NCBI GenBank assembly: GCA_021786095.1
Contig: JAJYNX010000042.1
Span: 1-35,954 of the forward strand
Source of the DNA: Actinomycetes bacterium
Lineage (GTDB): Bacteria; Actinomycetota; Acidimicrobiia; Acidimicrobiales; RAAP-2
Length of the DNA stretch: 35,954 nucleotides
Direction of reading: 5' to 3'
Under the pieces are notes generated by a model, which was given only the letters and a program-made list of their open reading frames with translations, did no database searches and was not told the origin of the DNA. Position numbers and translations under genes: made by a program. Shown here one piece after another: positions 1 to 35,954 of this stretch. Each line of letters starts with the position of its first letter. Position 1 is the stretch's first letter.

Positions 1-1
1 C

Positions 2-814
2 GACGAGCCCTCCCGGGGGTGCGGGTTCGTCATGGCGTCGCCGTCGAGCCCGACGTCGTCCCCCTCCCCTCCGTCCTCCTCGGGGTCCACCGCGACCACT
101 ACCACCGCGACCACCACGGCCCCGCGTCCCGTGCCGGTACGGGCCGTCGGCCACTGCACGGTGCTCGAGATTGGTGACTCGCTGGGGAACGATCTGGGCT
201 GGGGTCTTGCTCGCGAACTGGGCAGCGGGCGCGGGGTCGCCTTCGTGCAGGCCGACCGGTCGTCGACCGGTCTGGTGACGACGTGGTACTACGACTGGCC
301 CCGTCACCTGGCAGCGTTGCTGGCGAAGGTGCACCCCGACCTGACCATCGTGTGCCTGGGCGGCAACGACGAGCAGGGTCTGACCTCGAATGGCACGACG
401 TACGCGTTCGCGACACCCGGGTGGCGCCGCGCCTACCGGTCTCGCGTGCGCGCGATCGATCTCCTCGCGACTCGCGCGCGCAGTTACGTGCTGTGGGTGG
501 GGTTGCCCATCATGGAGCCCTACGGCTACAGCCAGGGGGCCGCGATCCTCAACTCGATCTACCGATCGGTGGCCGGCACCGTGGCGGGGGTGAGCTACCT
601 GTCCACCTGGCGGCTCTTCGCCGACGCCGCCGGCCAGTACCGCGCGTCGGCGCCGGTGAACCACGTGGTCACGGCGCTGCGCTCGCCCGACGGCATTCAT
701 TTCACGCTGGCCGGCGAGGACGTGTTCGCGACCGACGTCGCGCGAGTCGTAGCCGACGTGTATCACGTGCGCCTCGTACCGAACGAGCCGGCATACATCA
801 CGGGCGGAGGGTGA
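2..814 (+). CDS. DUF459-type SGNH/GDSL hydrolase (5' end probably outside window)
   Basis: Extracytoplasmic esterase-like protein of the SGNH fold, DUF459 group. Counting from the Met at base 32, GDSL is at residues 48-51 (nucleophile Ser50), GGND at 110-113 and DGIH at 220-223 (Asp and His of the triad), in the family order; the YDWP and PDGIHFTLAG stretches are DUF459-like. The first ~36 residues are a Ser/Thr/Pro-rich linker with no hydrophobic signal, and the frame stays open to base 2, so the real start with a signal or membrane anchor is likely upstream. It converges on the acyltransferase with one base between the stop codons. DUF459 proteins often accompany acyltransferase-3 genes, so a role in O-acylation or deacylation of an envelope glycan is plausible, but the substrate is unknown. 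Confidence 0.82.
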   Translation, partial: DEPSRGCGFVMASPSSPTSSPSPPSSSGSTATTTTATTTAPRPVPVRAVGHCTVLEIGDSLGNDLGWGLARELGSGRGVAFVQADRSSTGLVTTWYYDWPRHLAALLAKVHPDLTIVCLGGNDEQGLTSNGTTYAFATPGWRRAYRSRVRAIDLLATRARSYVLWVGLPIMEPYGYSQGAAILNSIYRSVAGTVAGVSYLSTWRLFADAAGQYRASAPVNHVVTALRSPDGIHFTLAGEDVFATDVARVVADVYHVRLVPNEPAYITGGG

Positions 815-815
815 A

Positions 816-2024
816 CTAGGCGACGTGGGCGAGGCGGGCGACGACGAGGGTCGAGTCCCACGACAGCGCGATGCACACCACGAGCAGGAGTGCGGTCGCC
901 CAGCCGTCACGTGCGAGCCGTGACGAGTGGCGCAGGGGGTTCTCGACCAGGTGATACGAGGCGAGGGAGCACGCCAGCGCGCCAGCGACCTCTAGCAGGC
1001 GTGCGACGGGTGACGCGATCGGGTGGACGAGCTGGAGCGGAAGCATGAGCCACGGGAAGTGCCAGAGGTAGAGCGAGTAGGAGAGGTCGCCGAGGTTGCG
1101 CAGTGGTCGCCACGAGAGCCACGACGCGGGACCGCCGCGACGGGACGCGAGGCCGGTCCACACCAGCGCGGCACTGGCGGCGCACGGCCACCAGGCGAGC
1201 ACGCCGGGAAAGGCGCTGGTGGCGTTGAGACGCCACACCGACGCGACGAGTGCGGCGAGCGCCACCACCGCGACGGCGGTGTTGAGCCGGGGCGTTCGGT
1301 CGGCGAGCGAGCGCGGGACCACGGCCACCAGCCCACCCAGCGCGAGCTCCCAGAATCGGGTGAAGGGCGAGTAGTACGCCGCGACCGGGTTCAGCGCCGT
1401 GAGGTGGTAGGACCACCACGCCGAGCCCGCGATGGCCGCCCCCAGGCAGAGACCGAGCGCTAGGGCGTGGCGCTGGCGCGGCACCACTCGCGCCAGCGAG
1501 AACACGAGTAGCGGGTAGACCAGGTAGAACTGCTCCTCGATCGCGAGCGACCAGTAGTGGGTCACGAGGGAGGGCGCGACGCCCGGGACGAAGTAGTTGC
1601 TGGCGGTGGCGATCAGGCGGAAGTTCTCTCCGAACAGCGCCGCCCACCGCACGTCGTCCAGGAGAGACGGAGCGAAGCGGGGACCGAGCAGGACGTAGGC
1701 GGCGAACGTGGTCGCGACGAGTACGAGCGTGGCGGCCGGGATGATCCGGCGAACCCGTCGGGCGTAGAAGGCGCCCAGGTTCTCGTGCAGGGGACGCCGC
1801 GGCTGACGTAGTAGCAGGCCCGTGATGACGTACCCGCTGATGACGAAGAAGACGTCGACGCCGACGTACCCGCCCTCGAAGCCGGGCACGGCCGCGTGGG
1901 TGGCGACGACGAGGATGACCGCGACCGCGCGCAGGCCCTGGATGTCGGGGCGGAAGGTGGACGGAGCCGGCGTGGGAGTGGCCGGCGGAGCCGCGAGCGA
2001 GGAGGAACTCGACGTCGGAGCCAT
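816..2024 (-). CDS. Acyltransferase family 3 (OafA/YrhL-like) membrane protein
   Basis: Integral-membrane O-acyltransferase (Acyl_transf_3), 402 aa. After a Pro/Ser/Thr-rich N-terminus come the family landmarks: Arg32-x10-His43 in the first helix, then VGVDVFFVISGYVI, an RRVRRIIPA loop and HYWSLAIEEQFYLVYP. Roughly ten membrane spans follow. The family moves acetyl or other acyl groups onto cell-surface sugars. There is no fused C-terminal SGNH domain; the separate DUF459 protein that converges on it could supply that part. The start is the ATG at 2024, with a TACCCT hexamer seven bases upstream and no Shine-Dalgarno, so a leaderless transcript is likely even though the membrane-protein gene ends 51 bp upstream on the same strand. 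Substrate unknown. Confidence 0.88.
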   Translation of the reverse strand: MAPTSSSSSLAAPPATPTPAPSTFRPDIQGLRAVAVILVVATHAAVPGFEGGYVGVDVFFVISGYVITGLLLRQPRRPLHENLGAFYARRVRRIIPAATLVLVATTFAAYVLLGPRFAPSLLDDVRWAALFGENFRLIATASNYFVPGVAPSLVTHYWSLAIEEQFYLVYPLLVFSLARVVPRQRHALALGLCLGAAIAGSAWWSYHLTALNPVAAYYSPFTRFWELALGGLVAVVPRSLADRTPRLNTAVAVVALAALVASVWRLNATSAFPGVLAWWPCAASAALVWTGLASRRGGPASWLSWRPLRNLGDLSYSLYLWHFPWLMLPLQLVHPIASPVARLLEVAGALACSLASYHLVENPLRHSSRLARDGWATALLLVVCIALSWDSTLVVARLAHVA

Positions 2025-2031
2025 GACCTGG

Positions 2032-2037
2032 AGGGTA
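2032..2037 (-). promoter_or_regulatory. -10 hexamer of acyltransferase gene (leaderless type)
   Basis: TACCCT on the minus strand, 7 bases before the ATG at 2024. It matches the -10/start arrangement repeated through the window. No -35 element is evident. Confidence 0.5.
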
Positions 2038-2075
2038 CTTCGCCCCTCGCCGACGTCGACGCCGCGTCGGGAGCC

Positions 2076-2687
2076 CTAGGCCGTGATTCGCGTCGCCCGG
2101 TCGACAGTGGTCAGATCGGCGAGCGTGGACCAGAGTACGACGCTGAAGCCCAGCGAGCCGATGACCTGGCCCCAGAACAGCAGGTGGTCGACCTTGAGCG
2201 CCGACAGCAGGCCGATCAGCGATCCAGCGAACTCGACGGCCAGGCCGACTCCGGCCATCGCGCGGCGCCGACGAAGGACGAGGGCTCCGGCGAGCAGGAA
2301 CTCGACCGCGAACTGCACCACGCCGAGGTAGTCGTGGATGTAGGAGAACGTGAAGCTGAAGTGTCGGGGGAAGGTGCTGACGAGTACGAGCAGCTCCACG
2401 ACGCACACCGCGATGAGGGGCCGCGTGAAGTGGCGCAGCGCGGTGGCCGCGATGGCGCGCGCCACGGCCCAGAGGAACCCGGCGTTCGCGACGAAGGCGA
2501 CGATGTAGAGGGGCGCGGTCTCCAGGTAGTTGCCGTAGTTGCTGATGCCGCCCTCGTGGAAGGTCACTCCCGGCTTGAGCAGGGCGCAGACCAGCAGTGG
2601 CCCGTAGAGGAGGATCTGGCTGGCGGCGAGGTCGCGACGCAGCCGCGAGCGCTCGTGAGCGTGTGCGACCCGCGACGCCTCAGCCAC
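2076..2687 (-). CDS. Six-helix membrane protein of unknown function
   Basis: I do not recognise a named family with certainty; the layout recalls DUF998-like proteins. It has 203 aa and about six hydrophobic helices, with a polar segment (HEGGISNYGNYLETAP, about residues 45-60) between helices 1 and 2 and a short HDYLGV motif near residue 118. The ATG at 2687 lies inside the end of the radical SAM gene (8-bp overlap), so the two are co-transcribed and probably translationally coupled. That makes the membrane protein either a partner or a substrate of the maturase-like enzyme; this is inference from position only. There are no cysteines that would suggest a formylglycine site of the sulfatase type (C/S-x-P-x-R). 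Confidence 0.7.
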   Translation of the reverse strand: MAEASRVAHAHERSRLRRDLAASQILLYGPLLVCALLKPGVTFHEGGISNYGNYLETAPLYIVAFVANAGFLWAVARAIAATALRHFTRPLIAVCVVELLVLVSTFPRHFSFTFSYIHDYLGVVQFAVEFLLAGALVLRRRRAMAGVGLAVEFAGSLIGLLSALKVDHLLFWGQVIGSLGFSVVLWSTLADLTTVDRATRITA

Positions 2688-3969
2688 GTTGGGACGTCAG
2701 GCAGCAGTTCTTGAACTTGCGGCCGCTGCCGCAGGGGCACGGGTCGTTGCGCCCCGCGCTCGCGAAGGCGTGTCGCGCGTCGTGCTCGTCGCCGGCGAGT
2801 TCGGCCATGATGGCACTCGGGCGTCGCCCGGCTCGCGCCAGGCTCACCATGCGCTCCACGTGGGGACGCACGTGGGCGTACACGAGGTGGTAGCCCTCGC
2901 AGAGGTAGTTGAGGACCTCGCCGTCGCGGGTGGCGATTCGGTCCTTGGGACAGCCGCCGTGGCAGTAGGCCAGCACGTCGCACGAGCGGCACCGATCGGC
3001 CAGGTCCTCGAACTTCGCGTTGCCGAACGCGCGCTGCTGGGGTGACGCGAGGAGCGCCGCGACGTCGTCGTCGACGCTGCCGAGGCGGTGGGCGGGATCG
3101 ACGAAGTGATCGCAACTGTAGATCGAGCCGTCGTGCTCGACGGCCAGCACCTGACCGCAGCGCTCGGCCATCACGCAGAGCCCGACGGGGTGTCCACGCG
3201 CGACGTTCGCGCACTCCAGGAAGTTCTGGACGTCCAGCCGTTCGACGTCGTGGCGCACCCACTCGTCGAAGATGGTGGTGAGGAACGTGGCGTAGGTGTC
3301 GGGCGTCACCGAGTTCTCACGCGGCTGGCCGGCGGCGTCGAGCTCGACGACGGGGATGAACTGCAGCCAGCGCACGCCCAGATCGAGGAAGAAGTGGTAG
3401 ACCTCACGCGGCGCGACGGCGTTGGCCGCGTTGATCGTACAGAGAACGTCGGGGTTCAGCCCGTGCTCTCGCAGGCGGTGGTAGCCGCGCAGGGCGCGCT
3501 CGTGGGTCGGGCGGCCCCGGCGGTCCCGCCGTCCGCGGTCGTGGTACGCCGGGGGGCCGTCGAGGCTCACCCCCACGGCGAAGTGGTGGGTCGCGAGGAA
3601 GTGGGCCCAGGCGTCGTCGATGAGCGTGGCGTTGGTCTGGAGGTTGTTGACGCAGCGCCAGCCGTCGGGGAGGTACCGGTCCTGAAGGTCCACGACGCGC
3701 TCGAAGAACGCGAGCCCGGCCAGCGTCGGCTCCCCGCCGTGCCACACGAATTGCACGGTCGGGCCGTCACTCGCGGCGATGACGCCGCGCACGTAGCGCT
3801 CGAGCGTGTCGGGGCTCATGCGGTAGCGCTCACCGGAGGGGAACAGGGACGTCGTGTCGAGGTAGTAGCAGTACTCGCAGTGCAGGTTGCACACGGGTCC
3901 GACCGGCTTGCCGATGACGACGCGAGGTCCGGGGACTCTCGTGCGCTGGGGTGCCGCGTCGATCACCAC
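2680..3969 (-). CDS. Radical SAM/SPASM protein, anaerobic sulfatase maturase-like, with SEC-C tail
   Basis: 429 aa. Residues 27-34 carry the radical SAM cluster CNLHCEYC. The following text (HGGEPTLAG, SLDGPPAYHD, FIPVVE) is typical of anSME enzymes, which oxidise a Cys or Ser of type I sulfatases to formylglycine. A SPASM region follows (CGQVLAVEHDGSIYSCDHF, then CRSCDVLAYCHGGCPKD), binding two auxiliary Fe-S clusters. The last ~20 residues form a SEC-C zinc motif (DPCPCGSGRKFKNCC), an uncommon addition. No sulfatase gene is in the window. Start chosen: the GTG at 3969, which lies six bases after a CAGACT hexamer; a second GTG follows directly. Family assignment is confident; the substrate is not known. 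Confidence 0.87.
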   Translation of the reverse strand: MVIDAAPQRTRVPGPRVVIGKPVGPVCNLHCEYCYYLDTTSLFPSGERYRMSPDTLERYVRGVIAASDGPTVQFVWHGGEPTLAGLAFFERVVDLQDRYLPDGWRCVNNLQTNATLIDDAWAHFLATHHFAVGVSLDGPPAYHDRGRRDRRGRPTHERALRGYHRLREHGLNPDVLCTINAANAVAPREVYHFFLDLGVRWLQFIPVVELDAAGQPRENSVTPDTYATFLTTIFDEWVRHDVERLDVQNFLECANVARGHPVGLCVMAERCGQVLAVEHDGSIYSCDHFVDPAHRLGSVDDDVAALLASPQQRAFGNAKFEDLADRCRSCDVLAYCHGGCPKDRIATRDGEVLNYLCEGYHLVYAHVRPHVERMVSLARAGRRPSAIMAELAGDEHDARHAFASAGRNDPCPCGSGRKFKNCCLTSQRG

Positions 3970-3975
3970 GCGCCC

Positions 3976-3981
3976 AGTCTG
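3976..3981 (-). promoter_or_regulatory. -10 hexamer of radical SAM gene (leaderless type)
   Basis: CAGACT on the minus strand, exactly six bases before the GTG at 3969. The same hexamer and spacing occur before the NFU gene at 18101. Confidence 0.45.
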
Positions 3982-4029
3982 GCACGGCGGGTGCCGTGGC
4001 GCCCCGGCGCGGCGTGAGGATCACGGACG

Positions 4030-4035
4030 TACACT
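4030..4035 (+). promoter_or_regulatory. -10 hexamer upstream of UPF0173 gene
   Basis: TACACT about 38 bases before the ATG. Unlike the leaderless genes, this transcript has a leader carrying an AGGGAG Shine-Dalgarno at 4063-4068. Confidence 0.4.
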
Positions 4036-4073
4036 GACCACGAGTAGGCGTTTGGGCGACGAAGGGAGAGCGC

Positions 4074-4850
4074 ATGAGTGCGACGTTGAGCGACGAGACG
4101 GAGTTGGAGAGCGCGACGGTGGGCGAGAACGGCACGTTGACGTGGTTGGGCCACGCGACGGTGCTGCTGACGACCCGTAGTGGGACGCGCATCGTGTTCG
4201 ATCCCTGGCTGGAGAACCCCAAGTGCCCCGAGGGTGTGCGCGACCTGGGAGCCCTGGACGCGATCGCGGTGACCCACGGCCACTTCGACCACATGGGCTC
4301 GGTGATCCCACTGGCCGTGGAGACCGGTGCGACGATCGTCTGTGTGCCGGAGATGGCGGCATACTTCGCGTCGGCGGGCCTCACCAATGTTCTGGACATG
4401 AACAAGGGCGGCACGGTGCGCGTGGCCGAGGTCGCGCTCACCATGGTGAGCGCGGACCACTCGTGTGGCGTCGCCGTCGGCGAGAACCTCCCCAACGCCT
4501 ACGGTGGCAACCCCGTCGGGTTCGTGGTGAGTCTGGCCCCGGGCGAGGGCGGCCCGTTCTACATCTCGGGGGACACCAACGTGTTCGGCGACATGGCGTT
4601 GATTCGCGAGTTGTACGCCCCGGAACTGGCGCTGATGCCGATCGACGGGCACTACAACATGGGACCGCGCGAAGCCGCCTACGCCGTGGGGCTGCTCGGG
4701 GTGGCGCGCGTGGCGCCCTACCACTACGGAACGTTCCCGATTCTCACTGGCACGCCCGACGAGTTACGCCGCCACCTGCACGCGGCGTCCTCGACGGCGA
4801 GCGTGGTCGACGTCGCGCCGGGAGGGTCGATCGCGCTGCGGGTCTCGTGA
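4074..4850 (+). CDS. UPF0173 metallo-beta-lactamase-fold hydrolase
   Basis: 258 aa cytoplasmic protein of the UPF0173 (YtkL-like) group. THGHFDH at residues 67-73 is the dinuclear metal-binding motif HxHxDH; GHATVLL and the FDPWLENP stretch before it and SGDTNVFGDM later (metal-bridging Asp) are typical. The family resembles UlaG-type lactonases and phosphodiesterases but its physiological substrate is unsettled. The ATG at 4074 is preceded by AGGGAG with five bases spacing, one of the few strong ribosome binding sites here. Divergent from the radical SAM gene; convergent with the b561-like gene with only 16 bases between them. Confidence 0.88.
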   Translation: MSATLSDETELESATVGENGTLTWLGHATVLLTTRSGTRIVFDPWLENPKCPEGVRDLGALDAIAVTHGHFDHMGSVIPLAVETGATIVCVPEMAAYFASAGLTNVLDMNKGGTVRVAEVALTMVSADHSCGVAVGENLPNAYGGNPVGFVVSLAPGEGGPFYISGDTNVFGDMALIRELYAPELALMPIDGHYNMGPREAAYAVGLLGVARVAPYHYGTFPILTGTPDELRRHLHAASSTASVVDVAPGGSIALRVS

Positions 4851-4866
4851 CGGCGCGGTCGGACGT

Positions 4867-5490
4867 CTAGAAGTGGTGCGCGAACCAGTTGTTCGCGAGT
4901 GGCGTAAGGGCGACGGCCGCGATCAGGCCCACGAAGAGGCTGGTCGCCACGACCCACTGGCGCACTGACGCGCCGCGGACCTGTCGGCGGGTGCGATGCA
5001 GGAAGTCGAGCGGGGCGAGGCGCGCCGTCTCCCCGATGTGACCGAGGACGTGGATGGTCATGACGGCGAACCACAGGACGAAGCTGGCTTTGTGGACGAA
5101 GAGCAGCAGCGAGCGCCACGCCAGGGGTGCCGCGATGAGCCCGATGCCCGAGCCGAGCAGGGCCAGCGTCAGGATGACGACGACCGGGCCGAGCAGTCGC
5201 AGGGCGATCGGCGGTGGGCCCTTACGGCGATACTGCGGGTCTCCCCAGTAGTACTTGACGAATCGCCAGCTCGTCGACGCCAGTTTGACCAGGACCGGAC
5301 CGATGAGGAGCACGCCGATGAAGACGTGGATCGTCAGCAGGCTGCCGATGCGCACGATCGTCACACCCTCGAGCGCCAGCAGCACCAGCAGCACCGACGC
5401 CAGCGTCCCGGTGAGCCGGGCATTGCCCTTGACGCCGCTGACGTCGGGTATCGCGGCGTGACGCGCGCGAGAGATGGTCGGTTGTGCCAT
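4867..5490 (-). CDS. Cytochrome b561-like membrane protein
   Basis: 207 aa with about five membrane helices. Histidines sit within helices (TIHVFIG, FVHKASF, MTIHVLGHI), as in b-type cytochromes of the b561/DUF4405 kind, and the loop GDPxYRRKGPPP is well conserved in actinobacterial relatives as I remember them. A role in membrane electron transfer is plausible but unproven. The reading frame continues upstream to 5667, but that part is Arg/Pro/Ser-rich without homology character and crosses the divergent promoter region; the ATG at 5490 (MAQPTISRARH) is the better start. The C-terminal residues WFAHHF could also bind metal. Heme binding is inference. Confidence 0.7.
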   Translation of the reverse strand: MAQPTISRARHAAIPDVSGVKGNARLTGTLASVLLVLLALEGVTIVRIGSLLTIHVFIGVLLIGPVLVKLASTSWRFVKYYWGDPQYRRKGPPPIALRLLGPVVVILTLALLGSGIGLIAAPLAWRSLLLFVHKASFVLWFAVMTIHVLGHIGETARLAPLDFLHRTRRQVRGASVRQWVVATSLFVGLIAAVALTPLANNWFAHHF

Positions 5491-5665
5491 GGATCGAAAG
5501 GGCCCCTTCGTCAACTCGGGTAGCGGTCTCGTCGACCCGTCTACGCTACCAACGCGAGGTGGCGAGTTCGATAATGGACGCCTAAGAAATGACGTCGCTC
5601 GATCGGAGCGGACCGTAGCGGCCGACCCGGGTCCATCGGGCAGCGCCGTGAGTACGCTCGACGTC
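5491..5665. other. Divergent intergenic region
   Basis: 175 bases between the b561-like gene and the proline iminopeptidase gene. Besides the TACGCT next to the iminopeptidase start, there is a near-palindrome around the b561-like start (GAAAGGGCCCCTTC) and a locally AT-richer patch near 5570-5590. I see no further gene; a four-codon ATG-to-stop stretch at about 5574 is not credible as a gene. Confidence 0.4.
5653..5658 (+). promoter_or_regulatory. -10 hexamer of iminopeptidase gene (leaderless type)
   Basis: TACGCT seven bases before the ATG at 5666; no Shine-Dalgarno lies between. Confidence 0.5.
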
Positions 5666-6565
5666 ATGACTCCGACTCCGCTCCGTGAAGGTCGTGCGCC
5701 CTTTGGTCCCTACGAGACGTGGTACCGCGTCGCGGGCGACCCGAATCCGTCGTCGCCCCCGCTCGTCGTGGTCCACGGCGGCCCGGGGGCCGCCCACAAC
5801 TACACGCTGGCGATCGCCGGGCTGGCCGAGCGGGGTCGCACGGTGATCCACTACGATCAAGTCGGCTGCGGTCACTCGACTCACCTGCCCGAGCGCGGCG
5901 CCGACTTCTGGACGGTGGACCTCTTCTTGGAGGAGCTGGAGAGTCTCCTCGGCTACCTGGGCGTGCGCGACGCCTACCACCTGCTGGGCCAGTCGTGGGG
6001 TGGGATGCTGGCCAGCGAGCACGCGGTCACGCGACCCGAGGGGCTGCGCTCGCTCGTGATCTCGAACTCGCCCGCGTCGATGGAGCTGTGGGTGCGCGAG
6101 GCGGTCCGCCTGCGCTCGCTGATGCCCGCGGAGCAGCGCGACGCCCTGGACCGACACGAGCGCGAGGGCACGCTCGACGACCCGGCGTACCTGGCGGCCA
6201 CCCAGGCGTTCTACGACCGGCACGTGTGTCGCGTGGTGCCCAACCCGCCCGAGGTGCTCGCTACGCACGCGGCGATGAACGAGGACCCGACCGTGTACCA
6301 CACGATGAACGGACCGAACGAGTTCTACTGCGTCGGCACGCTGCGGGACTGGTCGATCGTGGACCGCGCGGGGCTTATCGACGTGGCGACCCTCCTCGTC
6401 AACGGGCGCTACGACGAGGCGACGCCGGCCACGATGCAGCCCTTCTTCGACGCGATCGCCGACGTGCGCTGGGAGGTCTTCGAGGAGTCGAGTCACATGC
6501 CCTTCGTGGAGGAGACCGAGCGCTACCTCGCGGTGGTGGAGGCGTTCCTGGCGGACCACGACTGA
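5666..6565 (+). CDS. pip: Proline iminopeptidase-like alpha/beta hydrolase
   Basis: 299 aa alpha/beta-hydrolase of peptidase family S33, which removes N-terminal proline from peptides. HGGPG (residues 37-41) forms the oxyanion region, DQVGCGHS follows, the nucleophile elbow is GQSWGG with Ser110, and Asp and His of the triad are in NGRYDEATP and SSHMPF. Length and motifs match cytosolic proline iminopeptidases. Start: the ATG at 5666 is preferred because of TACGCT seven bases upstream; an in-frame GTG at 5648 is the alternative. The frame runs open further upstream, but that part is non-homologous in character. The stop overlaps the next ATG by one base (TGATG), so the sugar kinase is coupled to it. 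Confidence 0.88.
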   Translation: MTPTPLREGRAPFGPYETWYRVAGDPNPSSPPLVVVHGGPGAAHNYTLAIAGLAERGRTVIHYDQVGCGHSTHLPERGADFWTVDLFLEELESLLGYLGVRDAYHLLGQSWGGMLASEHAVTRPEGLRSLVISNSPASMELWVREAVRLRSLMPAEQRDALDRHEREGTLDDPAYLAATQAFYDRHVCRVVPNPPEVLATHAAMNEDPTVYHTMNGPNEFYCVGTLRDWSIVDRAGLIDVATLLVNGRYDEATPATMQPFFDAIADVRWEVFEESSHMPFVEETERYLAVVEAFLADHD

Positions 6566-7518
6566 TGAACGCGAGGGACTCGGGCGCGGTCGCGGTCGCG
6601 CGACCGCGTCTCTTCACGCTCGACACCGTGATGGTCGACGTCGTGCTCGTGATCGACTCGCTGCCCTCGCGCGGCGGTGACGCGGTCGCGTCGCGTCACC
6701 TGGTGAGCGCCGGCGGCGGCTTCAACGTCATGAGCGCCGCCGCTCGTCAGGGAATGGCGGTGGTCTACGCCGGCCAAGTCGGGACGGGGCCCTTCGCCGA
6801 CATCATCCACGCCGCGCTCGCCCGCGAGGGCGTGGCCACGCCCCTGGCGGCGGACCGTGATCACGACGCCGGTCTGTGCGTGGTGCTGGTAGACGGGGAG
6901 GGGGAGCGCACGTTCGCCACCGCCCCGGGCGCCGAGACCCTGCTGGAGCGCGCCGCGCTCGAGCGACTCGACGCGGTGGCGGGGGACTACGTCTTCCTGT
7001 CGGGTTACGACCTGGTCTACGAGCCCCTGGGCGCCTCGGTGACCCAGTGGCTGGCGGGCCTGGACGACGACGTGGTCGTGTCCTTCGACCCCGGGCCGCG
7101 CGTGGACGACATCCCCGCGTCCTGGCGCGGCGCGGTCCTCGAGCGAGCGGACTGGCTGTTGGCCAACGCCGCGGAGGCGCGGTCGATCGCGCGGCGCGCC
7201 ACCCTGGAGGAGTCGCTGGAGGTGCTCGTGGAGGTGACCGGGCGGCGCGGCGTGGTCGTCCACGACGGCGCGGCCGGGTGCGTGGTGGCGCGCCGGGGGG
7301 AGGCGCCGACGCGCGTGGCGGCGTTCCCCGGCGACGTGGTCGACACGAACGGCGCGGGTGACGTCCACGACGGGGTGTTCCTCGCCGCCCTGGCCGACGG
7401 CGCGGATCCCGTGGTGGCGGCCCGGTGGGCTAATGGCGCTGCCTCGATCGCGATCTCGCGCGTCGGCCCGGCCACCGGTCCCACGTCCGAGGAGCTGCGG
7501 GCGCTCGTCGGACGCTGA
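6565..7518 (+). CDS. PfkB/ribokinase-family carbohydrate kinase
   Basis: 317 aa. Phosphorylates a sugar or nucleoside hydroxyl with ATP. The N-terminal half has the ribokinase GGGFNVMSAAARQG motif (PfkB signature 1 region). The C-terminal signature is DTNGAGDVHDG at residues 260-270, where GAGD (263-266) holds the anion hole and catalytic Asp; the more usual sequence is DTTGAGD with F following. The lid is compact, so a monomeric or dimeric kinase is expected. It directly follows the iminopeptidase with a one-base overlap. The substrate cannot be read from sequence. A short hairpin lies between its stop and the convergent trmO gene. Confidence 0.87.
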   Translation: MNARDSGAVAVARPRLFTLDTVMVDVVLVIDSLPSRGGDAVASRHLVSAGGGFNVMSAAARQGMAVVYAGQVGTGPFADIIHAALAREGVATPLAADRDHDAGLCVVLVDGEGERTFATAPGAETLLERAALERLDAVAGDYVFLSGYDLVYEPLGASVTQWLAGLDDDVVVSFDPGPRVDDIPASWRGAVLERADWLLANAAEARSIARRATLEESLEVLVEVTGRRGVVVHDGAAGCVVARRGEAPTRVAAFPGDVVDTNGAGDVHDGVFLAALADGADPVVAARWANGAASIAISRVGPATGPTSEELRALVGR

Positions 7519-7526
7519 GCGGACGG

Positions 7527-7543
7527 GCTCGGCTCGCCCGAGC
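7527..7543. terminator. Short hairpin between convergent genes
   Basis: GCTCGG, loop CTCGC, CCGAGC: six-pair perfect stem in the 26-base gap between the PfkB kinase stop and the trmO stop. There is no T-run, so a role in termination in either direction is only possible. Confidence 0.3.
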
Positions 7544-7544
7544 G

Positions 7545-8009
7545 TCAGGACGGGGTCGCGTCGGCGATGAACTCGTCGCTCCAGCGCGGCGCGCGCAGCA
7601 CGCCGCGCGGGGCGCGCAGGCGGAAGACCGGCTTGATGTCCAGCACCGGTGTGCCGTCGATGCCGTCGAGTCCGCGCACGGTGAGGGAGCGCTCGCCCCA
7701 CTCGTCGACGGCGACCGTGGTGAGCAGCAGACGATTCGGGCGGTCCGGGTTTCGCTGGGCGAAGACCCCGACGTCGGGCCAGCGGTCGTTGCCGCGCGGG
7801 TGGCGGTGCCACGGCCCGGGCGGCACGTCCTCGGCCCAGTCGGCGAAGAAGATGATCTCGACGTGCGAGAACTCCTCGAGCCCGCGCAGGGCCTCGCTCG
7901 GGACGTCGCGGGCCAACTCGACGGTGGACACGACGTCGTCCCAGTTGTCGTCCAGCGCCTCGGTCCGGTCGTTGCGGATGTAGCCAATGGCTCGTACGGA
8001 CAGGTCCAT
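7545..8009 (-). CDS. trmO: TrmO/TsaA-type tRNA methyltransferase
   Basis: 154 aa. TrmO methylates N6-threonylcarbamoyladenosine 37 (t6A to m6t6A) in threonine tRNA using SAM. Evidence: the beta-barrel fold text AIGYIRNDR at the start, the SHVEIIFFADWA segment, GVFAQRNPDRPNRL (family consensus GVFAxRSPxRPNPIG) and LDIKPVF near the end. Family members in actinobacteria are often this short and lack the C-terminal extension of E. coli TrmO. The consensus Pro-Asn-Pro is Pro-Asn-Arg here. Start at the ATG 8009, six bases after TACAGT. It diverges from thymidine kinase. Confidence 0.82.
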   Translation of the reverse strand: MDLSVRAIGYIRNDRTEALDDNWDDVVSTVELARDVPSEALRGLEEFSHVEIIFFADWAEDVPPGPWHRHPRGNDRWPDVGVFAQRNPDRPNRLLLTTVAVDEWGERSLTVRGLDGIDGTPVLDIKPVFRLRAPRGVLRAPRWSDEFIADATPS

Positions 8010-8015
8010 CGCCCC

Positions 8016-8021
8016 ACTGTA
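8016..8021 (-). promoter_or_regulatory. -10 hexamer of trmO (leaderless type)
   Basis: TACAGT on the minus strand with exactly six bases to the ATG at 8009. Confidence 0.55.
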
Positions 8022-8052
8022 CGACGCGTCGCCGGTCGCGGTGGCCGAGCGC

Positions 8053-8058
8053 TATCGT
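8053..8058 (+). promoter_or_regulatory. -10 hexamer upstream of thymidine kinase
   Basis: TATCGT 25 bases before the ATG at 8084, with a purine-rich GGAGAG between them that can act as ribosome binding site. This is a leadered promoter. Confidence 0.4.
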
Positions 8059-8083
8059 GGTGCGTTCGAGCGGAGAGACGGCG

Positions 8084-8710
8084 ATGGCGGAACTGACCTT
8101 CACCTACGGGACCATGGCCTCGGGCAAGTCGACCCTCGCGCTGCAGCTGTGCTGGCAGCTTCGTGAGGGACGCCGCGACGTGGCGTTGTGGACCTTCGGC
8201 GACCGGAGCGACACCGGGATGGTGACCAGCCGGATCGGTATCGAGGCGCACGCCGAAGCGGTCGAGCCGGGCGCCGACCTGGCCCATCACGTGGCTCGTC
8301 TCGTCGATGAGGGCATCCGCATCCTGGTCATCGACGAGGTCCAGTTCGCCAGCGTCGCGCAGGTCGACGAGCTGGCCCGCCTCGTGGACGACCGCGACAT
8401 CGAGGTGCACGCGTTCGGGCTGTCGGCGGACTTCCTGCTCAACATCTTTCCGGGGTCGGCTCGCCTCTTCGCGATCGCCGACCGCGCCCACGAGCTGCCC
8501 CTCACCTCCTCGTGCTGGTGCGGTCAGCGGGGTCGCTGCAACGCGCGCGTGGTCGACGGCGTGGTCGCGCGCGAGGGCGACCAGTTCTACTTCGGCGACG
8601 TCGCGGCCGGGGTGGTGCACTACCAGGTGCTGTGCCGCACGCACTACCGGCGCGGCGAGCTCGGCCCGGGCGCCGAGTCGGATCAGAAGAAGACGGCGCA
8701 GAGCTCGTAG
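8084..8710 (+). CDS. tdk: Thymidine kinase (type II)
   Basis: 208 aa enzyme of thymidine salvage, phosphorylating thymidine to dTMP. The P-loop is GTMASGKST (residues 9-17), DEVQF is the Walker B/catalytic Glu region, and the zinc site is formed by the CWCG...C region with a late CRTH. The length suits the TK1-like bacterial family. ATG at 8084 with GGAGAG upstream. Its last 28 bases overlap the end of the convergent phosphofructokinase gene, so the C-terminal tail (GPGAESDQKKTAQSS) is read antisense to the PFK C-terminus. Confidence 0.93.
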   Translation: MAELTFTYGTMASGKSTLALQLCWQLREGRRDVALWTFGDRSDTGMVTSRIGIEAHAEAVEPGADLAHHVARLVDEGIRILVIDEVQFASVAQVDELARLVDDRDIEVHAFGLSADFLLNIFPGSARLFAIADRAHELPLTSSCWCGQRGRCNARVVDGVVAREGDQFYFGDVAAGVVHYQVLCRTHYRRGELGPGAESDQKKTAQSS

Positions 8711-9714
8711 ATGTCGCGCGGCACGCGGCGCTGTCCGTGGGCCACGCTGGAGAGCGGGACGAGGACGACGTCGTGACCGTGCACCACCGGGATGACCCCG
8801 AAGGTGTGCGCCGCGACGCTGCGGTACGCCGCCGCGCCCACGCGCGTGGCCCAGATGCGGTCGTAGGCGGTAGGACTGCCGCCGCGCTGCAGGTGCCCGA
8901 GGACCGTCGTGCGCACCTCGAAGCCGCCGTGCTCGTCGATGCGCGACGACAGGAACGCGCCGACCCCGCGCAGGGCGAGGCGCACGCCGCGCACGCCGAC
9001 GCTCGAGGGTGCGGTGCTCTCGTGTCCGCCCAGGGTCTCGAGGTTCACGCCCTCGGCGATCGCCACGATCGAGAAGGCGCTCCCCTTGGCGCGGCGCGTG
9101 GCCAGGTGGTCGATGATCTCGTCCATGGTCACCGGGAACTCCGGGATCACGATGAGGTCGGCGCCGCCGGCCAGTCCCCCCAGCGCCGCCACCCACCCCG
9201 TGGAGCGGCCCATGGTCTCGACCACCATCACCCGGTGGTGCGAGGCGGCGGTGGTGTGGAGCCGGTCGAGGGACTCCGCGACGACGCTGAGCGCCGTGTC
9301 GAAGCCGATGCAGTAGTCGGTGCCCATGAGGTCGTTGTCGAGCGTCTTGGGCACTCCCACCACCGGGGCCCCCCGGTCGGCCAGCCAGTGCGAGATGCGC
9401 TGAGTGCCGTCGCCGCCGATCGCGATCAGCGCGTCGAGGTTCTCGCCAATGGCGGCCAGGACGCGTTCGCGACCCCCCGGCGGCGAGTCCAGGTCGTAGC
9501 GGGCGGTTCCGAGGACCGTGCCGCCCTGACCGACGATGCCCGACACGTCGGCGGGGCCCAGGGGCCGCCCGGCGTACTCCTGGGCCAGGCCCGCCCAGCC
9601 GTTGGGGATGCCGATGAGCTCGTGACCGTCGCGAAAGGCCAGGTGACCGATGGCGCGGATGGCCGCGTTGAGACCGGGTGCGTCACCGCCGGCCGTCAGT
9701 ACCCCGATTCGCAT
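8683..9714 (-). CDS. pfkA: 6-phosphofructokinase
   Basis: 343 aa glycolytic enzyme converting fructose 6-phosphate to fructose 1,6-bisphosphate. LTAGGDAPGLNA (residues 6-17) is the nucleotide loop, IGGDGT lies at 99-104, the catalytic motif PKTLDND at 122-128, and MGRSTGW follows. Residues aligned with E. coli positions 104 and 124 are Gly and Lys. Gly104 points to ATP as donor, while Lys124 is typical of PPi-dependent or group III enzymes, so donor choice is open. The ATG at 9714 is chosen since MRIGVLTAGG is the conserved N-terminus and AGAGGG lies four bases upstream; an open extension to 9783 covers the promoter. Its 3' end overlaps tdk by 28 bp. Confidence 0.93.
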   Translation of the reverse strand: MRIGVLTAGGDAPGLNAAIRAIGHLAFRDGHELIGIPNGWAGLAQEYAGRPLGPADVSGIVGQGGTVLGTARYDLDSPPGGRERVLAAIGENLDALIAIGGDGTQRISHWLADRGAPVVGVPKTLDNDLMGTDYCIGFDTALSVVAESLDRLHTTAASHHRVMVVETMGRSTGWVAALGGLAGGADLIVIPEFPVTMDEIIDHLATRRAKGSAFSIVAIAEGVNLETLGGHESTAPSSVGVRGVRLALRGVGAFLSSRIDEHGGFEVRTTVLGHLQRGGSPTAYDRIWATRVGAAAYRSVAAHTFGVIPVVHGHDVVLVPLSSVAHGQRRVPRDIYELCAVFF

Positions 9715-9771
9715 CTCACCCTCTGGTCGTGTCGTGCGTGCTCGACGTGTCGCCACGTCGTTGACCCCTCC

Positions 9772-9777
9772 ACTGTA
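9772..9777 (-). promoter_or_regulatory. -10 hexamer upstream of pfkA
   Basis: TACAGT on the minus strand. The transcript would begin near 9765 and carry a leader of about 50 bases before the ATG at 9714. Confidence 0.4.
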
Positions 9778-9784
9778 CGACACG

Positions 9785-9795
9785 GGTCACCCGAG
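9785..9795 (+). promoter_or_regulatory. Isolated PHO-box-like unit
   Basis: GGTCACCCGAG, close to the actinobacterial PhoP direct-repeat unit (G[G/T]TCA[C/T]CC type). It lies 30 bases before the repeat array upstream of pstB and just behind the pfkA promoter. Confidence 0.3.
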
Positions 9796-9824
9796 CCGAT
9801 TCGCCACGCCAAGATCGCGCGCGC

Positions 9825-9856
9825 GTTACCGACGCGTCACGCGACGTTCATCCGCC
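9825..9856 (+). promoter_or_regulatory. PHO-box-like direct repeats upstream of pstB
   Basis: Three successive units GTTACCGACGC (9825), GTCACGCGAC (9836) and GTTCATCCGCC (9846), spaced 11 and 10 bases. They end five bases before the TACGAT hexamer at 9862-9867. The arrangement is that of a phosphate-starvation regulator (PhoP/PhoB type) binding over the -35 region. The match is by eye to the Streptomyces-type 11-bp unit. Confidence 0.5.
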
Positions 9857-9861
9857 CTGCG

Positions 9862-9867
9862 TACGAT
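9862..9867 (+). promoter_or_regulatory. -10 hexamer of pstB
   Basis: TACGAT about 27 bases before the ATG at 9895, directly after the PHO-box-like repeats. A GAGGAG purine run near 9880-9886 can serve as ribosome binding site. Confidence 0.45.
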
Positions 9868-9894
9868 CGCGGGGAGCGAGGCGAGGAGCGGTCC

Positions 9895-10731
9895 ATGGAC
9901 GAGCCAGTTGGCGTGGCGCGAGCGAGCGGAGCGGTGGACCGCGTGCTCGCGGGCCTGGACCCCGACCGGGGGCGACCAGCGGACGTCGTCACGACCGAGG
10001 GGCTGACGCTGCGCTTCGCCTCGACGACCGTGTTGACCGGAGTCAGCGCCCGCGCTCGTCGCGGCACCATCACGGCCCTGATCGGCCCGACCGGTTCGGG
10101 CAAGTCCACGTTTCTGCGCACGCTGAACCGGATGAACGACCGGGTCCCGGGCTTCGCCCACGAGGGCGAGGTCACGCTCGACGGGCACTCCATCTGGGCT
10201 CCCGACCAGGACCTGCTGACCCTACGGCGACGGGTGGGCATGCTCTTCCAGCGGCCCAATCCCTTCCCCATGTCGATCCGCGACAACGTGGTGGCGGGGG
10301 TGCGGGCTCACGGCATCGCCCGGGGGCGACAGCTCGACGTCGTCGCCGAGATGCGCCTGCGCGAGGTCGGGCTGTGGGACGCCGTGAAGGACCGGCTCCG
10401 CGACTCGCCCTACCGCCTGTCGGGCGGCCAGCAGCAACTGCTCTGCCTGGCGCGGGCCCTGGCGGTCGGACCGGAGGTGCTGCTGCTCGACGAGCCGACC
10501 TCGGCTCTCGACCCGCTGTCCACCGATGCGGTGGAGCAACTCCTGCGCACCATGACGCCCGCCCTGACCCTCATCGTCGTCACCCATAACCTGGGCCAGG
10601 CTCGACGGCTGTCGGACGCGACGATGTTCTTCTTCGGGGGACGCCTGGTCGAGCACGGTCCGACGTCCGAGGTCTTCGCCCACCCGCGCGAGGCCGACAC
10701 CGATCGCTACGTGAACGGGTTGATGGGCTGA
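9895..10731 (+). CDS. pstB: Phosphate ABC transporter ATP-binding protein PstB
   Basis: 278 aa ATPase driving high-affinity phosphate import with PstS, PstC and PstA. Walker A GPTGSGKST, Q-loop LFQRPNPFPMSI (the PNPFPMSI text is diagnostic of PstB), signature LSGGQQQ, Walker B LLLDEPTSALD and switch His in VVTHN are all present. The N-terminal ~30 residues before the ABC domain are longer than usual. The ATG at 9895 is the first sensible start downstream of the promoter; the same frame is open far upstream but overlaps pfkA. pstB is placed before pstS, not after pstA as in most operons, and has its own promoter. No phoU follows in the window. Confidence 0.95.
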   Translation: MDEPVGVARASGAVDRVLAGLDPDRGRPADVVTTEGLTLRFASTTVLTGVSARARRGTITALIGPTGSGKSTFLRTLNRMNDRVPGFAHEGEVTLDGHSIWAPDQDLLTLRRRVGMLFQRPNPFPMSIRDNVVAGVRAHGIARGRQLDVVAEMRLREVGLWDAVKDRLRDSPYRLSGGQQQLLCLARALAVGPEVLLLDEPTSALDPLSTDAVEQLLRTMTPALTLIVVTHNLGQARRLSDATMFFFGGRLVEHGPTSEVFAHPREADTDRYVNGLMG

Positions 10732-10794
10732 CGTCGCGGCGCGCGACGACGGCGCGACGAAATCGTCGAGAGATCGTTGGCGCGACACGACGAC

Positions 10795-10816
10795 GTCACG
10801 ATCGCGTTACCCGGGC
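10795..10816 (+). promoter_or_regulatory. PHO-box-like direct repeats upstream of pstS
   Basis: GTCACGATCGC (10795) directly followed by GTTACCCGGGC (10806): two 11-bp units. They end four bases before the TAACGT hexamer at 10821-10826, nearly the same geometry as upstream of pstB. GTTAC/GTAAC (10806 and 10820) also form an interrupted inverted repeat. A small hairpin CGACG-AAAT-CGTCG at 10755-10768 lies just after pstB and could mark its 3' end. Confidence 0.5.
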
Positions 10817-10820
10817 TTCG

Positions 10821-10826
10821 TAACGT
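10821..10826 (+). promoter_or_regulatory. -10 hexamer of pstSCA
   Basis: TAACGT 28 bases before the GTG at 10855, next to the PHO-box-like repeats. Confidence 0.45.
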
Positions 10827-10842
10827 GGCCCCACCAACAACG

Positions 10843-10848
10843 AGGAGG
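10843..10848 (+). promoter_or_regulatory. Ribosome binding site deciding the pstS start
   Basis: AGGAGG lies six bases before GTG 10855 but touches the in-frame ATG at 10849. The spacing therefore favours the GTG as start. Confidence 0.6.
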
Positions 10849-10854
10849 ATGGTA

Positions 10855-11976
10855 GTGACGTTCGCACGCGCAGTACGAGGTCGGGGTCGATCCCTGGCGA
10901 TGCTGGCTCTGGTAACGGCCACGATGATGGTGGTCGCCACCACGGTGGCGTCGGCGGGGACAATCCGCCTGCCGAAGAACGGCGTCGAGAAGCCGCCGGC
11001 GGCCAACTTGACCGAGACCGGCAGCACGCTGCTCTACCCGCTCTGGAACCTGTGGGCGCCGGCCTACGAGCACGCCTACCACCAGGTCACGCTGACGACG
11101 GCCGGCACCGGCTCGGGCACGGGCATCGCCGACGCGGCCAGTGGGACCGTGAACGTGGGCTCGTCCGACGCCTACCTGTCCCCGTCGGTCGTCCAGGCGA
11201 CGCCGGGCCTGCTCAACATCCCCCTGGCGATCTCCTACCAGGCGATCGTCTACAACATCCCGGGCCTGAACGCGCACCTGAAGCTGAACGGCGGGATCAT
11301 CGCGGGCATCTACAACGGCAAGATCACCAACTGGGACAGTCCCGCCATCGCTCGGCTCAACCACGGGGTCAAGCTCCCCTCGCTTCCGATCGTGGCCCTG
11401 CACCGCTCCGACGGCAGCGGTGACACCTTCATCTTCACCCAGTACCTCTCCAAGCAGGTCGCGGCGTGGGCGTCGGGGCCCGGCTTCGGCACGACGATCT
11501 CGTTTCCGGCGATCTCCAATGGTCTGGGCGAGAACGGCAACGGCGGCATGGTGACGGGCTGCCAGGCGACGCCGGGGTGCATCGCCTACGTGGGGATCAG
11601 CTACCTGACCCAGGCGCTCGGCGACGGGCTCGGCTACGCGGCGATCGCCAACGGAGTGGGTCAGTACCTGCTGCCGACGCCGGCCGACGCGGAGGTCGAG
11701 GCGGCCGGGTTCACGAGGGCCACGCCGGCCAACGAGGCGATCTCGATGGTCGACGGTCGAATCCACGGCGGGTACCCGATCGTCAACTACGAGTACGCGA
11801 TCGTCAACAAGCACCAGGCCAGTGCGTCGACCGCCACGGCGGTGCGCTCGCTGCTGGAGTGGGCGGTCAACGCGAAGTTCGGCAACAACCACGGCTTCCT
11901 GTCCCAGGTTCGCTTCGACCCGCTGCCGGCGCCGATCGTCGCGAAGTCGCTGCGTCAGATCCTGTCCATCCGCTAA
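10855..11976 (+). CDS. pstS: Phosphate-binding protein PstS
   Basis: 373 aa extracytoplasmic receptor delivering phosphate to PstC/PstA. An Arg-rich N-terminus is followed by a hydrophobic core (SLAMLALVTATMMVVATT) and an ASA/G cleavage site near residue 35. There is no lipobox cysteine, so it would be secreted, not a lipoprotein as in most Gram-positives. Phosphate-contact text: TETGSTLLYP, GTGSGTGI, GSSDAYLS and HRSDGSGDTF. GYPIVNYEYAIV near the C-terminus is typical of actinobacterial PstS. The GTG start is set by the AGGAGG at 10843. pstC starts one base after its stop codon. Regulation by phosphate starvation is suggested by the repeats upstream. Confidence 0.94.
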   Translation: MTFARAVRGRGRSLAMLALVTATMMVVATTVASAGTIRLPKNGVEKPPAANLTETGSTLLYPLWNLWAPAYEHAYHQVTLTTAGTGSGTGIADAASGTVNVGSSDAYLSPSVVQATPGLLNIPLAISYQAIVYNIPGLNAHLKLNGGIIAGIYNGKITNWDSPAIARLNHGVKLPSLPIVALHRSDGSGDTFIFTQYLSKQVAAWASGPGFGTTISFPAISNGLGENGNGGMVTGCQATPGCIAYVGISYLTQALGDGLGYAAIANGVGQYLLPTPADAEVEAAGFTRATPANEAISMVDGRIHGGYPIVNYEYAIVNKHQASASTATAVRSLLEWAVNAKFGNNHGFLSQVRFDPLPAPIVAKSLRQILSIR

Positions 11977-13062
11977 GTGTCGACGTCCCGCGACGACGCC
12001 CCCCCGAGCGGGACGTCCGCGTCACCGCCCGCCCGCCGCGACCATTCGGTCCGGCGGGCGGGTCGGCGTCGTCGGCGTGAGGACCTCGCGTGGCGCTGGG
12101 GTGCGCGCGTCGCCGCGGCGCTGCCCCTGGTGGGGCTCGGGGCGGTGCTCGCGGTGCTGGCCGTCAAGGCGTGGCCGGCCGTCGTCGTGAACGGGTGGGG
12201 GTTCGTCGCGCGCTCGCAGTGGCTGCCGGGCAACACCTACGGCGGCGTCGTGCACACGCACGGGGTGGCGCACCCGCAGGGGTCGCTCTACGGTGCGTGG
12301 CCCCTGATCGCCGGAACCCTGGAGACGTCGCTGATCGCCGTCGTGATCGCCGTTCCCCTGGCGCTGGGCACCGCCTTCGCGCTGACCGAGCGGCTGGCGA
12401 CGTGGATCGCTCGACCCCTCGGCTTCCTGGTGGAGATCCTCGCGGGCCTGCCCAGCGTGGTGATCGGGCTGTGGGGGGTGTTGGAGGTCGGTCCCTTCCT
12501 CGCTCGCCACGTCTACCCCTTGGTGGCGAGCCACGTTCCCGATACGGGTCCCTTTCGCTTTCTCACGGGCTCCGTCGGCTACGGCGAGGGTCTGGCCACG
12601 TCGGGCCTGGTGCTCGGGCTGATGATCGTGCCGATCATCGCCGCGACGACGCGCGACCTCTTCCTCCAGGTCCCGGCGCTGCCCAAGGAGGGGGGTGAGG
12701 CCCTGGGCCTGACCGGGGCCGAGGTGGCGCGACGCGTGACCATCCCCTGGGTGCGCGGCGGCATCGTGGGCGCCACGGTCCTCGGTCTGGGCCGGGCCCT
12801 CGGCGAGACCATGGCCGTGGCGATGATCTCGGGCTCCGTGCTCGGCAAGGTGAGCCCCAACCTCTACGGCACGATGACGACGATCGCCGCCACCATCGTG
12901 AGTCAGTTGGACTCGGCCGCGACCGACGGCACGGGATTCGCGATCGCGACCCTGGCCGAGGCCGGCCTCATCCTGGCGGTGATCGCCCTCGTCGTCAACC
13001 TCGCCGCGCGACGGATCGTCGCGCGCACTGGTCGTCTCGCCGCACCCGTGGGGCGCGGCTGA
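11977..13062 (+). CDS. pstC: Phosphate ABC transporter permease PstC
   Basis: 361 aa inner permease subunit with about six membrane spans. The N-terminal ~40 residues are Ser/Pro/Arg-rich and cytoplasmic. The permease coupling loop lies in EGGEALGLTGAEVARRVTIP, and GRALGETMAVAMISG is the conserved PstC segment. The family text ILAGLPSVVIGLWGV is clear. A loop of about 40 residues after the first helix (WLPGNTYGGVVHTHGV) is somewhat longer than in E. coli. The GTG at 11977 follows the pstS stop with no gap; its own stop overlaps the pstA ATG by one base. Translational coupling through pstS-pstC-pstA is therefore likely. Confidence 0.95.
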   Translation: MSTSRDDAPPSGTSASPPARRDHSVRRAGRRRRREDLAWRWGARVAAALPLVGLGAVLAVLAVKAWPAVVVNGWGFVARSQWLPGNTYGGVVHTHGVAHPQGSLYGAWPLIAGTLETSLIAVVIAVPLALGTAFALTERLATWIARPLGFLVEILAGLPSVVIGLWGVLEVGPFLARHVYPLVASHVPDTGPFRFLTGSVGYGEGLATSGLVLGLMIVPIIAATTRDLFLQVPALPKEGGEALGLTGAEVARRVTIPWVRGGIVGATVLGLGRALGETMAVAMISGSVLGKVSPNLYGTMTTIAATIVSQLDSAATDGTGFAIATLAEAGLILAVIALVVNLAARRIVARTGRLAAPVGRG

Positions 13063-13952
13063 TGGCCGTGGTCGATCAGGTCTACGGCTCGACCCGGCGC
13101 CGGCGCGCCGTGGACTGGGCCTTTCGCGCGGGCGCCCTGGCGGCCCTGGCGCTGGTCGTCGCCCCCGCCCTGTGGCTGGTGGTGGGCGTCGTGGCGCGCG
13201 CGCTGCCGCACTGGCGCTGGAACGTGCTCACCACGCTCTCGGCTGGAACGAGTGGCGGGCTCGAGAATGCCGTGGCGGGCACGTTCGTGCTCATGGCGGG
13301 GGTGGCCCTGCTGGCCGGGACCACCGGCGTGCTGACCGGGGTCTACCTCGCGGAGCTGGTGGGACCGCGCCGGTCCGGTCGACCCGGCGGCGTCTGGGCG
13401 CGCGGGGCGATCGACGTCCTGGCGGGCTTCCCCTCGATCGTGCTGGGTTACGTGGGCTACGTCGCGCTGTGCGTCGCGCTGCACTGGGGCTTCTCACTGC
13501 TGGCCGCGCTGCTGATCCTCTCGCTGATGGTGGTCCCCTACATCGCCAAGTCGACCGAGTCGGCACTGCGACAGGTGCCGACGAACTACCGCGAGGGTGC
13601 CGAGGCGCTGGGGATGTCCCAGGGGTACGCGCTGCGCCGGGTGGTGCTGCGCTCGGCGTTGCCGGGCATCGTGACGGGTCTGTTGATCGCTCTGTCGGTG
13701 GCCGGCGGCGAGACGGCGCCCCTGCTCTACACGGCCGGCGCCACCAACAACCTGCCCACGTGGTCGGTGCTGCACCAGCCGGTGGCGTACCTGACCTACT
13801 ACGTGTGGACCGACTACAACCAGCCGAGCAACGCGGCGCACGTCGTGTCCAACGACGCCGCCCTCATCCTGGTGGCGATGGTGCTGACCATGCTGGTCGT
13901 CGCACGTCTCATCGTGTGGCGCACCCAGCGTCACGCGGAGAGCGCCCGCTGA
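13062..13952 (+). CDS. pstA: Phosphate ABC transporter permease PstA
   Basis: 296 aa partner permease of PstC with about six spans. Landmarks: GTFVLMAGVALLAGTTGVLTG, DVLAGFPSIVLGYVGY, the EGAEALGMSQGYALRRVVL coupling loop for PstB and SVAGGETAPLLYTAG. It starts at the ATG 13062 overlapping the pstC stop (TGATG). As last gene of the operon it is followed by the amidase gene after 43 bases, which has its own TAAGGT hexamer. No PstB or PhoU gene follows. Confidence 0.95.
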   Translation: MAVVDQVYGSTRRRRAVDWAFRAGALAALALVVAPALWLVVGVVARALPHWRWNVLTTLSAGTSGGLENAVAGTFVLMAGVALLAGTTGVLTGVYLAELVGPRRSGRPGGVWARGAIDVLAGFPSIVLGYVGYVALCVALHWGFSLLAALLILSLMVVPYIAKSTESALRQVPTNYREGAEALGMSQGYALRRVVLRSALPGIVTGLLIALSVAGGETAPLLYTAGATNNLPTWSVLHQPVAYLTYYVWTDYNQPSNAAHVVSNDAALILVAMVLTMLVVARLIVWRTQRHAESAR

Positions 13953-13966
13953 CGTCGCGCTGACGG

Positions 13967-13972
13967 TAAGGT
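13967..13972 (+). promoter_or_regulatory. -10 hexamer of amidase gene
   Basis: TAAGGT in the short gap after pstA, 23 bases before the GTG at 13996. A strong GAGGAGG at 13984-13990 with five bases spacing sets the start. Confidence 0.45.
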
Positions 13973-13995
13973 CGGCCGCGGACGAGGAGGCGGTC

Positions 13996-15396
13996 GTGAC
14001 GAGTGAGTGGTGGCGCGAGTCGGCGTCGACGATGGCGGAGGCGATTCGCGAGGGCGTGGTCTCCTCGCGAGAGGTCGTCGAGAGCCATCTGGCGCGCATC
14101 GAGCAGGTCAATGATCGGGTCAACGCCGTGGTCGAGGTGCGCCCCGACGAGGTGCGCCGCGCCGCCGACGAGGCCGACGCCCGGCGACGTGCGGGCGCGC
14201 CGCTGGGGCCGCTGCACGGCGTGCCCTTCAGCGTCAAGACCAACATCGACGTCGCCGGGTACCCCACGACGGAGGGGTCGGCAGCCCTGGCGCACTACGA
14301 GGCCACCGCCGACGCGCCCACCGTGGAGAGGATGCGCGGCGCCGGCGCGATCGTGCTGGCGCGCACCAACATGCCCGACCTGGGGCTGCGCATCAACACC
14401 GAGTCCTCGCTCTACGGCGCGACGCACAATCCCTGGCGGCGCGGGTACACCGCGGGCGGCTCGTCGGGCGGCGAGGCGGCCGCGATGGCGACCGGCATGA
14501 GCCCGCTGGGGCTGGGCAACGACATTGGCGGCTCGCTGCGCAATCCGGCCTACGCCTGCGGCGTCGCGTCGATCAAGCCGTCGCGGGGCCGCGTGGCCCA
14601 GGGCAACCCCAGCGCCGCCCTCGAGATGGCGCTCAACGCGCAGATCATGCTGGCCGAGGGGGTCCTGGCGCGCCGGGTGGGCGACCTGCGCCTGGGGCTG
14701 TCGGTGGTGATGGGATCGCACCCGCGCGACCCCCAGTCGGTGGACGTACCCCTCGCGGGTCGGCCCCGGCCCCGGCGCGTCGCGCTGGTGGCCGAGCCGG
14801 CGGGGGGGTCCACCGACCCCGACGTCGCCGAGGGGGTGCGCGTGGCCGGCCGGGCCCTGGCCGAGGCGGGCTACGAGGTGGACGAGGTCGAGCCGCCCCA
14901 GCTACTCGAGACCTACTTCGCCTGGGTCGAGCTGATGTGGACCTCGCTACGCGTGGCGACGCCGCTCTTCGCACCGTTCATGGGCGAGGGGGGGCGGCGC
15001 TTCCTCGAGCTCACCACGGTGGAGCTGCCCCCCGCGACCGAGGAGTCCCTCTACGAGATGCACCAGCGCCGTTACGCGCTGGCGCGGACCTGGTCCACTT
15101 TCATGGAGAGCTATCCGCTGGTGGTGGGGCCGACCTGGACCCAGCCGCCCTTCGAGCTGGGCTTCGACATCGCCAGCCGGGAGTCGGCGCTCGCGGTCTC
15201 CGAGCTCTTCCGCTTCGTCCTGCCGGCCAACCTCCTCGGTCTGCCGGCCGTCTGCGTGCCGACCGGCGTGGCCCACGGCTTTCCCACCGGCGCCCAGGTC
15301 ATCGGACCCCTGATGCGCGACGACCTCTGCCTGGACGCGGCGCAGGCTATCGAGGCGGCGGTGGGTCCACTCACGCCGATCGACCCCCGTGAGTGA
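13996..15396 (+). CDS. Amidase-signature family hydrolase
   Basis: 466 aa. Amidase-signature enzymes hydrolyse amide bonds with a Ser-cisSer-Lys triad. Visible: Lys in FSVKTNID, the cis-Ser in AGGSSGGEAAA and the nucleophile in GNDIGGSLRNPA. Length fits fatty-acid-amide-hydrolase-like and aryl-amidase members. It is not GatA by context (no gatB or gatC nearby). Substrate unknown. The GTG at 13996 is fixed by GAGGAGG five bases upstream. The GNAT gene begins eight bases before its stop, so the two are coupled. Confidence 0.9.
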   Translation: MTSEWWRESASTMAEAIREGVVSSREVVESHLARIEQVNDRVNAVVEVRPDEVRRAADEADARRRAGAPLGPLHGVPFSVKTNIDVAGYPTTEGSAALAHYEATADAPTVERMRGAGAIVLARTNMPDLGLRINTESSLYGATHNPWRRGYTAGGSSGGEAAAMATGMSPLGLGNDIGGSLRNPAYACGVASIKPSRGRVAQGNPSAALEMALNAQIMLAEGVLARRVGDLRLGLSVVMGSHPRDPQSVDVPLAGRPRPRRVALVAEPAGGSTDPDVAEGVRVAGRALAEAGYEVDEVEPPQLLETYFAWVELMWTSLRVATPLFAPFMGEGGRRFLELTTVELPPATEESLYEMHQRRYALARTWSTFMESYPLVVGPTWTQPPFELGFDIASRESALAVSELFRFVLPANLLGLPAVCVPTGVAHGFPTGAQVIGPLMRDDLCLDAAQAIEAAVGPLTPIDPRE

Positions 15397-15865
15397 GCCG
15401 TCCCCGGCTCGGGTGCGCCCCCTGGCGCGCGCCGACGTGGCCGCGGCCGCGGCGATCGTCGCCGAGGGGACGCTCAGCGTGGGCGACGAGCACCCCGAGC
15501 GGATCGACGACTACTGGGCCGCGGCGTGCGCGACGCGCGAGTGCGGGGGCGAGGTGCTGGTCGTGGAGCAGGACGGGGAGGTGGTCGCCCTCTGCCAGGT
15601 CCTGGTGTTCTGGCACTTCCAGCACACCGGCGGGCGCTGCGCCGAGCTCGAGAGCGTGTACGTGCGCGCCGATCGACGGGGACGGGGGCTCGGGGGGCTC
15701 CTGATCGAGGCCGCCGAGGCGCTGGCGCGCGAGCGGGGCTGCTACCGGGTGCAGCTGATGAGCCGTCACGTGCGCGTCGACGCCCACCGCTTCTACCGGG
15801 CGCACGGCTACCTCGCGACGAGTGAGGGGTTCAAGAAGTCACTGGTCGGTGAGGACCTCGCGTAG
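15389..15865 (+). CDS. GNAT-family N-acetyltransferase
   Basis: 158 aa. Acetyl-CoA-dependent transferase; the pyrophosphate-binding motif is RRGRGLGGLLI (family pattern R/Q-x-x-G-x-G/A), preceded by the beta-strand LESVYVRADR and followed by YRVQLMSRH and the terminal HRFYRAHGYLAT, all in the usual order. The acceptor is unknown. It begins inside the amidase gene (8-bp overlap), and its last 27 bases overlap the convergent carbonic anhydrase gene. Confidence 0.88.
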   Translation: MSEPSPARVRPLARADVAAAAAIVAEGTLSVGDEHPERIDDYWAAACATRECGGEVLVVEQDGEVVALCQVLVFWHFQHTGGRCAELESVYVRADRRGRGLGGLLIEAAEALARERGCYRVQLMSRHVRVDAHRFYRAHGYLATSEGFKKSLVGEDLA

Positions 15866-16336
15866 CGAGCCGTCGTCGACGTCGAAGACGAATCCGCGGA
15901 TGTCGGTGCCGTCGACGAAGGGGCTCGCGCGCAGGGTGGCCACGGTCTCGCGCACGTCGCGATCGACGTCGCGGTAGGCGCCGAGGCGGAACGGGGGGCG
16001 CTGGCCCCGATCGGCCTCGACCTCGTGCGCCAGGGTCTCCTCCTCGAAGGTCTCCAGCCCGCACCGGGTGTGGTGGATCACCATGACGGCGGAGGTGGCG
16101 AGCAGACGTTGGCTGAGCAGGAGCGAGCGGATCACGTCGTCGGTGGCGATGCCGCCCGCGTTGCGCAGCAGGTGGACCTCGCCCAGGTCGAGCCCCAGGG
16201 CCCCGAAGAGGTCGAGGCGCGAGTCCATGCAGGTGACGACCGCGAGGTGGCGCTGGGGGATGGTCGACAGCTCACGGCGCCCCCGGTGGGCGACGTAGTC
16301 GCGGTTGTGCTCGAGGAGGTCGTCGATCGTGCCCAT
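15839..16336 (-). CDS. Beta-carbonic anhydrase
   Basis: 165 aa zinc enzyme interconverting CO2 and bicarbonate. Zinc ligands Cys36 (in CMDSR, with the Asp38/Arg40 dyad), His89 and Cys92 (in HHTRCG) are all present, and NAGG lies at 59-62. The size matches the short mycobacterial-type (Rv1284-like) proteins. ATG at 16336, six bases after TACACT. The 3' end overlaps the GNAT gene by 27 bp. Confidence 0.92.
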   Translation of the reverse strand: MGTIDDLLEHNRDYVAHRGRRELSTIPQRHLAVVTCMDSRLDLFGALGLDLGEVHLLRNAGGIATDDVIRSLLLSQRLLATSAVMVIHHTRCGLETFEEETLAHEVEADRGQRPPFRLGAYRDVDRDVRETVATLRASPFVDGTDIRGFVFDVDDGSLREVLTDQ

Positions 16337-16342
16337 CGAGCC

Positions 16343-16348
16343 AGTGTA
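16343..16348 (-). promoter_or_regulatory. -10 hexamer of carbonic anhydrase gene (leaderless type)
   Basis: TACACT on the minus strand, exactly six bases before the ATG at 16336. Confidence 0.55.
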
Positions 16349-16381
16349 GGGAGTGGGCGGCGCGCTCGGCGGCGCGCTGGC

Positions 16382-16387
16382 TACGCT
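16382..16387 (+). promoter_or_regulatory. -10 hexamer of AhpD-like gene
   Basis: TACGCT 17 bases before the ATG at 16405. A GAGGAGG (16393-16399) sits between them, so the leader would be very short yet contain a Shine-Dalgarno. Confidence 0.4.
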
Positions 16388-16404
16388 CGTCCGAGGAGGT
16401 GGTT

Positions 16405-16758
16405 ATGGAGAGCATGGATGCGGTACGCGCCGAGTTGCGTCAGCCCGCCCTCGACCTACGCGCGATGATCCCCGACGTGCTGCAGGGCTACGCCGACATG
16501 GGCCGTGCGGCGATGAAGGACGGCGAGCTGTCGGCCGGGGTCAAGGAGCTGGTGGCGCTGGCGATCGCGGTCACGCGCGAGTGCGACGGGTGCGTCGTCT
16601 CGCACACCCGCGGGGCCGCGCGACACGGCGTCACGCGCCAGCAGGTCGCCGAGGCGATGGGCGTGGCCATCATGATGAACGGCGGCCCGGGCACGGTGTG
16701 GGGGCCGCGGGCGCTGCGCGCCTTCGACGAGGCGGTGGCGGCGCGTCGGCCCAGCTGA
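16405..16758 (+). CDS. AhpD-like / carboxymuconolactone decarboxylase family protein
   Basis: 117 aa all-helical protein. The AhpD-type redox motif is Cys60-x-x-Cys63 with His67 (RECDGCVVSHTRGA), preceded by KELVALAIAV and followed by VTRQQVAEAMGVAIMMNGGP. Such proteins act as thiol-dependent peroxide reductases or, in other branches, decarboxylases; CxxC plus His supports the redox role. Start: ATG 16405 with GAGGAGG five bases upstream; a second ATG lies at 16414 in the same frame. Converges on the P450 gene with a 20-base gap. Confidence 0.85.
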   Translation: MESMDAVRAELRQPALDLRAMIPDVLQGYADMGRAAMKDGELSAGVKELVALAIAVTRECDGCVVSHTRGAARHGVTRQQVAEAMGVAIMMNGGPGTVWGPRALRAFDEAVAARRPS

Positions 16759-16778
16759 CCGGCCACCACCGTCACGGC

Positions 16779-18038
16779 TCAGACGTCGTAGGCCAGACGG
16801 GTGATGCCGTTGACGAAGTTCGACGCCAGGGGGACCGGGGCGCCCACGGCGTGCACCCCGGGCGCCCGGCGTAGGAGTTCGCGGACCAGCACGGTGATCT
16901 CGCGACGTGCGAGGTGCGCGCCGAGGCAGAAGTGGGGACCCGGGGCGCCGAAGCCGAGGTGGTCGTTGGGCGAGCGCGAGACGTCGAAGACCTCGGGGCG
17001 CTCGAAGGCGTCCTCATCGCGGTTCGCCGAGTTGTAGAAGAGCAGCACCTTGTCGCCGGCGGCGAGGTCGACGCCCGAGAGCGAGTAGTCGCACGCCAGG
17101 GTGCGCCGCATCCAGATCACCGGCGAGGCCCACCGGACGATCTCGTCGGCGGCCGTGGCGGCCAGTCCCTCGTAGTCGGCCACGAGCCGCTCGCGCTGGT
17201 CCGGGTAGTCGCTCAGCGCGATCAGGGCGTGGGCCAGCGCGGTGCGCGTGGTCTCGTTGCCCGCCACGCACAGCAGGATGAAGAACGACGCCAACTCCTG
17301 GGGCGTCAGTCGCTCGGACTCGACGCGCGCGTTGACCAGGGCGCTGGTGATGTCGTCGATCGGGTGCTCGCGCCGGTAGTCGCCGAGCTCGTTCATCAGG
17401 GCGGTCAGGGTCGCGCCGGCCTCGAGGAAGGCGACGACCGGGTCGGTGCCGTCGCCGACGATGGACGGGTCGCCGTTGGACAGGATCACGTTGGAGCAGC
17501 GCAGGACCGTTGCGGCCTCGGTGGCGGGCACGCCCATCATCTGACAGATGATCTCGAGGGGGAAGGGCGCGGCGACGTCCGTGACGAAGTCCCCGGTGCC
17601 GCCGTGCAGCGCGTTCTCGAGGACGCGCGTGGCGACGCGTTGGATCGCGTCCTCGATGGCGCGTACCTGACGCGGGTTGAAGGCGTTGGCCACGATCCGG
17701 CGTAGCCGGGCGTGCTGGGGATTGTCCGTCGAGATCATGCCCGAGAAGTACTCCACCATCTCGGTGGGCAGGTCGAGTTGGGAGACGGCGCCGGGACCCG
17801 AGAGGAAGACCTCGGGGTGTCGCGAGGCCGTGACCACGTCGCGGTAGCGGGTGAGGGCGTAGTAGCCGCGACCCTTGGGAAACGCGACGGAGGTGCCCTC
17901 GATGACGGGTTCCTCGAAGGGGGCGATCGGCCTCTCGCGGCGCAGCGTCGCGAACGCGTCCTCGCGCTCGGACCACGGTCGTCGCCAGAACGCGGGGTCG
18001 GAGAGGTTGATGTCGTCGACGCGCCACGTGGTCGCCAT
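16779..18038 (-). CDS. Cytochrome P450
   Basis: 419 aa bacterial-type soluble P450 monooxygenase. Heme ligand Cys371 in GFGAPGPHFCLGAHLAR; oxygen-binding I-helix AGNETTRTA; ExxR in DEIVRWASP; ISTDNPQHARLRRIV in the C helix. The text is closest, from memory, to the CYP124/125/142 group that hydroxylates sterol or methyl-branched lipid side chains. No ferredoxin or reductase gene is adjacent. The ATG at 18038 (MATTWRVDD) lies six bases after TACGCT, so the longer in-frame extension to 18107 is rejected. An acyl-CoA dehydrogenase of lipid or steroid type lies 2 kb away. Substrate is inference. Confidence 0.92.
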   Translation of the reverse strand: MATTWRVDDINLSDPAFWRRPWSEREDAFATLRRERPIAPFEEPVIEGTSVAFPKGRGYYALTRYRDVVTASRHPEVFLSGPGAVSQLDLPTEMVEYFSGMISTDNPQHARLRRIVANAFNPRQVRAIEDAIQRVATRVLENALHGGTGDFVTDVAAPFPLEIICQMMGVPATEAATVLRCSNVILSNGDPSIVGDGTDPVVAFLEAGATLTALMNELGDYRREHPIDDITSALVNARVESERLTPQELASFFILLCVAGNETTRTALAHALIALSDYPDQRERLVADYEGLAATAADEIVRWASPVIWMRRTLACDYSLSGVDLAAGDKVLLFYNSANRDEDAFERPEVFDVSRSPNDHLGFGAPGPHFCLGAHLARREITVLVRELLRRAPGVHAVGAPVPLASNFVNGITRLAYDV

Positions 18039-18044
18039 AGGCGC

Positions 18045-18050
18045 AGCGTA
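18045..18050 (-). promoter_or_regulatory. -10 hexamer of P450 gene (leaderless type)
   Basis: TACGCT on the minus strand, exactly six bases before the ATG at 18038. Confidence 0.55.
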
Positions 18051-18088
18051 GTCACCGACGGTTCGGTCACGCCGGGCGTGTTTCACGG

Positions 18089-18094
18089 CAGACT
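18089..18094 (+). promoter_or_regulatory. -10 hexamer of NFU-domain gene (leaderless type)
   Basis: CAGACT exactly six bases before the GTG at 18101. Divergent from the P450 promoter within a 62-base gap. Confidence 0.45.
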
Positions 18095-18100
18095 GGTCCG

Positions 18101-18430
18101 GTGGCACTGAGCGAGGACGAGCGAGCCGAACGATTGCGGGCGTTGCGCTCGCTGCTGGACCTGCTGCGTCCCGCGGTGCAGGCGGACGGCGGGGACCTGG
18201 TGCTGGTGCGCGCCGACGTGGAGAGCGGGGTGGTCGAGGTGCAGCTCCAGGGAGCGTGCTCCAGCTGCGCGATCTCCTCGACGACCCTGCAGGGCGGGGT
18301 GCGGCGCATCCTCACCGATCGCCTGGACTGGGTGACCGACGTGATCGGCGGGGTCGACGAGTCGGTCGACCCCGAGGACTCGATGGCTCTGGGCACCGGC
18401 GGCTACGTGCCGCGCTACCGCCACCTCTAG
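18101..18430 (+). CDS. NFU-domain iron-sulfur cluster carrier
   Basis: 109 aa. NFU domains hold a labile [4Fe-4S] cluster between two subunits and hand it to apo-proteins. The motif GACSSCAISS has Cys53 and Cys56; the RPAVQADGGDLVLV segment before it is the classic NFU start (consensus RPxLxxDGGDVxLV). The C-terminal ~25 residues (DPEDSMALGTGGYVPRYRHL) go beyond the domain. It stands alone in direction next to the P450 gene; a functional link is not shown. GTG start six bases after CAGACT. Confidence 0.9.
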   Translation: MALSEDERAERLRALRSLLDLLRPAVQADGGDLVLVRADVESGVVEVQLQGACSSCAISSTTLQGGVRRILTDRLDWVTDVIGGVDESVDPEDSMALGTGGYVPRYRHL

Positions 18431-18473
18431 GGTCTCACCGTCGCGTCACGCGACCGTGGCGGGGTGCTAGTAT

Positions 18474-18490
18474 TTAGTTAGGTTAACTAA
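18474..18490. promoter_or_regulatory. Palindromic operator at the marR start
   Basis: TTAGTTA, spacer GGT, TAACTAA: a perfect 7-bp inverted repeat that ends on the A of the marR start codon and directly follows a TAGTAT hexamer at 18468-18473. It is strikingly AT-rich for this genome. A MarR dimer bound here would block transcription of its own gene and the transporter. Confidence 0.7.
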
Positions 18491-18921
18491 TGGAAACGGC
18501 ACCCACCACCACCGACACCGCCGCGCGATTGCGCCGCGCGATCACCCGGCTCAACCGACGCCTGCGGGCGTCGGGCCTCGGGGGGCTGACGGCCGCCCAG
18601 GCGTCGATGCTGTCGTCGGTGGAGTCGCTGGGATCGCCGTCCCTGGGCGAGCTCGCGGCCGCCGAGCAGGTCCAGCCACCGTCGGTCACGCACGCCGTGC
18701 GCGACCTCGAGACGGCGGGGATGATCGTCAGCGCGCGCGATCCGAGCGATCGGCGGTGCACGAGGGTGCGACTGACGGCGCTGGGGCGCCGGGAGCTGAT
18801 GGCGGTACGCGCCCGCAAGACCCAGTTCCTCAACCAGCGTCTGGCGACCCTCTCGCCGGCCGAGCTGCGCCGCGCCGAAGAGGCCACGGCGTTCCTCGAG
18901 CGGCTCTTGGAGGGCGAGTGA
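18490..18921 (+). CDS. MarR-family transcriptional regulator
   Basis: 143 aa winged-helix repressor. LTAAQASMLSSVESLG leads into the helix-turn-helix LGELAAAEQVQPPSVTHAVRDLETAGMI; the wing is SARDPSDRRCTRVRLTALGR, with the DxRxxxVxLT pattern typical of MarR. The dimerisation helices lie at both ends. It overlaps the transporter gene by four bases (GTGA) and carries a perfect inverted repeat over its start, so autoregulation with derepression of the efflux gene by a ligand is likely. Ligand unknown. Confidence 0.92.
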   Translation: METAPTTTDTAARLRRAITRLNRRLRASGLGGLTAAQASMLSSVESLGSPSLGELAAAEQVQPPSVTHAVRDLETAGMIVSARDPSDRRCTRVRLTALGRRELMAVRARKTQFLNQRLATLSPAELRRAEEATAFLERLLEGE

Positions 18922-20168
18922 ACGCGCGCCGCCTCACCGGATCCACGTTCGCCGCCCTGCGCGTGCGCAACTTCCGTCTCTACTTCATCGGCCAGCTCAT
19001 CTCGGTGTCGGGCACGTGGATGCAGTCAGTCGCCCAGGGGTGGCTGATCCTCCAGATGACGGGCTCCTCGGTGGGCCTTGGCGTCGCCGTCGCCCTGCAG
19101 TACGTGCCGATGCTGCTGCTCGGCTTCTACGGCGGGCTCGTCGTCGACCGCCACGAGAAGCGCCGCATCCTCTACGTCACCCAGTCGAGCGCCGGCGTGC
19201 TGGCCCTCGGGCTGGCGATACTGGTCGGCACCGGCCACGTGCGCGTCGACGAGGTCTACGGCTTCGCCCTGTTGCTCGGCATCGTCAACCTCTTCGACAC
19301 GCCCGCCCGTCAGGCCTTCGTCCAGGAGATGGTGGGCCGCGACCTGATCACCAACGCGGTCAGCCTCAACAGCGTGCTGATGAACGCCGGCCGGCTCATC
19401 GGTCCGAGCGTCGCCGCGATCTTCATCGCGGTCGCGGGCATGGCGTCGTCGTTCTACGCCAACGCCGTCTCCTTCGCCGCGGTGATCGTCGCGTTGGCCA
19501 TGATGCGCGCCGAGGACTTCGTGCCGATGGCCACCGTCGAGCGGGCGCGCGGCCAGATCATGATCGGGCTGCGCTACGTGCTGCGCACGGTGCTCGTGCG
19601 CGACGTGGTGCTCGCCGTGGCCGTGGTCGGCACCTTCGCCTTCAACTTCACCGTGACGCTGCCGCTGCTGGCGCGCACCACCTTCCACCAGCACTCGGCG
19701 GCGCAGTACGGGCTGCTGATGTCGGCGATGGGACTCGGGGCGGTCCTCGGGGGGCTCTTCGTCGCCCGGCGCTCGCGCGCGACGCCGCGCCTGCTGGCGA
19801 TCCTCTCGCTCGGCTTCGGGGGGTTCATGACCCTGGTCGCGCTGGCCCCGTCGCTGTGGTGGGCCGCCGTCGCCCTGGTGCCGACGGGGGCGTTCTCGAT
19901 CGCCTTCGCGGCGACCGCCAACGCGACCCTGCAGCTCAACTCGAGCCCCGAGATGCGCGGTCGAGTGATGAGTCTCTACGGCACGGCGTTCCTCGGGACG
20001 ACGCCGATCGGGGCGCTGGCCGTCGGCGCGCTCGTCGGGGCGACCAATCCGCGGGTGGGTCTCCTGGCGGGTGCGGTGCTGACCCTCGCGGTGGGGGCGT
20101 GGCTGGTGAGCGTGCGCACTCGACGCGAGGCGCCCGCGAGCGAGCTGGTCGAGAACTACGCGGGCTGA
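18918..20168 (+). CDS. MFS transporter, EntS-like exporter
   Basis: 416 aa, about twelve membrane helices, of the MFS_3 (enterobactin-exporter-like) group. The N-terminus FAALRVRNFRLYFIGQLISV, then GTWMQSVAQGWLIL, and the 2-3 loop GGLVVDRHEKRRIL (variant of GxxxDRxxRR) are typical; NLFDTPARQAFVQEMVG and SPEMRGRVMSLY are conserved in the group. It begins at the GTG 18918 overlapping the marR stop, so it is the pump controlled by MarR. Exports an unknown small molecule or siderophore-like compound. Its last 13 bases overlap the convergent acyl-CoA dehydrogenase gene. Confidence 0.92.
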   Translation: MNARRLTGSTFAALRVRNFRLYFIGQLISVSGTWMQSVAQGWLILQMTGSSVGLGVAVALQYVPMLLLGFYGGLVVDRHEKRRILYVTQSSAGVLALGLAILVGTGHVRVDEVYGFALLLGIVNLFDTPARQAFVQEMVGRDLITNAVSLNSVLMNAGRLIGPSVAAIFIAVAGMASSFYANAVSFAAVIVALAMMRAEDFVPMATVERARGQIMIGLRYVLRTVLVRDVVLAVAVVGTFAFNFTVTLPLLARTTFHQHSAAQYGLLMSAMGLGAVLGGLFVARRSRATPRLLAILSLGFGGFMTLVALAPSLWWAAVALVPTGAFSIAFAATANATLQLNSSPEMRGRVMSLYGTAFLGTTPIGALAVGALVGATNPRVGLLAGAVLTLAVGAWLVSVRTRREAPASELVENYAG

Positions 20169-21388
20169 GGGGCTGGCTCCTTGGGCAGTCCCAGGGCCCG
20201 TTCGCCAATGATGTTGCGTTGGATCTCGGCGGTGCCACCCCAGATCGTCTCGGAGCGGCTGAAGAAGAACGATCCCTGCAGGTCCGACACGGGGTAGTCG
20301 GCGCGGCCTCGCCGGCTGCCGGCCAACATCCCCTCGCTGGAGCCGGTCCCGGTGAGCACCTGGGCGTCCATCCCCAGGATGTCCATGGCCAACTCCATCG
20401 TCGCGCGGTGGGCCTCGGACCAGAACATCTTGTTGCACGCGCCCATGCGCGCGGCGTCGTGCGTGTTGCGCAGGGCGTCGGTCAGCGAGCGGTAGCCGTT
20501 GATCTGCATGATCTTGATCGTCGACCACGAGCGCACCAGCGCGTCGCGCACCCGCCGGTCGTCCAGGCGACCACGGTGGCGGGCCTCGTCGACGATCACG
20601 TCCCACTCCTTCAGGAATCGCCGGTAGCCGGTCGTCGAGGAGGCGCCGCGCTCGAAGCCCAGGGTGGTCATCGCGACCTTCCACCCGTTGTTGACGCCGC
20701 CGATCACGTTGTCGCGCGGGCAGCGGGCGTTGGTGAAGAAGACCTCGTTGAACTCGGCCGTGCCGTCGATCTGGGTGATCGGTCGCACGTCGATCCCGGG
20801 CTGGCGCATGGGGACCAACAGGTAGCTGATCCCGGCGTGGGCCGGAGCGGAGGGATCGGTGCGCGCGAGGAGAAAGACGTAGTCCGCGTGCTGGGCCTGG
20901 GTGGTCCAGACCTTCTGGCCATTGATGATCCACTCGTCGCCGTCGAGCACGGCGCTGGTCGACAGGCTCGCCAGGTCCGAGCCCGAGTTCGGCTCGGAGA
21001 ATCCCTGGCACCAGGTCGTGGTGCCGCGCAGGATCCCCGGCAGGAACTCGCGCTTCTGCTCCTCGGTGCCCCACTGCAGGATGGTGGGGCCGACCAGGGT
21101 ATCGCCAAAGAAGTCGGCGCGCAGGGGCGCGTTGGCGCGCGAGAACTCCTCGGTGAGCACGACCTGCTCGAGCAGGCTGAGGCCCCGCCCGCCGTACTCG
21201 ACCGGCCAGCCGGCGCAGATCCAGCCGCCGGTGTAGAGGGCCTCGTTCCAGGTGCGGTTGAACTCGCGTCGTTGCTCCTCGTTGAGCGAGAAACCCGGTT
21301 CGCCCCAGCCGGAAGGGAGGTTTGTCTCGAGCCAGGCGCGCACGTCGCGGCGGAACTCGTCGGTCTCGGGGGGGTACGTGAGGTCCAT
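20156..21388 (-). CDS. Acyl-CoA dehydrogenase (FadE-like)
   Basis: 410 aa flavoprotein of acyl-CoA beta-oxidation. FAD/substrate text: WCQGFSEPNSGSDLASL, then KVWTTQAQHADYVFLLAR, and the C-terminal WGGTAEIQRNIIGERALGLP. In short-chain enzymes the catalytic Glu sits in YEGTSEIQR; here it is WGG, as in many actinobacterial FadE proteins that act on steroid or branched chains, so the base must be elsewhere or supplied by a partner subunit. No partner FadE is adjacent. ATG at 21388, six bases after TACGCT. A long loop (EWDVIVDEARHRGRLDD) is typical of this branch. Confidence 0.93.
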   Translation of the reverse strand: MDLTYPPETDEFRRDVRAWLETNLPSGWGEPGFSLNEEQRREFNRTWNEALYTGGWICAGWPVEYGGRGLSLLEQVVLTEEFSRANAPLRADFFGDTLVGPTILQWGTEEQKREFLPGILRGTTTWCQGFSEPNSGSDLASLSTSAVLDGDEWIINGQKVWTTQAQHADYVFLLARTDPSAPAHAGISYLLVPMRQPGIDVRPITQIDGTAEFNEVFFTNARCPRDNVIGGVNNGWKVAMTTLGFERGASSTTGYRRFLKEWDVIVDEARHRGRLDDRRVRDALVRSWSTIKIMQINGYRSLTDALRNTHDAARMGACNKMFWSEAHRATMELAMDILGMDAQVLTGTGSSEGMLAGSRRGRADYPVSDLQGSFFFSRSETIWGGTAEIQRNIIGERALGLPKEPAPQPA

Positions 21389-21394
21389 AGTCGC

Positions 21395-21400
21395 AGCGTA
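21395..21400 (-). promoter_or_regulatory. -10 hexamer of acyl-CoA dehydrogenase gene (leaderless type)
   Basis: TACGCT on the minus strand, exactly six bases before the ATG at 21388. Confidence 0.55.
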
Positions 21401-21450
21401 CTCACTGGTAGCGCCGCGCCCGCGCGTCGCGGCGGGGGACGGGCGCCACG

Positions 21451-21456
21451 TAAGGT
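21451..21456 (+). promoter_or_regulatory. -10 hexamer of glycosyltransferase operon (leaderless type)
   Basis: TAAGGT exactly six bases before the GTG at 21463. Confidence 0.55.
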
Positions 21457-21462
21457 TGGGAG

Positions 21463-22833
21463 GTGCCCCGGAGCCTCGCGACGACAGTGGCCGCGACGCG
21501 CGCGTCGTGGCGGCGCTCCCAGTCCCTCGTCACGCCCCCCGCGAGACCGGCGCGTCCCCCGCGTCCCGGTGGGTACCGCGTGGCCTTCCTGGTCTACCGG
21601 GGCAATCCGCGCTGCGGCGGCCAGGGCGTCTACACCCGCCACCTCACGCGCGAGCTCGTGCGCCTCGGCCACAGTGTCGAGGTGTTCTCCGGCCCGCCGT
21701 GGCCCGAGTTGGACGAGGGGGTGGGCTTCACGCCCGTGGTGGGCCTGGACCTGTACCGCGATCCGGACCCCTTCCGCATACCGGCGCTGCGCGAGTTTCG
21801 TGGGTGGGCCGACGTGGTCGAGTTCGCGACCATGCTGGGCGCCGGCTTCGGCGAGCCACTGGCGTTCTCGATGCGCGCGTGGCGTCACCTGCGCCGGCGG
21901 CGCAGCGACTTCGACATCGTCCACGACGACCAGTGCATGGGGTGGGGCATCGCCCGCCTGCATCGTGCGGGCTGGCCGCTGCTCGAGACGCTGCACCACC
22001 CGATCACCGTGGACCGCGCCATCGCCCTGGACCACGCCACGACGTGGCGAGCGCGACTGACCACGCGGCGCTGGTTCGGCTTCTTGCGAATGCAGACGCG
22101 GGTCGTGCGCCACCTGCCGGCGGTGCTGACGGTCTCGCACAACTCGAAGAAGGACATCCACGCGCAGATGGGCGTCCCCCTGGATCGCCTCACCGTGGTC
22201 CCGGTGGGGGTGGACCACGAGGTGTTCCGGCCCTACGACGACGTCGTGAAGCGACCGGGGCGGCTCATGGTCACCTCGAGCAGCGACGTGCCCATGAAGG
22301 GGCTCGTCCCCCTGCTCGAGGCGATCGCCAAGCTGCGCGCCGAGCGCGACATCGAGCTCATCGTCATCGGCCAGCCCCGTCCCGGCGGGCGCGTGGCCCG
22401 CACCCTCGAGCGGCTGGGCCTGGCGGACGTGGTCACGACCGTCAGCGGCGTGAGCGACGAGGAACTGGCTCGCCTCTACGGCGAGGCCGAGGTGGCGATC
22501 GTGCCCAGTCTCTACGAGGGGTTCTCCCTGCCGGCGATCGAGGCGATGAGCTGCGCGGTGCCGGTGGTCGCGACCACCGGCGGGGCGCTGCCCGAGGTGG
22601 TGGGCACCAGTGGCGAGACGGGGCTCCTGGTCGAGCCGAATGACCCCGAGGCCCTGGTGGTGGCGATCCGGCGCCTGCTCGACGACCCGGCACTGCGCGC
22701 GCGCCTGGGCGCCAACGGGCGCGAGCGCGTGCGCGAGCGCTTCACCTGGGAGGTCACGGCGCGCGGCACGGCGGCCTGCTACGACGCGATCGTGCGCCAC
22801 CGTCCCCTGCCCGCCGCCATGTTCTTCGACTGA
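21463..22833 (+). CDS. GT4-family glycosyltransferase
   Basis: 456 aa GT-B enzyme using a nucleotide-sugar donor. After an Arg/Pro-rich N-terminus the first Rossmann half begins VAFLVYRGNPRCGGQGVY; the donor half has SSSDVPMKGLVPLLEA, and the retaining-GT4 signature is PSLYEGFSLPAIEAMSCAVPVV, with EGFSLPAIE carrying the two donor-binding glutamates (E-x7-E). FDIVHDDQCMGWG lies in the acceptor half. First gene of a tight operon: 16 bases to the methyltransferase, which itself overlaps the toroid gene. GTG at 21463 follows TAAGGT by six bases. Donor and acceptor are unknown; an envelope glycan or glycolipid is the best guess. Confidence 0.92.
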   Translation: MPRSLATTVAATRASWRRSQSLVTPPARPARPPRPGGYRVAFLVYRGNPRCGGQGVYTRHLTRELVRLGHSVEVFSGPPWPELDEGVGFTPVVGLDLYRDPDPFRIPALREFRGWADVVEFATMLGAGFGEPLAFSMRAWRHLRRRRSDFDIVHDDQCMGWGIARLHRAGWPLLETLHHPITVDRAIALDHATTWRARLTTRRWFGFLRMQTRVVRHLPAVLTVSHNSKKDIHAQMGVPLDRLTVVPVGVDHEVFRPYDDVVKRPGRLMVTSSSDVPMKGLVPLLEAIAKLRAERDIELIVIGQPRPGGRVARTLERLGLADVVTTVSGVSDEELARLYGEAEVAIVPSLYEGFSLPAIEAMSCAVPVVATTGGALPEVVGTSGETGLLVEPNDPEALVVAIRRLLDDPALRARLGANGRERVRERFTWEVTARGTAACYDAIVRHRPLPAAMFFD

Positions 22834-22849
22834 TGGTGCCGTCCGAGCG

Positions 22850-23569
22850 ATGCTGACCGCCGACTACGACCGACTGGGGCTGGTTCGCGGGGACGTGGTG
22901 CTGGACCTGGGCTGCGGCTTCGGGCGCCACGCCTTCGAGGCGGCGCGGCGCGGGGCGCACGTGGTGGCCCTGGACGCGGGCCGGGCCGAGGTGGAGGGAG
23001 TGGCCGCCGTCTTCGCGGCCATGACCGACGCGGGGGAGATCTCGGCGCGCGACGTGGCCGCCGCGGTCGTGCAGGGCGACGCGCTGCACCTTCCCTTCGC
23101 CGACGCCACGTTCGATCGCGTGATCTGCTCCGAGGTGCTCGAGCACATCCCCGACGACCGCGCGGCGATGGCCGAGCTGACGCGCGTGCTGCGCCCGGGG
23201 GGGACGATGGCCATCACGGTGCCGCGCTTCGGTCCCGAGCTGATCAACTGGGCGCTCTCCGACGAGTACCACATGGTGCCCGGCGGCCACGTGCGCCTCT
23301 ACCGACGCCGCGTGCTCGAGCAGCGCCTGGTCGCGACGGGTCTTCGGGTGAGGGGGCACCACTACGCGCACGGACTGCACAGCCCCTACTGGTGGTTGAA
23401 GTGCCTCGTGGGCACGACCAACGAGGATCACCCCCTGGTGCGCTCCTACCACCGGCTGCTGGTGTGGGACATCGTCAAGGCGCCGTGGCTGACGCGCACC
23501 GCCGAGCGGATGCTGGCGCCGGTGATGGGAAAGTCCCTGGTCGTCTACCTGACTCGCGTGACGCCGTGA
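22850..23569 (+). CDS. Class I SAM-dependent methyltransferase
   Basis: 239 aa. The SAM-binding motif I is VLDLGCGFGRHAFEAAR near residues 17-33; the acidic end of beta2 is in VALDAG, motif II/III in FDRVICSEVLEHIPDD, and the post-motif loop is RVLRPGGTMAITVPRFGPE. The aromatic, His-rich C-terminal part (HYAHGLHSPYWWLKCL) probably forms the acceptor site. Start: ATG 22850, the only plausible start in frame after the glycosyltransferase stop. Stop overlaps the toroid GTG by four bases. Looks like a UbiE/Coq5-type fold, but context argues for a sugar or lipid-sugar acceptor instead of a quinone. Confidence 0.9.
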   Translation: MLTADYDRLGLVRGDVVLDLGCGFGRHAFEAARRGAHVVALDAGRAEVEGVAAVFAAMTDAGEISARDVAAAVVQGDALHLPFADATFDRVICSEVLEHIPDDRAAMAELTRVLRPGGTMAITVPRFGPELINWALSDEYHMVPGGHVRLYRRRVLEQRLVATGLRVRGHHYAHGLHSPYWWLKCLVGTTNEDHPLVRSYHRLLVWDIVKAPWLTRTAERMLAPVMGKSLVVYLTRVTP

Positions 23570-24669
23570 GCGTCGAGACGGCCGCGCTGGCGGGCGTCGA
23601 GGGCGTCATCACCGCCGAGCAGATCGCCGCCAGCGCCTCGTGGCTGGCCGGGCTGCAGAGCCGCGACGGCGCGATCCCGTGGTTCACCGGCGCCCACTGC
23701 GATCCCTGGAATCACGTGGAGTCGGCCATGGCCCTGACGGTGACCGGTCACGTCGACGCGGCCCGGGCCGCCTACCAGTGGTTGGCCCAGCGCCAGCTGG
23801 TCAACGGGGCGTGGTTCAACTACTACCGGGGTCGCGACGTCGTGGACGCGCGCCTGGACACCAACGTCGTGGCCTACGTCGCGACGGGCGCGTACCACTA
23901 CCTGCTCGCCACCGGCGACGTCGACTTCGTCGCGCGTCTGTGGCCCCACGTGCGCGCCGCGATCGACTTCGTCTTCTCGTGGCGACTGAGCGACGGCACG
24001 GTGCGCTGGTCCCTCGACGGCGCCGGGCGCGCGGAGGGCTACGCCCTGTTGACGGGCTCGTCGTCGATCTACCACGCGGCGTGTTGCGCGCTGGCCCTGG
24101 GCGAGCGCCTGGGCGAGGACGTCGAGCGGTGGCGCGATCCGACGGCGGTCCTCGGCCACTGCGTGGCCCGCCACCCCGGCGCCTTCGCGCCGAAGAACGA
24201 GTTCGCCATGGACTGGTACTACCCGGTCCTGAGTGGCGCGGTGACGGGCCCGGACGCCGAGCGTCGTGTCGACGAGGGGTGGGAGCGTCACGTCATGGAG
24301 GGCCTCGGGGTGCGCTGCGTGTCGACGAGTGACTGGGTGACGGCGGCCGAGACCGCGGAGTGCGCGATCGCCCTGGACGCGATGGGGCGCCCCTCACTCG
24401 CGCTGGACGTCTTCGCCCTCACCACCCGCCATCGCCGGGACGACGGCGCCTACTGGACGGGTCTGGCCTACCCCCAGTCGCGTACCTTCCCCGACGCGGA
24501 GGTGACCTCCTACACGGCCGCGGCCGTCATCCTCGCGGCCGACGCCCTGACCTCGTCGTCGGGCGCGTCGGACCTGTTCCGTCACGCGGCCCTCGCCCGC
24601 CCGCCGGAGCGACCCGAGGCCGGCTGCCCGCAGCGCGAGTCACGACGCGCGTCGCTCGAGCACTCGTAG
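23566..24669 (+). CDS. Alpha/alpha-toroid protein (usually annotated prenyltransferase)
   Basis: 367 aa. Homologues are often labelled prenyltransferase/squalene-oxidase-like because of an alpha/alpha barrel. The sequence shows repeating helical hairpins with conserved aromatic patches: GAIPWFTGAHCDPWNHVESAMAL early, NGAWFNYYRG, TNVVAYVATGAYHYLLATG, and MDWYYPVLSGAVTG. There is no squalene-cyclase DxDD motif, and the WF/DPW pattern with TGDVDFVARLWPHVRAAIDF looks more like a six-hairpin glycosidase. I favour a sugar-acting or sugar-binding toroid over prenyl transfer. GTG start overlaps the methyltransferase stop by four bases. The last ~20 residues overlap the convergent methyltransferase gene by 30 bp and are probably unstructured. 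Confidence 0.8.
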   Translation: MSVETAALAGVEGVITAEQIAASASWLAGLQSRDGAIPWFTGAHCDPWNHVESAMALTVTGHVDAARAAYQWLAQRQLVNGAWFNYYRGRDVVDARLDTNVVAYVATGAYHYLLATGDVDFVARLWPHVRAAIDFVFSWRLSDGTVRWSLDGAGRAEGYALLTGSSSIYHAACCALALGERLGEDVERWRDPTAVLGHCVARHPGAFAPKNEFAMDWYYPVLSGAVTGPDAERRVDEGWERHVMEGLGVRCVSTSDWVTAAETAECAIALDAMGRPSLALDVFALTTRHRRDDGAYWTGLAYPQSRTFPDAEVTSYTAAAVILAADALTSSSGASDLFRHAALARPPERPEAGCPQRESRRASLEHS

Positions 24670-25278
24670 CGAGCCCCGCGCGGCGAGTGGCGCGAAGCGC
24701 CCGCTCGCCACGGCGGCGCAGTAGATCTCGTAGGGGGGGCGCCCCCCGTCGGCGGGATCGGGGAAGACGTCGTGGATCAGGAGTCGCCCCCCGGGGACGA
24801 CCTTGGGCGTCCACAGCTCGTAGTCGTCCCACGCCACCCGCGCCCCGTGGCCGCCGTCGATGAACAGCAGGTCGAGGGGTTGGGAGAAGTGGCGCGCCAC
24901 CACCGCGGAGGGTCCGACGAGCCCGATCACCGTCGACTCGAGGGCGGCGCGCGCGATCGTGCGCTGCCAGGACGGCAGGGTATTGAGCCGCCCGTCGAAC
25001 GGGTCGACCAGCGTGGCGTCGAAGTGCTCCCAGCCCGGCTGGTTCTCCTCGCTGCCGCGGTGGTGGTCGAGCGAGTACAGCACGCTGGCGCTGGCCTCGG
25101 CGGCCGCACCGAGGTAGAGCGCGGACTTCCCGCACCAGGCTCCGATCTCGAGCCAGGTCCCGCCCGTGACCCGATCGCCGTGGGCGCGGGCGTGCTCGTA
25201 GAGCGCGAGGCCCTCGTCACGTGGCATGAAGCCGGGCGTCGCCTCGGCCAGCGTCAGCAGCTCGTCGACCCGGCTCAC
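24640..25278 (-). CDS. Class I SAM-dependent methyltransferase (Methyltransf_24-like)
   Basis: 212 aa. Motif I is WLEIGAWCGKSALYLG (about residues 42-57), followed by VLYSLDHHRGSEENQPGWEH, then DLLFIDGGHG and GGRLLIHDVFPDPADGGRPP. The paired aspartates and histidines (DHH, DGGH, HD) suggest a metal-assisted O-methyltransferase of the macrocin/cephalosporin-hydroxylase-like type. I recall close actinobacterial relatives with the same DHHRGSEENQxGWEH text beside the toroid and GT4 genes, which supports one pathway. GTG start overlaps the GDT1 stop (GTGA); it is the last gene of the aminopeptidase-GDT1 operon on this strand and overlaps the toroid gene tail-to-tail by 30 bp. Confidence 0.85.
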   Translation of the reverse strand: MSRVDELLTLAEATPGFMPRDEGLALYEHARAHGDRVTGGTWLEIGAWCGKSALYLGAAAEASASVLYSLDHHRGSEENQPGWEHFDATLVDPFDGRLNTLPSWQRTIARAALESTVIGLVGPSAVVARHFSQPLDLLFIDGGHGARVAWDDYELWTPKVVPGGRLLIHDVFPDPADGGRPPYEIYCAAVASGRFAPLAARGSLRVLERRAS

Positions 25279-25868
25279 GAGGTGAAGGCGGTGACCAGGG
25301 TGTAGACGCCCAGCGCGGCGAAGATCACGCCACCGGCGAGGCGGATGCGCTCCAGGGGCACCACCCGCTGCAGCAGCCGTCCGCCGTAGGCGCCCACGAA
25401 GGAGACCAGGATCATGGCCAGCGACGCCGCGATGAAGACGTCGAGGGGTTGGTGGGTCTTGGCGCTGAAGTTGGCGGCCTGGATCTGGGTCAGGTCGCCG
25501 AACTCGCCGACGAAGATGACCCCGAAGGCCGTGGCCATCTCGCGACGCCGCGAACCGGGCGCCTCGCGGCGCGCCTCGCGCTGCCCGGTCTCCTCCTCGC
25601 GGCGCTCGGGCACGAGCAGCAGGTACGCCGCGCCGCCGAGGAAGAGCAGCGCGACGACGACGTCCTTGACCCGCGTCGGCAGCAGCGTCAGGAGCCCTCC
25701 GGCGAGCACCGCCAGCCCCATCTGGACGACGAAGGCGCCCGACGCGCCGATCGCGATCGAGAGCGGTCGCGATCGCGTGGACATCACGACCGTCGCGATC
25801 ATGGTCTTGTCCGGCAGCTCGAGCAGGAACATCAGGGCCATGATGCCCAGGAACGTCCCCACGTTCAC
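25275..25868 (-). CDS. GDT1/TMEM165-family (UPF0016) cation transporter
   Basis: 197 aa membrane protein made of two homologous three-helix halves. Each half carries the family's E-x-G-D-(K/R)-(T/S) ion-binding motif: ELPDKT at 17-22 (Pro in place of Gly) and EFGDLT at 122-127 (Leu in place of Lys/Arg). A charged cytoplasmic loop (residues ~88-110) joins the halves. Relatives export Mn2+ or exchange Ca2+/Mn2+ for protons. The gene lies 16 bases after the aminopeptidase and overlaps the methyltransferase start by four bases. No yybP-ykoY manganese riboswitch is possible in the 16-base gap. Confidence 0.9.
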   Translation of the reverse strand: MNVGTFLGIMALMFLLELPDKTMIATVVMSTRSRPLSIAIGASGAFVVQMGLAVLAGGLLTLLPTRVKDVVVALLFLGGAAYLLLVPERREEETGQREARREAPGSRRREMATAFGVIFVGEFGDLTQIQAANFSAKTHQPLDVFIAASLAMILVSFVGAYGGRLLQRVVPLERIRLAGGVIFAALGVYTLVTAFTS

Positions 25869-25884
25869 GACGAGCCGCCTCGCG

Positions 25885-28389
25885 CTAGAACTGCGAGCGG
25901 ATCGCCGTGGCGAAGGCCAGCCCGATGCGCAGTCGTTCCAGCTGCTGGGGGACGGTCGCGGGGTAGCCGCCGACCACCGGGTGCGCGACGTGGAACGCCT
26001 CCACCTCGGCGGCGAAGGCCGGGTCGCGGATGAAGGTCGGCACCCCGGCGGCCAGGCGCGAGTGGTGACTGGGTGAGAAGCGCGCCAGTGCCTCGTCCCA
26101 GCGTGACGTGAGGTAGCGCCACACGGCCGGCCCGGTCTGCTCGTTGCGCGTCAGCGCCATCAGCACGATCGGGGCGTCCTGGGGGCGGAACTCGTGGAAG
26201 CACCGTTCGGCCGCGTCCAGCGCGAGGCGCTCGTCACTGAACCCACCCAGGGCCGTGAGGTAGCGCATCTCCTCCTGGGGCGTCGGCGCGTGGCGGTAGC
26301 GCTCCAGGAAGGTCTCGTAGTCTCCGGGGTGGTTCTGGTCGGCCACGATGCGCAGGATGGTGGCGGCGAGGTCGCCGTCCATCTCGCCGGCCGTGAAGCG
26401 CCGGCGCGCCTCGGCGCGCACCGACTCGTCGCCGCCGGCGATCCCCAGCAGGCCGATGATGAGCGCTCGGGTCTGGGCGCGGAGCACGTCCTCGTCGGGC
26501 TGCCGGTCCCAGCCGAGCCGCGCGAGATGGGGGGCCGCGAGCGCGGTGACCTGGTGGGCGAGCGTGGTGCGCGCGGGTTCGTCCAGGGCCCGGCGGACCA
26601 TGTCGAGCGCCGTCGCGACGAAGTGCCAGGGCGTGGGCTCGTCCTGCTCGCCCAGTCCCGAGGCCGTCGTGTAGAACTCCGCCCAGGTGAGCTGGCGGGC
26701 GAAGAGCGCGGCCCAGGCGTCGGCGAGCAGCGTGGCTCGCTCGAGCTCGTCGAGCTCGCCCACGCGCGGCGCCAGGGCGGCCAGCGCCGCCGCGTCGTAG
26801 CGCGAGCGAAAGACGCCCGAGCCGCCGGCGTTCACGACGACCGGGGGGTGGTCGTCCACGCGCACCGGCTCGTCGCCGAGCAGGTGGCGCGACGGGGCCC
26901 CACCCTCCAGCGAGCGGGTCATCACGGGTACGAGCCAGCGATCGCCGATGGCGCCCTTGTGGGCCGGGTCGCCGAAGACGAACGGCTGCTGGCGCAACTC
27001 GCCGTCCGCGAGGGTGACCAGCGGGTGGCCGCCCTGGAGGATCCAGGTGTTCATCATGTCGCGCACCGGCTGGCCGGACACCGACTCGAGGGCGTCCCAC
27101 AGGTCCGTCGTCACGGTGTTGGCGTAGCGGTGATCGAGCAGGTAGCGCCGGATCCCGTCGCGAAACACGGTCTCGCCGAGGTACTGCTCCGCCATGCGCA
27201 GCACCGAGCCGCCCTTCTCGTAGGTCAGCGAGTCGAACATGCCCTGCGTGTCGTTGGGTGACAGAACCGGGTACTCGATGGGTCGCGTCGACGCGAGGCC
27301 GTCGATGTGCAGGGCGAGGTCGCGCATCACGATCTGGTCGGCCCAGATGCGCCAGGCGGGTCGGAAGGCGTTGGTGCAGCGCAGCTGCATGAAGGTGGCG
27401 AAGGCCTCGTTGAGCCAGATGCCCTCCCACCACTCCATCGTCACGAGGTCGCCGAACCACATGTGGGCGATCTCGTGGTGCACGACCTCGGCCACCCGCT
27501 GGATCTCGGCCAGGGACGCGGTCGCCGGGTCGACCAGCAGGGCCGTCTCGCGGTAGGTGATGCACCCGAGGTTCTCCATCGCCCCGAACGCGAAGTCCGG
27601 GATCGCGACCATGTCCAACTTCTCGCCGGGGTAGGGGATGGCGAAGTAGTCACTGAAGTGGCGCAGGGCGAACGCGCCCGCCTCGAGGGCCAGATCGGCG
27701 AGGTGTCCCTTGCCGCGCGGGTAGACCACGCGCAGGGGGACCCCGTCCACGTCGGTCGCGTCCGTGTGCTCGAAGGGCCCCACGACGAAGGCGACCAGGT
27801 ACGTCGACATCACCATGGTGGGGGCGTAGCTGAGGCAGCGCTGGCCGTTGCCCAGGTCGGTGTTGCTGGTCTCGGGGGAGTTGGCGTAGGCGTTGAGGTG
27901 GCTTGGAATCGTGAGGTTCACCTGGAAGGTGGCCTTGAAGGAGGGCTCGTCCCAGCAGGGGAAGGCCTGGCGCGCGTCGGAGTGCTCGAACTGGGTGGTC
28001 GCGATGGTCTGGGTGACGCCGTCGGGGTCGACGAAGGTGGAACGGTAGAAGCCGGACAGTTGGTCGTTCAGCACGCCGGTGTAGGCGATCTCGAGGGTGG
28101 CCGGGCCGAGGGGCAGCGTCGCGTCGAAGACGAACGTGGCCGTCTCGTAGGTGGAGTCGTGGAGGGTGTCGGTGGAGCGCACGCTCGTGCCGTCCGCGGT
28201 GAGCGTGGCCGCGCCGAGCTCCAGCGCCTTGGCGTGCAGGGTGATGCGATCGGTGGACTGCGTGATCACGACGTCGATTTCGACGCGTCCCGCGAAGGTG
28301 GCGCCCTCGAGGTCGGGGGTGAGGAAGAGTCGGTAGGCCGAGGGGACCACGCTGCGGGCAAGACGATAGGGGTTCGGGGAAGAAGTCAT
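25885..28389 (-). CDS. pepN: M1-family aminopeptidase (PepN-like)
   Basis: 834 aa zinc metallopeptidase releasing N-terminal residues from peptides. The exopeptidase motif GAMEN lies at 269-273, the zinc site HEIAH at 305-309 with third ligand Glu328 (in WLNEAF), followed by the long C-terminal ERAP1_C-like helical domain. Length fits actinobacterial PepN. Cytosolic: no signal peptide. ATG 28389 lies eight bases after TAGGGT. It heads a three-gene operon with the GDT1 transporter and the methyltransferase; the reason for this grouping is unclear. Confidence 0.95.
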   Translation of the reverse strand: MTSSPNPYRLARSVVPSAYRLFLTPDLEGATFAGRVEIDVVITQSTDRITLHAKALELGAATLTADGTSVRSTDTLHDSTYETATFVFDATLPLGPATLEIAYTGVLNDQLSGFYRSTFVDPDGVTQTIATTQFEHSDARQAFPCWDEPSFKATFQVNLTIPSHLNAYANSPETSNTDLGNGQRCLSYAPTMVMSTYLVAFVVGPFEHTDATDVDGVPLRVVYPRGKGHLADLALEAGAFALRHFSDYFAIPYPGEKLDMVAIPDFAFGAMENLGCITYRETALLVDPATASLAEIQRVAEVVHHEIAHMWFGDLVTMEWWEGIWLNEAFATFMQLRCTNAFRPAWRIWADQIVMRDLALHIDGLASTRPIEYPVLSPNDTQGMFDSLTYEKGGSVLRMAEQYLGETVFRDGIRRYLLDHRYANTVTTDLWDALESVSGQPVRDMMNTWILQGGHPLVTLADGELRQQPFVFGDPAHKGAIGDRWLVPVMTRSLEGGAPSRHLLGDEPVRVDDHPPVVVNAGGSGVFRSRYDAAALAALAPRVGELDELERATLLADAWAALFARQLTWAEFYTTASGLGEQDEPTPWHFVATALDMVRRALDEPARTTLAHQVTALAAPHLARLGWDRQPDEDVLRAQTRALIIGLLGIAGGDESVRAEARRRFTAGEMDGDLAATILRIVADQNHPGDYETFLERYRHAPTPQEEMRYLTALGGFSDERLALDAAERCFHEFRPQDAPIVLMALTRNEQTGPAVWRYLTSRWDEALARFSPSHHSRLAAGVPTFIRDPAFAAEVEAFHVAHPVVGGYPATVPQQLERLRIGLAFATAIRSQF

Positions 28390-28397
28390 CGGTGCTC

Positions 28398-28403
28398 ACC
28401 CTA
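28398..28403 (-). promoter_or_regulatory. -10 hexamer of pepN operon (leaderless type)
   Basis: TAGGGT on the minus strand, eight bases before the ATG at 28389. It shares a 39-base gap with the divergent kinase promoter, so the two polymerase sites overlap. Confidence 0.45.
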
Positions 28404-28416
28404 GGGCGAAACGCTC

Positions 28417-28422
28417 TACGCT
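28417..28422 (+). promoter_or_regulatory. -10 hexamer of adenosine-kinase-like gene (leaderless type)
   Basis: TACGCT exactly six bases before the GTG at 28429. Confidence 0.55.
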
Positions 28423-28428
28423 CGCTAA

Positions 28429-29466
28429 GTGACTCAGTTGCCCACGTCCGTGTCGCTACGGCGCCACCCCGGTCCCACTCGCCTCGCCGTGACTGGCATT
28501 GGCAACGCGCTGCTGGACATCATCACGCGCGACGATGACGAGGTCTACCGCGACCTCGGACTGACCAAGGCGGCGATGACCCTGATCGAGGTCGACCAGC
28601 TGGACGCGTTCTACCAGGCCATGGGTCCCACGGTGCAGACCTCGGGCGGCTCGGTGGCGAACTCCATCGCGGGCATCGCGACGCTGGGTGGGACGTGTGG
28701 CTACATCGGCAAGGTGGCCGACGACGAGTTCGGGGAGCGCTTCACCCACGATCTGGCCTCGCTGGGAGTGGAGCTGGACCTCGCCGTGGCCGCACCCGAC
28801 GAGGGGGCCACGGGACGCTGTCACGTCTTCATCACCGCCGACGCGCAGCGCACCATGGCGACCTACCTCGGCGCCTCGAACCAGCTGCGCCCGGCCGACA
28901 TCAGCGAGCGGCTCATCGCCCGCTCCGAGATCACCTACGTCGAGGGCTACCTCTACGATCTGGCCCCGGCCAAGGAGGCCGTGCACCGCGTGGTCACCTT
29001 CGCGCACCAGCACGACTCCATGGTCGCGCTGTCGCTCTCGGACATGTTCTGCGTGGAACGCCATCGCCGGGACTTCCTCGAGTTGGTCACCAACGACGTC
29101 GACGTGCTGCTCGCGAACGAGGCCGAGGCCAAGGCGCTCTTCCGCGTCGAGCGCCTCGATCAGGCCTTCGCCGCCCTCGACGAGCTCGGGGTGCTGGCGG
29201 TGGTGACGCGCGGCCCGGCCGGCGCCGACGTCTCGACGACCAGCGGCGTGGTCTCGGTGCCCGCCAGCGAGGTCGACGAGGTGGTCGACCAGAACGGCGC
29301 GGGGGACATGTTCGCGTCCGGCTTCCTGTACGGGCTGGCGTTGGGTGCCGATCCCGTCGAGGCCGCCCAGCTCGGGACGCTGTGCGCGGGTGAGATCATC
29401 CAGCACCTCGGCGCCCGTCCGGCCACCAATCTCGAGGAGCTGGCCATCGGGGCGGGGCTGCTGTAG
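28429..29466 (+). CDS. PfkB-family kinase, adenosine-kinase-like
   Basis: 345 aa. ATP-dependent kinase of the ribokinase fold. GIGNALLDI near the start, SGGSVANSIAGIATLGG (PfkB signature 1, sugar/nucleoside site), the ANEAEAKALF segment and VDQNGAGDMFASGFLYG with catalytic Asp in GAGD. This exact text is usual in the adenosine-kinase-like group widespread in proteobacteria and actinobacteria; inosine-guanosine or sugar kinases are alternatives. Different from the other PfkB protein at 6565. GTG start, leaderless type. Convergent with ctaG with a 17-base gap. Confidence 0.9.
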   Translation: MTQLPTSVSLRRHPGPTRLAVTGIGNALLDIITRDDDEVYRDLGLTKAAMTLIEVDQLDAFYQAMGPTVQTSGGSVANSIAGIATLGGTCGYIGKVADDEFGERFTHDLASLGVELDLAVAAPDEGATGRCHVFITADAQRTMATYLGASNQLRPADISERLIARSEITYVEGYLYDLAPAKEAVHRVVTFAHQHDSMVALSLSDMFCVERHRRDFLELVTNDVDVLLANEAEAKALFRVERLDQAFAALDELGVLAVVTRGPAGADVSTTSGVVSVPASEVDEVVDQNGAGDMFASGFLYGLALGADPVEAAQLGTLCAGEIIQHLGARPATNLEELAIGAGLL

Positions 29467-29483
29467 GCACTCGCGCGAGGGCG

Positions 29484-30323
29484 CTAGAGCCCCTGGGCGT
29501 CTAGTTCGCGGTCCAGTTCGCGGGTGCGCAGCGTCTCGTAGCGCACCCAGGCGACGGCGATCGGTATGCAGGCCACCAGCATGAGCGCGTCGCCGCCGAT
29601 CCACATGACGGCGCCCCCCAGGTGGACCTGGTTGAGGATCCAGGAGCGGCTGACGCCGGCCGGCGCCATCGTCGCGTAGCTGGGGAAGGGGTTGTAGGTC
29701 TCCATGGCCAGGGCCAGCCCGGTGAAGGTGTCCACGGGTACCGCGGCCATCACGTAGACCAGGCGCAGCCCCGGGTGCAGGGTGAGGCCGCGCTCGAGGC
29801 CGAAGGCGACGCGAAAGAAGAGGTAGCCCACGAGGAGGAACCCGATCTCCTCGCCGTGGTGGATCCACTCGTGTTCCAGCATCAGGTTGAAGAAGCTGGT
29901 CAGGTGCGTGAAGGGGATGAACACGAAGTACAGCCCGAAGGCGAACAGTGGGTGGGTGACGACCCTCATGACGGGACCGTCGAGGGCGCGGCGCAGCACC
30001 GCCACTCGGTCGTAGAGCAGGTCGAGCGGGGCGCCCAGCGCGAAGAGGGGGCCGGCCACCATGATCAGCGCCAGGTGCTGGACCATGTGCATGGCGAAGT
30101 AGGACATGTCGTAGACCGCGATCACGGACTGGGTGGCGAGGAACGTCACGACCGCGCCGGCGAGGAACCAGGCGACTCGCGCGCGGGGCCAGGGCTGCGT
30201 CGTGCGCCGCACGCCGACCACGTAGGCGGCGCTGACGAGCACTAGTAAGCCAGTAGGAATGGGGGAGATCTGCCACTGATTCAGGTGCCGCCACGAGAAG
30301 AGCGCCAGGTCGGGGGACGTCAC
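29484..30323 (-). CDS. ctaG: Cytochrome c oxidase assembly protein, CtaG (caa3) family
   Basis: 279 aa with about seven membrane helices, matching the Caa3_CtaG family that helps assemble the copper centre of cytochrome c oxidase. Conserved His-rich helices: SYFAMHMVQHLALIMVAGP, FTHLTSFFNLMLEH, WIHHGEEIGFLLVGYLFF, and NQVHLGGAVMWIGGD near the end. These His and Met residues could bind copper. Start: the GTG at 30323, six bases after TAGACT. Divergent from a small membrane-protein gene. No oxidase subunit gene in the window. Confidence 0.9.
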   Translation of the reverse strand: MTSPDLALFSWRHLNQWQISPIPTGLLVLVSAAYVVGVRRTTQPWPRARVAWFLAGAVVTFLATQSVIAVYDMSYFAMHMVQHLALIMVAGPLFALGAPLDLLYDRVAVLRRALDGPVMRVVTHPLFAFGLYFVFIPFTHLTSFFNLMLEHEWIHHGEEIGFLLVGYLFFRVAFGLERGLTLHPGLRLVYVMAAVPVDTFTGLALAMETYNPFPSYATMAPAGVSRSWILNQVHLGGAVMWIGGDALMLVACIPIAVAWVRYETLRTRELDRELDAQGL

Positions 30324-30329
30324 GCGGTC

Positions 30330-30335
30330 AGTCTA
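30330..30335 (-). promoter_or_regulatory. -10 hexamer of ctaG (leaderless type)
   Basis: TAGACT on the minus strand, exactly six bases before the GTG at 30323. Confidence 0.55.
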
Positions 30336-30366
30336 CGGTGGCGACATCGCGGACAACGGTGCTCAG

Positions 30367-30372
30367 TAGGAT
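30367..30372 (+). promoter_or_regulatory. -10 hexamer of small membrane-protein operon (leaderless type)
   Basis: TAGGAT exactly six bases before the GTG at 30379. Confidence 0.55.
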
Positions 30373-30378
30373 GTCCCC

Positions 30379-30747
30379 GTGAAGTCGAAGTGGTTCTCCT
30401 CGCGAGCGTTTCTGCTGCACTTCGTGCTCCTGATCTGGCTCGCGATCTGCGCCAGCGCCGCGTGGTGGCAGGTCGGTCGAGCGATCCAGGGGAACACGCT
30501 GAGCTTCATGTACTCGATCGAGTGGCCGGTCTTCGGGGTCCTCGGCGTCCTGGGGTGGTACGCGATGCTGAACATGGAGAAGGTGACCGAGCACGAGCAG
30601 CGCGAGCGGCGCGCGTACGAGGAGAAGATGCGTGCCGAGGCGCGCGAGCGGAGGACCGAGCAGAACGAGGACCCGACGCTGGCCGCCTACAATGACCACC
30701 TCGCGGAGCTGGCCGGCCGGCCCAAGAGGAAGCTCTGGGGCCACTAG
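30379..30747 (+). CDS. Small two-helix membrane protein with SURF1-like start
   Basis: 122 aa, function unknown. The first helix (FLLHFVLLIWLAICASAAWWQVGRA region) ends in WWQVGRA, similar to the N-terminal helix of SURF1-type oxidase assembly factors; a second helix covers SIEWPVFGVLGVLGWYAML. The rest is a charged coil (EKVTEHEQRERRAYEEKMRAEA) ending in DPTLAAYNDHLAELAG, a motif (AYNxxLAxL) that I recall in actinobacterial relatives which also precede a DUF3817 gene. Its stop overlaps the DUF3817 GTG by one base. Position beside ctaG hints at a link to the respiratory chain, which is inference. Confidence 0.8.
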   Translation: MKSKWFSSRAFLLHFVLLIWLAICASAAWWQVGRAIQGNTLSFMYSIEWPVFGVLGVLGWYAMLNMEKVTEHEQRERRAYEEKMRAEARERRTEQNEDPTLAAYNDHLAELAGRPKRKLWGH

Positions 30748-31085
30748 TGGAGAAGGCGTTCGCGCGGTACCGGCTCATGTCCTTCGTGACCGGTACGACG
30801 CTGCTGACGTTGTGCGTCTTTCTGATCCTGCACACGGTGGACCTGTCGCTGTGGAAGGACCTGATCGTGCCGGTCACCATTGTCGGGATCGGACACGGCG
30901 TCGTCCTGTACCCCATCTACATGGTGATGTGCGTGCAGTTCGCGCTCAAGGCGCGCCTGCACCCCGGTCTGGTCGTGCTGATGCTGCTCGCGGGCTTCGT
31001 TCCCGGCCTCGCGTTCTACATGGAGAACCGCGTCGAGCGGCGCCTGTTCCCCGAGGGTCGTCCCCGGGTCGGCGTCCTGACGTGA
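30747..31085 (+). CDS. DUF3817 membrane protein
   Basis: 112 aa, three membrane helices. Family text: RYRLMSFVTGTTLLTLCV at the N-terminus, GIGHGVVLYPIYMVM in the middle and ALKARLHPGLVVLMLLAG followed by the FVPGLAFYMENRVERRL end, all matching DUF3817 (YdzA-like). Function unknown. GTG start overlaps the upstream stop (TAGTG), and the downstream phosphodiesterase GTG overlaps its stop (GTGA), so three genes are coupled. Confidence 0.88.
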   Translation: MEKAFARYRLMSFVTGTTLLTLCVFLILHTVDLSLWKDLIVPVTIVGIGHGVVLYPIYMVMCVQFALKARLHPGLVVLMLLAGFVPGLAFYMENRVERRLFPEGRPRVGVLT

Positions 31086-31936
31086 TCGACTGGCGCGAGC
31101 GCCGGGTACTGGTCTTCGCGCATCAGGGAGGCTCCTTCGAGGGGCCCTCGTCGACGCTGGCCGCCATCGACCACGCACTGGCCCAGGGCGCCGACGTGAT
31201 CGAGCTCGACGTGCACGCGACGCGCGATCGCCACCTGGTGGTGTGCCACGACGCGACGGTCGAGCGCACGACCAACCACCGCGGGGCGATCGCGGCGCTG
31301 ACCCTCGAGGAGATCGGCCAAATGGACAACGCGTACTGGTGGAGCCCGGGGGTGAGCGCCTCGCGCGACCTGGCCGCCGACCAGTACGTGCACCGGGGCC
31401 GCGCACCCGACGACCGACGGTACGGCGTCGCGACGCTCGAGGAGGTGGTGCGGACCTTTCCCGGCGCTCTGCTCAACCTCGACATCAAGCAGACCGCCCC
31501 GGCGGTCACACCCTACGAGTCACTGCTGGCCGAGGCCCTGGCGCGCTGGGACGCGCGAGAGTCGGTCGTCGTGGCGTCGTTCCACGACGACGCGATCCGG
31601 GCGTTTCGTGCTGCGGCGCCCGGTGTCGCCACGGCCGCCGCGACGGGGGAGACCGCGGCCTTCTACTTCGCCGTGCGCGACGGTCATCGCCCGGAACGCG
31701 TGAGCGCGGTCGCACTGCAGGTCCCGATGGCCTACGGCGACGAGGAGATCGTGACGCCGGCGTTGGTCGCCGCCGCGCACGAGGCCGGTCTGGCGGTGCA
31801 CGCGTGGACCCTCAATGAGGTGGACGAGATGGCGCGCGCGCTCGACGCGGGCGTCGACGGGATCATCAGCGACACGCCTACGACGGCGGTGGCGCTGGTG
31901 CGCGACCGCCGTCTCGCCTGGCGCCGTCGCTCCTAG
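31082..31936 (+). CDS. Glycerophosphodiester phosphodiesterase family protein (HQGG subfamily)
   Basis: 284 aa TIM-barrel of the GDPD family, which cleaves glycerophosphodiesters to glycerol 3-phosphate and an alcohol. Conserved: His14, Glu41 and Asp43 in VIELDVHA, His56 in VVCHDATV, NLDIKQT, and HAWTLNEVDEM at the C-terminal side. Departures: the usual HRG is HQGG (Arg to Gln) and the metal-binding Glu of PENT is Ser (PSST). I recall this combination in many actinobacterial homologues, so it is a subfamily trait and activity may differ from GlpQ. No signal peptide. Overlaps the DUF3817 stop by four bases. Confidence 0.87.
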   Translation: MIDWRERRVLVFAHQGGSFEGPSSTLAAIDHALAQGADVIELDVHATRDRHLVVCHDATVERTTNHRGAIAALTLEEIGQMDNAYWWSPGVSASRDLAADQYVHRGRAPDDRRYGVATLEEVVRTFPGALLNLDIKQTAPAVTPYESLLAEALARWDARESVVVASFHDDAIRAFRAAAPGVATAAATGETAAFYFAVRDGHRPERVSAVALQVPMAYGDEEIVTPALVAAAHEAGLAVHAWTLNEVDEMARALDAGVDGIISDTPTTAVALVRDRRLAWRRRS

Positions 31937-31999
31937 GCTCCGCGCGACGGATCGGGGACGAGGTGGCTCGTGACGGGACTCGCGGGTGGATCGAGAACG

Positions 32000-32024
32000 G
32001 GGATCGAGAACGAGGCTCGATCCC
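32000..32024. terminator. Perfect 9-bp hairpin between convergent genes
   Basis: GGGATCGAG, loop AACGAGG, CTCGATCCC lies between the phosphodiesterase stop and the stop of the small ribosomal-protein gene. There is no T-run. It is the strongest stem of its kind in the window and could end transcription from either side. GATCGAGAACG also occurs twice in tandem just before it. Confidence 0.5.
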
Positions 32025-32033
32025 GGGGACGGC

Positions 32034-32117
32034 CTAGCCGCGCCCGCAGTTCGGCTTCTTGCCGTGGTTGGCCTTCTTCTTGGCCCGCAGCTTGCGCTTT
32101 ACCGTCCGCTTTGACAT
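32034..32117 (-). CDS. Small ribosomal protein bL37-like (27 aa)
   Basis: A 27-residue, strongly basic protein: MSKRTVKRKLRAKKKANHG followed by KKPNCGRG. The ANHGK(R/K)PN core matches the actinobacterial large-subunit protein bL37, first seen in mycobacterial ribosome structures. About 11 of 27 residues are Lys or Arg. Such short genes are usually missed by gene callers. Start: ATG 32117, eight bases after TAACAT; an upstream in-frame extension would run through the rsmI gene and is rejected. It is back to back with rsmI, 18 bases apart. The Cys near the end is unusual for bL37 as I remember it. Confidence 0.85.
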   Translation of the reverse strand: MSKRTVKRKLRAKKKANHGKKPNCGRG

Positions 32118-32123
32118 AGGTGA

Positions 32124-32131
32124 CAATGTTA
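32124..32131. promoter_or_regulatory. Overlapping divergent -10 hexamers of bL37 and rsmI
   Basis: On the minus strand TAACAT (32126-32131) lies eight bases before the bL37 ATG. On the plus strand CAATGT (32124-32129) lies six bases before the rsmI GTG at 32136. The two hexamers share four base pairs, so the promoters should exclude each other. The rsmI hexamer is the weaker match. Confidence 0.4.
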
Positions 32132-32135
32132 GTGG

Positions 32136-33020
32136 GTGCACGACGCTCACAGCCAGTTGGGACCGGACGCCTCGGGCCGGGAGGGCTCGCTGGTGGTGGT
32201 CGCCACACCGTTGGGGAATCTCGGCGACCTGTCGAGTCGGGCGCTGGCGGTGCTCGCCGAGGCGGACGTGGTGTTCTGTGAGGACACGCGGCGCTCGCGC
32301 ACGCTCTTCGCCGCGCACGGTCTGCATCCGCGGGCGCGCCTTCGTTCCCTGCACCAGCACAACGAGGCCGCCCAGTGCGAGGAGGTCGTGGCGAGGGTGC
32401 GTGCGGGCCAGACCATCGCGCTGGTGAGCGACGCCGGGACCCCCGGCATCAGTGATCCCGGGGAGCGCGTCGTGGCGGCGGTGGCCGCGGCTGGCCTGCG
32501 CGTGAGCACGGCGCCCGGGCCCTCGGCGGTCGTCGCGGCCCTGTCGATCAGCGGACTGGCCAGTGAGCGCTTCGTGATGGAGGGCTTCGTGCCCCGTCGC
32601 GCCAGCGAGCGAGTGGCGCGTCTCGAGGAGTGGGACCGCGAGACCCGTACGGTCGTGTTCTACGAGTCACCGGTACGCCTGGTCGCGACCCTGGAGCAGA
32701 TGGCGCGACGCTGGCCCGATCGCGCGCTCTGCGTCGTGCGTGAGCTGACCAAGGTCCACGAGGAGGTGTTGCGTGGGACACTGACCGAGGTCCTCGCGTC
32801 GCTCGCGGACCGCGAGGTGATCGGTGAGGTGGTGGTGGTGATGGCGGGGGCTACCGCCGCGCCCGCCATCGACGAGGACGAGGTGCGCGCGGCCGTGCGT
32901 GAACTGATCGACGCGGGGACGAGCGTGCGCGACGCGGTGTCCAGCGTCGCGGCGCGACTCGGCGTGGCGCACCGCCAGGTGTACCGGCTCGCGCTCGAGC
33001 GGCGGGCCGGGGAGTGGTGA
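32136..33020 (+). CDS. rsmI: 16S rRNA (cytidine-1402-2'-O)-methyltransferase RsmI
   Basis: 294 aa SAM-dependent tetrapyrrole-methylase-fold enzyme adding the 2'-O-methyl of C1402 in 16S rRNA. LVVVATPLGNLGDLSSRAL (N-terminal signature), CEDTRRSRTLF, SDAGTPGISDPGERVVAA and GPSAVVAALSISGL are the diagnostic blocks; VRELTKVHEEVLRGTL follows. The C-terminal SVRDAVSSVAARLGVAHRQVYRLAL is the usual RsmI tail domain. GTG start at 32136. Followed by metG 17 bases later, which has its own promoter. Confidence 0.95.
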   Translation: MHDAHSQLGPDASGREGSLVVVATPLGNLGDLSSRALAVLAEADVVFCEDTRRSRTLFAAHGLHPRARLRSLHQHNEAAQCEEVVARVRAGQTIALVSDAGTPGISDPGERVVAAVAAAGLRVSTAPGPSAVVAALSISGLASERFVMEGFVPRRASERVARLEEWDRETRTVVFYESPVRLVATLEQMARRWPDRALCVVRELTKVHEEVLRGTLTEVLASLADREVIGEVVVVMAGATAAPAIDEDEVRAAVRELIDAGTSVRDAVSSVAARLGVAHRQVYRLALERRAGEW

Positions 33021-33025
33021 GTCAC

Positions 33026-33031
33026 TACCCT
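33026..33031 (+). promoter_or_regulatory. -10 hexamer of metG (leaderless type)
   Basis: TACCCT exactly six bases before the ATG at 33038, in the 17-base gap after rsmI. Confidence 0.55.
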
Positions 33032-33037
33032 TGTGCA

Positions 33038-34561
33038 ATGGGTCGTTTCTACATCACTACCCCCATCTACTACGTGAACGACGTGCCGCACGTCGGTCAC
33101 GCCTACACGACCGTGAACGCGGACGCGATGGCCCGCTGGCACCGGCTCATCGGTGACGACACGAAGTTTCTCACGGGCACTGACGAGCACGGTCAGAAGG
33201 TGGCCGACGCCGCGGCGCGTCACGGCGTGTCGCCCCAGCAGTGGACCGACCAGACGTCGGCACGGTTTCGCGAGACCTGGGACGCCCTCTCGATCCGCTA
33301 CGACGACTTCATCCGCACGACCGAGCCGCGCCACTACCGCAGCGTCCAGAAGTTCCTCACCGCCATCTACGACAACGGGTACATGTACAAGGACGTGTAC
33401 CGCGGCCTGTACTGCGTGAGCTGCGAGGACTACTACACGCTCGAGTCGAGCGACGAGGGGCGCTGCCCGGTGCACGGGCGGATGCTGACCGAGATGGAGG
33501 AGGAGAACTGGTTCTTCCGCCTCAGCGCCTTCGAGGACCGGCTCCTCGCGTACTACGCGGACCACCCCGACTTCGTGACGCCCGAGACCAAGCGCAACGA
33601 GGCCTACGCCTTCATCAAGGGCGGCCTGCACGACATCTCGATTACCCGCACGTCGATCTCGTGGGGCGTGCCGGTCCCGTGGGATGACCGCCACGTCTTC
33701 TACGTGTGGTACGACGCGCTGATCAACTACCTCACCGCGCTTGGCTACGGCGACGAGCACGACGAGGTCGCGACGTGGTGGCCCGCGTCCCATCACCTCA
33801 TCGGCAAGGAGATCATCCGCTTCCACGGGGTGTGGTGGCCGGCGATGTGCATGGCGGCCGGCCTCGAGCCGCCCGCGCACGTGCACGTTCACGGCTGGCT
33901 GCTCATTGGGGGCCAGAAGCTCTCCAAGACCATGGCCGCCGACGGTGCGGTGCGCCTCACGGACATCGCGCCGACCGTCCTCACCGACGAGTTCGGGGTG
34001 GACGCCCTGCGCTACTACCTCCTGCGCGACACCGTGCTGGGCAACGACGGCGAGTTCTCCCACGAGGGCATCACGCAGCGCTACAACACCGATCTGGCCA
34101 ACAACCTGGGCAACCTGGTGGCCCGTGTGGCGAGCGTGGTGGCCACGAAGTGCGGGGGCCTCGGACCCGCACCGACGCTCGACTCACCGCTGCGGGTGTC
34201 GGCGCAGGAGGCCCTGCGCGACACGCGTGAGGCGTGGGAGCGCTTCGCCCCGCACGCTGCCCTCGAGGCGACGTGGCGCCTCATCGGCGCCACCAACGCC
34301 TACCTGGAGTCGACGTCGCCGTGGAAGATGGAGCCGGGCGTGGCGCTCGAGGGGGTGATGGGCGACGCTCTCGAGGCGATCCGTCTCGTGAGCGTGATGG
34401 CCAGCCCGGCGATGCCCGACGTGTGCCGCGAGATCTGGCGGCGGCTCGGCTTGGACGGCCAGCCGGGTGACGAGACCATCGAGGTGAGCGGGCACTGGGG
34501 CCTCTACCCACCGGGGCGCCCCGTCGAGAAGGGTGAGCCCCTCTTCCCGCGCAGGGCGTGA
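33038..34561 (+). CDS. metG: Methionyl-tRNA synthetase
   Basis: 507 aa class I synthetase charging tRNA-Met. HIGH motif as HVGH (18-21), KMSKS as KLSKT (294-298), and TGTDEHGQKVADAA. The zinc knuckle is CVSCEDYYTLES...CPVHG, a two-cysteine-plus form. No C-terminal tRNA-binding dimer domain, so it is the short type. ATG at 33038 (MGRFYITTPIYYVNDVPHVG); the frame is open slightly upstream to 33014, rejected because TACCCT lies in it six bases before the ATG. Next gene starts after two bases. Confidence 0.97.
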   Translation: MGRFYITTPIYYVNDVPHVGHAYTTVNADAMARWHRLIGDDTKFLTGTDEHGQKVADAAARHGVSPQQWTDQTSARFRETWDALSIRYDDFIRTTEPRHYRSVQKFLTAIYDNGYMYKDVYRGLYCVSCEDYYTLESSDEGRCPVHGRMLTEMEEENWFFRLSAFEDRLLAYYADHPDFVTPETKRNEAYAFIKGGLHDISITRTSISWGVPVPWDDRHVFYVWYDALINYLTALGYGDEHDEVATWWPASHHLIGKEIIRFHGVWWPAMCMAAGLEPPAHVHVHGWLLIGGQKLSKTMAADGAVRLTDIAPTVLTDEFGVDALRYYLLRDTVLGNDGEFSHEGITQRYNTDLANNLGNLVARVASVVATKCGGLGPAPTLDSPLRVSAQEALRDTREAWERFAPHAALEATWRLIGATNAYLESTSPWKMEPGVALEGVMGDALEAIRLVSVMASPAMPDVCREIWRRLGLDGQPGDETIEVSGHWGLYPPGRPVEKGEPLFPRRA

Positions 34562-34562
34562 C

Positions 34563-35354
34563 GTGAGCTTCTGGACCGACGCCCACTGCCACCTGCAGGA
34601 CGAGTTCCTGCGCGACGGCGAGACCAGTGCGCGAGCCTCGCTCGAGCGGGCCGCCGCGGCGGGCGTGGCGCGCGTGGTGGTGATCGGCACGGACGAGAGC
34701 AACTCGCGCGGGGCGCTGGCACTCACCGAGATCGACAGTCCGGTGGAGGTCTACGCGGCCGTGGGCCTGCACCCCCACGAGGCCCTCTCGGACGTCCAGG
34801 CCATCGTCGGCCTGGCCCGCGCGCGCCACCCGCGCCTGGTGGCGATCGGCGAGACCGGACTCGACTACTTCTACGAGCACGCACCGCGAGAGGCCCAGCG
34901 CCGCGCCTTCGCGGCGCAGATCGCGCTGGCCCACGAGTTGGATCTGGCGCTGGTCATCCACGCGCGCGACGCGTTCGACGACCTCTTCGAGGTCCTGGGC
35001 CGCGAGGGGGTTCCACCCCGCACGGTCATCCACTGCTTCACCGGGACGCCCGACGACGCCGCCGGGTGCCTGGCTCTGGGGTGCGACATCTCGGTGGCGG
35101 GTGTGGTCACCTTCAAGAACGCCCAGTCGCTGCGCGACGCGGTGCGGACCGTCCCCCTCGAGCGGCTCCACGTGGAGACGGACAGTCCCTTCCTCGCGCC
35201 GGTGCCCCACCGGGGACGGCCGAACGAGCCGGCGTGGGTTCACGTCGTCGGTGAGTTCGTCGCCGCGTTGCGCGGCGAGGACGTGGAGGCCGTGCGCCGA
35301 GCCACGTCGGCCAACACCGCTCGGCTCTTCGGGCTTCCCCCTTTGCCCGACTAG
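34563..35354 (+). CDS. tatD: TatD-family metal-dependent deoxyribonuclease
   Basis: 263 aa TIM-barrel nuclease. Metal ligands and blocks in family order: DAHCHL at 6-11, AVGLHPHEA, AIGETGLDYFY, LVIHARDAFDD, VIHCFTG and HVETDSPFLAPVPHRGRPNEP. It acts as 3'-5' exonuclease on DNA or RNA ends. GTG 34563 directly after the metG stop; a longer in-frame start inside metG at 34533 is less likely since SFWTDAHCHL is the family N-terminus. metG-tatD followed by a secreted cell-wall protein matches the actinobacterial order metG-tatD-rpf-ksgA. Confidence 0.94.
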   Translation: MSFWTDAHCHLQDEFLRDGETSARASLERAAAAGVARVVVIGTDESNSRGALALTEIDSPVEVYAAVGLHPHEALSDVQAIVGLARARHPRLVAIGETGLDYFYEHAPREAQRRAFAAQIALAHELDLALVIHARDAFDDLFEVLGREGVPPRTVIHCFTGTPDDAAGCLALGCDISVAGVVTFKNAQSLRDAVRTVPLERLHVETDSPFLAPVPHRGRPNEPAWVHVVGEFVAALRGEDVEAVRRATSANTARLFGLPPLPD

Positions 35355-35363
35355 GCATATCCC

Positions 35364-35394
35364 TTGATCAGGTAAGTTGTATTTTCTATATGAT
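35364..35394 (+). promoter_or_regulatory. Promoter in an AT-rich island before the PASTA gene
   Basis: TTGATC (35364-35369), 17 bases, TATATG (35387-35392), with the overlapping TATGAT at 35389-35394 as alternative -10. It is the only sigma-70-like pair of -35 and -10 elements seen here, within ~40 bases of markedly AT-rich DNA. TSS near 35400 would leave a leader of about 65 bases. TGATCA/TGATC also repeats inside. Confidence 0.5.
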
Positions 35395-35464
35395 CTAGTT
35401 GCCTTGACCCCCCCTGGTGCCTAGCGTTGTAGGGCGGATCGTCACGCCACGGTCCGTTGTCCTG

Positions 35465-35954
35465 GTGGAGGGTGGAGATCTGAGGACATCAATCCGGCGA
35501 GCGTGCACACGCTCGGCGTGTCTGGCAACCGTGGGTGCTCTCGCAGGAGCGTCACTGGTTCTCGTAGCGTCCCCGCTCGCCGGGGCCTCGACCCATCACG
35601 CCGCGGTGCGCGTGCCCGACCTCATCAATCGCGACCGGGCGCAGGTCTACGCGCTGATGCGCCGCGACAACCTCTACTTCACCACTCGCGGTCCCGGCTC
35701 GGCCACCGGCACCTGGACCCGGGTGACGGGCCAGAGCCCCCGTCCGGGCACGGTCGTGGCCTGGCACGCCAGCGTGGTCCTGACCACGGCCACGGCGCCC
35801 GCCGCGACGGCGACCACGCGCGCCGCGCACGCCGCGGTGCGCGTGCCCGACCTCATCAATCGCGACCGGGCGCAGGTCTACGCGCTGATGCGCCGCGACA
35901 ACCTCTACTTCACCACTCGCGGTCCCGGCTCGGCCACCGGCACCTGGACCCGGG
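35465..35954 (+). CDS. Secreted PASTA-repeat protein (3' end outside window)
   Basis: Partial, ~163 codons seen. After LRTSIRRACTRSAC comes a hydrophobic core (LATVGALAGASLVLVASPLAG) and an AGA/S-type signal cleavage near residue 40. Next is a PASTA domain: VPDLINRDRAQVYALMRRDN, then VTGQSPRPGTVVAWHASVVL, as in PASTA units of penicillin-binding proteins and Ser/Thr kinases, which bind peptidoglycan. A Thr/Ala-rich linker leads to a second copy that runs off the window. The start is uncertain: GTG 35465 has the frame, but CTG 35480 after GGTGGAG is also possible. Placement after tatD suggests a cell-wall hydrolase or Rpf-like C-terminus, which cannot be seen. Confidence 0.8.
   Translation, partial: MEGGDLRTSIRRACTRSACLATVGALAGASLVLVASPLAGASTHHAAVRVPDLINRDRAQVYALMRRDNLYFTTRGPGSATGTWTRVTGQSPRPGTVVAWHASVVLTTATAPAATATTRAAHAAVRVPDLINRDRAQVYALMRRDNLYFTTRGPGSATGTWTR
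35597..35954 (+). repeat. Exact tandem duplication of the PASTA unit (231-bp period)
   Basis: Bases 35597-35723 and 35828-35954 are identical over 127 bp, in frame (77-codon period). The second copy is cut by the window end, so its full length is unknown. The base just before each copy differs (t and g). Confidence 0.9.

Follow-up and report, generated by a model that had tools for sequence, protein, structure and literature searches.

Descriptions of 3-O-methylmannose polysaccharide (MMP) mostly concern mycobacteria, in which the polymer is proposed to tune type I fatty acid synthase (FAS-I). PMC9883506 describes a four-gene MMP cluster of mycobacteria (manT, pmeT3, mmpH and meT1), in which MmpH is an endomannosidase. 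The ManT, MmpH and MeT1 steps have been shown in mycobacteria, MeT1 being cited there as characterised earlier, and the cluster was surveyed in mycobacteria, eight related species and Hoyosella (PMC9883506). The role proposed for MMP in the literature is to bind long acyl chains and to buffer fatty acid metabolism, and modulation of FAS-I is put forward in PMC4555173. Two further systems are alike in part. Streptomyces griseus makes a methylmannose polymer outside the mycobacteria (AMMP), but this is acetylated, and no acetyltransferase was identified here among the neighbours of the cluster, as judged from representatives only. The MGLP pathway also concerns a polymethylated α-(1→4) polysaccharide for which binding of acyl chains has been proposed (PMC4555173), but involves another sugar and other genes; a match to glucosyl-3-phosphoglycerate synthase, just over the cut-off, lies elsewhere in the host genome studied here.

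The window (the whole stretch of 35,954 nucleotides that was analysed, from a member of the Acidimicrobiales) carries four genes that, as judged from their sequences, are homologues of the published MMP cluster, and hence a known system in a new lineage:

21463–22833, plus strand: ManT, GT4 α-(1→4)-mannosyltransferase homologue (7qsg match, catalytic residues).
22850–23569, plus strand, ATG start: MeT3, putative 3-O-methyltransferase, class I SAM methyltransferase (Methyltransf_11, position of pMeT3).
23566–24669, plus strand, GTG start: MmpH, MMP α-(1→4)-endomannosidase homologue, (α/α)6 barrel (7qsj match, AlphaFold model).
24640–25278, minus strand: MeT1, MMP 1-O-methyltransferase homologue, convergent with MmpH (6g7d match, Methyltransf_24).

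Coordinate arithmetic gives a gap of 16 bases between ManT and MeT3, an overlap of 4 bases between MeT3 and MmpH and one of 30 bases between MmpH and MeT1, so that the genes, strands and spacing of the initial annotation all stand. The ManT start is uncertain, with in-frame GTG codons at 21463, 21487 and 21580 and homology to the solved ManT from residue 36. Longer open reading frames that overlap the cluster, for example 19016–22060, are most likely shadow frames of high-GC DNA. The cluster is flanked by an acyl-CoA dehydrogenase and a GDT1-type antiporter, and the host genome comprises 2,104,417 bases in 117 contigs at 96.4% completeness.

ManT matches 7qsg over residues 36–444 of 456 (E = 1.8e-126, 50.7% identity), MmpH matches the methylmannose polysaccharide hydrolase MmpH, 7qsj, over residues 7–366 of 367 (E = 1.7e-93, 45.7% identity), and the MeT1 homologue matches 6g7d, which we take to be MeT1, over residues 4–210 of 212 (E = 6.9e-60, 51.2% identity). 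7QSG is named as ManT in PMC9883506; the PDB entry itself is entitled ‘D-inositol 3-phosphate glycosyltransferase’, and 6g7d ‘Methyltransferase domain protein’. Pfam assigns GT4/GT1 domains to ManT, Methyltransf_11 to MeT3 (E = 2.1e-22) and Methyltransf_24 to MeT1. A sequence search of the structure database gave no close relative of MeT3 among solved structures; MeT3 is, however, 53–59% identical to its positional counterparts in Rhodococcoides corynebacterioides and in genomes of family f78, and a homologue was present in 19/21 relatives searched. The window thus holds homologues of ManT, MmpH, MeT1 and pMeT3 in the fixed arrangement of the MMP biosynthesis cluster. Compared with the cluster of M. 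hassiacum and M. smegmatis, all four genes and the key catalytic residues of ManT and MmpH are shared, and ManT, MmpH and MeT1 are 46–51% identical; the differences are the Acidimicrobiales host, in which no FAS-I domain was found, and three MmpH substitutions, Asp50Asn, Phe102Val and Trp315Tyr. The initial annotation had considered this a system without a described product, a view not supported by the homology to the MMP cluster; PMC9883506 characterises both the MmpH and the ManT of that cluster. Its outline of sugar transfer, two methylations and trimming, with a likeness to mycobacterial methylated-polysaccharide loci, is borne out by the same homology.

The toroid protein MmpH carries the name prenyltransferase or terpene cyclase in databases. 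An AlphaFold model built from a 27-row alignment (mean pLDDT 91.9) has 7qsj as its best PDB match, with a TM-score of 0.91 by query length (Foldseek) and a Z-score of 55.8 with an rmsd of 1.3 Å over 346 residues. The next structural match is dextran dextrinase (Z 35.8), and this and other (α/α)6-barrel glycosidases and phosphorylases (glucodextranase, GH63, GH94) have the fold in common with MmpH at Z of about 28–36, but are only 11–15% identical to the window protein. The database names find some echo in a squalene-cyclase match in Pfam (SQHop_cyclase_N), sub-threshold only, and in the Foldseek list, where drimenyl diphosphate synthase appears from rank 7 and squalene-hopene cyclase at rank 50; terpene cyclases are, however, not among the 50 entries of the Z-score structure comparison. 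The DxDD motif of squalene-hopene cyclases is missing, as initially annotated, and MmpH retains both residues proposed to serve as glycosidase acid and base. Together with the 7qsj match in both sequence (E = 1.7e-93) and model (Z 55.8), this leaves a prenyltransferase or terpene cyclase with practically no likelihood, and the squalene-cyclase reading was rejected. The structure comparison places MmpH as by far the nearest fold and supports the glycosidase-type (α/α)6 barrel suspected at the outset.

Taken together, the four genes would very probably make and recycle MMP in the cytoplasm. With GDP-mannose as donor, ManT is predicted to extend a short methylmannoside primer by α-(1→4)-mannose, and MeT3 to methylate each added mannose at O-3. 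MeT1 would provide the 1-O-methyl cap at the reducing end, and MmpH would make internal cuts in mature chains, releasing primers for the next round in a self-recycling scheme. For ManT, MmpH and MeT1 we infer these steps from homology, residues and gene order, and for the putative pMeT3 the step is inferred both here and in mycobacteria. A ManC β-helix domain was not found in the host genome in a search that matched 9/14 controls, Corynebacterium glutamicum not among them.

Published residue positions were mapped onto the window proteins and their relatives by alignment. Window ManT keeps Gly15, His142, Lys240, Asp293, Glu313, Gly314, Phe315, Leu317 and Glu321, with Leu291 replaced by Val. Across genomes His142, Lys240, Glu313, Gly314, Phe315 and Leu317 are invariant (142/142) and Glu321 is kept in 141/142, whereas position 293 is variable (Asp in 93/142). 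Window MmpH keeps Asp47, Trp49, Asn101, Thr163, Met215, Tyr219, Glu262 and Glu265, but its pocket differs from that of the assayed enzyme in having Asn for Asp50, Val for Phe102 and Tyr for Trp315. The Asp50, Phe102 and Trp315 of the mycobacterial-type subgroup are therefore all replaced, and by these residues the window protein is a member of the Asn50 group. Residue counts, from which sequences of less than 300 residues were dropped (9/284 loci), show Asp47 in 139/139 class and 32/33 phylum-only sequences, the exception (L238) having Asn at both 47 and 50 in a genome that is 83% complete. Glu262 is kept in 138/139 and 33/33, respectively; its exception (L269), a site with two partial matches, is probably a frameshift. 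At position 50, Asn is found in all 139 class sequences, and the phylum-only sequences divide into 26 with Asp and seven with Asn.

PMC9883506 reports that D47A and D50A both strongly impaired MmpH and leaves the catalytic acid undecided between them; the natural variation at position 50 bears on this assignment. On a 69-row MmpH tree (rooted at the midpoint, with one in four of the class rows kept) three changes at position 50 are needed, of which at least two are forced by well-supported branches; three rows are long (L214, L269 and L239), and L239 itself is one of the switches. Asp/Asn switching at position 50, together with the near fixation of Asp47, favours Asp47 as the probable catalytic acid. 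It is possible that the Asn50 form of MmpH is inactive. Given the impairment by D50A (PMC9883506), the three pocket differences suggest that the activity, chain length or specificity of MmpH may differ.

These differences also speak for a related but distinct polymer in Acidimicrobiia, one that differs in length, methylation pattern or decoration and that MmpH cleaves in a different register. Asn50 and a residue other than Phe at 102 are each found in 139/139 class MmpH sequences and Tyr315 in 91/139, ManT Asp293 varies (93/142), and an acetylated form is known from Streptomyces griseus (PMC9883506; PMC4555173). The gene set and its order are nonetheless shared, the proteins are 46–51% identical, and the other donor- and catalysis-site residues of ManT are kept; a distinct polymer appears rather unlikely. 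A mannosylated, methylated and trimmed envelope glycan or glycolipid, the target first suggested for the locus, appears far less probable still. Envelope loci often contain GT4 enzymes and methyltransferases, a GtrA-type membrane protein lies downstream in 21/177 genomes (9 families) and an apolipoprotein N-acyltransferase upstream in 27/177 (11 families), but these two neighbours occur in only part of the order and not next to the window cluster. The nearest relatives of known structure work on intracellular MMP (PMC9883506), and the homologues predict an intracellular methylmannose polysaccharide; on these grounds the envelope reading was rejected.

The spread of the cluster was followed through MmpH in a class sample (E up to 1e-20) and a phylum sample (E up to 1e-15), which share genomes. 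MmpH was present in 144/296 and 65/396 genomes, respectively. In the window's order, 94 class-sample genomes had MmpH and two without it were among the 20 misses listed (132 further misses), so that a figure of 94/96 presumes a miss list sorted by kinship. Every class genome with MmpH except G261, whose match is split, contributed a locus (143/144), as did all 34 phylum-only genomes. The order ManT-MeT3-MmpH was found in 137/138 testable class genomes and 33/33 testable phylum-only genomes (170/171), the exception being G214, and in 80/80 named loci, which were fetched via their MmpH and overlap with the sampled genomes. Recurrence of the identical order on this scale argues against a chance arrangement.

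MeT1 is more variable in position. Of the 143 class loci, 76 have it directly opposite MmpH and 39 have it facing MmpH across a gap; it lies elsewhere in three and is not within the fetched reach in 16 (13 of these with more than 3 kb of flank), and nine loci are cut. The corresponding numbers for the 34 phylum-only loci are 17, 4, 2, 10 and 1, and 75/80 named loci have a facing MeT1. The named loci closest in MmpH are mostly metagenome-assembled genomes (MAGs) of Acidimicrobiaceae or Acidimicrobiales, or MAGs labelled ‘Actinomycetes bacterium’. The Rhodococcoides corynebacterioides locus (L108) has all four genes arranged as in the window, and the same arrangement is shared by 9/11 f78 genomes with MmpH, the other two (G342 and G567) being without MeT1 in reach; in another family (f73), ManT-MeT3-MmpH is found in 11/11 genomes with MmpH. 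The linkage seen in the class sample, the phylum sample and the named loci therefore confirms a module conserved across actinobacteria, and the neighbourhood check shows that it extends beyond close relatives. What is new here is the breadth of the cluster in the class and the phylum, its mechanism being already published. No publication on an MMP cluster in Acidimicrobiia was found, which is weak evidence because subscription literature lay mostly outside the search.

This distribution was compared with that of FAS-I, for which the Pfam domain PF08354, which we take to be the type I fatty acid synthase domain, served as marker. PF08354 was found in 16/396 phylum-sample genomes, in 14 of the 16 within an open frame of more than 3,000 codons as FAS-I should be, and in one of 14 control genomes, that of Corynebacterium glutamicum. 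Of the 65 phylum-sample genomes with MmpH, 12 have the FAS-I domain (11 of family f78 and one of family f105) and 53 do not. All 16 positives are outside the window's class, of which the members searched were those in the phylum sample; neither the host genome nor the other 30 MmpH-bearing class members of that sample gave a FAS-I match. FAS-I is commoner among genomes with MmpH (12/65 versus 4/331, Fisher p = 1.6e-7), but 11 of the 12 belong to one family, so that the enrichment does not count as independent support for such a link.

Where FAS-I is absent, MMP cannot act through it, and the host genome has a FabH domain, as expected of FAS-II. Streptomyces use FAS-II, so that the Streptomyces griseus polymer already implied MMP without FAS-I; the present survey adds the scale. 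With MmpH but no FAS-I domain in 53/65 genomes, what MMP is for becomes testable outside mycobacteria, and it is the residue pattern and the lack of FAS-I that merit follow-up. A tentative idea, somewhat doubtful at present, is that MMP may be an old, near-universal and FAS-I-independent cytoplasmic polymer of Acidimicrobiales, and that Asn50 MmpH may mark a class-wide variant that cuts and sizes the chain differently and serves FAS-II, acyl-CoA handling or stress.

A fifth conserved gene was sought by clustering of neighbours in 177 genomes, and none but MeT1 spans the whole sample. Between MmpH and MeT1, ten proteins in eight loci comprise two amidase_3 proteins, an MFS protein, DUF1214, DUF1800 and DUF1501 proteins, an aldehyde dehydrogenase, a P450 and two without a family. 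Recurrent neighbour groups, named from representatives, are acyl-CoA thioesterase, apolipoprotein N-acyltransferase, GtrA, D-Tyr-tRNA deacylase, short-chain dehydrogenase, GSDH, GH1, an MgtE-type domain and M1 peptidase, with one more group in 29 genomes of 8 families. The acyl-CoA thioesterase, which we regard only as a lead, occurs in 33 genomes from nine families of the window's order, always downstream and on the MmpH strand (31/133 testable genomes; 31/41 within its nine families). It was found in 0/5 genomes of the window's family and in none of other classes, and the 51-genome thioesterase cluster also took in frames overlapping MeT1 (22/57); in the host genome an acyl-CoA thioesterase domain lies on another contig. 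Running divergently from ManT, an acyl-CoA dehydrogenase is found in 67/69 testable named loci, mostly of Acidimicrobiaceae, and in 8/134 testable sample-genome loci, four of them at 24–27% identity; it is treated as a neighbour at the level of the window's family. The acyl-CoA dehydrogenase, thioesterase, GtrA and lipoprotein N-acyltransferase groups, each limited to related families, may represent an inherited neighbourhood. Both the dehydrogenase and the thioesterase act on acyl-CoA, which suits the role proposed for MMP.

Genes lying next to the mycobacterial methylmannose polysaccharide (MMP)-like cluster, in the window or in other genomes:

window 20156-21388, minus strand, acyl-CoA dehydrogenase, divergent from the glycosyltransferase gene manT
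window 25275-28389, minus strand, GDT1-type antiporter and M1 aminopeptidase, next after the methyltransferase gene MeT1
L253:569-1453, and in 32 further genomes, acyl-CoA thioesterase, 3' of the cluster

The divergent acyl-CoA dehydrogenase lies beside ManT in 67 of the 69 testable named loci, and a distant acyl-CoA dehydrogenase (24-27% identity) occupies the same divergent position in four loci from other families (L210, L238, L241 and L258). On the far side of MeT1, the antiporter is conserved in 69/74 and the aminopeptidase in 68/72 testable named loci. In nine families of the order, 31 of the 41 genomes that could be tested have an acyl-CoA thioesterase gene on the downstream side of the cluster; none adjoins the window's own cluster.

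Elsewhere in the window's own genome, a glucosyl-3-phosphoglycerate synthase match (L285; G000:C22:35347-36114, minus strand) scored barely above the cut-off (264.5 versus 262 bits), and two stop codons fall within the matched stretch or at its end.

In L238 (genome G458) both candidate catalytic acid positions, 47 and 50, are Asn, and this copy may be decayed, an assembly error or representative of another mechanism. MmpH identity is just 33-35% in family f3 (L213-L216), and in one of its loci (L213, genome G214) neither ManT nor MeT3 adjoins MmpH; these loci are a putative divergent branch of the MMP system. The same cluster is also present in three loci labelled Acidobacteria or Saccharibacteria (L068, L072 and L086), with MmpH proteins 60-65% identical to that of the window; these are probably misnamed MAGs.
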